NCBI RefSeq assembly: GCF_013170705.1
Contig: NZ_CP033334.1
Span: 6,425,501-6,489,500, forward strand
Reading direction: 5' to 3'
DNA: 64,000 nt
Source: Mesorhizobium loti
Lineage (GTDB): Bacteria; Pseudomonadota; Alphaproteobacteria; Rhizobiales; Rhizobiaceae
Shown one piece after another: positions 1-64,000 of this stretch. Made by a program: the position numbers and the translations under genes. Each line of letters starts with the position of its first letter. Position 1 is the stretch's first letter. The notes under the pieces are model-generated. The model made no database searches. It saw only the letters and a program-made list of their open reading frames with translations, and had not been told where the DNA came from.

Positions 1-659
1 CGCTTCTGTGGTGCCATGTCAGGTTTAAAGAGACCGGCGAGTTCATCGATCGAATAACAGCCGAAGTTGACTTCACAGGCCCCTTCAATGAACACGGAAT
101 TGGAATGGTCCACGAGAACAAAGCGGAAATGGCGTTCGCTGTCGAGCCGCCGCAACACTTTCACCAGGTTGACGGCCGTAGGTGACATCTCTGAAGCTCG
201 ATCGATGACCAGCACACAGCGGAGACCGCTTCGGCTAGCATATTCGAGCAGATATTCGGCGAGCCCCACGAGCAGCTTGTTCTGATATTCGTGATGGTAG
301 AACCGTGTTCGCTCTTCCTTGCTCGATGTGTTGGTGAGGTCTTTTGGAACGGTAAAGGCGGCGCTGGAGAGAAGCGGAAACAGGCGCTTAAGCGATTGCT
401 GGTGCTTCTCGATCAGGTGCGGGCATTCTTTGGTCGTCCATTCCAAAGCCGCATCAACCAGGTTTTGGAATCCCGCGAGATAGCCGCCACGTTGCCAATC
501 ACCATCAGCAAACTCGACATTAGATCCACAGTCTGCAAGAGCTGTCGCGACCGTGGCTCGAGGAGCCATGCCTTTGTCAGCCTTGAGCACGGTTATTGTT
601 GAGGCGCCAACCGCCTCCGAAATCAACGCCAAAGCGTGCGACTGTACAAAATCGGCCAT
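1..659 (-). CDS. Partial protein of unknown function, NTPase-like
   Basis: Open reading frame of at least 219 codons running off the left edge, so the C-terminus is missing. I do not recognise the family. The N-terminal strand (TITVLKADKGMAPRATV) sits where a P-loop would be but lacks the G-K-T/S signature. A later stretch (LRCVLVIDRASEMSP, about residues 145-159) resembles a Walker B strand, as in AAA/STAND ATPases. This could be a degenerate NTPase or a STAND-like protein whose repeats lie outside the window; that is inference. The ATG at 659 is preceded by a GGCGAG purine stretch. A strong hairpin and a threonine-rich mini-ORF lie just upstream on the same strand. Confidence 0.55.
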   Translation of the reverse strand, partial: MADFVQSHALALISEAVGASTITVLKADKGMAPRATVATALADCGSNVEFADGDWQRGGYLAGFQNLVDAALEWTTKECPHLIEKHQQSLKRLFPLLSSAAFTVPKDLTNTSSKEERTRFYHHEYQNKLLVGLAEYLLEYASRSGLRCVLVIDRASEMSPTAVNLVKVLRRLDSERHFRFVLVDHSNSVFIEGACEVNFGCYSIDELAGLFKPDMAPQK

Positions 660-680
660 ATTGCTCGCCTTCTTGGTTGA

Positions 681-707
681 GGGAGGGTGGCGCATTGCCA
701 CCCTCCC
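681..707 (-). other. Strong stem-loop between mini-ORF and downstream gene
   Basis: An 11-bp perfect stem (681-691 pairing with 697-707, GGGAGGGTGGC arm) closes a 5-nt loop. It starts 6 nt after the stop codon of the mini-ORF and ends about 21 nt before the ATG of the next gene. There is no U-run after it on the minus strand, so it is not a classical intrinsic terminator. It could act as an attenuator, an RNA-stability element or a translation-coupling structure. Confidence 0.6.
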
Positions 708-713
708 AAGTCA

Positions 714-782
714 TCAGACCGTGCCCGTGTACGGCGTGGTCGTACGGATGACCGTGGTGGTTTCTGCGATCTTCTTCTTCAT
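714..782 (-). CDS. Threonine-rich 22-residue mini-ORF (leader peptide or peptide precursor)
   Basis: A 22-codon frame starting MKKKIAETTT, with threonine at 8 of 22 positions (clusters at 8-10 and 14-16, plus 19 and 21). An AAGGA ribosome-binding site lies about 6 nt before the ATG. It ends directly before a GC-rich 11-bp hairpin and is followed by the partial gene on the same strand. The composition recalls the thrL leader peptide of the enterobacterial threonine operon, which would imply attenuation, but the downstream gene is not a recognisable threonine enzyme. The alternative is a ribosomally made peptide precursor. Too short for homology to settle; coding is supported by RBS, codon clustering and context only. 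Confidence 0.4.
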   Translation of the reverse strand: MKKKIAETTTVIRTTTPYTGTV

Positions 783-1124
783 GGTGCATTCCTTTCTCGT
801 GGTTGGCGGATGCTACTCAGTGATGTTGCCGTACGCCGGCTTGCTGCGGTCAGCACCCTGCAAGGATGAACAGCAACTTTCGTGCCGCGCGTGTAGCGTC
901 GTCGAAGAACCTCCGAAATTCCATGAGCGTTCTCAATTGCTTGGATAAAAGGTTTGTCGCGCCGCTCCACCCTCGGGGCGGCAGAATTGTCGTGTGTGGG
1001 ACAAAAGTTGGCTACTTTCGGCGGTGCAATTCGCTGGGACAAACTGCCCGCCCATACGGCCGCCGGCGTGCGACGCGATTGAGGCCGCAGGCGTGAGCCT
1101 GCTCTATAGGCGGTACGCGGCCCG

Positions 1125-1735
1125 CTGGTTACATCTGCTGAAAACAAGACATACGGCCTGCCTGCCAGCATGAAACGGCATCCATATCAGGACAATCGAC
1201 CGCCTCGCTAACAAGGATGAAGCCATGCAGCTCCATGATCGCTGAGAGGTCCCGGAGGGGACCGCGCCCAAGCGACCAGGCGGATCGCAGTGCATCTGCC
1301 GCCGCTTCAATTTGATCCGTTGATTGAGAAGACGGATCAAAATCAAGGGCTGGGAGATCGAGCGATGGCATATCAATGAAGCGCTCCAAATATGCGACGA
1401 CATCGCTAGCCCACTCAAGCCGACGAGCGATGCGCTTGCGATGGTACAATTCGACTCGCTTTAAACTGCCAAAACGGCGCGATGCCCGCGCCGGATCGTT
1501 GTCTTGGGGTAGTGAAAAACGCCGGCGGCTGCTCAGTCACGGCTATGATGCGGCCGAATGTTTCCCCACTCGGGGCGGAGAGACCGCTTTCTATCCGGGA
1601 TACAGCCTGCTTTGTCACGTTCAAGAGTTCGGCGAATGGCTCAATCTGTAGCCCGCGAGCTTCCCGCGCCTCGCGGATTCGCTCGGGGATAACCCGAGGC
1701 AGATTCCGCCTGTCTGAAGAAAATAGATCATCCAT
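1125..1735 (-). pseudogene. Broken XRE-HTH / ImmA-IrrE regulator
   Basis: The frame starting at 1735 encodes an N-terminal XRE helix-turn-helix (RIREARGL..AELLNVTKQAVSRIESG), typical of the HTH plus ImmA/IrrE fusions found with phages and toxin-antitoxin loci. Near 1450 the homology jumps to another frame (ARRLEWASDVVAYLERF ...), and near 1135 it jumps again (AGRPYVLFSAD). The HEXXH zinc-protease motif expected soon after is not found. At least two frameshifts and a 3' truncation make this a pseudogene. Confidence 0.7.
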
Positions 1736-1747
1736 TGCTGCTGCGCT

Positions 1748-1868
1748 TTATGCGCCTTCCTTCTTGGCGCTCTCTTCGAGCGCTTGGGCAATATGGTCCT
1801 TCAGGCGAAGCTTTGCCCCAGCGTCGGGCACCGTCGATCCCACCGGAACCTCTACGCCACGTTTAGCC
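1748..1868 (-). pseudogene. C-terminal fragment of an unidentified gene
   Basis: About 40 codons ending ..KDHIAQALEESAKKEGA and a TAA stop 12 nt before the XRE-ImmA pseudogene start, same strand. The upstream part is replaced by transposase sequence beginning near 1870, so this is probably a gene cut by that insertion. No family recognised. It probably once formed an operon with the HTH gene. Confidence 0.35.
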
Positions 1869-1883
1869 ACTTCCTCAAGAACA

Positions 1884-2516
1884 TGCGGGGCTGGACGCGC
1901 TCTTCAAATGGCCGCTCTACCAGGCCGCCACCGTTCTCGAGCAACGTCAGCGCCAGCGCGGCCGCAAGATCTACAGCCTGCACGCGCACGAGGTGGAATG
2001 CATCGGCAAGGGCAAGGCGCATGCGTCTTATGAGTTCGGGGTGAAGGTGTCGGTGGCCACCACGCTGAAGCGTTCCAGGGGCGGCCAGTTCGCCCTGCAT
2101 GCAAAGGCGCTGCCCGGCAATCCCTATGACGGCCACACGCTTGCAAGCGTCATCCCCGACATGGAAAAGACCATCGGCAACGAGATCGGCCGCATCCTCG
2201 CCGACGCCGGCTATCGCGGCCACAACGCACCGCAGAGCCACAAGCTCAGGTTCTTCACCAGCGGCCAGAAACGCCGCGTCACCCCAGCCATCAAGCGCCA
2301 AATGCGGCGGCGCTCGGCGGTCGAGCCCGTCATCGGCCACATCAAGAACGAACACCGCATGGACCGCAACTACCTCGCCGGCCAGCAGGGCGACGCCCTC
2401 AACGCCATCCTGGCCGCCGCCGGCTACAACTTCTCCCTCCTGCTCAACTGGTTCAGGCTGCTTTTGTGGCTTCTCATCGCAGCCCGCCAAAGTCAGCCAA
2501 ACGAGATCGAAGCCTG
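1884..2516 (+). pseudogene. 5'-truncated IS5-superfamily transposase
   Basis: A continuous frame without its own start encodes the C-terminal part of a DDE transposase: LYQAATVLEQRQRQRGRKIY, then SYEFGVKVSVATTL, PGNPYDGHTL, ADAGYRGHNAP, AVEPVIGHIKNEHRM and a C-terminal NFSLLLNWFRLLL. The D..G (ADAGYRGH) and E (VEPVIGH) catalytic signatures are visible. The first ~120-150 residues are missing. A shorter fragment of the same transposase family is present on the other strand near 10116-10235. Confidence 0.75.
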
Positions 2517-2559
2517 ACCAATCTCATTGTTCACGGTCGACGATCTCAGGTCAACTGAA

Positions 2560-2790
2560 TTACAGCTTACCCCACCGCTTTTCAGCAGCTTTCTTCGCAA
2601 TCTCTGCCCGGCGCTCTGGCGTCATGTTCTCGGCGCGCTTCTTGCCGCCCTTTGAGCCAAGCGCCTTGGCGGCAGGGTCTTTGCCGTCGTCAACGTCCTC
2701 GGCTTCATCGCCAGTGGCAATGCGCATGACGCGGACGGCGTTGCCGATCACGTCGGTGGGGCGCTTCTGTCCTTTAGGTCCCGTGGGCAT
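2560..2790 (-). CDS. Small basic KGG-type protein downstream of darTG
   Basis: 76-residue, lysine/alanine-rich protein with a GSKGGKKRAENMTPERR motif and a C-terminal AEIAKKAAEKRWGKL. Such short proteins are widespread in alphaproteobacteria, sometimes labelled RNA-binding, without proven function. Its ATG overlaps the darG stop (TAATG), so it is the third gene of the darT-darG operon. Whether it belongs functionally to the toxin-antitoxin system is unknown; the translational coupling is what the sequence shows. Confidence 0.6.
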   Translation of the reverse strand: MPTGPKGQKRPTDVIGNAVRVMRIATGDEAEDVDDGKDPAAKALGSKGGKKRAENMTPERRAEIAKKAAEKRWGKL

Positions 2791-3869
2791 TAGCTGGCCT
2801 GCACCAAAGAGTTTTCCTTCAAAGCATCCAGGGCTATCTTGATGATGCGATCATCAAACAGCCGCAACTTCCGCTCAGCCGCATCCTCGCCACCGGGCCA
2901 TTTGGGCAGGGCAGCCCTGATCTCATTCACTTGGGGGGCAACCTTTTCGTGGCGCATCAACCAATCGACGGTCGCAAGCAACTCCATCCCCAGGGGAGAC
3001 TCGAAGCCGTCGATAAGCTTGCTGGTGGCCTCCAAAGCTGATCGATATGGCTTTGCTTCAGCGGTAGAAAAGTAGGCAGAGACGCGTTCCTTTCGCTCAT
3101 CATCAAAATGAATTGGCTCAAAGGGGCCGGCATCACCAAGTCGCTTATCGCAATGTAAATAGCTTCCATCCAGAGCATTCAGCATATGCTTCATCTTGTC
3201 CGAATACGGTCCATATTTATTGGCTCCGAATTCGAATTTCATCTCATCCAAGCCCTCTCGGTTCGCGAATCTCTCCACGAAATAGCCAAGTTTCTGAACT
3301 TCCAGCAACGAGCACTGGATTCCAAGAATACAATATCTCCTAACAAGTTCAGCTATCAGCGCTCGCGCTGGAGTCAACTTATCTACGCCGGCACGCTTGG
3401 CCACGTTCTGGTATTGTCGGGTCGGCTCGTAAACAAGAACTTCGACATCATTTAGCGAATCAAGCTTAGACAGGATTATCTCGCGAACTTCAGGCCAATC
3501 TAAGCCGCCGTTGCCAGCACCCAAAGGTGGAATAGCTATGGATTTGATGTTGTTATGTTCCACGACAGCTTTAAGATCGTCCAAGCCCTTTGCTATCCAT
3601 TCGATCTTAGATGGATATCGCCAGTGCGCCTTAGTGGGAAAGTTGATTATCCATTTCGGGCCATAGAGGTCGTTCCGCTCCGTAACGAACATCTCGCCAA
3701 GCCGCACGCGCTTATCCTCACAAGCGGCTTCGTAAAGCTTGAAGTTTTCGGGGAATGCCTCTTTGAACATCAAGGCGACGCCCTTCCCCATCACGCCGAC
3801 GGTGTTGACGGTGTTCACCAGAGCTTCAGTGTCAGCTTCAAGTAGGTTGCCACGGACAAACTTGACCAT
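2790..3869 (-). CDS. darG: DarG macrodomain antitoxin (DNA ADP-ribosyl glycohydrolase)
   Basis: 359-residue protein. Residues 1-150 form a macrodomain (MVKFVRGNLLEADTEALVN, NTVGVMGKGVALMFKEAFP, PPLGAGNGGLDW), the ADP-ribose-binding signature of DarG. The C-terminal half (about 160-359) is the family's toxin-binding domain. Known DarG removes ADP-ribose from DNA bases modified by DarT and also binds DarT directly. The ATG overlaps the darT stop as TGATG, which favours the start at 3869 over an upstream in-frame ATG at 3881. Domain order and the partner gene are canonical. Confidence 0.9.
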   Translation of the reverse strand: MVKFVRGNLLEADTEALVNTVNTVGVMGKGVALMFKEAFPENFKLYEAACEDKRVRLGEMFVTERNDLYGPKWIINFPTKAHWRYPSKIEWIAKGLDDLKAVVEHNNIKSIAIPPLGAGNGGLDWPEVREIILSKLDSLNDVEVLVYEPTRQYQNVAKRAGVDKLTPARALIAELVRRYCILGIQCSLLEVQKLGYFVERFANREGLDEMKFEFGANKYGPYSDKMKHMLNALDGSYLHCDKRLGDAGPFEPIHFDDERKERVSAYFSTAEAKPYRSALEATSKLIDGFESPLGMELLATVDWLMRHEKVAPQVNEIRAALPKWPGGEDAAERKLRLFDDRIIKIALDALKENSLVQAS

Positions 3870-4501
3870 CAGAGGAACCATCTCCTTTCTGCCAGGACCT
3901 TCACCTTAGCGCCTGCTTTCGCGGCGGCAGCCTCGATCTCGGCTTTTGCGTTTTCGTCATAGCAAACGATGCCAAGCAGGGCAGTGAGCGGAACGTGCTT
4001 ATATACAAGCGCTTCAGCCTGATATTTCTCGAACTTGTCGATGTCATCTTTCTTGAAATCGCGCGCTTGCAGGGTCAGCCAGATAATCCAGTTCAGATCG
4101 GCCAAATCGTCCGAGAACTGCGCCAACTTCAGATAGGCGTGCCGGTCGGTAAACACAAACGGAACCTCTAACTTGGCCAGGTGATGCAGCGAAGATACGA
4201 GGATCACGATGTCTCGCATCGAGCGCTGCTTGATGCCGTTGTAACCCGTCTTGATGTTGTAGAGCATCGGGCTATAGGGTGTGAAATAGAACGGAACGTA
4301 GTCGCTCAAAGTGCCGCCCGGATCGATCGGAACCGCCTTGTCAGCGCGCTTCTGGATCAGCTCCGGATTCCCGATCTCGATATATTTCTTGCCTTCCATG
4401 GTTGCGCGGCAGTGGCAACCATCAGCCAGCACTGGTCCGATATTGTCCCTGTGGACAATCCGAAAAATGAGCGCTTTCTCTGGGTTGAGGTCTTTGGACA
4501 T
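3869..4501 (-). CDS. darT: DarT DNA ADP-ribosyltransferase toxin
   Basis: 210 residues, close to the ~209 of characterised DarT. Visible family features: the N-terminal IFRIVHRDNIGPVLADGCHC, the NAD-binding region VPFYFTPYSPMLYNI, and QAEALVYKHVPLTAL, which carries the conserved catalytic glutamate. DarT transfers ADP-ribose from NAD+ to DNA and blocks replication; DarTG loci act as toxin-antitoxin and anti-phage systems. The start is set at the ATG at 4501; a GTG at 4540 in the same frame is possible because neither has a clear ribosome-binding site. First gene of a darT-darG-small-ORF operon. Appears intact. Confidence 0.9.
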   Translation of the reverse strand: MSKDLNPEKALIFRIVHRDNIGPVLADGCHCRATMEGKKYIEIGNPELIQKRADKAVPIDPGGTLSDYVPFYFTPYSPMLYNIKTGYNGIKQRSMRDIVILVSSLHHLAKLEVPFVFTDRHAYLKLAQFSDDLADLNWIIWLTLQARDFKKDDIDKFEKYQAEALVYKHVPLTALLGIVCYDENAKAEIEAAAAKAGAKVKVLAERRWFL

Positions 4502-4785
4502 GATTCGCGCGTATGCTGCCACATGCTTAGCGGCAAGCACAGCCCGGAATGGTCGCCGTGGCTACACTGCTGACAAGATTTCAAACTGAGACACTTCTCT
4601 ATTCGGCGTGTTGAGGTCAAGCGCTATCGGGCTTTTCAGTCTCCGGCATTTTGACGTCTTTCGCAGGGCCTTGCTTCTCTGCGGGATCGGCGTTTCGCCC
4701 TCCCAGTATGGGGTCAGAAGAACGAGGCGGCCCAATCTGCCAAGCGTCCTGATCGCACTGTCTCTCTCCTTCCCGGCCTCCTGGA

Positions 4786-5819
4786 TCAGATGGCTGACGC
4801 CATGGTTTCCCGCGTCCAGCGGAACTCGGCGCCGTCCAGCCACATGCGATGCATGATGACCGCCAGGCGACGTGCCAGCGCGACAATTGCTTTGCGCATC
4901 CCGCGCCGCTTGGCGACGTTCATCGCCCAGGTCTTGAGCCACGACCATTTCGTCACGCGAGTCATCAGCGTTTGGGCAGCCTCATAGAGCAACGTCCGCA
5001 TCATGCCGTCCCCGCACAGGGATATGCATCCAACGCGCTTGCTTTCCCCGGACTCGTTGAGCTTCGGCGTCAGTCCCAGGATGGGCCCCACCGCCTTGGA
5101 GTTGCTGAACCGCTGCGGAATGTCGATTGTCGCGGCATAGGCGAGCGCCACAACAGGGCCGACACCGGGAACCGTAATCAAGCGCTGGCAGGTCGCATCA
5201 TTCCTGGCGATCATGAGCACTTTTTTGTGCAGGCGAGCAAATTCGGCACGCAGCTTCCGCCTGGCGGCCAGCAGCGGTTCCATGATTTCTTCGAGATCGG
5301 GCATGCCTTCGACGAGCTCGCGAGTGCGCTCCTCGAACTTCACCGTTCCCACAACACCGACCTTGAGGCCAAAGTCGCGCAGAAGGCCGCGGATGTCATT
5401 CTCGATGGCGATTGCCTTGCCTTGCAGTAGCTTGCGGGCTGTTAGGAGTGCCCGCCGCATCTGGCTCGTGAGCGTTTTCACATGCACCGGGCGGTACAGG
5501 TTGACCCGCATCATCTGCGCGATGCCGCGCGCATCATTGCGATCCGTCTTGTTCGGCTGCGCCTTCAAGAACGCTTTCACATGGCGCGTCTCGATGCAGA
5601 TGACCGGCAACCCGGCCCTGGCCAGCCCCTCGAAAAGCCATTGCGACAACGGCCCAGCCTCGAGGCCGACCCGTTCAATATTCAAGGCAGCATGCTTCAG
5701 CACGGCGAGGAGATCGTCGGGATGGCTGACCACCTTCACCTCACGCCAGATCCTGCCGGTTTCATCAACGATGCAAACGGCAGTCTCACCGCGACATCGA
5801 GACCGATAAAGTACTTCAT
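4786..5819 (-). pseudogene. IS110-family transposase with N-terminal frameshift
   Basis: Nearly full-length IS110 transposase: HPDDLLAVLKHA, VGLEAGPLSQWLF, KAQPNKTDRNDARGIAQMMR, and the C-terminal transposase-20 domain (TVPGVGPVVALAYAATID, GLTPKLNESGES). The natural start (ATG at 5819, MKYFIGLDVA) is out of frame with the rest; the frame changes near 5785, after 10-11 codons, consistent with a small indel. A longer in-frame extension to 5937 exists but is not family-like. Probably inactive. Confidence 0.75.
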
Positions 5820-5946
5820 GCTGCGCTTCCTTCCTGATGCTTGTGGCTGTTTGGACAGACCACGTTCTATCATCAGCTCGAAGCGCAGCACCTTCCTGCT
5901 TCACCATTGAAGAAGGGGCGCAAGCCGAATACCCCATCTACCCCTA

Positions 5947-6160
5947 ATGCGCTGCACTGGCCTGACGCACTACCTGCCGCTGTATTTTCCCGAGATCGAC
6001 CGCCTCCGGGGGAACAGCCGCAGCGACTGGTTCTTCGCTTTCCTCCATGCCTTTCCTACCCCGGCAAGCATCACGGCACTGACGAAGGAGGAGTTTGTGA
6101 CAGGAGCGTGGGATGTCGTCGGTCGCAAGGTCAGCAAGACACAGATTCTGACGGATATTG
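5947..6160 (+). pseudogene. IS110-family transposase fragment
   Basis: About 70 codons (LTHYLPLYFPEIDRLRGNSR, HAFPTPASITALTKEEFV, DVVGRKVSKTQIL) match the central region of a second, different IS110-type transposase. Both ends are missing and the frame runs straight into an IS630 fragment. Confidence 0.65.
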
Positions 6161-6600
6161 AGACGGCGCGCTCATCGATCGGACTGCCGCTGCCACTTGA
6201 AGGAGCGGATCAACCAGACGCCGCATCTGTCGCTACACGGCCTGAAGGACGAACTTGCCGCACGCGGTGTGAAGGTCTCGCACGACACGGTATGGCACTT
6301 CCTGCGGCGCGAGGGTTTGCGGTTCAAAAAAAACGCTGTTCGCCGTTGAACAGGTTCGCGCCGACATCGCGCGGCGACGGCAACGCTGGCGCTCCTGGCA
6401 GGCGGGTCTCGATCCGGAACGGTTGGTGTTTATCGGCGAAACCTGGATCAAGACCAACATGGCTCCGCTGCGGGGCTGGGGACCGTGCGGCAAACCCCTG
6501 CGCGGCTTTGCCTCACACGGCCACTGGCGCACGCTGACCTTCCTCGGCCCTGCGGCTTGTCCCTTTGTCCGGTCGGGTCAAGCGGCTGCCAGAAGTCGGG
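6160..6600 (+). pseudogene. IS630-family transposase fragment, frameshifted
   Basis: Homology is split over frames: LKERINQTPHLSLHGLKDEL and VSHDTVWHFLRREGLRFKKN (6190-6345), then RRRQRWRSWQAGLDPERLVF followed by IGETWIKTNMAPLRGW (6370-6475). The second part holds the first DDE-region strand, but D has become E (FIGETW where FIDETW is usual). Inactive remnant. Confidence 0.7.
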
Positions 6601-6898
6601 GATAGGCAGCGCGCCCGTACATCTGGCGCTTGATCGTGAGGCGGTTGATCTGGCCTTCGACCGGGCTCGCACTCCAGGGCTTGGTGATTGCCGCCCGGAC
6701 AGCCTCAATGTCACGGCTGGAGGCTGCTGCAAGGGAAGCCCCATTGACCGAGGCCTGCATCGTCGTCGCCATGTATGGCCGCGGCAAAGCGGCGGGCCAG
6801 GTCAGCCGCGATTGAAAGTTCCGGAGCATGTTCATGCCGATGGTGGGGAACCGCTGGGTCTGCTCACCCGACGTCGCGTGCTTCACGTTCGATAACAT
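6578..6898 (-). pseudogene. ISL3-type transposase C-terminal fragment
   Basis: About 100 codons including ..REAIRAAIT-like helix and SPVEGQINRLTIKRQMYGRA, the characteristic C-terminal block of ISL3 transposases. The N-terminal two thirds are absent. It overlaps the tail of the IS630 fragment on the other strand, so this is a junction of several decayed elements. Confidence 0.6.
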
Positions 6899-6959
6899 CG
6901 AAAGAATCGGGCCATTTGCTCGCTGCCGTGAATGTTCGGTGCGACGCGCTCTCAGTCGG

Positions 6960-7170
6960 TTGAACGCGGGTTCTGAGTGCGGCTCGACGTTGTTCTGGAA
7001 GCCTACGATTGAAGGCGATCAGCTCACAGCTATCGCGATGGGCCTATTCGATGGCCCAACCGGCTTGCATCTCTCCAAACGCCATTTGTCGGGGACAAGG
7101 ACGATGCTGCGAGATCAGAGACGGTCTACCGCGGAACGACAGCTCGGCGAAAGAACGTCGTTCCTATCGC
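6960..7170 (+). pseudogene. Fragment of a GFA-family (Mss4-fold) protein
   Basis: Reading frames here show AGSECGSTLFWKPTIEGDQL and AIAMGLFDGPTGLHLSK, followed in a second frame by EIRDGLPRNDSSAKERR. These are the C-terminal zinc-binding and closing motifs of glutathione-dependent formaldehyde-activating enzyme/centromere protein V-like (GFA) proteins. The 5' part is missing and there is a frameshift near 7095. The last ~80 bp are repeated at 8690-8775 as part of the downstream tandem duplication. Confidence 0.55.
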
Positions 7171-7216
7171 GCCCAGCAATTTCTGCACCGTTGCGGACAT
7201 CGGTTTGGCGTTCCGG

Positions 7217-8185
7217 TCAGAACGAGGTCCTGATGCCGACCATCACCGTCGCCGCGGCAAAATCGCCGCCGCTCCGATCGTCGTAGCCGCGAGTCTCTGC
7301 GCCGGTCGGAATGTCATAGGTGTTGTAGTCGGCGCGAGCGGTGAACATCTTTTCGTAGGAACCGGAGACGAAGAAGCTGGTCCGCTCGTTGTACTGGTAG
7401 CCGACGCTGCCGCCGACCATCAGAACCGGCGCCGATTCGAAATGATCTTCGAAGCGCAGGTCACGCAGCCAGTGATGATCGGTATCACCGGCCGAGAAGG
7501 TCATGCCGCCCTTCAGCGCAAAGCCGAAGTTCCAGCGATCCTTGACATAGGTCGCATCGATGCCGGCGAAGGCGACCGGCAAGTTCTGCTGGTAGCTGTT
7601 GGACTTTTCGCCTCCTCGGTAGTCGCCAACCGAATCCCGGAAGCCGCCAACGCTCTCGACATAGGAGCCGCCATAGGCAGTCCACTTGACCGAGGTGTAC
7701 TTGAAGCCACCGTTGACGTTGATCAGCAGCTGATCGCTGAGCTGGAAGTCGTGGCCGAGCGCGACGGTTGCCGAATAGAAGTGATCCAGATCGGTCTCGG
7801 AAAAGCGCGAACGGTCGCTCCAGTCGTTCCAGCCATCATTGGTCGAGAAGGCCGGGCTCCAGTCATAGTTTTCCATGTAGCTGTCGCCGCTGAAGGCGAA
7901 CTGGCCGGAAAGCTTGGCGGTCCAGCCGGCCTCGCTGCGCGCCGTCATCTCGGCTGAGATGACCGGAGAGGTGCTTTCCCAGATCAGTTGGCTCAGCTTC
8001 GAGCCGCTGCCGGAAGCCTGATAGACGAGCTCGTTGGCCTCGATGTCGATGACGCCGACGCCGCCGACGAAAGAGAAATTGGGATTGTAGGGCGCCGGTT
8101 CGCTCACCACCGGCTCGCTGGCCATCGCCGGCCAGGCAGCGAACAATGCTGCCGCTCCACCAAAGACTTTCACATACAATTTCAT
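7217..8185 (-). CDS. Omptin-family outer-membrane protease, copy 1
   Basis: 322 residues with a signal peptide (MKLYVKVFGGAAALFAAWPA, cleavage likely after AMA-S) and a ten-stranded omptin barrel ending ..ATVMVGIRTSF with a terminal Phe. Aligning by eye to OmpT, the D210/H212 pair is kept (D236 and H238 in GDTDHHW). At the D83/D85 pair the first Asp is Asn (N106) and the second is kept (D108) in MENYDW. OmpT relies on all four residues, so activity may be altered. Start chosen at 8185, with GAGGG about 9 nt upstream; longer in-frame starts fall in the promoter region. A nod box lies about 90 bp upstream in the same orientation, implying NodD control. Confidence 0.85.
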   Translation of the reverse strand: MKLYVKVFGGAAALFAAWPAMASEPVVSEPAPYNPNFSFVGGVGVIDIEANELVYQASGSGSKLSQLIWESTSPVISAEMTARSEAGWTAKLSGQFAFSGDSYMENYDWSPAFSTNDGWNDWSDRSRFSETDLDHFYSATVALGHDFQLSDQLLINVNGGFKYTSVKWTAYGGSYVESVGGFRDSVGDYRGGEKSNSYQQNLPVAFAGIDATYVKDRWNFGFALKGGMTFSAGDTDHHWLRDLRFEDHFESAPVLMVGGSVGYQYNERTSFFVSGSYEKMFTARADYNTYDIPTGAETRGYDDRSGGDFAAATVMVGIRTSF

Positions 8186-8275
8186 AAAACTACCCTCACA
8201 GGAATCATCCGCCATTCGGCCATACGCGGCGTACCGGGTGCACGTCACGTGCGGTCGTCTATGCAGCGCCCTGGA

Positions 8276-8322
8276 CGTTTGGCAAAATTGATTGTTTAGA
8301 TCGGAGCATCCACGCTATGGAT
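8276..8322 (-). promoter_or_regulatory. nod box upstream of omptin copy 1
   Basis: On the minus strand this matches the ~47-bp nod box: ATCCAT, then ..GTGGATG, ATC, AAACAATCAATTTT and GCCAAAC, with canonical spacing (21 bp between the first ATC and the second). It points toward the omptin gene and sits next to a divergent nodD stub, the classical nodD / nod box arrangement. NodD with flavonoids activates transcription from such sites. Confidence 0.9.
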
Positions 8323-8332
8323 AGCTAAAACC

Positions 8333-8503
8333 GTGCATTTCCAATGGCTTGATCTGAACCTGCTCGTCGTGCTCGATGCACTGCTGAGCGAGCGCAACCT
8401 GACGGCGGCGGCAGCAGCATCAACCTAAGTCAGCCGGCCATGAGCGCGGCCGTCGCCCGGCTGCGCGATTATTTCAACGATGAACTGGTCGTCCGTGAAC
8501 AAT
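8333..8503 (+). pseudogene. nodD: Truncated nodD (LysR-family) copy 1
   Basis: From a GTG start the frame gives FQWLDLNLLVVLDALLSERN then LTAAAA; after a small deletion the homology continues in another frame as INLSQPAMSAAVARLRDYFN then DEL. This is the NodD winged-helix N-terminus (about 55 residues); everything after the HTH is lost. It cannot act as a regulator. Divergent from the nod box and omptin gene. Confidence 0.85.
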
Positions 8504-8824
8504 GAAAGCGGATCAGGCGGCGACAGGTTTTGTCAGGCACTTGGCCGCCGGTGCTCGGGCTCACCGCCCGCAAGCCAGCGTTCGACAGTTCTCAACGTGC
8601 CAATCTGGGGCGCGATCTGTCGCGGTGATAGACCGGCTCCCAACTGAAGCATTTCAGCATGGAACTCGCTGCGCTGGTTGCGCCTCGACGAAGGACGACT
8701 GCTGCGAGATCAGAGACGGTCTACCGCGGAACGATAGCTCGGCGAAAGAACGTCGTCCCTATCGCGCCCACCGATTTCTGCGCCGTGCGGACATCGGTTT
8801 GGCGTTCCGGTCCGGTTCGTTCAA

Positions 8825-9790
8825 TCAGAACGCGGTCTTGATGCCGACCATCACCGTCGCCGCGGCAAAATCGCCGCTCATCGAGTCGTTGCCGCCAATC
8901 TCTGCGCCGGTCGGCATGTCATAGAGTTTGGAGTCGGCGCGAGCGGTGAACATCTTTTCGTAGGAACCGGAGACGAAGAAGCTGGTCCGCTCGTTGTACT
9001 GGTAGCCGACGCTGCCGCCGATCATCAGAACCGGCGCCGATTCGAAATCTTCCTCGTAGCGCTGGTCAGGGATCCAGTGATGATCGGTACCGCCGGCCGA
9101 GAAGGTCATGCCGCCCTTCAGCGCAAAGCCGAAGTTCCAGCGATCCTTGACATAGGTCGCATCGATGCCGGCAAAGGCGACCGGCAAGTTCTGCTGGTAG
9201 CTGGCGACCTTTGTGTCTCCTGGGTAGTCGCCCACCGAATCCCGGAAGCCGGCACCGCTGATGACGTAGGAGCCGCCATAGGCAGTCCACTTGACCGAGG
9301 TGTACTTGAAGCCACCGTTGACGTTGATCAGCAGCTGATCGCTGACCTGGAAGTCGTGGCCGAGCGCGACGGTTGCCGAATAGAAGTGATCCAGACCGGT
9401 GTCGGAATGACGCGAACGGCTGCTCCAGTCATTCCAGCCATCATTGGTCGAGAATGGCGGGAACCAGGCATAGTATTCCATGTAGCTGTCGCCGCTGAAG
9501 GCGAACTGGCCGGAAAGCTTGGCGGTCCAGCCGGCCTCGCTGCGCGCCGTCATCTCGGCTGAAATGACCGGAGAGGTGCTTTCCCAGATAAATTGGCTTA
9601 GCTTCGAGCCGCTGTAGCGACTCTGATTGACTAGCTCGTTGGCCTCGATGTCGATGACGCCGACGCCGCCGACGAAAGAGAAATTGGGATTGTAGGGCGC
9701 CGGTTCGCTCACCACCGGCTCGCTGGCCATCGCCGGCCAGGCAGCGAACAATGCTGCCGCTCCACCAAAGACTTTCACATACAATTTCAT
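8825..9790 (-). CDS. Omptin-family outer-membrane protein, copy 2 (catalytic Asp pair lost)
   Basis: 321 residues, collinear with copy 1 and with the same signal peptide. In the region matching OmpT D83/D85 it reads MEYYAW, so both catalytic aspartates are gone (Y106, A108), while D/H of the second pair remain (GTDHHW). It is therefore probably not a standard omptin protease; it may bind ligand, act as an adhesin, or be decaying. The reading frame is intact and the upstream nod box (9881-9927) is complete, arguing for retained expression. Start at 9790 as in copy 1. Confidence 0.85.
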   Translation of the reverse strand: MKLYVKVFGGAAALFAAWPAMASEPVVSEPAPYNPNFSFVGGVGVIDIEANELVNQSRYSGSKLSQFIWESTSPVISAEMTARSEAGWTAKLSGQFAFSGDSYMEYYAWFPPFSTNDGWNDWSSRSRHSDTGLDHFYSATVALGHDFQVSDQLLINVNGGFKYTSVKWTAYGGSYVISGAGFRDSVGDYPGDTKVASYQQNLPVAFAGIDATYVKDRWNFGFALKGGMTFSAGGTDHHWIPDQRYEEDFESAPVLMIGGSVGYQYNERTSFFVSGSYEKMFTARADSKLYDMPTGAEIGGNDSMSGDFAAATVMVGIKTAF

Positions 9791-9880
9791 AAAACTACCC
9801 TCACAGGAATCATCCGCCATTCGGCCATACGCGGCGTACCGGGTGCACGTCACGTGCGGTCGTCTATGCAGCGCCATGGA

Positions 9881-9927
9881 CGTTTGGCAAAATTGATTGT
9901 TTAGATCGGAGCATCCACGCTATGGAT
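9881..9927 (-). promoter_or_regulatory. nod box upstream of omptin copy 2
   Basis: Same match as at 8276-8322, with the ATCCAT, GATG and AAACAATCAATTTT blocks preserved. Oriented toward the second omptin gene, about 90 bp from its ATG. Confidence 0.9.
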
Positions 9928-9938
9928 AAGCTAAAACC

Positions 9939-10110
9939 GTGCGTTTCCAATGGCTTGATCTGAACCTCCTCGTCGTGCTCGACGCACTGCTGAGCGAGCG
10001 CAACCTGACGGCGGCGGCAGCAGCATCAACCTAAGTCAGCCGGCCATGAGCGCGGCCGTCGCCCGGCTGCGCGATCATTTCAACGATGAACTGGTCGTCC
10101 GTGAACAATG
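9939..10110 (+). pseudogene. nodD: Truncated nodD copy 2
   Basis: GTG start, FQWLDLNLLVVLDALLSERN, same small deletion in the HTH, then INLSQPAMSAAVARLRDHFN and DEL. Same truncation as copy 1, so truncation preceded duplication. Confidence 0.85.
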
Positions 10111-10115
10111 AAAGC

Positions 10116-10235
10116 GGGTCAGGCCGCGACGGGTTTTGTCAGCCGCTTGAGCGCTGCGATGAGCAGCCAGAAGCTGCCTGAACCAGTTAAGCAGCAGCGA
10201 GACGTCGTAACCGGCGGCCGCCAGGATGGCGGTGC
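10116..10235 (-). pseudogene. C-terminal fragment of IS5-superfamily transposase
   Basis: AILAAAGYDVSLLLNWFRQL and following residues match the C-terminus of the transposase at 1884-2516. Only about 40 codons remain. Confidence 0.6.
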
Positions 10236-10519
10236 GCCTTTTAAATCGGACGCTTCTTGGATATTCCACACTTGGGTGTGAACCGGTTGCCCGGCGAGCT
10301 GTCGCTAGAAGTCCGTCTTTGCGACAATCACAATATGGCCTTTCAGGTCAAAATGTCGAGGAAAACCCGGATTTCGCAGATGGAAGGTATGGGCACCCCT
10401 GCATCGGTTGCCCCAAAATGGGGCCACGACCCCACGATTCCAAGAGGTAAGCCTGTCTATCTCTCTCTCCCCACAAGCGAAACTCCGCGGTTGGCGCCGC
10501 CGACACGGCAGAGAAGCAG

Positions 10520-10709
10520 CCGATCGGCTTTATTGGCACGATCACGCTGCAGAATTTTCCCGGCTTCAATGGTCGCGCGCAAGATCTCGCCGGCACTGGC
10601 GGCGGGCTGCACCGAGATATTGAAACCCGCCGAACAGACGCCGCTTTTTGCAGGCGCAATGGTTGCGCTCGCGGGAGAGGCAGGCTTTCCCGAAGGCGTC
10701 GTCACCTGA
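10520..10709 (+). pseudogene. Aldehyde dehydrogenase (gabD-like) fragment
   Basis: A short frame reads [18 protein letters not shown] then [20 protein letters not shown] and ends [15 protein letters not shown]. This matches residues ~155-220 of the intact gabD at 22876-24333 (NAD-binding loop). The preceding residues are in another frame (IGTITLQNF). Relic of a second gabD copy. The adjacent stretch 10240-10520 holds nothing I can assign. Confidence 0.65.
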
Positions 10710-10748
10710 TCTGTGCCTGCAAACGCGATGCCGCCGGCTGCACACTGA

Positions 10749-11153
10749 TTAGCTGATGAACTTGATCCACAGGCGCTTGAACCATGCGAGGATGGCCCCG
10801 AGCCCCTTCGGCTGGGCACCGCGCTTGAGAAGGCGGTCATAGGCGCGGCCGGCTTCGATCTGCTCGCGAGACATCTTGCCCGCCCAATGGATTCGGCCAC
10901 GTTTGATGATGTAGTGTGAGCCACAAGGGAAGTCGTGGTTGCCGATCGACGGCCAGATCGAGGCGCCCTCGTCCTCCATGACAAAGTCATATTCGGTTGC
11001 AACGAGCGGTGTTGAAACCTCCTCGCCACACCCACAGGCGCAATTATGGAGGGCAACGTGGCATTGGCGCGACACGTAAAGGACCCCGTCTTCCAGCTGT
11101 TCGGGAATGTCTTCGACAAAGACCGTTGCAAGACAATCCACCCGAGCCATCAT
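10749..11153 (-). CDS. DUF6527-type protein of multi-ubiquitin operon
   Basis: 134 residues with the family pattern: an N-terminal strand, a cysteine cluster (HNCACGCGEE) where DUF6527 proteins usually carry CPC/CGC metal-binding residues, then PSIGNHDFPCGSHYIIKRGR and a tryptophan (IHWAG). This small domain is recurrently encoded beside multi-ubiquitin and E1/E2-like genes; its biochemical role is not established to my knowledge. Its ATG overlaps the stop of the E2-E1 gene (ATGA), so it is the last gene of a three-gene operon. The Cys cluster suggests metal binding (inference). Confidence 0.75.
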   Translation of the reverse strand: MMARVDCLATVFVEDIPEQLEDGVLYVSRQCHVALHNCACGCGEEVSTPLVATEYDFVMEDEGASIWPSIGNHDFPCGSHYIIKRGRIHWAGKMSREQIEAGRAYDRLLKRGAQPKGLGAILAWFKRLWIKFIS

Positions 11154-12337
11154 GCCCCCCGGTTCGTGATATTGTTGCCCTCGATCATGTACGTCGCGTT
11201 CTTTTCGTTGCGTTCATCACGATAGAAGGTCAGCCAGCGCTTCCAGCGCATAATCGCCATGATCGCGTTCAACGAATTGAGCTCGGCGATCTGGATTTCG
11301 GTGCCGTACACATCGGCCTCTTCATCGTCGTCACCGAACGACAGATGGGTCGCCACTTCCGCCCAGGGCGTGCCGGGGGCAATGAAAGTCGCCCGTGCGC
11401 AGCCGTCGAGCGTGTTGTCGTCGAGCCCAAGACCAATGCCAGTGTCGACGAACGGAATGCCCAGGCGAACCAACCCTTCGGCAATGACGCGCCGCGACGA
11501 TCCCTTGTCAACACAGACAAAGACGAAGTCATAACCTGCAAATTCATCAATGTTGTCAGCCTTGACCCTGGTGGCGTGCGGCTTCACGCCCTTGTGCATA
11601 CGCGCGTAAAGCGCTGCGTAATAATCTACCTTGCGGGGAAAATTCTTCGCCAGCGCCAGTTCGGGAGCACCGGGCGAACGGAAAAGATTGTGGTTGAGAA
11701 GTTGATCGTCGTCGTAGATGTGGATCTCGGCAACGCGGGTCTTGGCGGCGAGATCGAGCAGATAGGCACCTGTGCCGCCAAGGCCGATGATAGCAATGCG
11801 GCCCTTGAGCTTGCGGTTGGCGATGACGATTCCATAGCGGGCTGACGCAGAATCGGGGATCGCGAAGGGGCTATCGTCCTCCGCGCTGGCTAACGTGACG
11901 CCTGTGCGCGCGTTCGCGGTCTTGTCGTGCGACCGCGCAGCGGCGCCGAGGTGAGATTCGTAGGTGACGACCTTGTCGTAAATGTTGGCATACCGGCCAG
12001 TCCCTTCTGGCTTCGACGAGAAGTAATGGTGGACCTTGATGTCGGATCCGACGGTCGCCTCGTTGCTGTTGTGGATGATATTGGTCATCGGCGTACCATC
12101 GCGATGGCAAGGCGTCTCTCCGGTGAACCACATGGTGTGGCCGGTTTGTGGAGTCGAGGTCAGGCCTTCGCTATCCAGCGACAGAATGCAGACAAGCGTG
12201 CCGCGGCCAAGCGACATGTCGCGCTTCACGTAGGGCACGCTGTGAACGAGAAGGACGAGCTCGCGCATCTCGAGCTCAAACCCCTCGTCCAGCAGCCGCT
12301 TCAGATGCGGATCACGACTTATCAGATCGGCGGACAT
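11150..12337 (-). CDS. E2-like / ThiF-type E1 fusion protein
   Basis: 395 residues. The N-terminal ~150 (RDPHLKRLLDEGFELEMREL, GRGTLVCILSLDSEGLTSTP, WFTGETPCHRDG) match the DUF6791/E2-like domain paired with bacterial E1 enzymes. Residues ~190-395 are a ThiF/E1 adenylyltransferase: IAIIGLGGTGAYLLDLAAKT nucleotide loop, then DDDQLLNHNLFRSPGA, where N and R of the active site are visible, and FVFVCVDKGSSR. Such enzymes adenylate the C-terminus of ubiquitin-like proteins. Start taken at 12337, overlapping the multi-ubiquitin gene by 26 bp. The fused E2 and E1 and the neighbours define a self-contained conjugation-type system. Target unknown. Confidence 0.8.
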   Translation of the reverse strand: MSADLISRDPHLKRLLDEGFELEMRELVLLVHSVPYVKRDMSLGRGTLVCILSLDSEGLTSTPQTGHTMWFTGETPCHRDGTPMTNIIHNSNEATVGSDIKVHHYFSSKPEGTGRYANIYDKVVTYESHLGAAARSHDKTANARTGVTLASAEDDSPFAIPDSASARYGIVIANRKLKGRIAIIGLGGTGAYLLDLAAKTRVAEIHIYDDDQLLNHNLFRSPGAPELALAKNFPRKVDYYAALYARMHKGVKPHATRVKADNIDEFAGYDFVFVCVDKGSSRRVIAEGLVRLGIPFVDTGIGLGLDDNTLDGCARATFIAPGTPWAEVATHLSFGDDDEEADVYGTEIQIAELNSLNAIMAIMRWKRWLTFYRDERNEKNATYMIEGNNITNRGA

Positions 12338-12968
12338 TGAAGACCATCCCGTTCTTGACTTCGATCTTCTCGCCCTCGACCAGATCACCTTCCGCGCCGT
12401 GGACACCTTTCAGGTAGGTGATCGTGTACTTGAACTTCTCAAAATCGGCGTCGGGGTATGCGAGCAGTGCAATCTCGCGATAGCTGTGCTTTCTCCGGGG
12501 TATCGTGCGCGATCGACCGTTGATCTTGATGACCACCGTTTTCGCCTCGCGGCTGCGGATGCGCTCGACGCCATGTCCGCCAAGAACCACCGCGCCATCG
12601 GCGGGAATGACCGTATCGCCGGCGCTGTCCAGGATCAGCTCGAGTTCCTCGGCGATGCTGGCGTAGCGGTAGATGTCGGACGCGGAGATTGTCGCCGCCC
12701 CCCACTCCCAGCCACGCTCGTTGACGGTGAAAGAGAAGGTGCTGTCGCCTTTGAATGAAAGGAACTCAGGCTGGGGCATCTGTCGCAGGTCGATCGCTTC
12801 CTCAAGGCCGATCGAACGCGATGTCCTGTCGGCTATCTGGATGAGAATATAGTCGCTGGCTGGATCAAGCCCACCGCTGTTGCGGACCGCGCGACCTGAA
12901 ACGATGGCGTCATCGGTAGCCACCACGCGGCCGTTCAGCTTATATGTAAAGTTCGCTGCGTCAGGCAT
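12312..12968 (-). CDS. Multi-ubiquitin-domain protein
   Basis: 218 residues with three ubiquitin-like (beta-grasp) repeats: ~6-65 (FTYKLNGRVVATDDAIVSGR ...), ~68-140 (FLSFKGDSTFSFTVNERGWE ...) and ~145-218 (VVIKINGRSRTIPRRKHSYR ...). It ends NVRRSDKS without a Gly-Gly, so processing or a different linkage would be needed. This is the poly-ubiquitin protein of prokaryotic Ub-like operons described by comparative genomics. ATG at 12968 has AAGGAGG 5 nt upstream, which settles the start against a longer frame at 13022. First gene of the operon; an AT-rich region separates it from the divergent RHH gene. Confidence 0.85.
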   Translation of the reverse strand: MPDAANFTYKLNGRVVATDDAIVSGRAVRNSGGLDPASDYILIQIADRTSRSIGLEEAIDLRQMPQPEFLSFKGDSTFSFTVNERGWEWGAATISASDIYRYASIAEELELILDSAGDTVIPADGAVVLGGHGVERIRSREAKTVVIKINGRSRTIPRRKHSYREIALLAYPDADFEKFKYTITYLKGVHGAEGDLVEGEKIEVKNGMVFNVRRSDKS

Positions 12969-12979
12969 CGAAGCCTCCT

Positions 12980-13095
12980 TGTTTCTCATTCTGCCCAAAA
13001 CATATATGCAATTTTTAGCCAATGTCTAGCTAATTAATGGCTATTTTGTAATTATTTTTTGATTGACAATTATGGAGTTTATAGCTACGTAAACG
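12980..13095. promoter_or_regulatory. AT-rich divergent promoter region
   Basis: The gap between the multi-ubiquitin gene (minus) and the RHH gene (plus) is far richer in A/T than its surroundings and must carry both promoters. No specific operator is evident, although TAGCTAATTAATGGCTA around 13030 is an imperfect dyad that could bind the RHH protein. Confidence 0.45.
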
Positions 13096-13116
13096 ATGCC
13101 GGTTAGGGAGGCGCCT

Positions 13117-13323
13117 ATGAAGCGTACAATGACGCTTAACCTGTCGGACGCGGAAATGAGCGTCCTTGAAGCCATGTGTGAAGAAAAAGGGTTGTCCAAA
13201 ACCGCGCTCGTTCGCCAGGCGCTGCGGCTCTACAAATCAGTCGACGATCGACTGGCGCGTGGCGAAAAGGTGTTTGTCGAAAGCGCCGATAAATCAGAAA
13301 AAGTAGAGCTGATGGTTCTATGA
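13117..13323 (+). CDS. Ribbon-helix-helix (CopG/Arc-like) protein
   Basis: 68 residues with an N-terminal RHH fold: strand MKRTMTLNLSD, then AEMSVLEAMCEEKGLSKTAL and VRQALRLYKSVD. Proteins of this type are DNA-binding antitoxins or autorepressors. ATG at 13117 is preceded by GGGAGG with 6-nt spacing; an in-frame ATG at 13096 lacks one. The stop overlaps the next start (ATGA), so it is translationally coupled to the acetyltransferase-like gene, as expected for an antitoxin-toxin pair. Confidence 0.75.
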   Translation: MKRTMTLNLSDAEMSVLEAMCEEKGLSKTALVRQALRLYKSVDDRLARGEKVFVESADKSEKVELMVL

Positions 13324-13967
13324 AAGAGCTGATCGATCGCGTCTTTCTCTTAAATCGCGCAACAGGCCGGTTCGAAGATGCAGATCTGTATCACGGCCTG
13401 GACAGCACCAATCTCGCGCATATCGAAGGACGCTGGCGACCGCTTTTTGAGTTGCGTCGCAGGGAAGCCAAGGCCTCTCTTCAGACTTTAGCGGAGGTCA
13501 ATGGCGAAGACGCCCATTGGGAATGGGGCAAGAAGGCGCTGGCTGCGCTGAACGACCCGTTCCTGTTCGATTTCTTCGTGCTCGAATGTGGTGGCAGCAC
13601 ACAGGCCATCATGATGACGCGCAAAGGTGGCCAAGACTGCTTCAGTCGCCATCCCGAGCATCAGCGAGTGCCGCTGATCTACGTGGAGTTTCTGGCGACG
13701 GCGCCATGGAATCGACCAAAGCTGGTTGCTGAGCCGACTTACAAGGGTGCGGGGCGTGCGCTCGTTGGCACAGCCGTCAGCTTGAGCCTGGAAGAAGAGT
13801 TTGGTGGCCGGATCGGTCTGCATTCCCTTCCTGGCGCAGAAGTTTTCTACCGGGATGCGATCGGAATGACGGATCTTGGAGCGGATAGCGAAGGGGTGCA
13901 TAAAGGGCTGAGATACTTCGAGCTTTCCAGCAGGGATGCTGCGACTTTCCTTTCCGTGCAACACTAA
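13320..13967 (+). CDS. GNAT-like acetyltransferase domain protein (possible toxin partner of RHH)
   Basis: 215 residues. The C-terminal part shows a GNAT-type acetyl-CoA loop (YKGAGRALVGTAVSLSLEEE) followed by GLHSLPGAEVFYRDAIGMTD, reminiscent of the motif-B tyrosine region of GNATs (xxFYxxxGM). The N-terminal ~90 residues are unassigned. Known RHH-GNAT toxin-antitoxin pairs acetylate aminoacyl-tRNA, but their toxins are shorter (~160-175 aa) and the antitoxins usually DUF1778. Here the call as a toxin is inference from gene coupling only; a housekeeping acetyltransferase is possible. Confidence 0.55.
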   Translation: MKELIDRVFLLNRATGRFEDADLYHGLDSTNLAHIEGRWRPLFELRRREAKASLQTLAEVNGEDAHWEWGKKALAALNDPFLFDFFVLECGGSTQAIMMTRKGGQDCFSRHPEHQRVPLIYVEFLATAPWNRPKLVAEPTYKGAGRALVGTAVSLSLEEEFGGRIGLHSLPGAEVFYRDAIGMTDLGADSEGVHKGLRYFELSSRDAATFLSVQH

Positions 13968-13982
13968 CAAGAGGAGTCGACC

Positions 13983-14510
13983 ATGAAATTACATTTCACT
14001 GCCGATTGGCTACGCAGCCATATCGAACATGATCCAGATGTCGATTGCGACGCGGGACTCCCGCTGCGCGATGCAGCTCCGCTTGAGCGTCTTATGCAGG
14101 AGAAGTCTCGTCATCAAGCAACCGCGGGGCAGCCTTCGGCTGCCCCCGAACAGAAATCTGTTGTGCTGTTTAAATTGGTGCATCAGCTTCGACGCAAGGA
14201 CGGATTGAGCATTGCGCAGTTGGCTGCCAAAATTCGTGTTGATGCGGCGGAATTGGAGAAGGTGGAAAAGGATCCCTGCTATGTTCCAGGCCCGCGTACC
14301 GTTCATCAGCTGGCCGAGTTCATTGGGGTTTCAGCACGTGCTGTAGAACAGCTGACCGCGGCGTCGTCTGCGCAGAACGACAATCTCACCGAAGCGGCGC
14401 ATCGTTTTGCCGCGAGTTCGGACGACCTATCGAAGCTAAGCCAGGCTGAAAGGCGCGACCTCAACGATTTCGTCAAGGTACTGGCGTCAATCGATAAGAA
14501 GAATGGATGA
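13983..14510 (+). CDS. XRE-type helix-turn-helix protein
   Basis: 175 residues. A Cro/C1-like HTH lies at about residues 60-118 (LVHQLRRKDGLSIAQLAAKI ... PGPRTVHQLAEFIGVSARAV). The C-terminal ~50 residues are helical (SSDDLSKLSQAERRDLNDFV). RBS GAGGAG 6 nt before the ATG. Its stop overlaps the next start (ATGA), pairing it with an ImmA/IrrE metallopeptidase, a common regulator-protease arrangement in which the protease cleaves the repressor. Confidence 0.75.
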   Translation: MKLHFTADWLRSHIEHDPDVDCDAGLPLRDAAPLERLMQEKSRHQATAGQPSAAPEQKSVVLFKLVHQLRRKDGLSIAQLAAKIRVDAAELEKVEKDPCYVPGPRTVHQLAEFIGVSARAVEQLTAASSAQNDNLTEAAHRFAASSDDLSKLSQAERRDLNDFVKVLASIDKKNG

Positions 14511-15463
14511 CCATGTCCGCGATTGAGCCGATAATTGGGGACTTTGAGCGCCAAGATATCCATGAGCACATATCACGTTTGCTCCGTGATCTCGGCAATC
14601 CAGAGCCCCCGTTACGGCTCGAGCAGGTACGCGCGCTGCAAAAGCTTGACCTTACCTATTACAGCAAAGCGAACCTGAGCCTACTGGATGAGATCGCCCA
14701 CCGGGCGCGAATCGCTGGCAACGAGATCACCAGTACGGCCAAGCGCATGGTCGATGTCGTCCAGCAATATGGCCTTCGTGGTATCCTTATGCTGAAGGAA
14801 GGCGACAAGCGGATCTTCATCGATGATGATGTGGCCGAGCTGAAGCGACGCTTCCTCATCGCACATGAGATTACGCATGACCTTCTGCCTTGGCATCGCT
14901 CCCTGCTTCTGGGCGACAATGAGTCGACGCTGAATCCGACATTCCATCAGGCAATGGAGGCGGAAGCCAATTATGGCGGGCGCCGTCTGTTGTTTCTCGG
15001 GGGAAGATTTCGTCCCGAAGCGCTCGACTGCTCATTTGAATGGAAGAGCATCGAGCAGCTTCGCAAGCGCTACGGGAACACCCTTACGACAACGCTTTGG
15101 CAAATGGTTTGCGAACGCGATCCGGAATTTCCTGCCTTCGGCGTTGTCAGCCGGCATCCCTATCACAGGGATATCTGCGAGAAGGCGGGCAATGACAATG
15201 TGGCCTATTTCCCGAGATCGAAAGCGCTTGCTGAGCACTTTCCCGGCATCACCACCGAAGTTGCCTATTCCGCCATCTGCGATCACGCAACGAACCGCAA
15301 GCGGGGTCCGGTGGGCGAAGGCGAAAGCATCTTTTATGACGCGAACGGCGAACCGCATATATTCTGGTTGCACAGCTTCTCAAATACTTATGATTTGCTC
15401 ACTTACTGCATCTATAAGAAGAAACACCAACGCATTTCTCCCGTCGGCTTCAGGGCAGCCTGA
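14507..15463 (+). CDS. ImmA/IrrE-family zinc metallopeptidase
   Basis: 318 residues. The zinc motif HEITH (FLIAHEITHDLLPWH, about residues 121-135) matches HEXXH of ImmA/IrrE proteases; EAEANYGGRRLLF supplies the downstream glutamate region. The C-terminal half (FPAFGVVSRHPYHRDICEKA ...) is an extension not assigned. ImmA cleaves HTH repressors during mobile-element induction. Translation is coupled to the XRE gene. It is a longer, intact counterpart to the broken XRE-ImmA gene at 1.1-1.7 kb. Confidence 0.8.
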   Translation: MTMSAIEPIIGDFERQDIHEHISRLLRDLGNPEPPLRLEQVRALQKLDLTYYSKANLSLLDEIAHRARIAGNEITSTAKRMVDVVQQYGLRGILMLKEGDKRIFIDDDVAELKRRFLIAHEITHDLLPWHRSLLLGDNESTLNPTFHQAMEAEANYGGRRLLFLGGRFRPEALDCSFEWKSIEQLRKRYGNTLTTTLWQMVCERDPEFPAFGVVSRHPYHRDICEKAGNDNVAYFPRSKALAEHFPGITTEVAYSAICDHATNRKRGPVGEGESIFYDANGEPHIFWLHSFSNTYDLLTYCIYKKKHQRISPVGFRAA

Positions 15464-16833
15464 TTACCAACAGACGGGTATTTCAAGTGCCCGATGACAG
15501 CACAAAGGCGGCCGCTTGCGGCCCGAGGCTGCCGGAAAGCAATGCCCCGCATTCCAGCCGCTCAGTCGATCGTTGCGCTCTTTGAAGCGGACGAACTGTC
15601 GAGAGCTGTGGGATGCGGTAGCGGTATTTTGCCTTGTCGGGAGGCCTGAACGCGCTGCAGATAGCGGCCCATCAGCGGCCAAACGGTCGAGTCGATCAGC
15701 GAGCCCTCGAGGACGTACCTGCCGTGCCTTTGAAAACGGCGGATCCGACAGATGCCCGTAAGGATCGCTGCCTTCGTTGGAAACCTGGTTTTCCCCGCTT
15801 CGCCTCGCAGCCATGCGGTCCGACGAAAAAACTGCTGTCAGGGCGGCCACACAAATCCGATGGCAGAGGAACAATCCGGCATTACGAAACGAGCGCGGCC
15901 GATGCGAAATATGTGGGTCTGTCTTTCCTCTCAGGGAGTCTTTCGACTCCGGACATGGGTACTGCCAGCTCTCGTCGGCAATCGTGCCTTCCCTGGGCTC
16001 GGCGGTCTCACGCAGAGCGAAGCGAGCGGGGTAAATACCGTGATGCCGGCGGACCGTGACGACTGGCCCCACTTTACCCTTTGAGCCCGGCGACCTCGAT
16101 CTGATCCGGCGTGGCCGATGGGGACAAGGACTTCTCCGAGCCTGCACTGATGCGAGGGACCGCTCCGTAAGCGGGTTTGGTCGAAAGAGACTGATCAGCG
16201 CAAGGGCATTATTCGCATCACCACATAAACATCTCGTTATATGGCAATTAACAAGAAGCGAAGTGCCGGTGATTGTGCGCATGTCATCCGACCGAGCGAA
16301 CTTAGTTCGGCAGGTTCAAGACTCTGCTGGCGATGACGGCTCCGCTGGTCTCTCGTTCCACCGAGCAGGGCTGCAACCGTCTGTACATGGTGAAGAGCGA
16401 GACCAAGGACGCGGTGGCGCTTATTGCCGAGACCCTTATGGCACGCCCTGAAGCCGTTCAGCAAACGCTCGAATCGCCGGATCGCTGTCTGGGACAGGCC
16501 GCAGCCGAACGGGCCCGGCAGCTCGCCCAGCTGGATGATTGATCCAGGTTCTGCAGATCGAAGAGCGGCGCTTGGTCACCGAGAGCGCCGCTGTGCTAAA
16601 GCGTAGGCTCGAAGCCGAAACGGAGGTCGATCGCCAGGAGGCGTCACAAGGCCGCTTCGTCGCAGAACGTGAGGAAGTCCAAGCCAAAACGCTGATGCCA
16701 AAGGCACGGAGGTGCCCTGACCTGCGAAAATAATCAACTATCGACCATTCGGCTGTAGCATTAGGATGGTCCGCTCGCATTCCCTCACATTGTGCGACAG
16801 GTTGCTGTGAGCAGCCCATAGCAAACTCTGAGT
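15464..16833. other. Stretch without a recognisable intact gene
   Basis: No frame here carries a family signature. Two short plus-strand frames at 16333-16731 encode charged helical sequence (IEERRLVTESAAVLKRRLEA) that may be a coiled-coil remnant. The part at 16216-16289 is a duplicate of the metE promoter region. Most likely decayed DNA. Confidence 0.5.
16216..16289 (+). repeat. Displaced copy of the metE promoter segment
   Basis: About 74 bp closely matching 24415-24488, including CATCTCGTTATATGG and GTGATTGTGCGCATGTCAT. The copy stops just where the cobalamin riboswitch begins at metE, and what follows here is unrelated. The shared CATCTCGTTATATG is an imperfect dyad and could be an operator. 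Confidence 0.75.
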
Positions 16834-17289
16834 CTAGATCATCCGACAGAGCCGAGGGCCGAGCTCCTCAAACCCGTTCCGCAGATAGAAATCGAGCGTG
16901 CGCTTCCATTTTGGCTGCCTGGGCGCTGCAAGCTCAAGTCGCTTCCAACCACGCGCATGGCTTTCCTGCGAGGCGACCTCTAGCAGATGAGGGGCGATAC
17001 CTTTGGAGCGCTTTTCGGGTCGAACATACAGCTCCGAAATATAGCCGAACTTACCTCCTGCATAGATCGCCGTGCATTCATTCAGCACCATGATGCCGAC
17101 CGGCTCGCCATCTGCAGTTGCGATCACAACGAGCACGCCAGCGTCGGCAAGCATTATCTCCGCGCTTTGTCTCACGTCGTCGGGCGCGGGAGCTTTCCCG
17201 CCAGTGAGTTCATCGAGTAGCGCGTGAATAAAACGGACGACCGTCCCTGCGTCCGTTGCGTTGGCGCGGCGAGTAGATATGGAAGGCAT
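16834..17289 (-). CDS. GNAT-family N-acetyltransferase
   Basis: 151 residues of a standard single-domain GNAT: ISTRRANATDAGTVVRFIHA at the N-terminus, FGYISELYVRPEKRSKGIAP for the acetyl-CoA motif A (R-x-x-G-I/A), and a C-terminal FYLRNGFEELGPRL motif B. Substrate cannot be read from sequence. A GAAAATA stretch precedes the ATG. Stands alone; the neighbour threonine aldolase gene is 430 bp upstream on the same strand. Confidence 0.8.
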   Translation of the reverse strand: MPSISTRRANATDAGTVVRFIHALLDELTGGKAPAPDDVRQSAEIMLADAGVLVVIATADGEPVGIMVLNECTAIYAGGKFGYISELYVRPEKRSKGIAPHLLEVASQESHARGWKRLELAAPRQPKWKRTLDFYLRNGFEELGPRLCRMI

Positions 17290-17718
17290 ATTTTCTCCTG
17301 CTAGTGGTCAAAATTCCGATTGATGCTGCCACCCGCGCAGGTCCGACTCACTCTCTTAAGTAATGTCTGACTAAATGGACAGCATTTTTCGTAAAAAATA
17401 TGATAAAAGAATGCAAAATAAATATCACAAGTATTGAGGATCACGGATGAATTTAGGTGAATTGCGCCTAGGGGAGACCTTCTTACAGAAAATCAACCTG
17501 GTCACATTGTTACCGCACGGTGAAGCCCCCTGCCGAGGTAAGATGAATTTGTAGGTCTGAGCTGGGACAAAAGATACCGCCTGAGATGCTCGTGCGCTCG
17601 TGCGGCCAGAACGCTCGGATCATCAATGCAGTCGAGCAAAGAGGACATAGCTTAGAGGCCTTTGACAATGCCTTGAACGGTCCGTGACGGGCGGCGAGAG
17701 CGCTCGACGGCGCCACAC
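17290..17718. other. Intergenic stretch
   Basis: Contains an AT-rich patch (17380-17450) that could serve as promoter for the acetyltransferase gene on the minus strand. No credible coding frame or repeat seen. Confidence 0.4.
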
Positions 17719-18810
17719 TCATTTGGCGCCAGCCGGAACACGAGCCGAGCCGACCGGTGCGCAGAGGCTGGTCGCCGCGCCGATCAAGTCGGACACGTCG
17801 GCCCCGGTCGTCGCGAAAGAGGTGACGAACCTCACGATCCCGGGCTCCCAGCGGTCATGGTAGAAGCGGAATCCCATGTCGAGCAGCCCCCGGATTAGCG
17901 ACGTGGGAAGTCGGCAGAATAGGATGTTGGCCTCGGGACGCTGCTGGATTTTCACGCCCGGCACGACGGCCAACCCTTGCGCAAGCGCCGACGCCATCGC
18001 ATTGGCATGGACCGCGTTACGCAGCCAGACACCGTCGCTCAGATAACCGTCCATTTGCGCCGCCATGAAGCGCATCTTGGAACTCAACTGGCCGGCCCGC
18101 TTGCGGCGAAAGGCGATTGTGCTCGCGAGATCTCTGCGGAACGAGACGACCGCATCGACCCCAAACGTTCCATTCTTCGTGGCGCCAAATGACAATAGGT
18201 CGACGCCGGCCTTCCACGTCATCTCGGCCGGCGAGCAGCCGAGAGTGACGAGGGCATTGGCGAAGCGGGCGCCGTCCATATGGAGCGGCAGGTTCGCCGA
18301 TCGGCAGATATCGCCGATCGCCTTGATCTCATCGAGCGCGTAGACCGATCCCATCTCGGTCGCCTGCGTGATGCTGACGCTGGAGGGCTGGACCGAGTGG
18401 ATATCGCCCACCATGCGCGTTGCATTGGCCGCCAAGGCGTCGATGTCGATTTTGCCAGCCTCGCCTGGAAGCTGCACCAACTTCGCACCGGTGGTGTAGA
18501 ACTCCGGCGCGCCGCACTCGTCGCGGTTGATGTGTGCGTCGACGTGCGAGAGGATGCTGCCCCATGGCGGCGTAATCGCCGCGAGCGCCAGCGCGTTTGC
18601 CGCCGACCCCGTCGAAACGAGGAACACGTCGACCTCATGCTCGAACAACCCGGCGAGCTGGTGCTCGACGGTATGCGTCAGCTCATCGTTGCCGTAGGGA
18701 AGCGCCTGACCCGACGCGCACGCGGTGATGGCTGCGATCACCTCGGGGGGGACGCCGGCGATGTTGTCGCTGGTGAAGTCGCGGGGGCGGGTCTGTTTGC
18801 TGTCGCTCAT
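17719..18810 (-). CDS. ltaE: Threonine aldolase family PLP enzyme (low specificity)
   Basis: 363 residues. Family marks: FTSDNIAGVPPEVIAAI at the N-terminus, SHVDAHINRDECGAPEFY, HMDGARFANALVTLG with the PLP-contacting Asp and Arg, and SFGATKNGTFGVDAVV containing the PLP-binding lysine. The enzyme cleaves L-threonine or related beta-hydroxy amino acids to glycine and aldehyde. The start at 18810 (MSDSKQ) fits homologues better than 18834. It lies 47-70 nt downstream of an AraC-type regulator on the same strand, suggesting co-transcription. Glycine made here could feed the serine hydroxymethyltransferase encoded at 33-34 kb (inference). Confidence 0.85.
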   Translation of the reverse strand: MSDSKQTRPRDFTSDNIAGVPPEVIAAITACASGQALPYGNDELTHTVEHQLAGLFEHEVDVFLVSTGSAANALALAAITPPWGSILSHVDAHINRDECGAPEFYTTGAKLVQLPGEAGKIDIDALAANATRMVGDIHSVQPSSVSITQATEMGSVYALDEIKAIGDICRSANLPLHMDGARFANALVTLGCSPAEMTWKAGVDLLSFGATKNGTFGVDAVVSFRRDLASTIAFRRKRAGQLSSKMRFMAAQMDGYLSDGVWLRNAVHANAMASALAQGLAVVPGVKIQQRPEANILFCRLPTSLIRGLLDMGFRFYHDRWEPGIVRFVTSFATTGADVSDLIGAATSLCAPVGSARVPAGAK

Positions 18811-18881
18811 GGGTCTTGACGCTCGTTCATTCATTGAGCGTCCAAGCTAGACCGTTCGCCGCGCGCTTTATTGAACGATAT

Positions 18882-19673
18882 TCAAACCGAGAGGTAACGT
18901 GCCGGCGTCACCCCCAGCACCGCCTTGAAGTGCCGGGTCAGGTGGCTCTGGTCCGCGAACCCTACCGCGACGGCGACATCGGCGACCTGCTGGCCTCGCC
19001 TCAGCAGCCGTCGCGCCTCGTCGATGCGGACCTGGATCAGGTAGCGGGTGGGGGGCAACCCGAAATGCGCCTTGAAGCCATCGATCAACGTCGCCTTGGA
19101 GCATCCGGCGAGGGCGGCCAAGGCGGCGAGCTGCAGAACTTCGTCAAAGTGGGCATGGATGAAGTCACATACGTCACGGAACCTCGGTGGCACGAATTTT
19201 GGCTCAGCAACGCGCGACCTGCCGACTTGTGCGAAGACGTGGGGCAGGAAACGGATCAGATGCTCCTCGATCTCCAGTGCCGAGCTATGCCCATGTTCAA
19301 GCAGGCGCCAAAACGCGCTGAGGCCGTGTGCAACTGGCGCATTCTCCTGGAACGGGCTTTTGAAGTCGATCGTTCCGGGTTCGTTTTGGCCGCTGTGCTC
19401 AAGGACTTGCCGGACAAGGCCTTCGGGCATGTAGAAGATCTTCTGGCTCCAGCCAAGATCGTCACCAGCACCCCCGAAATGCGGTTCGCCGGGCGCGAAG
19501 GTCGCGACGGTGCCGCTACCGGCGTGCCAAACCTCACCTCGGCACCAGACATCATGGACGCCTCGCTCGATCAGCCCGATTAGATACTCGTTGTGGATAT
19601 GCTTGGAGAAATCCTGCCGGTGATAGTCCGCCGCCAGGTAATCGAGCCCACCAAGGACATCGGAGTGCTTCAT
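18882..19673 (-). CDS. AraC-family transcriptional regulator
   Basis: 263 residues: an N-terminal cupin-type sensor (HNEYLIGLIERGVHDVWCRG, FAPGEPHFGG) and a C-terminal double HTH (LAALAALAGCSKATLIDGFK, VADVAVAVGFADQSHLTRHF, LGVTPARYL). Similar AraC regulators with a threonine aldolase or amino-acid exporter next door sense amino acids. It is directly upstream of ltaE, same strand. The start is placed at 19673; the frame extends upstream but that part is not family-like. Confidence 0.85.
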   Translation of the reverse strand: MKHSDVLGGLDYLAADYHRQDFSKHIHNEYLIGLIERGVHDVWCRGEVWHAGSGTVATFAPGEPHFGGAGDDLGWSQKIFYMPEGLVRQVLEHSGQNEPGTIDFKSPFQENAPVAHGLSAFWRLLEHGHSSALEIEEHLIRFLPHVFAQVGRSRVAEPKFVPPRFRDVCDFIHAHFDEVLQLAALAALAGCSKATLIDGFKAHFGLPPTRYLIQVRIDEARRLLRRGQQVADVAVAVGFADQSHLTRHFKAVLGVTPARYLSV

Positions 19674-19924
19674 CACCGCACGATTGCGCGGCGGCCGGCC
19701 CGGAGGTTCAGAACGGCCACGCGCCTTTTCGTCGCATTTGATGGCGGTATCGGCCACTTGATGATCAATCCAGGTCGGTCGTCGCAACGATATCGTGCTC
19801 TCGTAGCGAATTTCAAACCGAAGCAGGATTAATTGCCGCCCGAAGAGCCTGCTGCAGGGCGGGCAGCGGATTGGCGGGATTAATCGTGTTTCAAGCTTGG
19901 GATGTGGACCCGAGCGACGCGTGG

Positions 19925-20320
19925 CCGGATGGCCGATATCAAGAAGAAGACCAAGCGCTATCCCCCTCCGATCTGACGGATGAGGAATGGTCGCGGATAC
20001 AACCGTTCCTGCCGGGCGCGGCCAAGACCGGACGGCGCGTGGTGACGGACTTGCGCGAGGTCTTGAACGCGATCCGCTACATGGCCCGATCGGATGGCGG
20101 CTGGCGCATTCTGTCAAAGGATTTCCCGCCCATATCGGTCGCGGTCGAGACGCCTTACGGACATGCCCACGGACTGCGCCAACTGGCTGGAACGTTCCCC
20201 GGCCTGACGGCGAAGCAGCAGGCGACGATCAAGGCGCTGAACGCAGAATACGCCAAAACTCGAAGCCGAGTGCCAGCGTGCCAACGAACTGCCGGCCGAT
20301 GTTGACGAACGGCTGCCAGG
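19925..20320 (+). pseudogene. IS5-type transposase N-terminus joined to a ParB-like scrap
   Basis: LTDEEWSRIQPFLPGA and LREVLNAIRYMARSDGGWR are the N-terminal block of an IS5-family transposase. The homology breaks near 20125, and the rest (GLTAKQQATIKALNAEYAK, then in another frame LEAECQRANELPADVDERL) looks like the C-terminal region of a ParB-like protein. Both are fragments. The second identification is tentative. Confidence 0.5.
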
Positions 20321-20419
20321 GGCGGCTACGGCTGCACTCATTGTCGGCTCTTCGACGAAGTCGGACATGAGACACCGCGCTATCGGAGTGACCGCATTGT
20401 TCTGCAACGATTTTCTCAT

Positions 20420-20436
20420 TTGGCACGACACATGCG
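20420..20436 (+). promoter_or_regulatory. Sigma-54 -24/-12 promoter before ompW
   Basis: TTGGCACGACACATGCG has the GG-N10-GC spacing and the TTGGCACG half of the RpoN consensus, 100 bp upstream of the ompW ATG. A near-match to the NifA activator site TGT-N10-ACA (last base differs) lies at 20342-20357. Together they suggest RpoN, possibly NifA, control. Confidence 0.6.
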
Positions 20437-20535
20437 AGGGCTCTCCCGCATGAGCGCTCCGTCAATCTCGATTGATGCGAGCAGGATTCAATCAAGGCGC
20501 AGTGCGTCGCTTCTGAAGATCAAGGAGAGAAAAGT

Positions 20536-21228
20536 ATGGCGAGAGCGCGAATTGGCGTGGCCCGGGCAATGACAGCGGCTGTCGTCCTCATCGTGGCGGG
20601 ACAGGCCGGCGCGGCAGATGTTGGGCAAGCCGCGAGCGTCCCGCAGGCAGAAGCCTGGGTCGCGGAAGCGCCAAGCCCCTGGCAGATCCGCCTGCGTGCG
20701 TTGGGGGTGATCACCGAGGATTCGGGCTATGTCAATGCGGTACCCGGCTCCGGTCTTTCTTATTCGAACACCGTGACGCCGGAACTCGATATCTCATATT
20801 TCGTCACGGACAACATCGCCGCCGAACTCATACTCGGCACCACCTATGCCAACATCGATGGCCAAGGTGCGATCGGCGGGCTTGGCAAGGTCGGCAAGGT
20901 TTGGCTGCTGCCGCCAACGGTGACATTGCAGTATCATTTTACCGATCTCGGCGCCTTCAAACCCTATGTCGGCGCCGGCGTGAACTATACGATCTTCTAT
21001 CATCAGCAAGCCGGCAGCGCCGATGATCTCAAGGTCAAGAACACATTCGGCGCCGCGCTGCAGGTCGGATTCGACTACATGGTGGACGAGCACTGGGGCG
21101 TCAACTTCGACGTGAAGAAGCTTTTCCTCAAGCCCGACTTCGACGTCACTGTCGCCGGCGCCAAGCTCACAGGCAAGGCCAATCTCGATCCCTGGTTGAT
21201 AGGCGCAGGTGTCACTTACCGCTTCTAA
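20536..21228 (+). CDS. ompW: OmpW-family outer-membrane protein
   Basis: 230 residues with signal peptide (cleavage near QAGAADV), an eight-stranded barrel, and OmpW signatures: WQIRLRALGVITEDSGYVNA, PELDISYFVTDNIAAELILG, FKPYVGAGVNYTIFYHQ, and a C-terminal PWLIGAGVTYRF ending in Phe. OmpW barrels form a hydrophobic channel for small apolar molecules. RBS AAGGAGAG 6 nt before the ATG. Predicted sigma-54 promoter upstream. A cytochrome P450 gene follows 96 bp later on the same strand, so uptake of a hydrophobic P450 substrate is a reasonable inference. Confidence 0.88.
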   Translation: MARARIGVARAMTAAVVLIVAGQAGAADVGQAASVPQAEAWVAEAPSPWQIRLRALGVITEDSGYVNAVPGSGLSYSNTVTPELDISYFVTDNIAAELILGTTYANIDGQGAIGGLGKVGKVWLLPPTVTLQYHFTDLGAFKPYVGAGVNYTIFYHQQAGSADDLKVKNTFGAALQVGFDYMVDEHWGVNFDVKKLFLKPDFDVTVAGAKLTGKANLDPWLIGAGVTYRF

Positions 21229-21324
21229 TTTCGAAAGCACCCTGAAGGGGCACTCTTCGAAGTCCGCGCGCGGATCTTCCGTGCCGAGAAGTGGACCCGC
21301 GATGGTCTTGAAGGAGTTGTTGGC

Positions 21325-22557
21325 ATGCGCGTAGAAAACGATCATTGCGACGTGATCGGTGTGCCGGCCGCTCCCACGCAACTTGATCGTCTTTCTTCTG
21401 CGATTCTGCGGCAGGGGGGGATGGCGCGAGTCTCGCTGCCAGGCGATGTGGTGACCTGGGCGGCAGCCCGTCACCAGACGCTCAGGCAGATGCTTTCCGA
21501 CCAGCGTTTCAACAAGGACTGGCGACAGTGGCGGGCGCTGCAGGCCGGCGAGATTCCCGAGAATCATCCGCTGATCGGGATATGCAAAGTGGACAACATG
21601 ACCACGGCGCACGGCGCCGATCACCGGCGCTTGCGCGGCCTGCTGTCCAGCAGCTTCGCGCCCAGTCGTATCGCCTTGCTGGCGCCACGGGTCGAACAAT
21701 GCGTCGATCGACTCCTGGCCGAGATGGCGCAGCGCGGCGGCAGTGCCGATCTGATGAGCGAGTTCGCCGCTCCGCTGCCCACCAACGTGATCGCCGAACT
21801 CTTCGGTTTGCCGGACGAACAGCGCGAAGAGATCGTCGCGCTCACCTACAGCCTGGCCAACACCTCCGCCACAGCCGAAGAGGTGCGACAGACGCGGCAG
21901 CGCATCCCGACGTTCTTCCGTCGCCTGATCGCGCTCAAGCGGGGCCGGCTCGGCGATGATCTGGCTTCGGCCCTGATCGTCGCGCGTGACAAAGGCGAGC
22001 TCGTTTCCGACACCGAGCTCATCGACATGCTGTTCATGGTGCTCTCCGCGGGCTTCGTGACCACCGCCGGCGTCATCGGCAATGGCGTGCTGGCATTGCT
22101 GACGCATCCGCAGCAACTGCACCTGGTGCGCAGCGGCCAAGTTCCGTGGTCACAGGCGATCGAGGAGATCCTGCGCTGGGGCAGCTCAGCGGCCAATCTG
22201 CCGTTCCGCTATGCCACCCAGGACGTGGAGATCGACGGATGCATGGTCCGCCGCGGCGATGCCGTCCTGATGGCGTTCCATGCGGCGAACCGGGACGAAA
22301 AGGCCTTCGGTCCCGGCGCCGACAGGTTCGATGTCACCCGGCGGCACAACCCGCATCTGTCGTTCGGCGAGGGGCCGCATGCCTGCCTGGGCGCTGCGCT
22401 GGCGCGCCTGGAATTGCGCTGCGCCTTCCCCGCACTGTTCGGGCGGCTGGAGGATCTGGCGCTGACCATCGCCCCGGAGGACGTCGTCTACATGCCGTCT
22501 TACATCATTCGCTGCCCGCAGCGCCTGCCGGTCACCTTCCGGCCTTCCAGCGCTTAG
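21325..22557 (+). CDS. Cytochrome P450
   Basis: 410 residues, a typical soluble bacterial P450. Visible: helix-K ExxR region in QAIEEILRWGSS, haem loop SFGEGPHACLGAALARLELR with the axial Cys at residue 354, and the I-helix LSAGFVTTAG. In the I-helix the usual acidic residue before the Thr pair (A-G-x-E/D-T-T) is Val, which may change proton delivery. RBS GAAGGAG 8 nt upstream. Located between ompW and gabD on the same strand. It does not look like the clustered gibberellin-operon P450s, whose partner genes are absent here. Substrate unknown. Confidence 0.88.
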   Translation: MRVENDHCDVIGVPAAPTQLDRLSSAILRQGGMARVSLPGDVVTWAAARHQTLRQMLSDQRFNKDWRQWRALQAGEIPENHPLIGICKVDNMTTAHGADHRRLRGLLSSSFAPSRIALLAPRVEQCVDRLLAEMAQRGGSADLMSEFAAPLPTNVIAELFGLPDEQREEIVALTYSLANTSATAEEVRQTRQRIPTFFRRLIALKRGRLGDDLASALIVARDKGELVSDTELIDMLFMVLSAGFVTTAGVIGNGVLALLTHPQQLHLVRSGQVPWSQAIEEILRWGSSAANLPFRYATQDVEIDGCMVRRGDAVLMAFHAANRDEKAFGPGADRFDVTRRHNPHLSFGEGPHACLGAALARLELRCAFPALFGRLEDLALTIAPEDVVYMPSYIIRCPQRLPVTFRPSSA

Positions 22558-22875
22558 AGAGTGCGGCATTCACCCCGGATTCACTGATTGCGAGCGGAAG
22601 ACTCGACCAGTTGATTTGCCTGAGAAGCAGGCGCTCGCCGCGGTACCTGATGTCATCCCGAAGCTCGGGCAATGAGCGTCGGTCGCATACGCCCTGCCCC
22701 AGACCTCGCTTCAGCTGGCTTTTGCCGGTATCGGACGCGGCGAGCCCGAATTCTCTACCAGCCGTATGGTCGAGGCCCTTTAAAGAACCCGCAGGTGCGG
22801 AGTACAAACCGAGGCCTGCCGACTTACGTGTCCGCTGTGTTTGAGAGGAATTTAGTATTGCCCCTGTGCCTGCCG

Positions 22876-24333
22876 ATGATCCGCCACCTGAAATCCCCTG
22901 ACCTGTTTCGCGCCATCGATCGCCTGCCGGCGCTCGGCATGCCGGTTAGCCAGCGGACATTCGAGGTCCTCAACCCATCGAGCAGCGAAATGCTGGCAAT
23001 ACTTCCGGACATGGGTGTGGAGGAGACACGCGCTGCGGTCGACAAGGCCTACGTAGCGCAGCCTGGATGGGCGGGGCTGACCGCCCGAGAACGCAGTGAC
23101 GTTCTGTGGCGCTGGCATCAGCTCATCATCGACCACGCCGATGACCTTGCCGCGATAGTGACCGCGGAAATGGGCAAACCCCTTGCCGAGGCCAAGTCGG
23201 AATTGTCGCATGCGGCGGCCTACCTGCAATGGTACGCCGAAGAAGCCAATCGCATCTATGGCGAGACGATCCCCGCACCCTCGACAGACCGTCGCATGCT
23301 GGTCATCAAGCAGCCGATCGGTGTGGTCGGCACGATTACCCCATGGAATTTCCCGGCGTCGATGGTGGCGCGCAAGATCTCGCCGGCCCTGGCGGCCGGC
23401 TGCGCGATCGTGCTCAAACCTGCTGAACAGACGCCGCTCGTGGCAGGTGCAATGTTTGCCCTCGCGCAGCAGGCCGGCTTTCCCGACGGCGTCATCAACC
23501 TGGTCTATGCGTGCGAAGGTGATGCCGTTGGACGCGAACTCTGCTCCAATCCCAAGGTTCGAAAGATCAGCGTTACGGGCTCGACCGAGGTTGGCCGGCT
23601 GCTCATGCGCCAGTGCTCCGAACAGATCAAGAAGGTCAGCCTCGAGCTCGGCGGCAATGCCCCTTTCATTGTGTTCGACGACGCTGACATTGACGCCGCG
23701 GTTGACGGCGCAATCCAGGCGAAGTTCCGCAACGGCGGCCAAACTTGCGTTTCGGCAAACCGTCTTTACGTCCAATCGAGCGTTCACGATGAGTTCGTCG
23801 AGAAGTTCGTGGAGAAAGTCCGGCACTTGTCGGTCGGCGACGGCTTCGCTGCCGGAGTGGACATCGGACCGCTCATCGACAGGCATGCTCTGGCCAAGAT
23901 CGAGTCGCACATCGCAGATGCCGTTGCCAAGGGTGGGGCTATTCGATGCGGGGCCGAACGTATCGGCAAGGATGGCACCTTCTTCAAGCCCACAGTGCTT
24001 ACCGAAATTTCCAGCATCATGGCGGTTGCGCAAGAGGAGACTTTCGGGCCGCTGGCGCCAATCATTCGCTTCCACGATGCCGATCAGGTTGTGCGTGAGG
24101 CCAACGACACGATCTACGGCCTCGCCGCCTATTTCTATGCCTCGAACCTCAAGCGTGTCTGGCGCGTGGCCGAGGCATTGGAATATGGCATGGTTGGCAT
24201 CAACACGGGTCGTATGTCTTCGGAAGCAGCGCCCTTTGGCGGCATGAAGCAGTCGGGCATCGGGCGGGAGGGTTCTCGCCATGGCCTCGAGGACTACCTC
24301 GAAATGAAATACCTCTGCATGGGTGGGATTTGA
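22876..24333 (+). CDS. gabD: NAD(P)-dependent succinate-semialdehyde dehydrogenase
   Basis: 485 residues, the usual GabD length. Motifs: [20 protein letters not shown] (cofactor site), GSTEVGRLLM, LELGGNAPFIVFDD with the general-base Glu, GGQTCVSANRLYV with the catalytic Cys, and a C-terminal FGGMKQSGIGREGSRHGLED. It oxidises succinate semialdehyde to succinate, the last step of GABA use, or acts on related aldehydes. Start at 22876 (MIRHLKSPDLF); the open frame extends upstream without homology. A fragment of a second copy lies at 10520-10709. Confidence 0.9.
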   Translation: MIRHLKSPDLFRAIDRLPALGMPVSQRTFEVLNPSSSEMLAILPDMGVEETRAAVDKAYVAQPGWAGLTARERSDVLWRWHQLIIDHADDLAAIVTAEMGKPLAEAKSELSHAAAYLQWYAEEANRIYGETIPAPSTDRRMLVIKQPIGVVGTITPWNFPASMVARKISPALAAGCAIVLKPAEQTPLVAGAMFALAQQAGFPDGVINLVYACEGDAVGRELCSNPKVRKISVTGSTEVGRLLMRQCSEQIKKVSLELGGNAPFIVFDDADIDAAVDGAIQAKFRNGGQTCVSANRLYVQSSVHDEFVEKFVEKVRHLSVGDGFAAGVDIGPLIDRHALAKIESHIADAVAKGGAIRCGAERIGKDGTFFKPTVLTEISSIMAVAQEETFGPLAPIIRFHDADQVVREANDTIYGLAAYFYASNLKRVWRVAEALEYGMVGINTGRMSSEAAPFGGMKQSGIGREGSRHGLEDYLEMKYLCMGGI

Positions 24334-24414
24334 AGCTTCTGCCTGCACGCTCGCAAGATCCGGCAATTCAGCGGGCGTGCTGAGCACCAGGCTACGGGGC
24401 AACTGGTGAGCGTT

Positions 24415-24487
24415 TCGCATAATCACATAGACATCTCGTTATATGGTATTGACAAGGAGCGAAGCGGCTGTGATTGTGCGCATGTCA
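24415..24487 (+). promoter_or_regulatory. metE promoter segment with dyad
   Basis: Region immediately before the riboswitch, duplicated at 16216-16289. It includes CATCTCGTTATATG, a 14-bp imperfect dyad, followed by TTGACAAGG. An ArsR-type methyl-cycle regulator (as encoded before glyA at 34.3-34.65 kb) is a candidate binder, which is inference. Confidence 0.4.
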
Positions 24488-24660
24488 TGGTTCTCCGCGC
24501 GGCACTGCCGTAGCGGAGCTAAGAGGGAAGCCGGTGCGACACCGGCGCTGCCCCCGCAACTGTTAGCGGCGAGCCAAGCCCATTGATGTCACTGAGGCGA
24601 ACGGCCTCGGGAAGACGGGCGCAGGCTTTGACCCGCGAGCCAGGAGACCTGCCACGACCA
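24488..24660 (+). ncRNA. Cobalamin riboswitch upstream of metE
   Basis: Carries the B12-box pattern in order: GGGAAGCCGGTGCGAC, ACCGGCGCTGCCCCCGCAAC, TGTTAGCGGCGAG, CACTG, CGGGAAGACGG, then ACCCGCGAGCCAGGAGACCT. Binding of adenosylcobalamin would lower expression of the B12-independent methionine synthase. Downstream, an 8-bp arm at 24672-24679 can pair with 24735-24742 (GGGCGGGG/CCCCGCCC), a plausible expression platform just before the metE start. Confidence 0.95.
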
Positions 24661-24760
24661 ACAACGTCCACGGGCGGGGTGTCTGGTGGTCGCGGCAGCT
24701 CGGCTTCGTGCCGCCTGCTCGCGCGTTCCTTGTCCCCCGCCCCAACCATCGGGGTATGGC

Positions 24761-27115
24761 ATGACTGTCTCTCAACAAATTCCTGTGGCAACGCTCGGCG
24801 TGCCGCGTATCGGTCGACGGCGGGGACTGAAATTCGCGCTTGAAAACTACTGGTCCGGAAAATCTCCCGCTGCCGACCTGCTCGCGACGTCGAAGGCGCT
24901 ACGCGCCGCCAGCTGGAGGGAGCAGCACGATCGCGGCGTGTCGAAAATCCCGTCCAACGATTTCTCGCTTTATGACCATGTGCTCGACACCGTCGCCATG
25001 GTCGGCGCCGTGCCGGCACGATACACCTGGACTGACGGCGAGGTCCCACTCGATACCTATTTCGCCATGGCGCGCGGCAACCAAGGTCAGGCCGCTGATT
25101 GTGGACATGCCGGTGACGAGCATGCGGCCAATGGGCATGGCCTTGCGGCGATGGAAATGACCAAATGGTTCGACACCAACTATCACTACATTGTGCCGGA
25201 ACTCAGGGACGACCAGAGCTTTGCCCTCTCGTCGGCGAAACCGGTCGATCATTTCCTTGAGGCCAAGGCCCTCGGCATCCACACGCGCCCGGTCCTGCTT
25301 GGACCGGTTAGCTTTCTCAAGTTGGCGAAGTCACCTGAGGAAGGTTTCAACCCTATCGCCCTCCTGCCACGGCTGCTGCCCGTCTACGAGGAGCTCCTGC
25401 GGAGGCTGAAGCTCGCGGGAGCCGATTGGGTGCAGATCGATGAGCCGGCGCTCGTGGTCGATCTGGTTCCCAACGAACGGGATGCGCTCCAATTCGCCTA
25501 CTGCCGGCTGTCAAAAGCAGCACCGGAGTTGAAGATCATGGTCGCTACCTATTTCGGATCGCTGGGAGACAATCTCGAGACCGCAATTTCTCTGCCCGTG
25601 GCGGGACTGCACGTGGACCTCGTGCGCGCTCCAGAGCAGTTGGAGACCGTCGGCCGGCTCGCGCAGAAGGAACTTGTGCTCTCGCTCGGGCTGATCGACG
25701 GGCGCAACGTCTGGCGCGCGAATCTGCCTGCCATACTTGACCGCGTCAAGCCGATCGTCGCCGGCTGGCCGCTGGACCGCGTGGAGATCGCCCCGTCCTG
25801 CTCGATGCTGCATGTGCCGATCGACCTGGACATGGAGACGGCACTCGATGCGGATGTGAAGTCGTGGCTCGCCTTCGCGGCGCAAAAGACCGACGAGCTG
25901 GTCGTGCTCGCCCGTGCCCTGGCCGAAGGCCGGGACGCGGTCGCCGCCGAACTGGAGGCGTCGGCTGAGGCTGCCGCCGTTCGCGCGACATCCGCGAAGG
26001 TGCATGATCCGCTCGTCGAAGGCCGGGTCGCCGGCATCAACGTCGGCATGACGCGCCGCAAGAGTGCATTCACCGTGCGCTCCAAGCTTCAGGCCGACAC
26101 GTTTGGCTTGCCCTCCTTCCCCACCACGACGATCGGCTCCTTCCCGCAAACAGCCGAGGTTCGCAAGGCGCGGGCAGCTCATGCCAAGGGCAAGCTGAGT
26201 TACGTCGACTATGAGGCGTTCCTGAAGAAAGAGATAGAAGCCGCCGTTCGCTGGCAAGAAGAGATCGGACTCGACGTGCTGGTCCACGGCGAATTCGAGC
26301 GCAACGATATGGTGCAGTATTTCGCCGAGCAGCTCCGCGGCTTCGCCTTCACGCAACACGGGTGGGTGCAGAGCTATGGCTCGCGCTTTGTGCGACCCCC
26401 GATCATCATTGGAGATGTGTCGCGACAAAATCCGATGACACTAAACTGGTGGCGATATGCCCAGTCGATGACGCCGAAGCCGGTGAAGGGCATGCTTACC
26501 GGCCCGGTGACGATCCTCAACTGGTCCTTCGTCCGAGACGACCTTCCCCGCTCAGCCGTCTGCCGACAGGTCGCGCTCGCCATTCGCGACGAAGTGAGCG
26601 ACCTCGAAAAGGCCGGCGCCAGGATGATCCAGATCGACGAAGCCGCACTGCGCGAGGGCTTGCCGCTGCGCGAGGCCGACTGGCAGGCCTATCTCGACTG
26701 GGCCGTCGAATGCTTCCGGCTGGCTTCAACGGCGGTCGGCGATGCGACCCAGATCCACACCCATATGTGCTACTCCGAGTTCGGCGATATCGTGGACGCG
26801 ATTGCCGCAATGGATGCCGATGTGATCTCCATTGAAACCTCGCGCTCGCAGATGGAACTGCTTGATACGCTTCGAACCTTTAAGTATCCGAACGACATCG
26901 GTCCTGGTGTCTATGACATTCACTCGCCGCGGGTCCCGGAAGTGGGCGAGATTTCCAACCTCATCATGCTTGCGCGCGAGCGATTGCTGGATGGCCAACT
27001 GTGGGTGAATCCCGACTGCGGTCTCAAGACGCGCAGATGGGAGGAGGTCCGCCCTGCCCTGGTGAACATGGTGGCTGCAGCACGCGCAATTCGGGAAAAA
27101 GCGCAGACGGCGTAG
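24761..27115 (+). CDS. metE: Cobalamin-independent methionine synthase
   Basis: 784 residues with both halves of MetE. The C-terminal domain carries the zinc ligands: HTHMCYSEFGDIVDAI (His and Cys), the Glu in DVISIETSRSQMEL, and VNPDCGLKTR (Cys). FPTTTIGSFPQTAEVRKAR marks the start of the C-terminal barrel. It methylates homocysteine from 5-methyl-tetrahydropteroyl-polyglutamate. Start at 24761 follows the riboswitch platform. Around residues 105-132 a Gly/His-rich insertion (CGHAGDEHAANGHGLAAMEM) replaces the usual short loop. Product feeds MetK (31.7-32.9 kb). Confidence 0.95.
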   Translation: MTVSQQIPVATLGVPRIGRRRGLKFALENYWSGKSPAADLLATSKALRAASWREQHDRGVSKIPSNDFSLYDHVLDTVAMVGAVPARYTWTDGEVPLDTYFAMARGNQGQAADCGHAGDEHAANGHGLAAMEMTKWFDTNYHYIVPELRDDQSFALSSAKPVDHFLEAKALGIHTRPVLLGPVSFLKLAKSPEEGFNPIALLPRLLPVYEELLRRLKLAGADWVQIDEPALVVDLVPNERDALQFAYCRLSKAAPELKIMVATYFGSLGDNLETAISLPVAGLHVDLVRAPEQLETVGRLAQKELVLSLGLIDGRNVWRANLPAILDRVKPIVAGWPLDRVEIAPSCSMLHVPIDLDMETALDADVKSWLAFAAQKTDELVVLARALAEGRDAVAAELEASAEAAAVRATSAKVHDPLVEGRVAGINVGMTRRKSAFTVRSKLQADTFGLPSFPTTTIGSFPQTAEVRKARAAHAKGKLSYVDYEAFLKKEIEAAVRWQEEIGLDVLVHGEFERNDMVQYFAEQLRGFAFTQHGWVQSYGSRFVRPPIIIGDVSRQNPMTLNWWRYAQSMTPKPVKGMLTGPVTILNWSFVRDDLPRSAVCRQVALAIRDEVSDLEKAGARMIQIDEAALREGLPLREADWQAYLDWAVECFRLASTAVGDATQIHTHMCYSEFGDIVDAIAAMDADVISIETSRSQMELLDTLRTFKYPNDIGPGVYDIHSPRVPEVGEISNLIMLARERLLDGQLWVNPDCGLKTRRWEEVRPALVNMVAAARAIREKAQTA

Positions 27116-27836
27116 GGCTAGGTGCCACTCGCCGGCGGTGAGCGGCAACGCCACACACCGGGCGATCTTGGGGGAGTCTATCCGGCGCGCCCAAGGCAAT
27201 CGAGCTGCCGGTGACGAAGCGCCTCGGCAACCTTGTCCTGGCTGAGCCCTTGTTATGGCGGGTTGAAGTCAGCTGTTCCAGAAGCCCCGCGTTGGCAGGC
27301 GATCGAAGGAGGCCGGCCGCAAATGAGCCGGCCAGAAACGAGACGGCTCACGGCCAGCCAGCTTCGGATTATTCCGTAATCGATAAATCCAGTATCATTA
27401 TCATCTCCCCGATCTTGATCGCCGAAACCCCGCTCCCGACCGTCGGACGAAGCATCGGCGATCACGCGCCGCCGGTCCGCAGAGCGCGTTCCGGGAGACC
27501 GAATGCACGGCCAAGCTGGGGAAGGATTCGAACGGCACTTCTGGAGACGATTGAGGCGGCATCGACGCTCCGCCATCTGCAGCGGGCCAACTCCCGCTCG
27601 ATGGCTCCGTCTGCCTCTGTCTCCAATCACGATCGCCGCGAAGGCGAAGCCGAGCGGCCCCCAGCTGGCTGGCGGCCCCCTTGTGTTTTGATGGTGGAAG
27701 ATTAGGCGCCGGACCAGGAAAGCCGTCGCGGAAAGAGCGGGGTTGGCTTGCTCCTGGCGGATGCCGGCAAAGGTATTCGGACCGCGCTCAATACCGATGC
27801 GCAGATGGCCGAAATTCACGAGCGGCGTCCTAAATC
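27116..27836. other. Intergenic with an HTH remnant
   Basis: At 27210-27305 the minus strand resembles the HTH remnant at 35.57-35.70 kb (NAGLLEQLTSTRHNKGSART versus RRLLEQLIAARKNKGLTRAK). Otherwise no coding frame has a recognisable family. A plausible plus-strand metE terminator was not identified. Confidence 0.4.
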
Positions 27837-28085
27837 TCAATCGCTGCGCAGAATGCGTGCTTCGAGCGCGGCTGCAACGAAAGCTCGTCGAGCGGCAGGT
27901 GGATGGGTTTTGCCGCGTAACACCTGCAGACAGGTGTCCATCGCTATTCTGCGTTTATCGGTCTCATGATGCAGATCCCGCAGCAAGATAGCGGCCGCGT
28001 CGTTGACGTCGAACACGATACGCTCCGAGCTGCGGCGGCTCACCTGAACAACGACTGGCCTCTCAAATCTGATCAACCCGGTCAT
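27837..28085 (-). CDS. DUF982-like small protein
   Basis: About 82 residues from the ATG at 28085 (MTGLIRFERPVVVQVSRR). Pattern: an N-terminal FxxPV strand, a central AAAILLRDLHHETD, then an Ala/Cys helix and a closing ARRAFVAAALEARI, as in the short DUF982 proteins abundant in rhizobia. Function unknown. A second, more typical member lies upstream at 28357-28659 on the same strand. Confidence 0.6.
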   Translation of the reverse strand: MTGLIRFERPVVVQVSRRSSERIVFDVNDAAAILLRDLHHETDKRRIAMDTCLQVLRGKTHPPAARRAFVAAALEARILRSD

Positions 28086-28356
28086 CCCCCCTCCTCCACA
28101 GCCACTATGCGGCAACAGCCCGGGTCGCATTTCTTTACTCAGCCGAACGCGACCGTTGCACCTGCGCCACTGATCCTGGCCATTGGCGGGCAAGCGATCG
28201 CTGTGAGGCGGGTCTGGCCATGGTCAGCTTGCGTGCGATCGGCGGTTTTGCAGTCGGTGGTGAGCAACTGCTTCTCATTCGCGTGGTCTAGCTGTGAAAC
28301 CTGGACATAGTGCACTGTTTGATGCGCCTCGCCAGTCTCAAACACGACGTCGAAGT

Positions 28357-28659
28357 CTAAACCTGCACTTTTCCACTGCCCGATCTGCAGGCGGCGATCC
28401 ACTGCATCGCGGAGGTTGGATCTTCCAATATGGCGACCCGCTTCGCAAAGCCGAAAAAGGCATTGCGCGCCGTGCTTACCGGCTTGCGCCCGTCGTATGC
28501 ATCGTAGCATGCCCTCAGGGCGGCTTCGTGGATCAGGTCCCTGCGATCTTCCGGCCATTCATTGAGAAAATCGATTGCATCCGCAAGGCCGGCAATCTCC
28601 TGGATGATGTGCGTTGCGCGCCTCACGAAAAGCGGGCTGCTGAAAGCCTTAGCGTTCAT
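28357..28659 (-). CDS. DUF982 domain protein
   Basis: About 100 residues from the ATG at 28659 (MNAKAFSSPLFVRRATH). Core motifs match DUF982: SPLFVRRATHIIQEIAGLAD, AIDFLNEWPEDRRDLIHEAA, LRACYDAYDGRKPVSTARNA. These small proteins are multiplied in Rhizobiales, often on symbiotic replicons; no role is established. An upstream in-frame ATG at 28731 is less likely. The region lies between metE and mucR. Confidence 0.75.
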   Translation of the reverse strand: MNAKAFSSPLFVRRATHIIQEIAGLADAIDFLNEWPEDRRDLIHEAALRACYDAYDGRKPVSTARNAFFGFAKRVAILEDPTSAMQWIAACRSGSGKVQV

Positions 28660-28903
28660 TAGTTCCTCCAACCTTCCAAATAGCCAATTTGTTTGAAGAG
28701 GCGCCGCATCGACGCGAGGCGACCCTGACACAATGTGTTGTCAGGGCGATGACGGTTCAAGAGGAAGATCCGTGACGGCGACAGGGCGTGGAGCGATCCG
28801 CCAACACATCATGCAATGGCTTGGTTGCTATCAAAGGCGGTCGTCACTATTAAGCTATGAAGTGACCCTTCACCGCCTAGTCTAAGCCCGCAGGAGCGTT
28901 TTC

Positions 28904-29363
28904 ATGACCGACGAAACCGAGAGCAAAGCTGACAACCTCATCGAACTCACCGCCCATGTCGTCTCAGCCTATGTTTCGAACAATCCGGTTCCCGTCGGTG
29001 AACTGCCTGGGCTTATCAGCCAGATCCACATCGCATTGAAAGGCACTGCTGGTAATGCCGCACCAGAAAAGCCGGAAGCTCTCAAGCCTGCCGTACCGAT
29101 CAGAAAATCGGTTACATTACATTGTCAGCCTAGAGGACGGCAAGAAGTTCAAGTCGCTCAAGCGTCACCTGGCTACCCACTATGGCCTTACGCCCGACGA
29201 ATATCGCGCGAAATGGGGGCTGCCGGCGGACTATCCCATGGTGGCGCCGAACTACGCTGCGGCGCGCTCGGCATTGGCCAAGACCATGGGTCTGGGCCGC
29301 AAGCCGAAGGAACCGGAAACGCCGGCACCTGCCAAGCGTGCCGGCAAGAAAGCCGCAGCCTGA
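28904..29363 (+). pseudogene. mucR: MucR/Ros-family regulator with frameshift
   Basis: N-terminal frame: [49 protein letters not shown]. Then the homology moves to another frame: [60 protein letters not shown]. The shift falls near 29120, where a few bases that normally encode ..TPxYI are missing. The zinc-finger region also has Ser where MucR usually has Cys (VSLEDG for xCLEDG). No single frame gives a full protein, so it is a pseudogene unless the shift is a sequencing error. MucR proteins control exopolysaccharide and symbiosis genes. Confidence 0.85.
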
Positions 29364-29454
29364 CCGCAGTTTTTTCAGGATCGCCTAAGCGGATCCGGCA
29401 TCATTTCGCAGTCGCGAGATAAAATTTGTGCGTTGCAATATCCGCGGCGATCGG

Positions 29455-29583
29455 TATGATCATGGTGTCGGCCATCTACTCCTCCCAGATGTGGTGCCGA
29501 CGCTGAATGGGGCGCACCTCCTCCCGCGTTTCATTCTAAATCGAGCCCGCTGCCACCTCCTCCCGGTAGCGGGCTTTTTCTTT
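29455..29583 (+). ncRNA. alpha-r14 (NfeR1-like) small RNA with three anti-SD hairpins
   Basis: Three consecutive hairpins each expose the anti-Shine-Dalgarno motif: GTGTCGGCCATCT / AGATG..GCCGAC with loop ACTCCTCCC (29464-29503); AATGGGGCGC / GCGTTTCATT with loop ACCTCCTCCC (29507-29536); and GCCCGCTGCC / GGTAGCGGGC with loop ACCTCCTCCC (29545-29574), followed by TTTTTCTTT. The third is an intrinsic terminator. This is the architecture of the alphaproteobacterial alpha-r14 family, whose Sinorhizobium meliloti member NfeR1 affects osmoadaptation and nodulation efficiency. The 5' end is approximate. It lies 90 bp after the mucR pseudogene. Confidence 0.88.
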
Positions 29584-29621
29584 GTCTGAGGCGCAATCTT
29601 GGTAGGCCAACGCATTTGGCT

Positions 29622-30221
29622 CTAAGCGAGGCGAATGCTCCGGACTTCCAGGCCTTTCTTGCCCTGCCCGCATTGGACAAACACCTTCTGACCCTCCATC
29701 AGCATGCTCAGTCCTGAGCGGGTCAGCGCGGTGGCATGAACGAAGATGTCCTTCTCACCGTTTTCAGGAGCAATGAAGCCGAAGCCCTTTTGGGGATTGT
29801 ACCACTTGACCGTGCCCTCGCTCTCCACCTGGGCACTCGTCCCGGCGGTGGACTCTCCAGTGCGACGCGTATGTAGCTGAGTTCTCGCGGTCTGATCGCT
29901 GACCTCCAGCACTTGCGCGACCTGATGACCTCTTGGACTTTCTTCCGTTGTGACCTTCAGACGCGTTCCCTCGGAAACACCGCGGCTCCCGGCCGCCTCT
30001 AGCACCCGGATGTGCAGATAGGCCTCGATGCCCTCCGGCAATTTGACAAAGCCAAAACCCTTGCTGGTGTTGAACCACACCACTTCGGCGTCGACAGGAT
30101 CCGCGGTTACAGTGGACGAACGCTGAAAGTAGCTTAGCTCGGAAGGCCGTTCCGCAAAAGAAACCGGGTCATCGTCATGACGATGCCGGCGTGGCTCACG
30201 ATGGTCTTTATATTTGCCCAT
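29622..30221 (-). CDS. Double cold-shock-domain protein
   Basis: 199 residues with two CSDs: about 45-112 (AEVVWFNTSKGFGFVKLPEG ...) and 131-199 (GTVKWYNPQKGFGFIAPENG ...). Each has RNP1 (KGFGFV/KGFGFI); RNP2 is clear in the second (DIFVHATAL) and altered in the first (EAYLHIRVL). Typical of alphaproteobacterial two-CSD proteins, which bind single-stranded nucleic acids. The N-terminal ~40 residues are charged and His/Arg-rich. Start at 30221 (MGKYKDHREPRR); an ATG at 30245 is in frame. It converges on the sRNA terminator. Confidence 0.88.
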   Translation of the reverse strand: MGKYKDHREPRRHRHDDDPVSFAERPSELSYFQRSSTVTADPVDAEVVWFNTSKGFGFVKLPEGIEAYLHIRVLEAAGSRGVSEGTRLKVTTEESPRGHQVAQVLEVSDQTARTQLHTRRTGESTAGTSAQVESEGTVKWYNPQKGFGFIAPENGEKDIFVHATALTRSGLSMLMEGQKVFVQCGQGKKGLEVRSIRLA

Positions 30222-30245
30222 GATCGTCTCGACTCGGCTGAACAC

Positions 30246-30599
30246 CTCATTGCGCCTCCCGGCAGGATAATCTCAATCGGGCAATGCATTGATGTCAATT
30301 CACCAGTTGACCGCTTACCCGCTCTACCGCATCACGATCCCGGCCGACCTGTTGCCACACGAAGTCAACGATGGCGGATGAGCAATATGCGACAGGTCGA
30401 CCTGCTGATCCGAACGCGTTCCCCATATCGCACGGCAAAAGGGTCGCGCTGAAGGGCGGCACCGCGATCAACCGTTTCGATCGTGACACGCCCCGGGCTG
30501 CCGCCTCACGCGGATGCGCATCCGACATTTCGATTTACGCGCAATTTACCCGCACAGCCTGCAGGAGGGAGACGAGCAGCTTGTCGTTGAGTCGTCCCG
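30246..30599. other. Intergenic stretch
   Basis: Between the CSD gene and the adenosine kinase gene, both on the minus strand. No credible coding frame or structured RNA seen; it must contain the CSD promoter. Confidence 0.4.
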
Positions 30600-31592
30600 C
30601 TAGATCAACCCCGCCTGCTCGGCTTCGCGGCGCAGATTCTGCCTCGGCCTTGGGCCGATCTGCTGGATCACCAAGCCGGCCGCCAGCGAGCCGAGATCGC
30701 CGCAGGCCTTGAGGTCGCGGCCTTGCGTGTAGCCATGCAGGAAACCGGCGGCATAGAGGTCGCCGGCGCCTGTCGTGTCGACCAGTTCCTTGATCGCGGT
30801 TGCCTGGACGACCACGGTCTCGTCGCCGCGCACGATGACCGAGCCTTTTTCCGATCGCGTCACGGCTGCGATCCGGCAATCCTTGCGGATCTGCGCCAGC
30901 GCCTCGTCGAACGACGACGTCTGGTAGAGCGACTTGATCTCGTGGCTGTTGGCGAAGACGATGTCGACCGTGCCCGAGCGCATCAGGTCGAGGAACTCGT
31001 CACGGTAGCGGTCGACGCAGAACGAATCCGACAGCGTCATCGACACTTCGCGGCCCGCAGCGTGCGCCAGCCTGGCCGTCTGCCGGATCGCTTCCTTGGC
31101 GCGCGGCGGATCCCACAGATAGCCCTCGAAATAGGTGACCTTGGCGCCGGAAGCCTTGTCGGCCTCGACATCCTCCGGTCCGAGCTCGACACAGGCGCCG
31201 AGATAGGTGTTCATCGAGCGCTCGCCGTCGGGAGTGACGAAGATCATCGAGCGTGCCGTCGGCGGCTCGCCCTTGAGCGGCCGGGTGTCGAAGGCGACGC
31301 CCTGGGCATGGATGTCATGCGCATAGATTTCGCCGAGCGCATCGTTCGAAACCTTGCCGAAGAAGGCGGCACGTCCACCGAAGCTGGCAACGCCGGCCGC
31401 CGTGTTGCCGGCGCTGCCGCCGGACGCTTCGATCGCCGGGCCCATACGGCTGTAGAGCAGTTCGGCGCGATGGGTGTCGATGAGGTTCATCGCGCCCTTG
31501 ATGATGCCGTTGGTCTCGAGGAATTCCTCGTCGCACTGGGCGATGATGTCGACAATGGCATTGCCGATGCAAAGCACGTCATAATCCGGCAT
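30600..31592 (-). CDS. Adenosine kinase (PfkB family)
   Basis: 330 residues. PfkB signatures: SGGSAGNTAAGVASFGGRAA at the N-terminus and VDTTGAGDLYAAGFLHGYTQ at the C-terminus with the anion-hole GAGD and catalytic Asp. YDVLCIGNAIVDIIAQCDEE is the typical opening of alphaproteobacterial adenosine kinases. It phosphorylates adenosine, removing the product of S-adenosylhomocysteine hydrolysis. GGAG lies 8 nt before the ATG at 31592. It follows metK by 100 bp on the same strand, forming the end of an ArsR/glyA-metK-adenosine kinase unit. Confidence 0.88.
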   Translation of the reverse strand: MPDYDVLCIGNAIVDIIAQCDEEFLETNGIIKGAMNLIDTHRAELLYSRMGPAIEASGGSAGNTAAGVASFGGRAAFFGKVSNDALGEIYAHDIHAQGVAFDTRPLKGEPPTARSMIFVTPDGERSMNTYLGACVELGPEDVEADKASGAKVTYFEGYLWDPPRAKEAIRQTARLAHAAGREVSMTLSDSFCVDRYRDEFLDLMRSGTVDIVFANSHEIKSLYQTSSFDEALAQIRKDCRIAAVTRSEKGSVIVRGDETVVVQATAIKELVDTTGAGDLYAAGFLHGYTQGRDLKACGDLGSLAAGLVIQQIGPRPRQNLRREAEQAGLI

Positions 31593-31692
31593 CAATGTCT
31601 CCGCCAACTACCCACCGGCTTTCTGCTATGCCGACCAGGCGCGGGTCTAGCGAGTTGAAATGGGTTGCCGCATGCGCTTGATCCAGCGGCCC

Positions 31693-32889
31693 TCACGCAG
31701 CTGCCGGTCCTGCTTCACGCAGCAAGTCGTCGGCTCTGTCCGTCTTCTCCCAAGTGAACTCAGGCTCTTCACGGCCGAAGTGTCCGTACGTCGCGGTCTT
31801 GCGGTATATCGGGCGCAAGAGATCAAGCATCTTGATGATGCCTTTCGGTCGGAGATCGAAAAGCTCAAGAACAAGGCACTCGATCCTTTTTTCCTCGATT
31901 CTTGCGGTTCCGAAGGTGTTGACCATCACAGAAACCGGACTGGCCACGCCGATCGCGTAGGCAAGCTGAACCTCGCAGACCTCCGCAAGTCCGCTGGCAA
32001 CGATATTCTTTGCGACATACCGCGCCGCATAGGCGGCCGAGCGGTCAACCTTAGATGGGTCCTTGCCCGAAAAGGCGCCGCCGCCGTGACGCCCCGTTCC
32101 ACCGTAGGTATCGACGATGATCTTACGTCCAGTGAGGCCGCAGTCGCCAGCAGGCCCACCGACCACGAACCGCCCTGTCGGGTTGACCAGAAATCTGATC
32201 CCCGAAGTATCCAGGTGGGTGGGCAGGACCGGTTTTATGATCTCCTCAATGACGCCTTCGCGGACTGTTTCTTGGGAGACCGCCTCGTCATGCTGCGTCG
32301 ACAGGACTATGGTATCCAGCGCCACCGGGCGCAAACCCTCGTAGCGTACGGACACTTGAGATTTCACGTCCGGACGCAGCCAGCCAAGCTGTCCCGTTTT
32401 CCGGATCTCTGCCTGTCTTTTCGTCAACTGGTGAGCGAGTTGGATCGGCAAGGGCATCAATGTGTCCGTCTCGTTGCATGCGAATCCAAACATGAGGCCC
32501 TGATCCCCCGCCCCCTGCTCGAGATCCTGCCCTCGTCCTTCGTCAACGCCCTGGCTTATGTCGGGCGACTGCTCGGTAAGGGCCAGAACGACGGCGCAAC
32601 GTCGACCATCAAAGCCGATGGCATCGTCGTCGTAGCCAATATCGAGGATCGTATCGCGGGCAACTTGGCTGTAATCGATCTGCGCATTGCTGGTGATCTC
32701 GCCAGCCAGAACGACCATCCCTGTCTTTACTAACGTTTCACACGTCTTCACCAATGCTTCACAAGCGACGCGCGCCTTAGGATCCTCGCGAAGGACCGCA
32801 TCGAGGATGGCATCCGATATGTTGTCTGCCAACTTATCCGGGTGTCCCGCACCAACGGATTCGGAAGAGAACACGAACTGTCTGGTCAT
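31693..32889 (-). CDS. metK: S-adenosylmethionine synthetase
   Basis: 398 residues. Motifs: [40 protein letters not shown], and the [20 protein letters not shown] phosphate-binding loop. Makes S-adenosylmethionine from methionine and ATP. GAGGG 6 nt upstream fixes the ATG at 32889. It lies 46 bp after glyA. The usual GHPDK and GAGDQG-type motifs are intact, so it should be active. An extra metK on a symbiosis island would support Nod-factor N-methylation and other methyl transfers (inference). The 46-bp gap shows no riboswitch. Confidence 0.93.
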
Positions 32890-32935
32890 GGAATGCCCTC
32901 GCTTCAAGTGTTGGAGTTAGGTGGGAGTTTCTGGA

Positions 32936-34273
32936 TTAGGGCGGCGTGATGCCGGGGACGTCGAACGCAGCGCAGAAGTCGGCAACGTCTCTTCGTACCC
33001 TCGCGTGAACTTCCTGGTCGTCTGGCTGTCGGCAGACCGAGTCGATGAAAGCGGCGATCTGCACCATTTCCCCCTCACGCATGCCCGTGGACGTCACTGC
33101 CGGCGCCCCCAAGCGGATCCCGCTTGTGACCGCCGGGTCGCGCGGGTCGCCCGGCACCATGTTGAAGTTCGTAATGATGCCTGCCCTTGCCAGGCGCTCG
33201 GCATAGGCTTTGCCTGATAGCGGCCGGTTCCGAAGGTCAAGGATCAGCATGTGATTGTCAGTCCCGCCGGTGACCAGGTCGTAACCACGATCCACAAGCG
33301 CCTCGGCCAGCGCCTTGGCATTCCTGACGATCTGGTGACCGTAGGTGCGGAAAGAGGGAGTCGCGGCTTCCTGCAAAGCAACAGCTAGTGCGGCGATGAT
33401 ATTCATGTGCGGCCCACCTTGCAGTTGAGGGAACACCGCGCGATCAATCCGTCTGGCGAGATTGTATTTGCTCGCGGGATGATGGAGCGCCTGATAGCGA
33501 TCTTCATTCTTCGACAAAATAAAACCTCCACGGGGGCCGCGGATCGACTTATGAGATGTGCTGGTGACGACGTCGCAATGGGTTACTGGATTCGGATGCG
33601 CTCCAGCGACAATCAGGCCGCTGATGTGCGCAATGTCAGCCACGAGATAGGCGTTTGCCTCCAGAGCGATTTCTGCCATTGCCGCGTAGTCAAAGACACG
33701 CGGATAGGCAGTTCCGCCGACCCAAATAAGTTTTGGCCGTTCCCGCCTGGCTGTCTCGCGCAAGCGGTCATAGTCAATTTGCTGCGTCTTTTCGTGCAGG
33801 CCATAGGGGACGCGTTGATAATCAGTGCCGGAAAAGTTGACGGACCAGCCATGAGTCAGATGGCCGCCTTCGGGTAAAGGCAAGCCCATGACTTTGTCAC
33901 GGGGGCTCAAAAGCGCACGATAGACAGCCTGGTTGGCTGGTGAGCCCGAATAAGGTTGGACGTTGGCGTGCTCACTGCCAAATAGCGCTTTCAGGCGCTC
34001 GATCGCGAGGGTCTCAAGCTCATCGACGATCTCGTTTCCCGCATAGTAGCGCGCGCCCGGGTACCCCTCGGCATACTTGTTCGTGAAGATCGAGCCGGTC
34101 GCTTCTAGCACGGCCGAGGAGGCAAAGTTTTCGGAAGCGATTAATTTGAGCGTCGTCCGCTCCTGCCGCTCCTGTCTTAGAAGCAGTTCGTGAACGCGGC
34201 AATCGACTGCGGCCAGGCTAGCCTGTCTGTTGCTGTCGGGCCGCGCGAAGGCGCCGTCGGTGGAGTTGTCCAT
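32936..34273 (-). CDS. glyA: Serine hydroxymethyltransferase
   Basis: 445 residues. SHMT blocks: TLKLIASENFASSAVLEATG, NKYAEGYPGARYYAGNEIVD, GLPLPEGGHLTHGWSVNFSG, and STSHKSIRGPRGGFIL with the PLP lysine (usually TTTHK). It converts serine and tetrahydrofolate to glycine and 5,10-methylene-THF, supplying the methyl groups used through MetE. GGAG lies 10 nt before the ATG at 34273. The frame is also open upstream, without a stop, into an ArsR-type HTH coding region, so glyA may be translated alone, as a fusion, or both. Confidence 0.9.
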   Translation of the reverse strand: MDNSTDGAFARPDSNRQASLAAVDCRVHELLLRQERQERTTLKLIASENFASSAVLEATGSIFTNKYAEGYPGARYYAGNEIVDELETLAIERLKALFGSEHANVQPYSGSPANQAVYRALLSPRDKVMGLPLPEGGHLTHGWSVNFSGTDYQRVPYGLHEKTQQIDYDRLRETARRERPKLIWVGGTAYPRVFDYAAMAEIALEANAYLVADIAHISGLIVAGAHPNPVTHCDVVTSTSHKSIRGPRGGFILSKNEDRYQALHHPASKYNLARRIDRAVFPQLQGGPHMNIIAALAVALQEAATPSFRTYGHQIVRNAKALAEALVDRGYDLVTGGTDNHMLILDLRNRPLSGKAYAERLARAGIITNFNMVPGDPRDPAVTSGIRLGAPAVTSTGMREGEMVQIAAFIDSVCRQPDDQEVHARVRRDVADFCAAFDVPGITPP

Positions 34274-34654
34274 GGTAGTCGCGCTCCATTTGGCTTGATC
34301 TATTTCACGATCAGCAGCAGTCCCCTTCGACCACGCGTCTTGTATCGTCTCGAGCCGCTCCAGGTCCCGCTTATGATACCCATCCTCGTGGGGCAGGAGA
34401 TCGACCAGGAATTGAACCAACCCTCCGTCGTTGCCTCCTGCTTTGAGGTGGTATGAGCGCCACGGACGTTGTCCGTTGCAGCAAAGAAAGTCGGCTCTGG
34501 CCAGCATCCGGACGTGTCGGACGACGCGTTCCCGACGAAGATCGAGAATCGCCGCTAGTTCGCAGACAGTCAGGTCGGCATGCGCGCAAAGGCCCAGGAT
34601 TCGAAGGCGATCAAGATGCGCTGCCTTCCTTAGGCGACTGACCAGTGTCATCAT
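34274..34654 (-). CDS. ArsR-type HTH region in frame with glyA
   Basis: 127 codons from ATG 34654: LVSRLRKAAHLDRLRILGLC, VCELAAILDLRRERVVRHVR (winged HTH), then DLLPHEDGYHKRDLERLETI. This matches the N-terminal domain of the ArsR regulators that in alphaproteobacteria are fused to a SAM-dependent methyltransferase and control the methyl cycle. Here the methyltransferase part is absent and the frame continues without a stop into glyA (..DQAKWSATTM-DNSTDG). It could be a genuine ArsR-SHMT fusion of ~573 residues, or a truncated regulator that happens to be in frame. No good RBS seen at 34654. Confidence 0.6.
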
Positions 34655-35284
34655 TGGTCGGCACGACGCCAAATAGAAGAACCGAACCCTCGTCTTGCTG
34701 GCTTTGTCATTTCGCGCTCTTCGCAAATGCTGTTGGGCGGCGGAATATAAACGACAGCAGATTTCTGCCGCCAATGAACTCGAAAGTTGTGGTGAGCGTA
34801 CCATTGACAGCGATTTGCGGTCGCAAAGTTTCCGTGAATTTCCTTGAAGGATCTGTTGCAACGCCTACACAAGAACGCAACGAGGTAGTGCTGGTAAGAC
34901 GGCAAGCTGGCGAACTGCTTGGCCAAGAGGGAGGCGATCGGCGCCTCCTTTCCCCAGGCGGCAGTGCTAACCTGGATTGTGGACCTGATCGGCTTTTTAC
35001 TTGATTTCGTCGTCGCGGAGGGATCGCAAAGCCGTCGTGCCGACGCTCAGCGCTCTCTGCCAGGGCGCGGACGCCAAGCTGGCATGAAGGCTCTGGAGGA
35101 CTTCGGGGCCGGCGATACCCGGCGATCACTCAGAGCTGGCGGTGCGACTGGCAGCACATCGTGCCTCTTTGCCGTCATTTGAGTTCCTCGACGGCCGCCC
35201 GCAGTCTTCCGTGGCCGACGTTTACCGCCCTGATACCTTGGATTTGCTGCCCTCGACGTGATCCGCTGACCTCCGCTTATCGAA
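34655..35284. other. Stretch without a recognisable gene
   Basis: Contains the upstream region of the ArsR/glyA unit on the minus strand. Open frames on both strands lack family features. No riboswitch-like conserved motif (SAM-II, SAH) was seen. Confidence 0.4.
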
Positions 35285-35479
35285 ATGCGCAAGCTGGTCG
35301 GACAAAATGCACGCAGGATTAGACGCAGGAGCAGCCTTGCCGAGATCTCCAGCTTCAGCCAGCAGTACATCAGCGGGCCGGAGAAGGGCAAAAGGAGCCC
35401 CACCATCGTCACCCTTTATAAATTGGCACAAGCCCTCCGTGCCACATCGATCTGGTGCGACCTGACTGACCAGGATTAG
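35285..35479 (+). pseudogene. Degenerate XRE-type HTH
   Basis: 65 codons: MRKLVGQNARRIRRRSS, FSQQYISGPEKGKRSPTIVT, LYKLAQALRAT. It matches the Cro/C1 HTH consensus (FSQQYxSGLERGxRNPTIVT), but the helix-2 region is altered (LAEISSFSQ lacks a normal second helix) and the tail is off. A relic of a QseC-like repressor or an inactive variant. Confidence 0.55.
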
Positions 35480-35567
35480 ACGCTATTTGGAATGGCCGAC
35501 GCCGTGGACATTTCGGCCGCATCCGTCATGTAGATGATGCTGCGCACACTCGGATAGCGTGAGTCGC

Positions 35568-35735
35568 TCAAGCCAAGCGACGCACAGTGCGAACTCTCGG
35601 CGCTTCGGCAATCTTGGCCCGGGTTAAGCCCTTGTTCTTGCGCGCCGCTATCAACTGTTCCAGCAGCCGGCGTTGACGGGGCGATCGAAGGATTTCGGCA
35701 TCAGACGTTTGCCTAAGTCTATTCAGATCGCGGAT
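35568..35735 (-). pseudogene. HTH fragment
   Basis: DAEILRSPRQRRLLEQLIAA then RKNKGLTRAKIAEAPRVRTV is the first half of an XRE-type HTH with the recognition helix scrambled. A related scrap is at 27210-27305. Confidence 0.5.
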
Positions 35736-35934
35736 CGAGCAGCGTTGCCGGCTCAACCTCCAGCACTATAGCGAGCTTCTCGACCATGTCGATGGTAGCA
35801 GCATATACACTGCGCTCAAGAGCGCTGATGTAGGTGCGATCAACACCAGCTTCATGCGCCAGCGCCTCCTGCGACAGCTTCTTTTTCTCGCGAAGCCTAC
35901 GCAGATTGCGGGCAAAGACCTCTCGGATTCCCAT
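35719..35934 (-). CDS. XRE-family HTH regulator
   Basis: 71 residues, a complete single-domain Cro/C1 HTH: FARNLRRLREKKKLSQEALA then HEAGVDRTYISALERSVYAA, ending VEPATLLDPRSE. Such small proteins are common autorepressors on rhizobial mobile elements and resemble QseC. Partner gene not evident; the overlapping downstream frame is a fragment. Confidence 0.75.
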   Translation of the reverse strand: MGIREVFARNLRRLREKKKLSQEALAHEAGVDRTYISALERSVYAATIDMVEKLAIVLEVEPATLLDPRSE

Positions 35935-36231
35935 ACGCGAGAGGCCACCCTCTTGTTGAGGATTTCACCACGGGGTATACTCTACAAACTTAAGGACTAA
36001 CTGGCAGGACATCGACTTTTCCCGAACTACCTGCTGTGAGGAATCGCGACTTCCGGATGCCATCTGACGATGATTATCGCTTTTCAGCGCTGTAGGTCAC
36101 GCAAGCTGCGCCAGGGAGCGAAGCCGATTGGTCTAGACCTATGTCGAAAAAAGCGGGCTCAGTTCATTGGCGGTCGATTGCGCGCCATCAAAATCGATTG
36201 CGGCAATCCAGGATGGGCCGGGTCGCCTTTG

Positions 36232-36441
36232 TCACTGAGGCCTGATCAACTCACAAGGATCAACGTCAAGCGCTTTTGCGAGTTGGCCAAGCACACTAAC
36301 GCTTGCGGAAACCCGAGCACGCTCGATCGAGCCCACATAGCGCATGCTCAGCTCTGCGCGGGCAGCCAATTCTTCCTGCGTCAGGTCCTGATCATGGCGC
36401 AAACGACGCATGTTGATCGCCATGACCTCCTTGAGGTCCAT
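36232..36441 (-). CDS. qseC: QseC-like HTH repressor of qseM
   Basis: 69 residues: VMAINMRRLRHDQDLTQEEL, AARAELSMRYVGSIERARVS, ending LDVDPCELIRPQ, a single XRE HTH. Divergent from qseM with palindromic operators between, which is the qseC-qseM arrangement described for ICEMlSymR7A, where QseC represses qseM and thereby permits quorum-sensing-dependent transfer. Identity rests on size, HTH and context. Confidence 0.8.
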   Translation of the reverse strand: MDLKEVMAINMRRLRHDQDLTQEELAARAELSMRYVGSIERARVSASVSVLGQLAKALDVDPCELIRPQ

Positions 36442-36462
36442 GGCAAGAAAGGGACCAGAACT

Positions 36463-36491
36463 GGAACTATCGTTCTAGGAACGATCGTTCC
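36463..36491. promoter_or_regulatory. Paired QseC-type operators
   Basis: Two adjacent dyads: GGAACTATCGTTC (36463-36475) and GGAACGATCGTTCC (36478-36491, a perfect 14-bp palindrome). They lie in the divergent qseC/qseM promoter region. In the characterised system QseC binds two such sites with different affinity to make a bistable switch. Confidence 0.8.
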
Positions 36492-36567
36492 TATTCGATA
36501 TGATTAGCCCAACGAGGAGATTCTTGCCCCATCCGATGACGACAAACCCGAACTGCAGAAGGTCGCG

Positions 36568-36819
36568 ATGAAACCCAAAGTCCAAGACGAAGTCCCGTGG
36601 TCGGACCGCCTGACCGCCTACGACAATGAGCATTTCACGGTCTATATGAGGCTCCTGGATGCGTCCGCCGACGATGCCAGCGATGACGAGATGGCGCAGC
36701 TCGTCCTCGGCATCGATCCGATGCGAGAACCGGAGCGCGCCCGAATGGCGGTTCGCAGCCATCTCGATCGGGCAAACTGGATGGTTACGACTGGATACAA
36801 AGAACTGTTCGCGCGCTGA
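36568..36819 (+). CDS. qseM: QseM antiactivator of TraR and FseA
   Basis: 83 residues: DEVPWSDRLTAYDNEHFTVY, MRLLDASADD, then RARMAVRSHLDRANWMVTTG and YKELFA. The C-terminal part resembles DUF2285, like the FseA half encoded by msi171. Known QseM binds and inactivates TraR and FseA, restricting island excision. RBS AGAAGG 5 nt before ATG. Context (qseC, fseA, traI) supports the call. Intact. Confidence 0.82.
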   Translation: MKPKVQDEVPWSDRLTAYDNEHFTVYMRLLDASADDASDDEMAQLVLGIDPMREPERARMAVRSHLDRANWMVTTGYKELFAR

Positions 36820-36848
36820 CCAGCTCCAGGTGAGCTATTCCAATCACT

Positions 36849-37409
36849 TTAGGCGAGAAAATCCCGATAGCCACGATCCATCAGCATGTGACCGCGCCGG
36901 ACGGCACGGCGGATGCGATCGCGAAGGTGGTTGCGCGGATCCGTCCAGTCGGCCTGGACGCGTTGTCGGCCCAACAGGGCCGTTGCGATTTGGCGGTGCG
37001 ATGCCCCGGCTAGCGAGCCGTCGAGTGCCTGGAGGACAAAGCGCAGACGGCTGGCCCGCGCTTCGGGCCGAAACAGCCTTTCGGGAAGTTGTCCAGTCGC
37101 GTGAAGAGCATTGAGGCATTCGAGCGCATTCAGGTGCTGCCTCGTCCGATCGGCGGGCCAGATCGCGTCGACGGAAAGCCGAACGGGGCGCAAGACCTCA
37201 GCGCCCTCCACGACAAGCTGCAGATCCCGGTGAGCATTTCGCAACACGACGTGCTGGCGACCGTCCGCAGTGATCACGATTGCCGCCCGACATGGCAATG
37301 CTGCGAGATCAAACGAAAGCGTTTCGGGCGACAATGCCTTTTCTGCAATGACCGGCAGGACATGCGGGCATTGGCGGGAGCACCAGAACACAGCCGCATC
37401 AGGCCTCAA
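36849..37409 (-). CDS. fseA: Msi171-like DUF2285 protein, 3' half of FseA
   Basis: About 185 residues. Begins RPDAAVFWCSRQCPHVLPVI and ends with the DUF2285 pattern (LLGRQRVQADWTDP, RRAVRRGHMLMDRGYRDFLA). In ICEMlSymR7A msi171 is joined to msi172 by +1 ribosomal frameshifting to give FseA, the activator of the excisionase gene rdfS. Here the frame overlaps the end of the msi172-like gene and is entered cleanly by a +1 shift at the TTTC at 37422-37419. It has no obvious independent RBS, consistent with expression as a fusion. Confidence 0.88.
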   Translation of the reverse strand: MRPDAAVFWCSRQCPHVLPVIAEKALSPETLSFDLAALPCRAAIVITADGRQHVVLRNAHRDLQLVVEGAEVLRPVRLSVDAIWPADRTRQHLNALECLNALHATGQLPERLFRPEARASRLRFVLQALDGSLAGASHRQIATALLGRQRVQADWTDPRNHLRDRIRRAVRRGHMLMDRGYRDFLA

Positions 37410-37650
37410 CGAGCTTGCGAAACAGGAGCCCCCACCGCGTCAGATCGAGCGACGATCTCACCACTTCTACGTCGAAGCGCCTCTCTTCAAACTCTGCCTG
37501 CTCAAGCGCTTGCCTCAAACCACGCTGGAAGGCCGGATTGCGCCGCAGAAACTCCCAGGCCCAGCCGCGTCGCGTCAGGTGCCGCGTATAGCGATAGGAT
37601 TTCTCATCCTGCCAGTCCGGCCAGTCGGCGTCATTACCTATCATAACCAT
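37399..37650 (-). CDS. fseA: Msi172-like protein, 5' half of FseA
   Basis: 83 residues from the ATG at 37650 (MVMIGNDADWPDWQDEKSY), just one base after the traI stop, so translationally coupled. Internal motif GWAWEFLRRNPAFQRGLRQA is typical of this family of short rhizobial proteins. C-terminal WGLLFRKLVEA contains the slippery Phe codon. In the zero frame it stops at 37399; a +1 slip at the Phe codon gives the FseA fusion. Confidence 0.88.
   Translation of the reverse strand: MVMIGNDADWPDWQDEKSYRYTRHLTRRGWAWEFLRRNPAFQRGLRQALEQAEFEERRFDVEVVRSSLDLTRWGLLFRKLVEA
37419..37422 (-). other. Predicted +1 programmed frameshift site (UUU-C)
   Basis: Coding strand reads CTG TTT CGC. A tRNA-Phe slip from UUU to UUC switches to GCA AGC TCG TTG AGG CCT GAT, which opens the msi171 frame (..LRPDAAVFW). 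This is the same slippage reported for ICEMlSymR7A msi172/msi171. Confidence 0.85.
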
Positions 37651-37651
37651 G

Positions 37652-38275
37652 TCAGGCGCCCGTGCAGAGCACCGGGCCCCACAATATGGGACCGCCAAGA
37701 CTGCCATTGTGGCGGACCGCAGCAAGTCTCTCCTCTGAGACATCCAAACAGCCGGCATCGGCGCGCGACGTGCCGATTGTCTGGGGCGGACCGATCCGGG
37801 CCAGCGGCCACCCGGCGCGACGCAGGATTCGCTCCATGCGCAAATCCGTAGCCATGACGATATGGGTGACCTGCCGCGACAAACCGAACTCGATCATGCC
37901 AGCGAGGAGTTCATAGGCGGCAGCAGCAATACTCCCACTGCCCGTCGGCGCATACAGTGGAAGATTAGGGGCGAAACGGCTGCTTTCCCAGACACTCGGT
38001 TCCTCGGGTGCCGTTCTCCCCTCCAACAGCCTCGAAAAGGCATCTCGCAACATCGTCGGCCCCGTCGGGGGCAGAAGGCGTACGCCGCCCCCGACGGAAT
38101 CGCGCAACACAAGATAGTGCGGTTTCAGGGGATCGAATGAATCGATCTCGAAGCCGCCGGTCGTGCGTACCTTCCAGTCGAGCCGTTCCTTGAAGACGCG
38201 GTAGCGCAGGCGGTGGATTTCGTGAAGTTCGTCGGCAAAGGCGCCGTACCAGCCGGGCGCAATAAGCTCAATCAT
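37652..38275 (-). CDS. traI: N-acyl-homoserine lactone synthase
   Basis: 207 residues of the LuxI family. Conserved residues: HRLRYRVFKERLDWKV (R, F, W near the N-terminus), the ERD-like segment FEIDSFDPLKPHYLV, SVWESSRFAP (E and R), and a C-terminal domain with RMERILRRAGWPLARIGPPQ. Makes the signal that TraR binds. ATG at 38275 has GAGGAG 6 nt upstream. A perfect tra box is 59 bp upstream. Order traI-msi172-msi171 matches the ICEMlSymR7A transfer operon. Confidence 0.93.
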   Translation of the reverse strand: MIELIAPGWYGAFADELHEIHRLRYRVFKERLDWKVRTTGGFEIDSFDPLKPHYLVLRDSVGGGVRLLPPTGPTMLRDAFSRLLEGRTAPEEPSVWESSRFAPNLPLYAPTGSGSIAAAAYELLAGMIEFGLSRQVTHIVMATDLRMERILRRAGWPLARIGPPQTIGTSRADAGCLDVSEERLAAVRHNGSLGGPILWGPVLCTGA

Positions 38276-38333
38276 GATGGTCTCCTCGCAGGTATGACCC
38301 TGCCATTGGAGGCGAACCTTCATGCCGCGACTG

Positions 38334-38351
38334 CCTGTGCATCTGCACAGG
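38334..38351 (-). promoter_or_regulatory. tra box (TraR operator) upstream of traI
   Basis: 18-bp perfect dyad with core CTGTGCATCTGCACAG (38335-38350), flanked by C and G. It has the TGCA..TGCA geometry of TraR-type lux/tra boxes and is placed between the traR remnant and traI, in the right position to activate traI-fseA. Confidence 0.9.
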
Positions 38352-38375
38352 TGGATCAAAGAGGGATTCTGTTCC

Positions 38376-38600
38376 TCAGAGAATTGATGATCGTGAGAAG
38401 GCCAGCAGCGTCACCGCCTGACTTTTGGTGCGCACGCCAAGCTTCTTCTTGGCATTGTCCAGATGGAAAGCGGCCGTGCGCTCCTTGATCCCCAAGATCG
38501 ACCCGACTTCCCAGGCGGACTTGCCCTTCGCCGTCCATTGCAGGCATTCGTACTCACGGGCGTCAGTCTGATGCCGCTTCTACGCAAGGTTTCGCTCTGT
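38376..38600 (-). pseudogene. traR: traR remnant (C-terminal HTH)
   Basis: Minus-strand homology to the C-terminus of the intact TraR at 56784-57521, split over frames: GIRLTP, then EYECLQW.., TAAFHLDNAKKKLGVRT and a tail RTKSQAVTLLAFSRSSIL-stop (38376). The N-terminal AHL-binding domain is missing and there is at least one frameshift. It sits exactly where traR precedes traI in the ancestral module. Confidence 0.85.
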
Positions 38601-38631
38601 TCGACATCCGACAATTGTTGGATGTGAGACA
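38598..38631 (+). promoter_or_regulatory. Tandem NifA upstream activator sites
   Basis: Two perfect TGT-N10-ACA sites: 38598-38613 (TGTTCGACATCCGACA) and 38616-38631 (TGTTGGATGTGAGACA). They lie about 50-80 bp before the sigma-54 promoter of iscN, so NifA should activate this promoter under microaerobic, symbiotic conditions. Confidence 0.85.
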
Positions 38632-38677
38632 GGGCGCCAAATCCGCTAACCAACGGTTTCAAATGAATTTTCCTCTG

Positions 38678-38693
38678 TGGCACGTTCTGTGCA
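38678..38693 (+). promoter_or_regulatory. Sigma-54 promoter of iscN
   Basis: TGGCACGTTCTGTGCA: GG-N10-GC spacing and TGGCACG half match the -24/-12 consensus. 38 bp before the iscN ATG, with paired NifA sites upstream. Confidence 0.88.
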
Positions 38694-38730
38694 GCGTGTC
38701 TTGCGAACTCATCAGCAAGAAAATAGTCCC

Positions 38731-39051
38731 ATGATCACACTCACTGAAAACGCCGTCGCCGCTGTCAAGGCCGCGCTTTCCCGCGCCGACGAACCGGCTG
38801 AAGGCTTTCGCATGATGGTCGAGGCGGGCGGCTGCGCCGGCCTCAAATACCTGATGGGTCTGGAAAGCGTCTCGCGCGAGGGCGATGCCATCATGGAGAC
38901 GGACGGGGTCAAGGTGTTCGTCGACGCAAACTCCCAGCCGCATCTCGCCGGCATGACCGTTGACTTCATCACGGACCTGGAGTCCTCGGGCTTTGTCTTC
39001 GACAATCCCAATGCGCGGGACAAATGCGCCTGCGGCAAGTGCTTCGGCTAG
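38731..39051 (+). CDS. iscN: HesB/IscA-type iron-sulfur protein
   Basis: 106 residues, A-type Fe-S carrier: MITLTENAVAAVKAALSRAD, GGCAGLKYLMGLE (first Cys), ending NARDKCACGKCFG with two of the three Cys in the C-terminal cluster. In rhizobia this gene precedes nifU-nifS and helps build nitrogenase clusters. NifA/sigma-54 control is predicted from the upstream sites. The gene is intact but its nifU neighbour is decayed and nifS is absent from the window, so its present role is uncertain. Confidence 0.9.
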   Translation: MITLTENAVAAVKAALSRADEPAEGFRMMVEAGGCAGLKYLMGLESVSREGDAIMETDGVKVFVDANSQPHLAGMTVDFITDLESSGFVFDNPNARDKCACGKCFG

Positions 39052-39077
39052 CCGCCATAACGACAAGGATCGGCGCC

Positions 39078-39420
39078 ATGCGGGATGACACCGACAACGA
39101 TTACCTCTTCAGCGAAAAGGTCTATTTTATCAACCCGAACAATGTCGGCGCTTTGGACACCCCAATGCGGCAGGCGAGGTCGCCGCCGTCGCCTGCGGCA
39201 GTGGGCTTAAATTGACGATGGGTTTCGACCGTAAGACGCAAATGATCACCGCGGCAGCGTTCCAAACCTTCGGCCGCGGCTCGGCATTAACCGCTTTGCT
39301 CGACATTACGGAATTCATCGTCGGCAAGACCATCGATGAAGCCGATCAGGACATAGCGGATTTTCTCGGCGCCCTGCCGCCGCACACGACATACTCATCG
39401 CACGAGCGCCTCATCCTGGA
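39078..39420 (+). pseudogene. nifU: nifU N-terminal domain remnant
   Basis: Frame 1 gives FSEKVYFINPNNVGALDTP; after a one-base loss frame 2 continues NAAGEVAAVACGSGLKLTMG, FQTFGRGSALTALLDITEFI, DQDIADFLGALPP. This is the IscU-like domain of NifU with one conserved Cys kept (ACGSG) and another changed (FGRGS for FGCGS). Homology ends at GALPP; the ferredoxin and C-terminal domains are missing. The frame remains open to 39700 without recognisable content. Confidence 0.85.
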
Positions 39421-39529
39421 GCGCGGCTTGCTGCTGATGAGCGAGTTCTTCCGTGCCGTGAGGCAGGCTTTCGAGGAGACACCAGGATTCTCACGCCTCG
39501 TCCTTGTCAAGGCATCATCGCATAAGCGA

Positions 39530-40100
39530 CGTGATAGCGGCGTTTCTCGTAGTGATAGGCTTCGAGGAACCAGTTATCCATTGGATTGGCGGCGCCCATA
39601 CCGAGCTGCGCCTGCCGAAGCGCCGGCGCGGACAGCGCAACAGCACCTCCACCGATATCATCGCAGCCATCCGGCAACTGGTGCTGATCGCCAGCGATGA
39701 TCTGATCGCCGGCATTCTCATCCGCAACGGCTTGGTGACCGGGCATGGCAATCGCTGGACACGGGAGCGGGTCACCGCACACAGATCGCATCACAAGATC
39801 CCGGTCTTCCGGCCGGCACCGGTTGGTTGGGAACGAGCCATGGCTCAACCTGAACAAGGCGGCGCGCCTACTTGGCGTTGCACCCAAGACCCTCAGACTT
39901 GCCGCCGAAGCCAGCGAGATCGAGAGTCTTCATCCTTTGCCGGATGGCCCGTGGATCTTCAGCCGATCAGAACTTGGAAAGCCGCGGGCCCAGCAGATTG
40001 TTCATCGCGCGCGACAGAACCCGAAATACCCCGCGGGATCGCACCCCGATCAGCAAAACCTATTTCCCTTCAACGACATGGACAGATGGGTGTTATGAAA
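39530..40100 (+). pseudogene. Large serine recombinase C-terminal remnant
   Basis: VIHWIGGAHTELRLPKRRRG, LIASDDLIAGILIRNGLVTG then HGNRWTRERV match the C-terminal DNA-binding region of large serine recombinases; near 39840 the frame changes and continues WLNLNKAARLLGVAPKTLRL, EIESLHPLPDGPWIFSRSEL. The catalytic N-terminus is absent. Mobile-element relic. Confidence 0.75.
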
Positions 40101-40107
40101 CAGGATT

Positions 40108-40312
40108 CTAGAAGCGCTCGATGTAATCGAACACGTCCGCCCTAGCGTCATCCCTCGTCCTGTAGACCTTACGTGCTGTCCGCTCGGTTTTCAGCGACGA
40201 GAACAAGCTCTCCATCGCAGCATTGTCCCAGACGTTGCCCGACCGGCTCATCGAACAGGTGATGCCATGGTCGGCCATCAGGCGCTGGAACTGCTCGCTC
40301 GTAATATTGGGC
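40108..40312 (-). pseudogene. IS3-family transposase, 3' part (split by IS30)
   Basis: ITSEQFQRLMADHGITCSMS, GNVWDNAAMESLFSSLKTER, then RDDARADVFDYIERF and a premature stop: the end of the IS3 integrase core. The upstream part of the same gene resumes at 41771 on the far side of the IS30 element. Confidence 0.8.
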
Positions 40313-41770
40313 GGATTCAAGCGGTCGTCGCAACACCTGAACGAAGGAGGTTGCGATGGGCATTGGAAAGCGACGATCACACCGTTCTGGACGGGCGCCG
40401 TTGCCGTCACCGGGACGTCCGCCAGTGGCGGGGCGATCTGAACTCCAGCGATTCTGGTTGGGGATTAGCGCAGGGGCTGACCAGCGAAGATGCTGCGCTG
40501 GCGGCTGGTATGTCGCAGCCTGTTGGAACCAGATTGTTCCGACAGGCGGGCGGTATGCCACCAGCAATGTTCAGATCTTCCACCAAGCCGCCGTCAGAGC
40601 GATACCTTGCGTTTGCGGAACGTGAGGAGATCGCACTTCTTCGCGTTCAGGGCCTTTCGAGACGCGAGATCGGACGCCGACTTGGCCGATCCGCCTCGAC
40701 CATCTCCCGTGAGCTACGACGCAATGCCGCAACGCGCAGCGGCGGGCTGGAATATCGTGCATCGACAGCCCAATGGCACGCCGACCGATCGGCCCGTCGG
40801 CCCAAACCGACCAAGCTTGCGCTCAACACAACCTTGCGCACTTATGTGGAGCAGCGACTGGCCGGTGCGTCGTCATGTCCCCAAGTGGCGCCGCCGTTCC
40901 TGGTCCGGCCGTTCGGTGGAAGGGCCGCCGGCACGGTCCGCGAAAGGATCGGCGATGGGCCAGGGCTTGGAGCCCGGAGCAGATCGCCGACGCTTGCCGA
41001 TCGACTTCCCGGACGACAAGACGATGCGCATCAGCCACGAAGCCATCTATCAAGCCCTCTTCGTTCAGGGTCGGGGAGCGCTACGCCGCGAACTGTCGGC
41101 CTGCTTGCGAACGGGGCGCGTGCTGCGGGTGTCCCCAGGGCCCGCGTACGCAGTCGAGGTAAGAGCTTTGTCTTGCCGGAGATCATGATCAGTCAACGCC
41201 CCGCCGAAGCGGCCGGTGGCGCGGTGCCGGGTCACTGGGAAGGAGACCTCATCCTTGGTCTTGGCAGCTCGGCGATCGGCACGCTGGTTGAGCGTACGAC
41301 ACGCTTCACGATGTTGCTGCATCTTCCCCGGCTTGTGGGGCATGGCGAAGCTCCGCGCATGAAGAATGGCCCTGCTCTCGCGGGACACGGGGCCGAAGCC
41401 GTGCGCGACGCGATTACGCGCACCATCATCACCTTGCCCGAAGAACTGCGCCCTTCGCTGACCTGGGATCAGGGAGCCGAAATGGCTCAGCACGATCGTC
41501 TCAAGATCGACGCGGGTGTCCAAGTCTACTTCTGCGATCCGCAAAGCCCCTGGCAGCGCGGCACCAACGAGAACACCAATGGGCTGCTGCGTCAGTACTT
41601 CCCGAATGGCACCGACCTGAGTGTCCACAGCGCCGACGAGATCGCCGCCGTGGCCGCGGCCCTTAATGCCCGACCGAGAAAAACCCTTGGCTGGAAAACG
41701 CCGGCAGAGGCGCTTGACGAGTTGCTGTCGTGAGTGAACACAATCAGTGTTGCGACGACCGCTTGAATCC
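40313..41770. mobile_element. IS30-family insertion sequence
   Basis: Bounded by perfect 24-bp inverted ends (40313-40336, GGATTCAAGCGGTCGTCGCA..; complement at 41747-41770). Length 1458 bp, one transposase gene. It interrupts an IS3 transposase. A target duplication is not resolvable by eye. Confidence 0.88.
40569..41733 (+). pseudogene. IS30 transposase with compensating frameshifts
   Basis: Starts SERYLAFAEREEIALLRVQG, GRRLGRSASTISRELRRNAA (HTH) and ends with the DDE domain (VPGHWEGDLILGLG, PSLTWDQGAEMAQH, PQSPWQRGTNENTNGLLRQY). Between about 40875 and 41165 the homologous sequence is in the other frames (ARAWSPEQIA; PDDKTMRISHEAIYQALFVQ), so ~95 residues of the open frame are nonsense. 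The total shift returns to the first frame, leaving a long open frame that is probably not functional. Confidence 0.8.
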
Positions 41771-41880
41771 ACCTGGGCTCCCTTGATCGCTGTGGTGCAG
41801 CAGACTGTCCGGCCTGCCTCTGCGCCAGATCGCCATGATTAGGGCGTCGGTGACGAGTTGCGCCGGCGAAGCGGGCTCAA
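41771..41880 (-). pseudogene. IS3-family transposase, central part
   Basis: Minus strand reads VTDALIMAIWRRGRPDSLLH then HSDQGSQ, the DDE-region strand immediately before the 3' part at 40108-40312. Interrupted by IS30 and truncated upstream. The following 41880-42038 holds nothing recognisable. Confidence 0.75.
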
Positions 41881-42038
41881 CTCGGCCATTTTATTGCTCC
41901 TGTTCTCAAGATTGCGCTTCAACAGCCGCAATCCTCTAAAACAGAAGCTTCGCCCGCAGACCGACCCGCCAAATGCCGCGTCAGCGGCTTCGTTCAATCC
42001 CAATTTTCCGATTTTCCAAACGGCCTCTTACAAACAGG

Positions 42039-43260
42039 TCAATTCGATGGCTCGCGAATGTTGAACCCTCTGTAACCAGCGGTAGCTACTTCGTCGCAAA
42101 TTTTTTGATACGTGGGCACGCCACCGACGTACGGAATGAACACAGCCCGGTTTCCGGGAATATTTACGGCCAGATACCAAGATTTCGCTTGAGTGTACAA
42201 CGTTTCTTCGGCCGCTTTACTAACTTGGTCCCTCCATTTTTCCTCAGCTGACGCAGCTGCTTCTATATACGCGGCGCTTACCCCTATCAGATGCGCAATC
42301 CACTCAGCTACCCATTTAACATCGTATTCGATGGCAACTATCATGTCGGTTAGGACTGTAGGGCTTCCCGGTCCAGTAACAATAAACAAGTTTTGAAAGC
42401 CGGAACTCATCAATCCAAGAAATGTATTCGGCCCATCTTGCCATTTCTCTTTGAGGGTGAGGTTCCACCGTCCAACAATATCGATTTTGCTGAGCGCACC
42501 TGTCATCGCATCAAAACCTGTCGCTAGCACTAAAATGTCTGGCTCGTAAAAGTCAGAGCCAGCCGCTATTCCCTCTGGAGATATGGCCTGCGCCGCGATC
42601 TCTGGTATCACTTATATACCGAAGATCCGGTGCCAATGACGCCGACATTCCGACCAGCCAAACTGGCCGACTCATGAGGCCAGTTTCTGGTGTGATAGAT
42701 TTGACCCTTGAAGGTATCCACCCCCTGGATATTGCGGGTTTGGGAGGTGGACAAACACCCTGTCGCCATTACACGCCACCTGGCGCGATACCGCGCTCCT
42801 CGAACAGTCGACACTATCCACCGGAAATCTTCTTCCTGGAACGCCGCGCTTGTCACTCTCGAGTGTTGACTTCTATGTCCCGAAGAAGATCGAACTTCTT
42901 TGCCACTAGTTCGCATACGCCATGATCTCCGGCTGGGACGCATACCGCTCTGACCAGTGCCACTTTTGCTGAAGCTCCGTCCGAGAACGAGTACGAGTAC
43001 TGCATGCTTTCAACGTCGCAGCGCGTCCCCGGATAGCGGTTGCAATACTACGTTCCGCCAACCCCCCGACGCCGTCTCAAGCACGACAGCGGATAGGCCC
43101 AGACGGCGGGCAAGATACAGCATGTACATGCCCGCAAACCCAGCGCCGACAATGATGACGTCACAGGACGCGATCTCCTCTCCGTGGGCGCGACCTTCCA
43201 AAACGTCGGTATGCCGCACGAACTGCTTCCTTTGCCCCCGCCGAAAACTCAACCGCCCCA
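42039..43260 (-). pseudogene. Baeyer-Villiger monooxygenase pseudogene
   Basis: A decayed paralogue of the intact gene at 62059-63705. Pieces in order: DVIIVGAGFAGMYMLYLARR (43165-43090), ..GARCDVESMQYSYSFS, FKGQIYHTRNWPHESASLAG then NVGVIGTGSS, then after loss of ~180 codons PDILVLATGFDAMTGALSKI, MSSGFQNLFIVTGPGSPTVL and PYVGGVPTYQKICDEVATAG. Several frameshifts. Its composition is more AT-rich than the surrounding genes. Confidence 0.88.
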
Positions 43261-43261
43261 T

Positions 43262-43527
43262 TTGTTTTTTTCCGATCCGATTTTCGGTGCGGGTGCTAAA
43301 ACGACATTCAGGGAGAGATGCTTTTCAGATCCAATCAGGCGACTCCGGCCGAAACTCGCTTCCCGCATGTCAATCAATTCAGGATTAAACCAGGAGTCCA
43401 GACGGACACTTCCGCGCAGAATACAATAATAGACGAATCGATTGAGACGATTATCGTATAGATGATGCAGAAGCTACCAGCTTTTAGGGGCTACAAAAAA
43501 CAAGATGAGAAAATGGAAGCATAGGTC
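43262..43527. other. Intergenic region upstream of proX
   Basis: AT-rich; contains the proX promoter region. A dyad ATCGATTGAGACGATTATCG occurs near 43438-43457. No gene seen. Confidence 0.35.
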
Positions 43528-44499
43528 ATGAGATCAATTTTCTACTCCATCCTTGTGGGTTCTGTTCTTTCCGCGCCGACCGTATTTGCTAGCGAAAAAG
43601 TAATACCAGCATGGGATGGTATCACAGAAAACCTGATGCAGACCTACATTGTCGATGAGGGCTTACGGCAGCTCGGGTATGATGTAGCAGACCCCGTGCA
43701 ACTTCAGATTCAACTGGCTTACGTTGCGATGGCGAAAGGAGACGCTACATTCTTTGCCGCCTATGCGGAGCCGATACACGACCAGTACCTAAAAGAAAAC
43801 GGCGGGGACGCCGTCCTAACTCGTCTCGGGCACATTGCCGCCGATAGTATACAAGGCTATTTAATTGATAAGAAGACCGCAGATGCAACGGGCGTTAAGT
43901 ATATAGAGGATTTTAAAGATCCCGAGAAGGCGAAGCTATTCGATATTGATGGCAATGGGAAAGCTGATCTTTATGGGTGCGAGCCGGGTTGGGGTTGTGA
44001 GGTAATTATTGAGCATCACCTCGACTCGTATGGGCTGCGCGATGCTGTGGAGGAAAAGCAGGGCGGGTATTTTGCGATCATACCGGACGCAATCGAACGG
44101 ATCAAAGAGGGGAAGCCAACACTCTATTACACCTGGACCCCACTTTGGGTGTCGAGCATACTCCGGCCCGGAAAGGAGGTTGTATTCCTCAACGTTAAGA
44201 AAGCCGAGCTGCCAAACGGCATGACGGGCAACACCACGGTCGACGGTTTGGGAAATCTCGGCTTTCCAGTGATGCAGCAGCGGATTGTCGCCACAACGTC
44301 ATTTGTCAAAGAGAATTCCTCCGCTAAAAAGTTGTTCGAGCTTGTCCAAATTCCGACCGAAGACCTGAGTGCAGAGGACCTGCGTATCTACAAGGGCGAA
44401 AACTCAAATGATCAGGTCAAACAGCGAGCTTTGGAATGGATTTCAACCAACAAGTTGAAGTGGGCGGAATGGATCGCTGAGGCGAAAGCTGCGAATTAA
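43528..44499 (+). CDS. proX: ProX-like glycine betaine/proline betaine-binding protein
   Basis: 323 residues with signal peptide (cleavage after VFAS). Matches the OpuAC/ProX binding fold: VIPAWDGITENLMQTYIVDE, YVAMAKGDATFFAAYAEPIH, DADLYGCEPGWGCE region with Cys pair as in ProX, TLYYTWTPLWVSSILRPGKE. ProX delivers betaines to the ProVW transporter. No permease or ATPase gene follows, so it is an orphan binding protein. Possible link to the betaine-catabolism genes at 58-62 kb. Lower GC than the core rhizobial genes around it. Confidence 0.85.
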   Translation: MRSIFYSILVGSVLSAPTVFASEKVIPAWDGITENLMQTYIVDEGLRQLGYDVADPVQLQIQLAYVAMAKGDATFFAAYAEPIHDQYLKENGGDAVLTRLGHIAADSIQGYLIDKKTADATGVKYIEDFKDPEKAKLFDIDGNGKADLYGCEPGWGCEVIIEHHLDSYGLRDAVEEKQGGYFAIIPDAIERIKEGKPTLYYTWTPLWVSSILRPGKEVVFLNVKKAELPNGMTGNTTVDGLGNLGFPVMQQRIVATTSFVKENSSAKKLFELVQIPTEDLSAEDLRIYKGENSNDQVKQRALEWISTNKLKWAEWIAEAKAAN

Positions 44500-44542
44500 C
44501 TAGTTTCTCTACGCCGGGGTTCGATGCCGGAGGAGAATTCAA

Positions 44543-45118
44543 TTGATTGATAGCAGCCTCGTAAACCAAGTTGCCATTGTGACGGGCGTTGCTGGTGGGA
44601 TCGGCAGCGCTATCGCTCGAACTTTTCACCGGTTAGGCGCGCCCATGGTGCTAGCTGACTGTGATGAGGAGAGCGTCTCGAGATTGCCATTTTCCTTGGA
44701 TCCAACTTGCCAACGGGTGATACCAGTCGCCTATGATGCAAGTAAACCATCCGATGCAGACGCCGTTGTATCGACATGCATTGCTCGGTTCTCGCATATC
44801 GACCATGTGATTCCGGCAGCAGCAATCTTCGAGGATCAACCATTCGCGACTATGACAGATGCGCAGTGGCGCCGAACGAAATCAATAAACCTTGACGGCA
44901 TGTTCTACATTTGTAGGCGATCTATTCCTTGCATCCGGTCCGGCGGAACAATCGTAAACATCGCGTCGTCCGCGGCGCACGAAGGCTGCTCACCTGAGCA
45001 CGTCCACTACGGAGCGTCGAAAGGTGGGGTCTTGGCTTTCACCAAGGTGGCGTTCCTATGCAGCAACGAGTCGACCTACATCATGGGCACGTGAATGGCG
45101 GATCATATATAGGTGGCT
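44543..45118 (+). pseudogene. Short-chain dehydrogenase/reductase, internally deleted
   Basis: TTG start with GGAGGAG 8 nt upstream. NAD-binding AIVTGVAGGIGSAIARTFHR, then VIPAAAIFEDQPFATMTDAQ, and the active-site region IVNIASSAAHEGCSPEHVHY-GASKG (Tyr and Lys present). After AFTKV the sequence jumps to the extreme C-terminus (NESTYIMGT, then in another frame NGGSYIGG-stop at 45118). About 50 residues of the substrate loop are missing, so the enzyme is unlikely to work. Confidence 0.8.
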
Positions 45119-45556
45119 AGAGCTCTCCACCCTACCTTAACAGCGTGTTTGCCATTTAGACGGATCCGACACTGGATGCATGGTAGTGGACTCTTGGTTG
45201 AATCGGCTCGAACAAGTACACGGAAGGCGCGTTCGCCGGAGCCGCCGGAGCACCATTTAGCACACCTATCGAGTATCAATCGAGCAGCCTTTGAAGGGTG
45301 CGTTCCCCTTTTCTTGCAGCCTAATTACCAGACTACTCAGCGATCAATTCTGCAAAGGAACAGCTCGTGCTGCAGCATACCGAGGTTTTGATGGTCGCGC
45401 CGAGGCCGGCCCGAGAGCGCCTTCTTAGAGGGATTGAATCGATGTGCAGGCACATATCTGAATCGCGTAGTTGATCCGACACTCCTCTAGAGAATTCAAA
45501 AGGACTTGTTGATGGCTTCTCCGGTGTAGAAGCCCCGGCATTTGGAGGATCAACGT
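45119..45556. other. Intergenic stretch
   Basis: No frame with recognisable homology. Must contain the promoter of the CehA-like gene unless transcription continues from proX. Confidence 0.35.
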
Positions 45557-48154
45557 ATGAGCATGCACGTAGACGGCCCGGCTTCACCGCTGTTCCGGCC
45601 TGTCAGTTTTCACGGCACGCTCTCGTTCGAGGAGCTTGCACGACATCCAAACGTGTCAGCCGAGCTGGCGCAAGCGGCCCCCTTCGCGCTTTCAGGCTCC
45701 CGTGTGGCCATGGGCATCCCGTTTGAAATTTGGCGCCCGGTTCTGCTCCACGATCAGCCGCTTACACTCAAAATCTCGCCGACCACAGCTCGATGGTTCG
45801 CATTCTTACACGCATCTGATATTCGTCCGCTCTCCCTGGATCAAAATGGGCTTATTTCTCCGATGCGAGGCATCGGCCAGCTCGGCGAACACGCGGCGGA
45901 CTATGTCCTGATTTACGATGATGGTTCCGAGCAGAGAGCAGAAATCCGGCGGCGACATCAGGTAGGATCTTTTCTCTTTCGATGGGGGGAGCATTGCACC
46001 CAGGCTGTCCCAGCCATAAAGCCTCGCCCTCTTTCGTTCAGTGTTACCGATCAGCCGAGGCCTAGAAGTGACGCGGCTGATCACCACCACCCCATAGGGT
46101 GGGGAGTGCGGCAGCAGCAGCTCATTTTCGAAGATGCGGTACCGTGGATGAACTTCGTTTGGGCGTTCGAAAATCCACACCCGGAGAAGGCAGTAGAGGC
46201 ACTCAGGTTCGAACCGCTCTGCGGTCCTTTGGTAGTATCTGCGGTATCGGCAGGAGACACTCGCTCCACGCCTGTCCGTTGGGAGAAGCGCAAGAAACTG
46301 TTGCTCAGGACGCCGTCCGAACTGAGCTTCGATCCGGCTCGCGGCGAGCATAGTCTCTTGGACCAGATCCAACTCGATTTGGGCCTGGTTATCGCCGCCC
46401 GCCCGCGGCTCGTCTATCCTACGGAGGAATGGCAACAGACACGTCAAAACCTTCAGCCCGCGGTGGCTTCCCATGAGGTGCTGGTCGAATACGCCGCTCA
46501 TGAAGACGCTGAATTCCATTTGAAGGGCGGTACCCGCATTGCTATTCGCGACCTTGAAACCCGCATTTCTGACAACGAGCTTGTACTGGAGCTAATAGAG
46601 TGTGCGGATCAGCGTGTGAGCCTTCGCGTCGTTGAGGCAGTAACGAATAAGATAGTTCCCGTTAAACTTCACGTCCACGGTAGGAAGGGGGAATACCTCG
46701 CTCCAGTAGATCGAAGTCGAAACCCCAATCCACTGTGGTTCGAAAATTACAGCCCGGATTTTTGCCATGGCAATCACCTATCAACCTACATTTCTGGGCA
46801 GGCAACGATCGACCTGCCACTGGGTGAGGTTTACCTGGAGATCACCAAGGGTTTTGAAATCAGGCCGGTCCGAAAAACGTTCACCATCACCCGAGATACA
46901 GAGCAAATTACCGTAGAAATAGAAAAGGCTCTTCATTGGCGCGAGCAGGGCTGGGTCACTGCGGATACGCACGTCCATTTTCTTTCCCCGGCAACAGCCA
47001 TGCTGGAAGGTGCAGCTGAGGGCGTGAACGTCATCAATCTCTTAGCCAGCCAATGGGGAGAGTTGATGACCAACGTCGGGGATTTCGATGGTCACACAAC
47101 CTTTGGTACAAAGGCGGCCGGCGGCACGGGCGAATTTCTGGTCCGCGTCGGCACCGAAAACCGCCAGCATGTGCTCGGTCACATTTCCTTACTCGGCTAT
47201 TCGGGCAACATGATCTTGCCGTTGTGCTCTGGTGGCCCCGACGAGTCTGCACTCGGAGACTCGGTCGACGTCCTCCTCACCGAATGGGCAGAGCAATGTC
47301 GCAAGCAGGGCGGCCTTGTCGTATTGCCCCACTTTCCGGATCCTCGGTTGGAGAACGCTGCGACGATAGTCCTTGGGGAAGCGGACGCCGTGGAAATGAC
47401 GTCCTTCAGGGACTTGTACAGTGGCATCAACGCTTATTCTCTCTCCGATTGGTACCGCTACCTGAACAATGGATACCTGATTCCGGCGGTGGCCGGGACG
47501 GATAAGATGTCCGCTGAATTCGCTGTGGGAGCCATGCGGACGTACGCTAAAATCCCCGAGCACAAGGCGTTCTCGTATGAGACATGGATGAACGCCGTCC
47601 GCTCAGGCCATACATTTGTGACCACAGGCCCTCTCATAGATCTTGATGTCGACGGAAAACCCATGGGCAGCCGCTTTGGGCTGCCTTCAGCGGGGGGCAC
47701 CGTCACCGTTAGCTGGAACGCGGCAAGTGTAATCGTGCCGATGACCAGAATCGACCTGGTCGTGAATGGTGAGGTCAAGGAAAGCCGCACCCTCAGGCCA
47801 GGGCAAGATGCCGGAAGTTGGTCAGTGCGTATCCAGAAAAGTGCGTGGATCGCATTGCTTCTTCGAGCGAAATACGACGACAAACCTGAAATGATTGCCG
47901 CCCACTCGTCGCCAGTGATGATTGACGTCGAAGGCTCTCAATTTTTCGCAGCAGCTGACGCACTGACAATCCTAGACCAGATCGAAGGCGCAATGGCTTA
48001 TATTGATACAACAGGAATCCGCGCCGACGCCAAACGGTATAAAGAAATGCGGCTTCTGCTTCAGTCGGCGCATTCACGCCTACATAACCGAATGCATAGA
48101 ATGGGTTTTGACCACACACATACTGTTGGCGCCCACCATTCTGATCATGATTAG
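45557..48154 (+). CDS. CehA/McbA-type PHP-domain metallohydrolase
   Basis: 865 residues. The C-terminal part holds a PHP-type site: WVTADTHVHFLSPATAML (HxH), NVINLLASQWGELMTNVGDF, then GHISLLGY and GGLVVLPHFPDP with further His ligands, as in CehA/McbA carbaryl hydrolase and related esterases/amidases. The N-terminal ~450 residues are beta-rich and lack an obvious signal peptide. Family members hydrolyse ester or amide bonds. GGAGG 8 nt before the ATG at 45557 sets the start. Same strand as proX and hupE; substrate unknown, possibly a plant-derived compound. Confidence 0.82.
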   Translation: MSMHVDGPASPLFRPVSFHGTLSFEELARHPNVSAELAQAAPFALSGSRVAMGIPFEIWRPVLLHDQPLTLKISPTTARWFAFLHASDIRPLSLDQNGLISPMRGIGQLGEHAADYVLIYDDGSEQRAEIRRRHQVGSFLFRWGEHCTQAVPAIKPRPLSFSVTDQPRPRSDAADHHHPIGWGVRQQQLIFEDAVPWMNFVWAFENPHPEKAVEALRFEPLCGPLVVSAVSAGDTRSTPVRWEKRKKLLLRTPSELSFDPARGEHSLLDQIQLDLGLVIAARPRLVYPTEEWQQTRQNLQPAVASHEVLVEYAAHEDAEFHLKGGTRIAIRDLETRISDNELVLELIECADQRVSLRVVEAVTNKIVPVKLHVHGRKGEYLAPVDRSRNPNPLWFENYSPDFCHGNHLSTYISGQATIDLPLGEVYLEITKGFEIRPVRKTFTITRDTEQITVEIEKALHWREQGWVTADTHVHFLSPATAMLEGAAEGVNVINLLASQWGELMTNVGDFDGHTTFGTKAAGGTGEFLVRVGTENRQHVLGHISLLGYSGNMILPLCSGGPDESALGDSVDVLLTEWAEQCRKQGGLVVLPHFPDPRLENAATIVLGEADAVEMTSFRDLYSGINAYSLSDWYRYLNNGYLIPAVAGTDKMSAEFAVGAMRTYAKIPEHKAFSYETWMNAVRSGHTFVTTGPLIDLDVDGKPMGSRFGLPSAGGTVTVSWNAASVIVPMTRIDLVVNGEVKESRTLRPGQDAGSWSVRIQKSAWIALLLRAKYDDKPEMIAAHSSPVMIDVEGSQFFAAADALTILDQIEGAMAYIDTTGIRADAKRYKEMRLLLQSAHSRLHNRMHRMGFDHTHTVGAHHSDHD

Positions 48155-48202
48155 CAGAAGCACACGAAAAGCGCGCGTAAATTATTAAGGGAATGACGCT
48201 CC

Positions 48203-48808
48203 ATGGAAAATCCGATGACCAAAAGCAAATCCACTAGGCTAGCTTTCGTGCCAATTATGCTTGCAGCTGCATGCGGGCCGGCCTCGTCCCACACCGTGGT
48301 CGGCTCGGCTGACTCGTTCGCCGCCGGTTTCGCCCACCCCCTCTCGGGCCTTGACCATATCATGGTAATGGTCGGGGTCGGACTGTGGGCGGCGCGGAAG
48401 GGCGGATCCGCTTTGTGGACATGGCCGGCAGCGTTTGTTGGGCTGATGCTTGCTGGTGGCGGGCTGGGGATCGCTGGCGTGCCGGTTCCCTTTGTCGAGC
48501 CCATCATACTCGCTTCGATGTTAACGCTCGGCTTGCTAATCGCCGCCGCGGTGGACTTGCCTGTGGCCGCTGGGGCAATGGTGATCGGTTGCTTTGCCTT
48601 TTTCCACGGCCATGCGCATGGCACCGAGATTCCAGAGACCACGGGTGGAATTCAATATCTGTCTGGCTTCCTCCTTGCCACGGCACTACTGCACGGCGTA
48701 GGTATCGGCTCGGGTTTGTTGCCGGGCCGGCGTTTTCGAGGCGTCGTGCGACTGGCGGGCGTGGCGATCGCCGCGGCCGGCCTCAGCCTGATAGTCGGCG
48801 CGGTCTAG
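48203..48808 (+). CDS. hupE: HupE/UreJ-family membrane protein
   Basis: 201 residues with signal peptide then HPLSGLDHIMVMVGVGLWAA, the HPxxGxDH metal-binding signature of HupE/UreJ, five or six hydrophobic segments, and HGHAHGTEIPET. HupE imports nickel for hydrogenase; UreJ for urease. No hup or ure genes occur in the window, so metal delivery for another enzyme, including the metallohydrolase gene 48 bp upstream, is possible (inference). RBS AAGGG. Confidence 0.88.
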   Translation: MENPMTKSKSTRLAFVPIMLAAACGPASSHTVVGSADSFAAGFAHPLSGLDHIMVMVGVGLWAARKGGSALWTWPAAFVGLMLAGGGLGIAGVPVPFVEPIILASMLTLGLLIAAAVDLPVAAGAMVIGCFAFFHGHAHGTEIPETTGGIQYLSGFLLATALLHGVGIGSGLLPGRRFRGVVRLAGVAIAAAGLSLIVGAV

Positions 48809-48960
48809 CGGAGGACGTTTCTCCGAGTGGAATCGCCGACATGCCGTGCCGTAATGGGCCGGCCTTTGCGAGCATAGCTAGGTTGGGCGGCTGTCCCTCA
48901 GAATGATCGGGTTGAAACAGAGTACGAGCGATCGGCTCCAAGCATCATGAGAGGAACAGC

Positions 48961-49560
48961 CATGGAACACTATCCGGGAATCGATATCTCTCTGGAAAAC
49001 AGCAGCGTATGCATTGGGGAACGATCGTGTGCGAGGCCAAGATCGCCAACGAACCCGAGGCACTGGTCCGTTATTTCGACGAACTGGAATTGTCTGTCGG
49101 CCGCATTGGGCTCGAGGCCGGCCATTGTCGCAATGGCAGCATGCCGGGCTTGTGGCCGCTGGCCGACGCGGTTTTGCTCAAGACGCGGCGCGTGAAGGCG
49201 GCGCTCTCGGCCGTTGAAGAACGACCGGAAGGATGCACGCGGGATAGCCCAATTGCTGCGGATGGAATGGAACCGCCCGATTCATGCCAAATCGGTGACT
49301 TGCAAGGATACCCGAGCCCTTTCTCAGTCTGGGTGCCCTCGGGATGCTCAACGGTCGAGCCCGGTCGAATTTTCCGGCACGATCTGCGCCTTGGCGGCGT
49401 ACGGCCAGTGCCAACGCCCGATCGCCCCTTCCGAAACTTCCTACCGCACAACCGGTCGCCGCGTTCCGCTCCGTGCACTTGCTCTATCCACCTACGACAA
49501 TTGCGGTAAGCATAGCCGGAAATCGATGGCGTACGATCGCCGTTTCTTCCTCCGGTGGTG
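48961..49560 (+). pseudogene. IS110-family transposase remnant
   Basis: Pieces in three frames: HYPGIDISLENSSVCI, then IANEPEALVRYFDELELSVG then RIGLEAG, then KNDRKDARGIAQLLRMEWNR and PIHAKSVTCKDTRAL. Matches the N-terminal half of an IS110 transposase (DEDD domain). No C-terminal domain. Confidence 0.7.
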
Positions 49561-49636
49561 AGGATCGGCTCTGACAGTCCGAGGAACCTCGGACGCGGAG
49601 TGGAGCGCGAGCCACGGGCAGAGAAATTCCGCAAAC

Positions 49637-49829
49637 TCAAACTTTCTGTCGGAACGACGCGGCGAAGGGCGTCTTCTTGAGAATATAAAAAGCATCATTG
49701 ATAACAAATCCGTCGAGACCTGTGGCCCGGGCATACGTTAGCAAATCGCTTGCACGATTGATGAACCCAGTGCCATTGAAGTTCAGCGATGTATTGCAAA
49801 GAACACCGACCCCGCTTTTCGCCTTGAAC
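49637..49829 (-). pseudogene. nodU: nodU 3' part, separated by IS66
   Basis: Encodes the NodU C-terminus: AKSGVGVLCNTSLNFNGTGF, INRASDLLTYARATGLDGFV, INDAFYILKK, ending FRQKV-stop. Joining to the 5' part at the 8-bp duplication restores a continuous frame (..LLTSFK-AKSGVG..) of about 531 codons, near the usual NodU size. No translation signal is available to express this piece. Confidence 0.9.
49822..49829. repeat. Target-site duplication, left copy
   Basis: CCTTGAAC immediately before the left IS66 end; the same 8 bp occur at 53002-53009 after the right end. IS66 elements make 8-bp duplications. Confidence 0.92.
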
Positions 49830-49907
49830 GTAAGCGGTGCGCCAAGGCACCTGTCCCGAAATCGTCTTGATGGTTAGATCGATCGTTGGTCGGCGCGCCG
49901 GCGCCGA

Positions 49908-50507
49908 TCACTTCGGAGCGTCATAACGGGTGACGTAGTGGAGTTCGCGCAGGGCGGGGATGACGAGGGCGATGTCTTTGTACGCCTCGTGCTCGATGAA
50001 GCGCGCGGTCTCGGGCCCCGGCCTGGGCTTGCCGAGGACGGGCCTGCCCTTTTTGTCGACGCAGTAGATCAGGATCGGCAGCAGCAGACCGTGGTTGGGG
50101 TTGTTGAGGTCGAGTAGCGATTTCCATTTTTTGATGTTGAGATTGATGGCCGCGTAGAACCCCTGGCACCACGGCCGCGGGTCGATGCCGCCGCTGGGCT
50201 TGGTTGCGAAGCGGGGCGCATAATCCTGCGGTCTGTCGAAGAGCGTCTCGTTGATCCGGTTGTGGATCCTGGCGACGCTGGCAAACACGGCGTGATCGGC
50301 TGCAGAGCCTTTGGCCACGACGTCGCGCCGCAACCCCATGAGCGGGCACATCCAGTCTTGCGGGTCCGGGTAGCGCGGCCCAGTGACCGCCGCCGTTACG
50401 AAGCCATCCAGCGCCGATATCGTCCGCACCAGCGGGCGGTTGGTCTTGGCAGCCATCCAGGCCTCGAGCGCCTCGTCCGACAGCGCCGTGGCATCGAGCG
50501 CGCTCAT
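49908..50507 (-). CDS. UPF0149/YecA-like passenger gene of IS66
   Basis: 199 residues: ISALDGFVTAAVTGPRYPDP then QDWMCPLMG, FATKPSGGIDPRPWCQGFYA and a C-terminal LPILIYCVDKKGRP. Resembles UPF0149 (YecA/YgfB-like) proteins, without the C-terminal SEC-C zinc motif. Such genes are found as a fourth gene of some IS66 elements; role unknown. ATG at 50507 overlaps the tnpC stop (ATGA). Confidence 0.75.
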   Translation of the reverse strand: MSALDATALSDEALEAWMAAKTNRPLVRTISALDGFVTAAVTGPRYPDPQDWMCPLMGLRRDVVAKGSAADHAVFASVARIHNRINETLFDRPQDYAPRFATKPSGGIDPRPWCQGFYAAINLNIKKWKSLLDLNNPNHGLLLPILIYCVDKKGRPVLGKPRPGPETARFIEHEAYKDIALVIPALRELHYVTRYDAPK

Positions 50508-52087
50508 GCCGCCAACGGGAGCGGCATCTCTTCGCGGCGCGCCCAGTTCCATGGCATCAGCTCGTCCCAGCGCGAGGCTGGCCAGTCGTTCTGGATGCGC
50601 TCGGTGACATCGGCCATGTAGGCTTCGGCATCGACGCCGCCGAGCTTGCAGGTCTCGATGATGCTGAGCACGACCGCTGACCGCTCTGCCGCGGCAAAGT
50701 TACCCGAGAAAAGCCAGTTGCGCCTTCCGACCGTAAATCCACGAATGGCGCGCTCCGCGATCAGGTTGTCGGGCTCGAGCTGGCCATCGTAGAGGAAGCG
50801 ATTGAACGCGCGCCATCGCTTGGCGCCGTAGGCGAAGGCCTTGGCGATATCGGCATGGCGCGACAAACCCTTGCCCTGGCGCATGAGCTGTCGTCGCAGC
50901 GCGCGGACCAGTGGTCGGGTACGCCTTCGTCGAGCGGCCAATCGCTCGGCGGGCGGCAGCCCACGTATCTCTTCCTCGATCCGGTAGATCGCCTGGATAC
51001 CGGCCATGGCCGTCGTGCTGAGCTCGGTCGGCTGGCTGTCGTGAACGTCGAATATCTTGCGACGCAGATGGGCCAGGCAGGCGGCTTCGCGAATGGCGCC
51101 GCCCTTGTAGAGCTGATTGTAGCCGCTAAAACCGTCGGCCTGAAGAGTGCCAGCAAATCCGGCGAGCTCGGTCATCACGCTCTCGCCGGCTCGGCCCATG
51201 GTGGCGCGATACCAGGCGATCGGCGGCTCCTGCGAACCCGAGTTGCGGTCGTCGGCGACGTAAACCCAGAGCGCGCCCTTGTGCGTCGTTCCGGTGCTGG
51301 GCGCCAGGATCGGAAGCCGCGTGTCGTCGGTGTGAATCTTGCTGCGGGTACGGCCGATCTCACGGATGCGGTTGTAGATCGGATCGAGCAAGGCGGCGGC
51401 GTAGCCGGCGCTGCGCGCAAGCGTGGATCGCTCGATATCGACGCCCTTGGCGGCCATCATCTGGGCCTGACGGTAGAAGGGCAAATGATAACCCCACTTG
51501 GCCATCATGATATGGGCGAGCGCGGCATAGCTGAGCTTGCCGCGAGCAATGGCCTTGGCTGGTGCCGGCGCCTGGATGATTTTATCGCAGGTCCGGCAGC
51601 TGTACTTGGGTCGAACGGTCTCCATCACCTGCCAGGCCTGGGCGACCAGATCGAGCATCTCCTCGCTATCTTCGCCCATGGCGCGCAGATCGCCGCCGCA
51701 GCCCGGGCAGCATGCGCAAGACGGCTCGCGAACGACCCGCTTGCGCGGCAGGTTGGGGTTAAGCTTACGCAGCGGCAACACCCGCACCTTGTCGCTGTCC
51801 GCGACGATAGGCAGTTCGAGATCGGGCACGCTGGCGGCGAAATCGATCTCGAGATCTTCGAGTTCGAGCTGCATCTGGCCGAGCTTCTCGGAGGAGCGGC
51901 CGAAGGCCTTGCGGTTGAAGCGATCGATCCGCAGCTGCAGGCGCTGGATGCGAAGCGCGGCCTCGGCGCGCTCTCTTCGCAGCTGCTCATCGCGTTCGGC
52001 AATGGCGGTGTCACGGGCGGAAACGGCCGCCTCCAGAGTGGCGATCCGGGCGAGGAAATCAGCGATGGAGGGAGCTTGTTCCGACAC
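50504..52087 (-). CDS. tnpC: IS66 transposase TnpC
   Basis: 527 residues. N-terminal coiled-coil (LEAAVSARDTAIAERDEQLR), zinc-binding CACCPGCGGDLRAMGED and YSCRTCDKI, then the DDE domain (KIHTDDTRLPILAPSTGTTH; LQADGFSGYNQLYKGG; DNLIAERAIRGFTVGRRNWL). Catalyses transposition together with TnpA and TnpB. Confidence 0.95.
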   Translation of the reverse strand: MSEQAPSIADFLARIATLEAAVSARDTAIAERDEQLRRERAEAALRIQRLQLRIDRFNRKAFGRSSEKLGQMQLELEDLEIDFAASVPDLELPIVADSDKVRVLPLRKLNPNLPRKRVVREPSCACCPGCGGDLRAMGEDSEEMLDLVAQAWQVMETVRPKYSCRTCDKIIQAPAPAKAIARGKLSYAALAHIMMAKWGYHLPFYRQAQMMAAKGVDIERSTLARSAGYAAALLDPIYNRIREIGRTRSKIHTDDTRLPILAPSTGTTHKGALWVYVADDRNSGSQEPPIAWYRATMGRAGESVMTELAGFAGTLQADGFSGYNQLYKGGAIREAACLAHLRRKIFDVHDSQPTELSTTAMAGIQAIYRIEEEIRGLPPAERLAARRRRTRPLVRALRRQLMRQGKGLSRHADIAKAFAYGAKRWRAFNRFLYDGQLEPDNLIAERAIRGFTVGRRNWLFSGNFAAAERSAVVLSIIETCKLGGVDAEAYMADVTERIQNDWPASRWDELMPWNWARREEMPLPLAA

Positions 52088-52159
52088 CCAAATTACATAC
52101 CCGAAAGACCTCGTCTACGGAAGCAAAATCGACACAAAATCAATGAGAAACGGCCTAAT

Positions 52160-52510
52160 TTAGCCGGCCAGACGCGGTCGATAAATCTTGTTCGGCCGGC
52201 GCCAATCGATCCCGTCCAAAAGTAGGGAAAGCTGTGCCTTAGTGAGCGACACGGTCACCTGATCCTTGGTAGTCGGCCAAGCGAAACACCCATCGGAAAG
52301 GCGTTTTGTAAAAAGGCAGAACCCCTGGTCGTCATGCGCCAAAATCTTGATGATATGACCCTTGCGTCCACGGAAGCAGAAGATCGCGCCGGAATGCGGG
52401 TCGAGCGCGAGCACCTGCTGCACCATCCGCGCCAGGCTGTTGATCCCGCGGCGCATATCGGTCTCACCGCAGCACAAGTAAATCCGGTCGGTCGGCACCA
52501 CCGTGATCAC
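52160..52510 (-). CDS. tnpB: IS66 accessory protein TnpB
   Basis: 116 residues from a GTG start that overlaps the tnpA stop (GTGA). IYLCCGETDMRRGINSLARM, FCFRGRKGHIIKILAHDDQG, and QLSLLLDGIDWRR match the IS66 Orf2/TnpB family. Confidence 0.93.
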   Translation of the reverse strand: MITVVPTDRIYLCCGETDMRRGINSLARMVQQVLALDPHSGAIFCFRGRKGHIIKILAHDDQGFCLFTKRLSDGCFAWPTTKDQVTVSLTKAQLSLLLDGIDWRRPNKIYRPRLAG

Positions 52511-52944
52511 CTGGTCAACTCCGCCAGTACGATACGCAGCGCCGTCGGATCGATGGTCCCGTCGATCCGCAAGCGCGCGCCGTTCGGAAAGGCCACGACG
52601 ATCCTGCCGGCCGGGTCCGGGCAATCGGCGACGGGACGCTCGACCTCGGGCAGATCGTTCACTTCGATCCGCGCGAAAGTTGCCATCGCCCGATCGGCCT
52701 CGAGTTCGCCGCCGGCCATCTGCTTGCGCCACGCATAGAGCTGGGATGGAGCTACGCCGAACGCCTCCGCGACCTCAGGCACCGACGACCCCGCCGCGCT
52801 CGCCAGGTCGACCAGCGCGCGCTTCTCAGTGCAACTCCACAGCCTTCGCTGCCGCACGCGCCCGGGCATCGCTGCACAATCTTCGGCCGGCGCGCCGCCG
52901 CTGATCTCGGCGACCATATCGCCCCTCGCATGTTCCAATGTCAT
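52507..52944 (-). CDS. tnpA: IS66 accessory protein TnpA
   Basis: 145 residues. RQRRLWSCTEKRALVDLASA and VAEAFGVAPSQLYAWRKQMA form an HTH of the IS66 Orf1/TnpA type, followed by a C-terminal FPNGARLRIDGTIDPTALRI. Confidence 0.92.
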   Translation of the reverse strand: MTLEHARGDMVAEISGGAPAEDCAAMPGRVRQRRLWSCTEKRALVDLASAAGSSVPEVAEAFGVAPSQLYAWRKQMAGGELEADRAMATFARIEVNDLPEVERPVADCPDPAGRIVVAFPNGARLRIDGTIDPTALRIVLAELTR

Positions 52945-53001
52945 GGCGCGAAAGCTCCATGTTTATCAGCCTATTGCAAGGTGCCTTGGCGCACCGCTTA
53001 C

Positions 53002-53009
53002 CCTTGAAC
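53002..53009. repeat. Target-site duplication, right copy
   Basis: CCTTGAAC directly after the right IS66 end, matching 49822-49829. Confidence 0.92.
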
Positions 53010-54412
53010 GAGGTAAGCAGCTGAAAGAGGCGCGGGTTCTGCTCCCGAGAAACTGTCTGCGCCCGCGCTGTTCCGTCGACATGCGTGACGGCCTTCAACC
53101 TGCTATCGAGAACCTTCTGGAAAAAAAGCATGTAGGGCGACGGGCGTGCCAAATCGAAATGGAGCGCGACGTCCTGCTCCAGGCAAACCGGTGCGATCGG
53201 GCGGAAACCCTCCCGGTTCTTGATGCGGTTTAAGCGCTCATGGGTTGCCTTTGAGAAGGGTGCTGCGAGAATCGATCGATTGCCGAGCGCCCGTGGCCCG
53301 ATCTCGCAATTCCCCTGGACCCAGCCGATCACTTTGTTGCTGAGCAACGCCGAGGTAACTTGGTCGTAGTCGAGCGGATGGGCCTCGAGTCCGGTCCGGT
53401 CGATCTCGTCAAATATAAAAGGCTGACCTGAATAGACGTTCCATTTAATCTTAGCGTTGCCAGTGAAATGCCGCATCGCGTCGACTGCGGTTCCGATTGC
53501 CGACCCTGCGTCGTTTGTGCATGGAGAAATGAAAACATCGGAAAAAAGGTTTGTTTCTACCCACCGGCGGTTCCACTCACAATTCAACCCGCACCCGCCG
53601 CCAATCAGCAGAGGGAATCCCTTTGTGAGGTTTTTCTTCGCAAAGGTGTGGAACGAATCGAAGATGGCGTCCGAAAATCGCCTAGCAAGGTTGGTGAACT
53701 TCTGATGGGTTACGCCAATATTGGAGTAGGGCGAACTCCGCAAATCCTCATTATACAACCGGTTCGGATCGCTTGGAAGCAGGAAATCTATTAGCGCCTG
53801 CTCGTCCCGGTCAGGCGATCCCGCCTCCCCATAGGCGCAAAGCGCCATTAGCTTGCCGGCATCTTCGTAGCGAAACCGTTCTTGGGGCAATGTGAATTTC
53901 GGATCAGCCAGGGCATAGAGGAACGAATACTTCTCGCCAGGGCCTGCCATCACTTTTCCTAAATGCACGACCTGCAGGCACTCATCGATTTCATAGAAAT
54001 CGCCGAGTAATCCTTCCCAGGTCAGCACATAACAGGGCATTCCGGTGGGAAATGGGGACATGCCATAGGAGCACCAAAGATGGGAGCGTTCGTGCGTAGA
54101 AGAATAGAAATGCACCCTCCTGCCGAAGATTGTCTTCTCGCCGACAATCTCGGACCCTGCGGCTATCCCGCAGTAGTCTGCCGCGTCGGAGACGTGGCGT
54201 CTGAATCCTGCCCTCTCCCACCCACCGACAGCAACCACATCCGGAATGGCGTCCAGGCGGCCAGCGGCGTCGAGGACAGTCGTAGGGGTAACTGCCGAAT
54301 ATCTAGGGAAGCTATCTTTCTCAGCCTCGTACGAATAGATGAGCTCGGCTGATGACGTATCTAGTGCTGCAATTGTGCCGTCATGGTGCGGTTTAAATGA
54401 AATTATCCTCAT
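53002..54412 (-). pseudogene. nodU: nodU 5' part (Nod-factor carbamoyltransferase), interrupted
   Basis: About 470 codons of a NodU/CmcH-type carbamoyltransferase: MRIISFKPHHDGTIAALDTS, HERSHLWCSYGMSPFP (metal-binding His region), LIGGGCGLNCEWNRRWVETN, WVQGNCEIGPRALGNRSILA, and REQNPRLFQLLTSFK where IS66 enters. Read-through into the IS adds a foreign tail up to 52826. NodU places a carbamoyl group on the non-reducing end of Nod factor; loss would change Nod-factor decoration. No nod box was found in the 460 bp upstream. Confidence 0.9.
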
Positions 54413-54874
54413 GTGTCAAGCTCCTACAAATGAAGGTCACCAATGGTAGACTGATAAGACAATAGAATTTCCTTACGAGCTTCTGTCAAGGAAGGAAGGA
54501 AGTACCTCGAAGTCCCGTTTGTTATGCGAGAGATTTCTGCACATTGGCGGGCACAGCATCGCTCCATTGCCGTATGACATACTGCCATGTAATATAACAG
54601 GCCGTTTCATTTCACGATCTCCAGCCGCTCTCAGCAACGCCGAGATGCGTCTCGTTTGGCCAGCGGAAGCTGCGATTACGGTGGCAAGCCGGATGCAATA
54701 GCTATTAGAAACTTAGCGCAGATCGTCACCATTGGGAATAAACTTCCGTTAAATCAGGCTTCTAAATGTTAAATTCATTTTTAAAGTATAACGGCCAAAT
54801 TTCTATTCATTGACGATTGCAAAGATTCTGTTTCGCATCATAATGCCAAAGCGGGGGTATGAGCGTTTCGGCGA
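54413..54874. other. Region upstream of nodU
   Basis: The minus strand has an open stretch ending at about 54500 (..MKRPVILHGSMSYGNG..) that could be the end of a lost gene, not identified. The right part is AT-rich. No nod box match. Confidence 0.35.
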
Positions 54875-55100
54875 ATGAAATTGCCTCCCATTGCGACGAG
54901 GATTCAGGCGATCCTGGACTATATCCGCAAGCGTTGTCCCTGGGTGAAGCATCCGTTCGCCGACGGCGCCTATGACAGGCTAAAGCTCATGAATAAGGCC
55001 GCCGACCTGGACTTCGTGGTAGAGATCATCCGCAGATCCGACGACCAGAAGGGCTTCCAGATCCTGCCCCGCCGCAGCGCATCGATATCTCGCAAGCCAA
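54875..55100 (+). pseudogene. IS5-family transposase fragment
   Basis: YIRKRCPWVKHPFADGAYDR and LDFVVEIIRRSDDQKGFQIL match the C-terminal catalytic part of an IS5-type transposase. Truncated at both ends; continues directly into IS110 sequence. Confidence 0.7.
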
Positions 55101-55129
55101 TGGGTGATGCAGTTTGAAGGAGGAAAGCA

Positions 55130-56170
55130 ATGACAATGAATCCGCTGGCAATCGATCTCGGGAAACAATCATTCCATCTGCATGGCATCGCCAATGACGG
55201 TGTTATCGTGTCGCAGAAAGTCAGCCGACGCCGGGCCCAGCATCAGCGGAGAACAGCCATGACAGAATATATCGGTCTCGACGTATCGATGAAAGAGACG
55301 GCAGTGTCGATCCGCCGTGGAGGCGAACGGATCTGGCGCGGAAAGTGCACATCTGATCCCAACATCATTGCCGAGCTTGTCCGCAAGCGGGCACAGGCCG
55401 CAAAGCGCATCGTATTCGAAACCGGCCCGCTGTCGGTATGGTCATATCATTCCCTGCGCAGCGAGGGGTTGCCAGCAGTCTGCATCGACGCTCGCCATGC
55501 CAAAGCTGCACTTGATATGGCGGCGAACAAGACGGAGGCGAACGATGCCGACGGTTTGGCGCATCTTGCTGAAGTTGGGTTCTTTCTCGCGAGGTGCGCG
55601 TTAAAGGCTTCGACAGCATGTTGATCCGCACGCTCGTGGCAGCACGCACCCGACTGGTCCGGATCACCGTCGAGCTTTCCAACCAGATCCGAGGGATCGT
55701 GAAAACGTTTGGCCTGCTCGTCCCAGCAGTAAGGGAACTACATTCGAAAAGAACGTCCGGAGCCTTCTTATCGATCAGAACGAGCTTGTTCGTATCGTGC
55801 TACCATGCTGGAGGCCTGGCGCAGCATTCGCATTCGCGCCGCCGAGGTCGGGCGCCAACTGCTTGCGGATGCTCGTCAAAGCCAAGCCTGCCGCACCCTG
55901 ATGTCGATACCCGGCATCGGCGTGATCACCGCGACCTCTTTCGTCACCGCCATTGAGGATCCAAACAACTTCAAGAAGTCCCGCTCTGTCGCGGCTTGGA
56001 TCGGCCTGACAACCCGCCGATACCAATCGGGAGAAGTCGATTATGATGGCCATATATCCCGGCGCGGGGATCGACATCTGCGGGGGCTTCTCTACGAAGC
56101 CGCGGCGGTTATCCTGACACACTGTTCGACCGAAAGCAGCGTACGCGATCCAAAGACCGAGTTTACCAAT
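55130..56170 (+). pseudogene. IS110-family transposase, several frameshifts
   Basis: A first N-terminus (MNPLAIDLGKQSFHLHGIAN) is followed by a second (MTEYIGLDVSMKETAVSIRR, at 55260), so two elements are fused. The second continues KRIVFETGPLSVWSYHSLRS, AALDMAANKTEANDADGLAH, then in other frames VKGFDSMLIRTLVAARTRLV and MSIPGIGVITATSFVTAIED (transposase-20 domain). Frameshifts near 55590 and 55760. Confidence 0.8.
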
Positions 56171-56399
56171 GGCCTCAATGACAGTAATTCTGGACTGGCA
56201 TTAAGCAATTGGATTTGCGTGGAATTTAGGCGTCCTTGTTGGTCAACCCGCTTACGTCGGCCAACGGATTGGTCAACCCAAGACGTCAGGATTGGTAAAC
56301 CACCGAGGCAGCAGCCCTATCGAGCAAGGTCCGTGCGCGGTAAGATTATTTGAGCCTTTCCAAACGCCCGAAGCCGATACTCATTTGCCGAGTGGGCCA

Positions 56400-56675
56400 T
56401 GTCGCGTCGGTAACGAGAGTCGGACAGTACGAGCAGCCTCCGCGCCGGAAAGGACGAGTTGGAGATGTCCGCCTGGCACGCCGCAATATAACATATTGGC
56501 TGCGGTCGCCCACCAAAAGGACCGTTCGGTATGGCAGCGCCTTCGACCCCCCGTCCTCTCCATAAATACCAGGGCGAACGACGATCTCCCCGAGGATGAA
56601 GCACCGGCTCTACAACCACTGGCAAAATGTATGAGCCCCTGCGTGGACAGCAGAATACGGCTGCATCGCTCGTGA
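56400..56675 (-). pseudogene. msi171 (DUF2285) remnant
   Basis: Minus strand: SDAAVFCCPRRGSYILPVVV then, in another frame, ERTGGRRRCH..; then a third, HLQLVLSGAEAARTVRLSLP. These align to the first ~80 residues of the intact msi171 at 36849-37409 (DAAVFWCSRQCPHVLPVI; DLQLVVEGAEVLRPVRLS). It lies directly downstream of intact traR, so it is the leftover of a second traR-traI-msi172-msi171 module. Confidence 0.75.
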
Positions 56676-56783
56676 GATCGCCGGGGAAATAGCATCTCTC
56701 AGCTTCAGGTCGACGCGGAGATGAATGCGCCGCCGAAACAGCCCCTTCGCTTGGCAGGCGGCCCAAAAGACGAATTCAGTTTC

Positions 56784-57521
56784 TCAGAGAATTGAAGACC
56801 GTGAGGAGGCCAGCAGCGCTATGGCCTGATTTTGGGTGCGCACGCCGAGCTTCTTCTTAGCGTTGTCCAAATGGAAAGCGGCGGTGCGCGGATTGACGCC
56901 CAAGATGTGGCCGATAGCCCAGGCTGACTTGCCGCGCGCGGCCCACTGCAGGCACTCATATTCGCGCGGTGTCAGCGAAATGCCATCCACTGTTCGGTCA
57001 CCCGGCAGCTTGCGGCGAACGCAAATGTGAAAACAGGTCGCCAAGAGCTGAAGAGCTTGTTCATACTGTTCAGCCACCCGGAGAAATGCCGGATTGGGCT
57101 CATCAGCGGCAAAAGTGATCGCAGCAATGCAGCCGCGAAGATCGACAATCGGGATTGTCAAACCGCAGCGGATGCTGAACTGGGCCGCCTCATCAATCAA
57201 CTGCTGTTGAGCTGGCGACATCTTAATGCCACACAAATCCGATCCCCATAGAAACGGGTAGCCGCCAAACCGCGCGCGCAAGACGACAGGATCGAGTTTC
57301 TCATACCGCTTTTCCAGATACTGCTTGGTCCAGCGAGATGGATAGTTCGAGATCAAGCTGGGTTTGCCGGAAGGTTGTGAGGGTAAAGACAGGTAGGCAA
57401 AGGTGCGTAGATCAAGTTCTGCGGCCGCGCGAGCCATGGCATCCCGGAAATCTGCCTCATCGACACTCTCGGACAGCTGTTCCAGAAATGTCTCGAATAT
57501 AGGTGGCATGTTCTTCGTCAT
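56784..57521 (-). CDS. traR: TraR-type LuxR-family quorum-sensing activator
   Basis: 245 residues. N-terminal autoinducer-binding domain (YLSLPSQPSGKPSLISNYPS, QYLEKRYEKLDPVVLRARFG, FLWGSD) and C-terminal LuxR HTH (LTPREYECLQWAARGKSAWA, LGVNPRTAAFHLDNAKKKLG). It should bind the TraI product and activate the tra box at 38334. It is the only full-length traR in the window, 18 kb from traI. AGGA precedes the ATG. Subject to QseM antiactivation in the known system. Confidence 0.9.
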   Translation of the reverse strand: MTKNMPPIFETFLEQLSESVDEADFRDAMARAAAELDLRTFAYLSLPSQPSGKPSLISNYPSRWTKQYLEKRYEKLDPVVLRARFGGYPFLWGSDLCGIKMSPAQQQLIDEAAQFSIRCGLTIPIVDLRGCIAAITFAADEPNPAFLRVAEQYEQALQLLATCFHICVRRKLPGDRTVDGISLTPREYECLQWAARGKSAWAIGHILGVNPRTAAFHLDNAKKKLGVRTQNQAIALLASSRSSIL

Positions 57522-58069
57522 TATCCTGACTCGATCCCTTCATCTGTCTGCTGCCCGCCACCCTACCTGTAGACCGCCACCATAAGCCGGCCCGCATAAC
57601 CGCGGCCTGTTTCGCGGGCATTGGCCGGCTGAGCGTCTTTACAGAATGCCGCGACGCTTCCACTATCTTCGCACCAGTCATCGCCAACTGCAGCTACGCT
57701 GGACTCTTCGAACGACCATCTCCGAGACGCTACGGCATCTTCCCCACGCAATAGTGCAATCGGAGTATCTTGTTGGGATTGGATGAAAGAAATGAAATCA
57801 TCGCCGCCCCTTCATCATGCAATTGTGAGAAGTCATCCTGCGCCACCATGGTCGGGCGGCATCAAAGCCGTCATCAATCCAATGGTTGCCACGTGAACGT
57901 CGGTCGGCACGAAGAAGAGGACAACGGAGAGGCGCATCCTTGGCGCTTTGGGCGCTATGATCCGGAACGCCTTGTTGCGCCACTTTCTGTTTGTCAGTGG
58001 ACAGATCGACTCCAACATTGGCATTCGTAGAGGTGCCGCTGTTCTCCGCTAAATTCAAATACCAAGCTA
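57522..58069. other. Stretch without a recognisable gene
   Basis: Contains the traR promoter region (minus strand). No coding frame with homology, no tra box-like dyad seen. Confidence 0.4.
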
Positions 58070-59125
58070 TCATCTTAAGCCGGCCCCAACCCAAGCCGGC
58101 ACTATCGCTCGACACTGCTGCGGCGACATTCCATTAAAGGCTCTGAAGCACTTTGCGAAGTGCGAAGCAGACATGAACCCGCAGGCGATGGCAACGTCGA
58201 TGATGGGCATCCGCGTGCCTTCGATCAGGCGCTTCGCATGGTCTGTGCGAATCCGGAGATAATGACGCACCGGCGGAAGTCCTATATGGGAAGCGAACAA
58301 GCGTTCGAGCTGGCGCCGCGATACTCCGGCCCGTTGCGCGACCTCGTCCATTGCCAGCGGGAACTCCACATTTTCTTCCATGATCCGCATTGCCATCAGG
58401 AGCTTGTCGCTCACACCGGCAAAGGCTAGACCCGATGGCCCGGTCTGGCGGTTTGATCCTGAGCGCTGACCTTGGACAGTCGCGTGGCGGCAGACCTCCT
58501 GTGCAATATACCCGCCGGCGTGGCTGCCGATCAGATCGATTGCCAGATCGAAGGCTGCCAGTTCTCCTGCGCAGGTTGAATACTGGCCGTCCTTGACAAA
58601 CAAGGAATCGCTTATGCGGGGCTGGTTGAACACTTCGGCGAAAGCAGCGAGCCGCGACCAGTGTATCGTGCAGCGTGTGCCTGCCAGAAGGCCCGTCCGC
58701 GCAAGCAGCCATGTCGCTGTCCCAACCGCTGATATCGGAATTCCGCGACGCGCCATCGTTCGCAGAAATCCGTTCAGCTCTGGCGTCAGTTGCCGTTCTA
58801 CCGGCTCGCCCGTCACGATAGCGAGCTGGTTCGGTCTGCGATCGTCCGAGCCGAAAACCAGCTCGTCTATTGCGACATCAACGGCAACCGAAAGGCCGTT
58901 GGCGCCCTCGATTGGCCGAACGTCAAGCCCCGCGATTCGCCACCTGAACAGCGGCAGCCTCGATACCGTGTTGGCGATGCGAAAGGGTTCGATATAGGCG
59001 TGAAGCGCCAGGTGCGAGAAGCCGGGTAACACCAGAACCACTAGGTCAAACGGTCGATCGGCCGCCGCCGAAATTTTCGGCGTGGCCAACGATTTCATTG
59101 CGTTGATGTTGGCGGGTGCGTTCAT
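58070..59125 (-). CDS. GlxA-type AraC-family regulator
   Basis: 351 residues: N-terminal DJ-1/PfpI-like domain (FDLVVLVLPGFSHLALHAYI, GIPISAVGTATWLLARTGLL) and C-terminal AraC HTH (DEVAQRAGVSRRQLERLFAS, MPIIDVAIACGFMSASHFAK). This class includes GbdR, the activator of glycine-betaine catabolism. The start overlaps the hpbD stop (TGATG), so it is the third gene of the mttB-hpbD operon and probably regulates it in response to a betaine. Confidence 0.88.
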   Translation of the reverse strand: MNAPANINAMKSLATPKISAAADRPFDLVVLVLPGFSHLALHAYIEPFRIANTVSRLPLFRWRIAGLDVRPIEGANGLSVAVDVAIDELVFGSDDRRPNQLAIVTGEPVERQLTPELNGFLRTMARRGIPISAVGTATWLLARTGLLAGTRCTIHWSRLAAFAEVFNQPRISDSLFVKDGQYSTCAGELAAFDLAIDLIGSHAGGYIAQEVCRHATVQGQRSGSNRQTGPSGLAFAGVSDKLLMAMRIMEENVEFPLAMDEVAQRAGVSRRQLERLFASHIGLPPVRHYLRIRTDHAKRLIEGTRMPIIDVAIACGFMSASHFAKCFRAFNGMSPQQCRAIVPAWVGAGLR

Positions 59126-60234
59126 CAGGACCCGTGGGTAGCTACCGGCTCGCCGAAGATGCCGGGTACCGGTTTAATGCCGAGGCCTGGCAGTTGCGGT
59201 ACGGCGATATGGCCCTTTTCGATCACGATAGGGTTCTTCGTGTCGAAATGTCCTTCGATATATTCCTGCGCGATCCAGGCGCCTTCCATGCGGCGCGGTT
59301 CGACGGTCGCCGCAAGATGGACGCACGCCGCCGCGATGATGTCGCCGCCCCAGGCGTCGTCGCAGCTGTGCGGGAGTGAGCGGATGGCACAAAGGTCGCG
59401 CACGGTCGTCATCTTCGTGAGACCGCCCAGGCGCGTGACCTTGAAGCCGAAGCCATCCGCGATGCCTAGCGAGATCGCTCGAAGCACGACATTCTGATCC
59501 TCCGTGTTCTCGTCCAGATAGACCGGGTGTGTCACGCGGCCCCTGAGCGTCGCGGCTTCGTCCATAGTGTTGCAGGGCTGTTCGAAAACAAACGGGATCG
59601 CCTGGCAGAGCCGATCGAGATGAATGGCGGAGGCCGCGGTTAGACCTCTATTGCCGTCCACGGCGATGCGGGCTTTGTAGCCGACCGCCTCCCAAACCTT
59701 GTGAACGGTGGCCACATCCTCTTCGAGATTGCGTCCAGCTATTTTCACCTGCAGCCGTGGATACCCTGACTTCACCTTGTCGGCAGCAATCTTGGCCGTT
59801 TCGTCCGGCCGGCCAACAATCAGCGAATAGTATGAGGGGACGCGGTCGGTCAGCGCACCACCCAGCAATGTCGAGACCGGCACACCCAGCCGCTGGCCGA
59901 GCAGGTCGAGAAACGCCATGTCGAACGCGGCCTTGGCATAGCCATGTCCGTCCAGCCGCTCGTCCATTCGTTTCGCAAGAGACCTGATCGATGCAACTTC
60001 CTCACCGATGAGCCCCGGCGCAATCTCAGCAATCGCTGCGCGTGCGCCCAGTGCATGATGCGGCTGGTAAACGGGCCCGACCGGGCAGGTCTCACCCCAG
60101 CCCGTCAGCCCGTCATCGGCCACAATCTCCACGAGGGTGCTGTCAAGCGCGTCGACGTCATCGCTTGCCATTCGATAAGTGCCGCCTTTGACAGGCAGCT
60201 GGATCTTATAGACGTTGATCCGGTCAATGCGCAT
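59125..60234 (-). CDS. hpbD: Hydroxyproline/proline betaine 2-epimerase (enolase superfamily)
   Basis: 369 residues of the MLE/mandelate racemase type. Strong resemblance by eye to HpbD: LPVKGGTYRMASDDVDALDS, GLTGWGETCPVGPVYQPHHA, GYAKAAFDMAFLDLLGQRLG. Catalytic lysines in RLQVKIAG and GFGFKVTRLGG; metal ligands in IAVDGN, FVFEQPCN and YLDENTED. HpbD epimerises trans-4-hydroxy-L-proline betaine and proline betaine, the first step of their breakdown. It lies 8 nt after mttB. Plant betaines such as stachydrine are legume root exudates. Confidence 0.88.
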   Translation of the reverse strand: MRIDRINVYKIQLPVKGGTYRMASDDVDALDSTLVEIVADDGLTGWGETCPVGPVYQPHHALGARAAIAEIAPGLIGEEVASIRSLAKRMDERLDGHGYAKAAFDMAFLDLLGQRLGVPVSTLLGGALTDRVPSYYSLIVGRPDETAKIAADKVKSGYPRLQVKIAGRNLEEDVATVHKVWEAVGYKARIAVDGNRGLTAASAIHLDRLCQAIPFVFEQPCNTMDEAATLRGRVTHPVYLDENTEDQNVVLRAISLGIADGFGFKVTRLGGLTKMTTVRDLCAIRSLPHSCDDAWGGDIIAAACVHLAATVEPRRMEGAWIAQEYIEGHFDTKNPIVIEKGHIAVPQLPGLGIKPVPGIFGEPVATHGS

Positions 60235-60242
60235 GAGGATGC

Positions 60243-61796
60243 TCAGTATTCCTCGTTGAGCGCGTCGACGGCTGGGATTTCCCGCGAGCGACGATCGATA
60301 TACGCGCGCAATTCCTCGTCCTTCGCGACGTCTACCTTGGGTTCTTGATATTCGGCCAGAAGATGGCGAGCATGATCGAGGGCGCGTTGCTTGATGTCCT
60401 TGGAGCCATCAGCGTACCACTGCTCGATCGAGTTATTGTCAAAGAGTTTCGGGATAAAGAAGGCCTTCTCGAAGTTCGCCTGTGTATGCGGATGTCCAAA
60501 GTAGTGGCCGCCCGGCCCGACATCTCGCACCGCAGCAAGGGCTTCGTCGAAGTCGTCCCATTGAATGCCCTGCGCCATTCGGTAGCCCATGGAGCAGACC
60601 TCGGCATCGACGACGAACTTCGCGATCGAGCAGTGCATGCCAGCTTCGTTCCAGCCGGCCGAGTGCCAGATGTAATTTGCGCCCGACATCAGCACAGCCA
60701 TCATGGTCATGGCGCTTTCGTAGCCGGCCTGGGCATCGAAGACCTTGGCGCCGCCGAGCAGGTTCGAGGTACGCCACGGCACATTGTAGCGGCGCGCCAT
60801 CTGCCCGATCATGAAGTTCATGAGGGATATCTCTGGCGTTCCAGCCATCGGAGCCCCCGACTGCATCGACACGGTCGACAGGTAATGCCCGTAGATCGCA
60901 GGGCAGCCTTTGCGCACCACCTGCGTGTAGGCGAGTGCCGAAAGCGCCTCCGCATTGAGCTGCGCCACGGCCGCCGCGGTGGACGCTGGCGTGTTCGCGC
61001 CGCCGAGAACGAAGGGCGAGCACAACACGGGCTGATTGCGCCGGCAGAAAGCACGCATGCCACCCAGCATGACCTGGTCCCACACGAGCGGCGAATTGCC
61101 GTTGCAGTTTCCGGTGGTTACTGCATGCTTCTCGAGGAAGCCCTCGCCAAAAAGGATTTCGCACATGTCGAGCACGTCCTCGGCATTCTTGGGCGAAGTG
61201 GTCATTCCCATGAATATCTTGTCGGAGTGCTTCATCGACGAATACGTGATGTGCAGGTGCCGATGAGCGACAACAATGTCCATTGGTTCGACGATATGGT
61301 GCGCCGATGAATGCAATGCCGGCATCATGTGCGCCAGCTTATGGAAGGTCCCAAGGTCCGCGATCGTCGGGCCACGCCTGACGTCGTCGAGGTCGCGCAT
61401 GTAAGGCGCGCCGGTCATCGGCACGAAGATAGATTTGTCGCCGCCGAGTTCGACATTCTTCGCTGGATTCCGCGCGAAATACTCAACCGTGGGAGGGATG
61501 GTCTTGATGAGCTCCATCACCAGACCGCGGTCGAGATGAACACGGTCATCCGCACGCACGTCGGCGCCGGCCTTCTTCCAGTCCTCGATCGCGATCGGGT
61601 CGCGGAATACCACGCCCACCTCTTCCAGAATCGCGAGCGAGGCCTCGTGAATGCGCTCAACCTGCTCGACATCCATCGGTTCCACAACGGGCAAGCCGCG
61701 CTTCAGCGTCGGCAACATGTCGATCTTAGGCGCCGTGCGGATCGTTCGCCGCGCTTCCCGCCCTCCTCTGCGAGAAACTTGCAGTTGAGCAGTCAT
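60243..61796 (-). CDS. mttB: MttB-superfamily (non-pyrrolysine) methyltransferase
   Basis: 517 residues: VEQVERIHEASLAILEEVGV, FVPMTGAPYMRDLDDVRRGP, HLHITYSSMKHSDKIFMGMT, GANYIWHSAGWNEAGMHCSI and GGHYFGHPHTQANFEKAFFI. The frame has no internal TAG, so it is a non-Pyl member; such enzymes demethylate glycine betaine, proline betaine or related quaternary amines to a corrinoid protein. No corrinoid protein or activase gene is in the window. GGAGGAAG precedes the ATG. Operon with hpbD suggests proline or hydroxyproline betaine as substrate. Confidence 0.88.
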   Translation of the reverse strand: MTAQLQVSRRGGREARRTIRTAPKIDMLPTLKRGLPVVEPMDVEQVERIHEASLAILEEVGVVFRDPIAIEDWKKAGADVRADDRVHLDRGLVMELIKTIPPTVEYFARNPAKNVELGGDKSIFVPMTGAPYMRDLDDVRRGPTIADLGTFHKLAHMMPALHSSAHHIVEPMDIVVAHRHLHITYSSMKHSDKIFMGMTTSPKNAEDVLDMCEILFGEGFLEKHAVTTGNCNGNSPLVWDQVMLGGMRAFCRRNQPVLCSPFVLGGANTPASTAAAVAQLNAEALSALAYTQVVRKGCPAIYGHYLSTVSMQSGAPMAGTPEISLMNFMIGQMARRYNVPWRTSNLLGGAKVFDAQAGYESAMTMMAVLMSGANYIWHSAGWNEAGMHCSIAKFVVDAEVCSMGYRMAQGIQWDDFDEALAAVRDVGPGGHYFGHPHTQANFEKAFFIPKLFDNNSIEQWYADGSKDIKQRALDHARHLLAEYQEPKVDVAKDEELRAYIDRRSREIPAVDALNEEY

Positions 61797-62058
61797 GCTG
61801 GTCTTCCTCCAGACAAAATCGAGGGCTCAAAAAACCTGAACCGCGCGCTACTATTGCCGCGACAGAAGATTTGACCTACTGCAAAAGTCTCACGCGGCTG
61901 TTGAGTAAAGCGCCGCCGTAAGCGTATCCAACTGGCAGAGCGCGAGGGGCAGGGCAGCATAAGGCATCGCAGACCTGAGCTTACCAGCTTCTGAGATCCT
62001 GTATTGGATGCAGCTCCTCGCGGGTGCTATCACGTGCGGGGATTCAGCTTGTTGCAAC
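61797..62058. other. Intergenic region upstream of the mttB operon
   Basis: Carries the mttB operon promoter on the minus strand and the end region of the monooxygenase gene. No distinct operator recognised. Confidence 0.35.
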
Positions 62059-63705
62059 TTAAGTCGGTCGCATACCAATCTTGAAGCCGCTATATCCCAT
62101 GGCAGCCACTTCGTCGCAGATCCGTTGATACGTTGGCAGGCCACCCACGTATGGCAGGAATACCGCACGCTTTCCCGCAATGTTGGCGCCGAGGTACCAA
62201 GATTTCGCTTGAGGATACAATGTTCCCTCGACCGCTTTCTGAACTTGCTCCATCCATGTCTCTTCAGCTGACGAAGTGGCTTCTATATACTCGCCGTCCA
62301 CTTTCAATAAATGCACAATGCAACTAGCTATCCATTCAACATTATCTTCGATCGCAACTATAACATTGGTCAACACTGATGGACTGCCGGGTCCCGTAAC
62401 GACAAAAAGGTTTGGAAACCCGGAGCTCATAAGGCCAAGAAATGTATTCGGCCCATCGCGCCACTTTTCTCTAAGTGAGAGTCCGTGGCGACCAACAATA
62501 TCGATCTTGCTCAGTGCGCCCGTAATAGCATCAAACCCAGTCGCCAAAACCAAACTGTTCAGTTTGAAAAAATCAAGCCCGGCTGTTATTCCATCCGAAC
62601 CCATATCGCGGATCGGATTCGCACGGAGGTCAACCAGGGTGACGTTCTCGCGATTGAAGGTCTCGAAATATTTTGTATCGGAGCATATGCGTTTGGCACC
62701 GATAGGATGATCCATCGGTATTAAGAGCTCGGCGACTGTCGGATTTTCAACAACCGTGCGGATTTTGTCTCGAACGAATTGAGCGGCCGTTTCGTTTGCC
62801 TCTACGTCTCTCAGCAAATCTGAATATGCCACCGTAAGACCGGTTCCTCCTTGAGCCCATCGCCGCTCGAATTCCTGATTTCGCTCCTCCGGAGACGCAG
62901 CCAATGCGGATTTCGCACCGACCTGGCATAAAATTCCGGCAGGCATCGAACGTGCCATTGCACGCCGCTCAGCATAGTTCTTTTTCCAGGACCGCTCGTA
63001 TTCGGAATCCATCGCCCGATTTCGCGCGGGTACGCTGAAATTTGGCGTACGCTGAAACACGTATAGGTGTTTGGCCTGCGCTGCGATCTCCGGTATCACC
63101 TGTATACCCGAAGATCCCGTGCCGATCACTCCTACGGTCTGACCGGAGAAATTGACCGCCTCATGAGGCCAATTGCCCGTGTGATAGACCCGACCCTTGA
63201 AAGTATCCAAACCACGGATGTTCGGAGTTTGGGCAGCGGACAAACAGCCCGTCGCCATCACGCACCACTTAGCCCGAAACTGCGTTCCTCGATCAGTCGA
63301 CACGAGCCATCGGCAGTCTTCTTCGCGATAGACCGCGCCTATGACTCGGGTGTCGAATTCTATGTCGGGCAGAAGATTGAATTTCTTCGCCACGTAGTTC
63401 GCATAGGCCAGAATCTCCGGTTGCGACGCGTACCGTTCGGCCCAGCGCCATTCTTGCTGAAGCTCCTCCGAGAACGAGTAGGAGTACTGCATACTTTCAA
63501 CGTCGCAGCGGGCGCCCGGATAACGGTTCCAAAACCACGTTCCGCCAACCCCCGCCGCCGCCTCCAGTACGACGGCCGACAGACCCAAAGAACGAAGTCG
63601 GTGCAGCATGTACATTCCAGCAAAGCCGGCACCGACGATGATGACGTCGAATGAGATGGCGGGTGCGCTGCCGCTAACGCGTCTCGCACTAGTGGCGCCT
63701 GCCAT
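62059..63705 (-). CDS. Baeyer-Villiger flavin monooxygenase
   Basis: 548 residues. FAD motif FDVIIVGAGFAGMYMLHRLR (residues 19-38), GVGGTWFWNRYPGARCDVES, the BVMO fingerprint FKGRVYHTGNWP (169-180), and NADPH motif VGVIGTGSSGIQVIPEIAAQ. Uses NADPH and O2 to convert ketones to esters or lactones. AAAGGAG 6 nt before the ATG. A 16-bp tandem repeat sits 14 bp upstream of the start. A decayed paralogue is at 42-43.3 kb. Substrate unknown. Confidence 0.92.
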   Translation of the reverse strand: MAGATSARRVSGSAPAISFDVIIVGAGFAGMYMLHRLRSLGLSAVVLEAAAGVGGTWFWNRYPGARCDVESMQYSYSFSEELQQEWRWAERYASQPEILAYANYVAKKFNLLPDIEFDTRVIGAVYREEDCRWLVSTDRGTQFRAKWCVMATGCLSAAQTPNIRGLDTFKGRVYHTGNWPHEAVNFSGQTVGVIGTGSSGIQVIPEIAAQAKHLYVFQRTPNFSVPARNRAMDSEYERSWKKNYAERRAMARSMPAGILCQVGAKSALAASPEERNQEFERRWAQGGTGLTVAYSDLLRDVEANETAAQFVRDKIRTVVENPTVAELLIPMDHPIGAKRICSDTKYFETFNRENVTLVDLRANPIRDMGSDGITAGLDFFKLNSLVLATGFDAITGALSKIDIVGRHGLSLREKWRDGPNTFLGLMSSGFPNLFVVTGPGSPSVLTNVIVAIEDNVEWIASCIVHLLKVDGEYIEATSSAEETWMEQVQKAVEGTLYPQAKSWYLGANIAGKRAVFLPYVGGLPTYQRICDEVAAMGYSGFKIGMRPT

Positions 63706-63718
63706 CGATGACTCCTTT

Positions 63719-63776
63719 ATTGTGAATGGGGCTCATTGTGAATGGGGCGCATTGTGAATGGGGCGCATTGTTAATG
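63719..63776. repeat. 16-bp tandem repeat upstream of monooxygenase
   Basis: Three units of ATTGTGAATGGGGCGC (first with CTC at its end) at 63719-63734, 63735-63750, 63751-63766, then a partial unit ATTGTTAATG. It occupies the leader/promoter region of the monooxygenase gene (minus strand). Confidence 0.9.
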
Positions 63777-64000
63777 AATCTCGTGGATCGAAACAATGGA
63801 TTGTCTCAAGAAATAGAATCAACCCCCTCGTTACATTTCCGCAGGAACTGAAGCGCGGGATGCGCCGGCGGGCGCTCACCACGATCAACTTTCGGCCGGA
63901 TCGGTGGAACTGCGCTGCATTGTCGCCTCGCCTCACTCGAAGCGCATTCGGCGGATATGACGCGATGCTGGCAATCATCAACATCTTGCTGTTTGCAGAA
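63777..64000. other. Right-edge stretch
   Basis: No credible gene. GATCGAAACAATGGATTGTC at 63787-63806 is a weak partial match to a nod box 3' half; see rejected items. Confidence 0.35.

What the first reader, a model, noticed from the sequence alone, without database searches (positions are those of the whole stretch)
7103..10142. NodD-regulated omptin genes in tandem
Two omptin-family genes each follow a full-length nod box in the correct orientation, with a nodD stub divergent from it. Omptins are known mainly as virulence-linked outer-membrane proteases; placing them under flavonoid/NodD control predicts a surface protein made at the time of host recognition, perhaps cutting plant defence peptides or remodelling the bacterial surface. 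The nod boxes stayed almost identical while the coding regions changed, suggesting selection on expression.
Basis: partly seen in the sequence, partly recalled or inferred. Interest (0 to 1): 0.85.

Follow-up and report, generated by a model that had tools for sequence, protein, structure and literature searches.

The report
Nod-box omptins with broken active sites
A nodulating Mesorhizobium carries two neighbouring copies of an outer-membrane protease gene behind plant-signal switches, as already published for related strains, but both copies have changed key cutting residues while their outward-facing loops evolve fast, so they may bind something at the plant surface rather than cut it.

Summary
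In detail: two tandem omptin genes (PF01278), each behind a nod box in the right orientation, each with a broken nodD remnant pointing away. The coupling is already in print: Perry et al. 2020 (PMC7643969) report ompT paralogues behind nod boxes in broad-host-range (GII) Mesorhizobium symbiosis islands, and note a one-base deletion between the two halves of the box. The window's boxes show it (46 bp, not 47), so they are not full length and inducibility is doubtful. Not found in print with the terms searched: (1) catalytic Asp83/Asp85 (OmpT numbering) are Asn/Asp in copy A and Tyr/Ala in copy B, but intact in 17 of 17 distinct orthologues; (2) some extracellular sites of the family are under diversifying selection while the rest is constrained; (3) those 17 lack a recognisable box yet keep a leader like that of a nodD-nodA promoter, joined at one position inside the box. 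I read the pair as NodD-linked, surface-exposed pseudoproteases (B most likely inactive, A crippled or altered) that bind rather than cut. Whether they are expressed, and what they bind, is untested.

The parts
7094..8543 (-). repeat unit A: omptin A, leader, nod box, nodD stub
   Evidence: BLASTN: 93.1% over 1469 columns with 8687-10149
8687..10149 (-). repeat unit B
7217..8185 (-). omptin A (322 aa); Asp83->Asn (residue 106), Asp85/Asp210/His212 kept (108/236/238)
8825..9790 (-). omptin B (321 aa); Asp83->Tyr and Asp85->Ala, Asp210/His212 kept
8277..8322 (-). nod box A, 46-bp form, 2 of 38 mismatches; ends 91 bases before the ATG
9882..9927 (-). nod box B, identical to box A
8228..8276 (-). 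leader A, homologous to the leader of nodD-nodA promoters; also present in box-less orthologues
9833..9881 (-). leader B, by alignment with leader A
8334..8487 (+). nodD remnant A (nodD-homologous part), frame broken, divergent from the box
9940..10093 (+). nodD remnant B, with the same one-base break
8290..8290 (-). position where DNA homology to the box-less orthologues begins, inside the nod box

Best explanation
Two tandem omptin-fold outer-membrane proteins sit behind a nodA-type promoter (nodD remnant, 46-bp variant nod box, nod leader) in the symbiosis region. SHOWN by sequence: fold family, boxes, promoter relationship, loss of the Asp83/Asp85 pair (both in B, Asp83 only in A), diversifying selection at a class of sites of the family, mostly extracellular, and constraint on the rest. 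INFERRED: NodD1/NodD2 set their expression. B is a catalytically dead pseudoprotease and A is crippled or altered. Both act by binding through the former active-site groove and the five variable loops, as a surface adhesin, decoy or trap for a host-derived peptide or surface ligand, rather than by cleavage.
For: PF01278 hits far above cut-off (137.2 and 116.7 against 22.6 bits). Model of A: pLDDT 91.7; the 11 best solved-structure hits are all omptins (OmpT 1i78_B: TM 0.82 by query, 0.92 by target). Model of B: pLDDT 90.3 with the same strand order, no fold search run. Asp83/Asp85/Asp210/His212 are intact in 114 of 122 aligned omptins; the 8 exceptions include both window copies and the two database proteins nearest to them, P0001 and P0004 (M. 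loti NZP2037). All 17 distinct orthologues are intact. Mutation of these four sites abolished OmpT activity (PMC11410778, passages). M2a over M1a: 2dlnL 51.5, 8% of sites at omega 5.4, 8 of 9 top sites in the extracellular half; null simulations reach at most 7.95 in 40 sets. Rest of the protein omega 0.31. A and B differ in 42 residues, 38 in the extracellular half. P0001 and P0004 group with A and B respectively and bear the same changed active sites. An omptin is described as adhesin and invasin as well as protease (PMC7696990, start of abstract in listing 69).
Against: No expression data. The box lacks one base, and that spacing inhibited induction in a published reporter. Asp83->Asn keeps a polar side chain, so A may retain activity. 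Selection also acts in the 17 box-less orthologues (2dlnL 32.8), so diversification is not tied to the box or to loss of the active site. The catalytic codons 106 and 108 are not among the sites with posterior above 0.9, and the extracellular half as a whole has omega 0.96. Loop dS is also raised (0.136 against 0.023 in the barrel), which points to recombination or gene conversion; the codon test assumes none. N-versus-S enrichment between A and B alone is not significant (Fisher p = 0.32). Four scattered omptins outside this clade also lack an intact tetrad, so such loss is not unique to nod-box genes. Loss within this clade may be only one or two events. The ligand is unknown.
Confidence: 0.5

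Rival explanations
1. Active NodD-induced proteases that cut plant defence peptides or remodel the surface, with an altered catalytic mechanism that tolerates the changed Asp pair.
For: Asp210 and His212 are kept in both copies and Asp85 in A. The non-extracellular half is constrained in the family. Ser-99, once thought catalytic, is kept in the GII paralogues according to PMC7643969.
Against: Mutation of the four sites, Asp83 and Asp85 among them, abolished OmpT activity (PMC11410778). B lacks both, A lacks Asp83. Seventeen of 17 box-less orthologues keep both.
Confidence: 0.15
2. Decaying paralogues: the one-base deletion weakened the box, expression fell, selection relaxed and the active site eroded; no present function.
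For: Box shortened relative to nodA boxes. Among the close orthologues only the box-bearing window copies have a changed active site. nodD is already broken. The region is full of rearrangement.
Against: Both frames open. 38 of 42 residue differences lie in the extracellular half. Leader plus box differs at 1 of 137 against 16 of 331 in neighbouring non-coding DNA. P0001 differs from A at only 3 residues, none in the extracellular half.
Confidence: 0.25
3. Same binding pseudoprotease, but the loops diversify to escape phage or other bacterial attackers, and the plant is not the driver.
For: Variable outer loops on a conserved barrel are typical of phage receptors (recalled knowledge). Selection also acts in the box-less orthologues.
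Against: Does not by itself explain a nodA-type promoter or the changed Asp pair. No phage data.
Confidence: 0.1

Closest known systems
nod-box ompT paralogues (ompT1, Mln327 and others) of GII Mesorhizobium symbiosis islands, Perry et al. 2020 PMC7643969
   Same: Two or three omptin paralogues per island, each behind a nod box with one base deleted between the halves; signal peptide; rapid divergence suggested. The window genome also has a nodU-like gene beside a nod box and a second nodA.
   Different: The paper, as far as I read it (abstract, passages, section 20), cites Ser-99 as the crucial catalytic residue; I saw there nothing on the Asp pair, on a test of loop selection, on the leader shared with box-less orthologues, or on nodD remnants.
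Enterobacterial omptins (OmpT/ArlC, PgtE, Epo)
   Same: Fold, family, Asp210-His212 dyad, extracellular groove with five loops.
   Different: OmpT has all four catalytic residues and cuts (PMC11410778); window copies lack Asp83 (A) or Asp83 and Asp85 (B) and sit behind a nod promoter.
Box-less Mesorhizobium/Aminobacter omptin orthologues (17 distinct sequences)
   Same: 85-88% identical to copy A over nearly its whole length; same leader downstream of the junction.

Membership tests
Omptin (PF01278) | profile match over the whole domain | tested here: met
   137.2 and 116.7 bits, cut-off 22.6, profile 4-282 of 283
Omptin (PF01278) | 10-strand barrel like OmpT | tested here: met
   models A and B; Foldseek of A only, 11 best hits omptins
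Omptin (PF01278) | catalytic Asp83, Asp85, Asp210, His212 | tested here: not met
   A: N D D H; B: Y A D H; 114 of 122 aligned proteins D D D H. So omptin-fold members, not demonstrable omptin proteases
Omptin (PF01278) | proteolytic activity needing LPS | not testable with these tools
   needs an assay
nod box / NodD regulon | sequence match to the nod box consensus upstream of the gene in the right orientation | tested here: met
   2 of 38 mismatches, both copies
nod box / NodD regulon | 47-bp length, canonical spacing between halves | tested here: not met
   one base short; 6 canonical boxes elsewhere in the genome
nod box / NodD regulon | intact NodD in the genome | tested here: met
   NodD ORFs of 301 and 314 aa
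nod box / NodD regulon | NodD binding and flavonoid induction | not testable with these tools
   needs footprinting and reporters
GII-type symbiosis island | nod-box nodU, nodFEGA and paired ompT | tested here: inconclusive
   PF02543 (nodU-like) gene beside a nod box, NodA family genes, ORFs that look like nodE and nodG by eye, two ompT; nodO, mln145 and island ends not checked

The most novel reading that the evidence does not exclude
Nodulating Mesorhizobium make, under NodD, a pair of catalytically dead omptins whose groove and loops have been turned into diversifying ligand-binding surfaces (adhesin, decoy or peptide trap) that take part in legume host range: a symbiotic pseudoprotease class.
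Probability: 0.3. Interest if true: 0.75.

Novelty: new variant of a known kind. Interest (0 to 1): 0.5.

Why it matters
ompT is one of seven nod-box genes among the 53 GII-unique genes proposed as candidates for broad host range on Lotus (PMC7643969). If the proteins do not cut, tests designed around proteolysis will miss their role and binding should be tested instead. Loss of the omptin catalytic pair on a maintained barrel gives a natural test of what omptins do besides proteolysis. The nod-leader relic in box-less orthologues suggests that NodD-type promoters have been traded on or off the same surface gene.

Tried and rejected
Rejected or downgraded: (1) 'Boxes identical, therefore selected': only leader plus box together is better conserved than neighbouring non-coding DNA (p = 0.03); the box alone is not. 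(2) A simple loss story in which box-bearing is ancestral: the leader relic suggests an older nod link, but the protein tree rooted on four distant omptins nests the box-bearing clade among box-less genes (ultrafast bootstrap 98 for the split), so a later gain or regain by recombination across the shared leader is equally or more likely. Loop selection may distort that tree. (3) Hypermutation by a diversity-generating retroelement: considered because many loop codons vary in bases 1 and 2; set aside because the variable sites span five loops over about 750 bases; I did not search for a reverse transcriptase or template repeat. (4) Extracellular half as a whole at omega above 1: not so (0.96, p = 0.84); only a site class exceeds 1. 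(5) Plasmids: of 266 records with any match one covers at least 80% of the query, an ompT box-less upstream, matching from window 8290 on. (6) Paper searches: omptin plus 'catalytically inactive' 0 papers; omptin plus 'positive selection' 6, none on rhizobia by title and abstract start; OmpT plus nodule, rhizobia, 'antimicrobial peptide' 0; omptin plus 'nod box', and 'outer membrane protease' plus 'nod box' plus rhizobi, 1 each, Perry 2020. No prior report of items 1-3 was seen in the open library held.

Three distant omptins (37-40%) were left out of the codon analysis. Of 157 protein hits only 120 were listed and aligned. Loop ranges were set by eye; searches use strand midpoints of the model, chosen after I had seen the A/B differences. 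Searches used copy B with one extra residue before its Met. The M1a/M2a code is my own; in the 40 null sets some values are negative (lowest -2.96), so its optimiser is not fully exact. No null simulation was made for the orthologue-only test.
Full report
What is there. The window lies at 6425501-6489500 of a 6.87-Mb single-contig genome. The 11 named loci with a close relative of omptin A are 10 Mesorhizobium and one Aminobacter. Two repeat units, 7094-8543 and 8687-10149, are 93.1% identical over 1469 columns. Each holds, read on the minus strand, a nodD remnant pointing away, a nod box, a leader of 91 bases and an omptin gene. The omptins score 137.2 and 116.7 bits against PF01278 (cut-off 22.6) and are the only two matches in the genome.

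Nod boxes. Both boxes miss 2 of 38 specified consensus bases; the best sites in 20 shuffled windows miss 13-16. The consensus was recalled, not taken from a call. The canonical form, one base longer, occurs at six other places in the genome with up to 3 mismatches, one of them just upstream of a nodA gene. The short form with up to 3 mismatches to the strict consensus occurs only in front of the two omptins. With a slightly relaxed consensus a third short box lies 233 bases upstream of another nodA-family gene (called nodA2 here) and one lies in one other genome; 2 of 146 genomes of the genus have any. The short spacing is therefore rare but not confined to ompT.

nodD. The stub matches two nodD genes of the same genome at 92% and 91% over about 150 bases, and a third place at 89%. 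The first two are open reading frames of 301 and 314 aa with the NodD N terminus (named by eye). Both stubs lack the same base relative to one of these, so nodD was probably broken before the tandem duplication.

Origin of the promoter. I compared upstream DNA of 17 distinct orthologues. In 11 of 11 named loci BLASTN homology to unit A begins at window 8290; the other 6 sequences show the same join in the alignment, with small indels and, in L034, a deletion in the leader. That position lies inside the nod box. No orthologue has a box within 7 of 38 mismatches upstream. Yet the shared leader is related to a nod leader: against the box region at 6378030 (beside a nodD and a partial nodA) four orthologues score 31-36, with a maximum of 17 in 300 shuffles each. 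Of the other seven non-omptin boxes tested, three score 17-25 (shuffle maxima 15-21) and four are at or near chance. A genome of another genus has the stretch of nodD, box and leader at 89% over 265 columns. I infer that the leader of this omptin clade comes from a nodD-nodA type promoter, while only the window copies have box and nodD remnant attached among the genomes seen here. Which state came first is unresolved: the rooted protein tree places the window clade inside the box-less genes (98), which favours gain or regain by recombination over the shared leader. In 8 of 11 named loci the omptin follows the whole block that lies at window 16.8-22.5 kb, in the other 3 its near end; on a named plasmid of Mesorhizobium sp. 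131-3-5 the upstream neighbours are a GNAT acetyltransferase and a threonine aldolase.

Active site. Alignment to OmpT structures puts residues 106, 108, 236 and 238 on Asp83, Asp85, Asp210 and His212. Copy A reads N D D H and copy B Y A D H. In a 122-row alignment (A, B and 120 listed hits of 157) 114 rows are D D D H; the 8 others are A, B, P0001, P0004 and four scattered proteins (P0019, P0067, P0075, P0110) whose promoters I did not see. All 17 orthologues are intact. P0001 (a cluster of 5 sequences that may include the window's own) differs from A at 3 residues, and P0004 (M. loti NZP2037) from B at 12, 8 of them in the extracellular half. So the changed sites are not sequencing errors of this genome. 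A 2024 study states that mutation of the four catalytic sites abolished OmpT proteolysis (PMC11410778, passages); the substitutions used were not found in the text.

Selection. Between A and B, 42 codons differ in residue, 38 in the extracellular half (164 of 322 codons; binomial p = 7e-8), and 16 of the 42 have more than one base changed. Ten codons differ only silently, 8 of them in the same half, so the contrast of replacement and silent changes by region is not significant for this pair alone (p = 0.32). Over 19 sequences a site class with omega 5.4 (8% of codons) is supported: 2dlnL 51.5, against at most 7.95 in 40 sets simulated without such a class. Eight of nine sites with posterior above 0.9 are extracellular, and they include 110 and 112 beside Asp85 and 234 beside Asp210, but not 106 or 108 themselves. 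The 17 orthologues alone also show it (2dlnL 32.8; 12 of 14 sites extracellular). The extracellular half as a whole has omega 0.96, the remaining half 0.31 (all) and 0.30 (orthologues). Recombination is not modelled, and loop dS is raised.

Structure. Model A: pLDDT 91.7; the 11 best Foldseek hits are omptins, TM 0.68-0.82 by query and 0.83-0.92 by target; the adhesin OpcA follows at rank 13, after FadL, with TM 0.48 by query and 0.61 by target. Model B: pLDDT 90.3, same strand order. These are predictions from alignments that contain intact omptins and say nothing about activity.

What is already known. Perry et al. 2020 (PMC7643969; [quoted passage not shown] leguminosarum reporter, and suggest rapid evolution. 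They cite Ser-99 as the crucial catalytic residue. A 2013 paper on the NZP2037 island (PMC4070662, passages) reports 16 nod boxes, with nodU, nodO and nodFEGA behind some. The window genome has a similar set: a nodU-like gene next to a nod box, ORFs that look like nodE and nodG, a second nodA, and two ompT.

Verdict. The finding as written is largely a rediscovery. What I add is that the pair has lost part (A) or all (B) of the Asp83-Asp85 pair, that outer sites of the family diversify under selection, and that box-less orthologues carry a nod-type leader joined inside the box. The reading as binding pseudoproteases under NodD is an inference at about 0.5; decay is the strongest rival.

Noticed in passing
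window 2790-4540 (-): Macro-domain protein beside DarT (PF14487, E 3.6e-53): a DarTG-type toxin-antitoxin pair about 2.7 kb from omptin A.
   Followed up: partly
window 10749-13022 (-): DUF6527, DUF6791-ThiF and Multi_ubiq genes in a row: a ubiquitin-like conjugation cluster next to unit B; the block 10514-15812 lies downstream of ompT in L021 (M. intechi), so its position varies.
   Followed up: partly
window 4786-5937 (-): IS110-family transposase near the omptin repeat.
   Followed up: partly
L024 7265-7311: M. loti DSM 2626 has a canonical nod box (3 mismatches) about 300 bases downstream of its box-less ompT; the gene it faces was not examined.
   Followed up: no
G000:C1:6696003-6696048 (in L060): Short-spaced nod box upstream of a second nodA, so the one-base-short form is not unique to ompT.
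   Followed up: partly
box-less orthologues, about 15 bases upstream of the junction (e.g. L018): A TTCCT-N9-AGGAA inverted repeat is present in 15 of 17 box-less orthologues (not in L022 and L025; read by eye): possibly the operator of another regulator.
   Followed up: no
G000:C1:6376048-6377954 and 6385442-6385528: Partial nodA matches beside nodD copies: the nod region has probably been duplicated and rearranged.
   Followed up: partly
window 53483-54139 (-): A third PF02543 (carbamoyltransferase) match of the genome lies inside the window.
   Followed up: no
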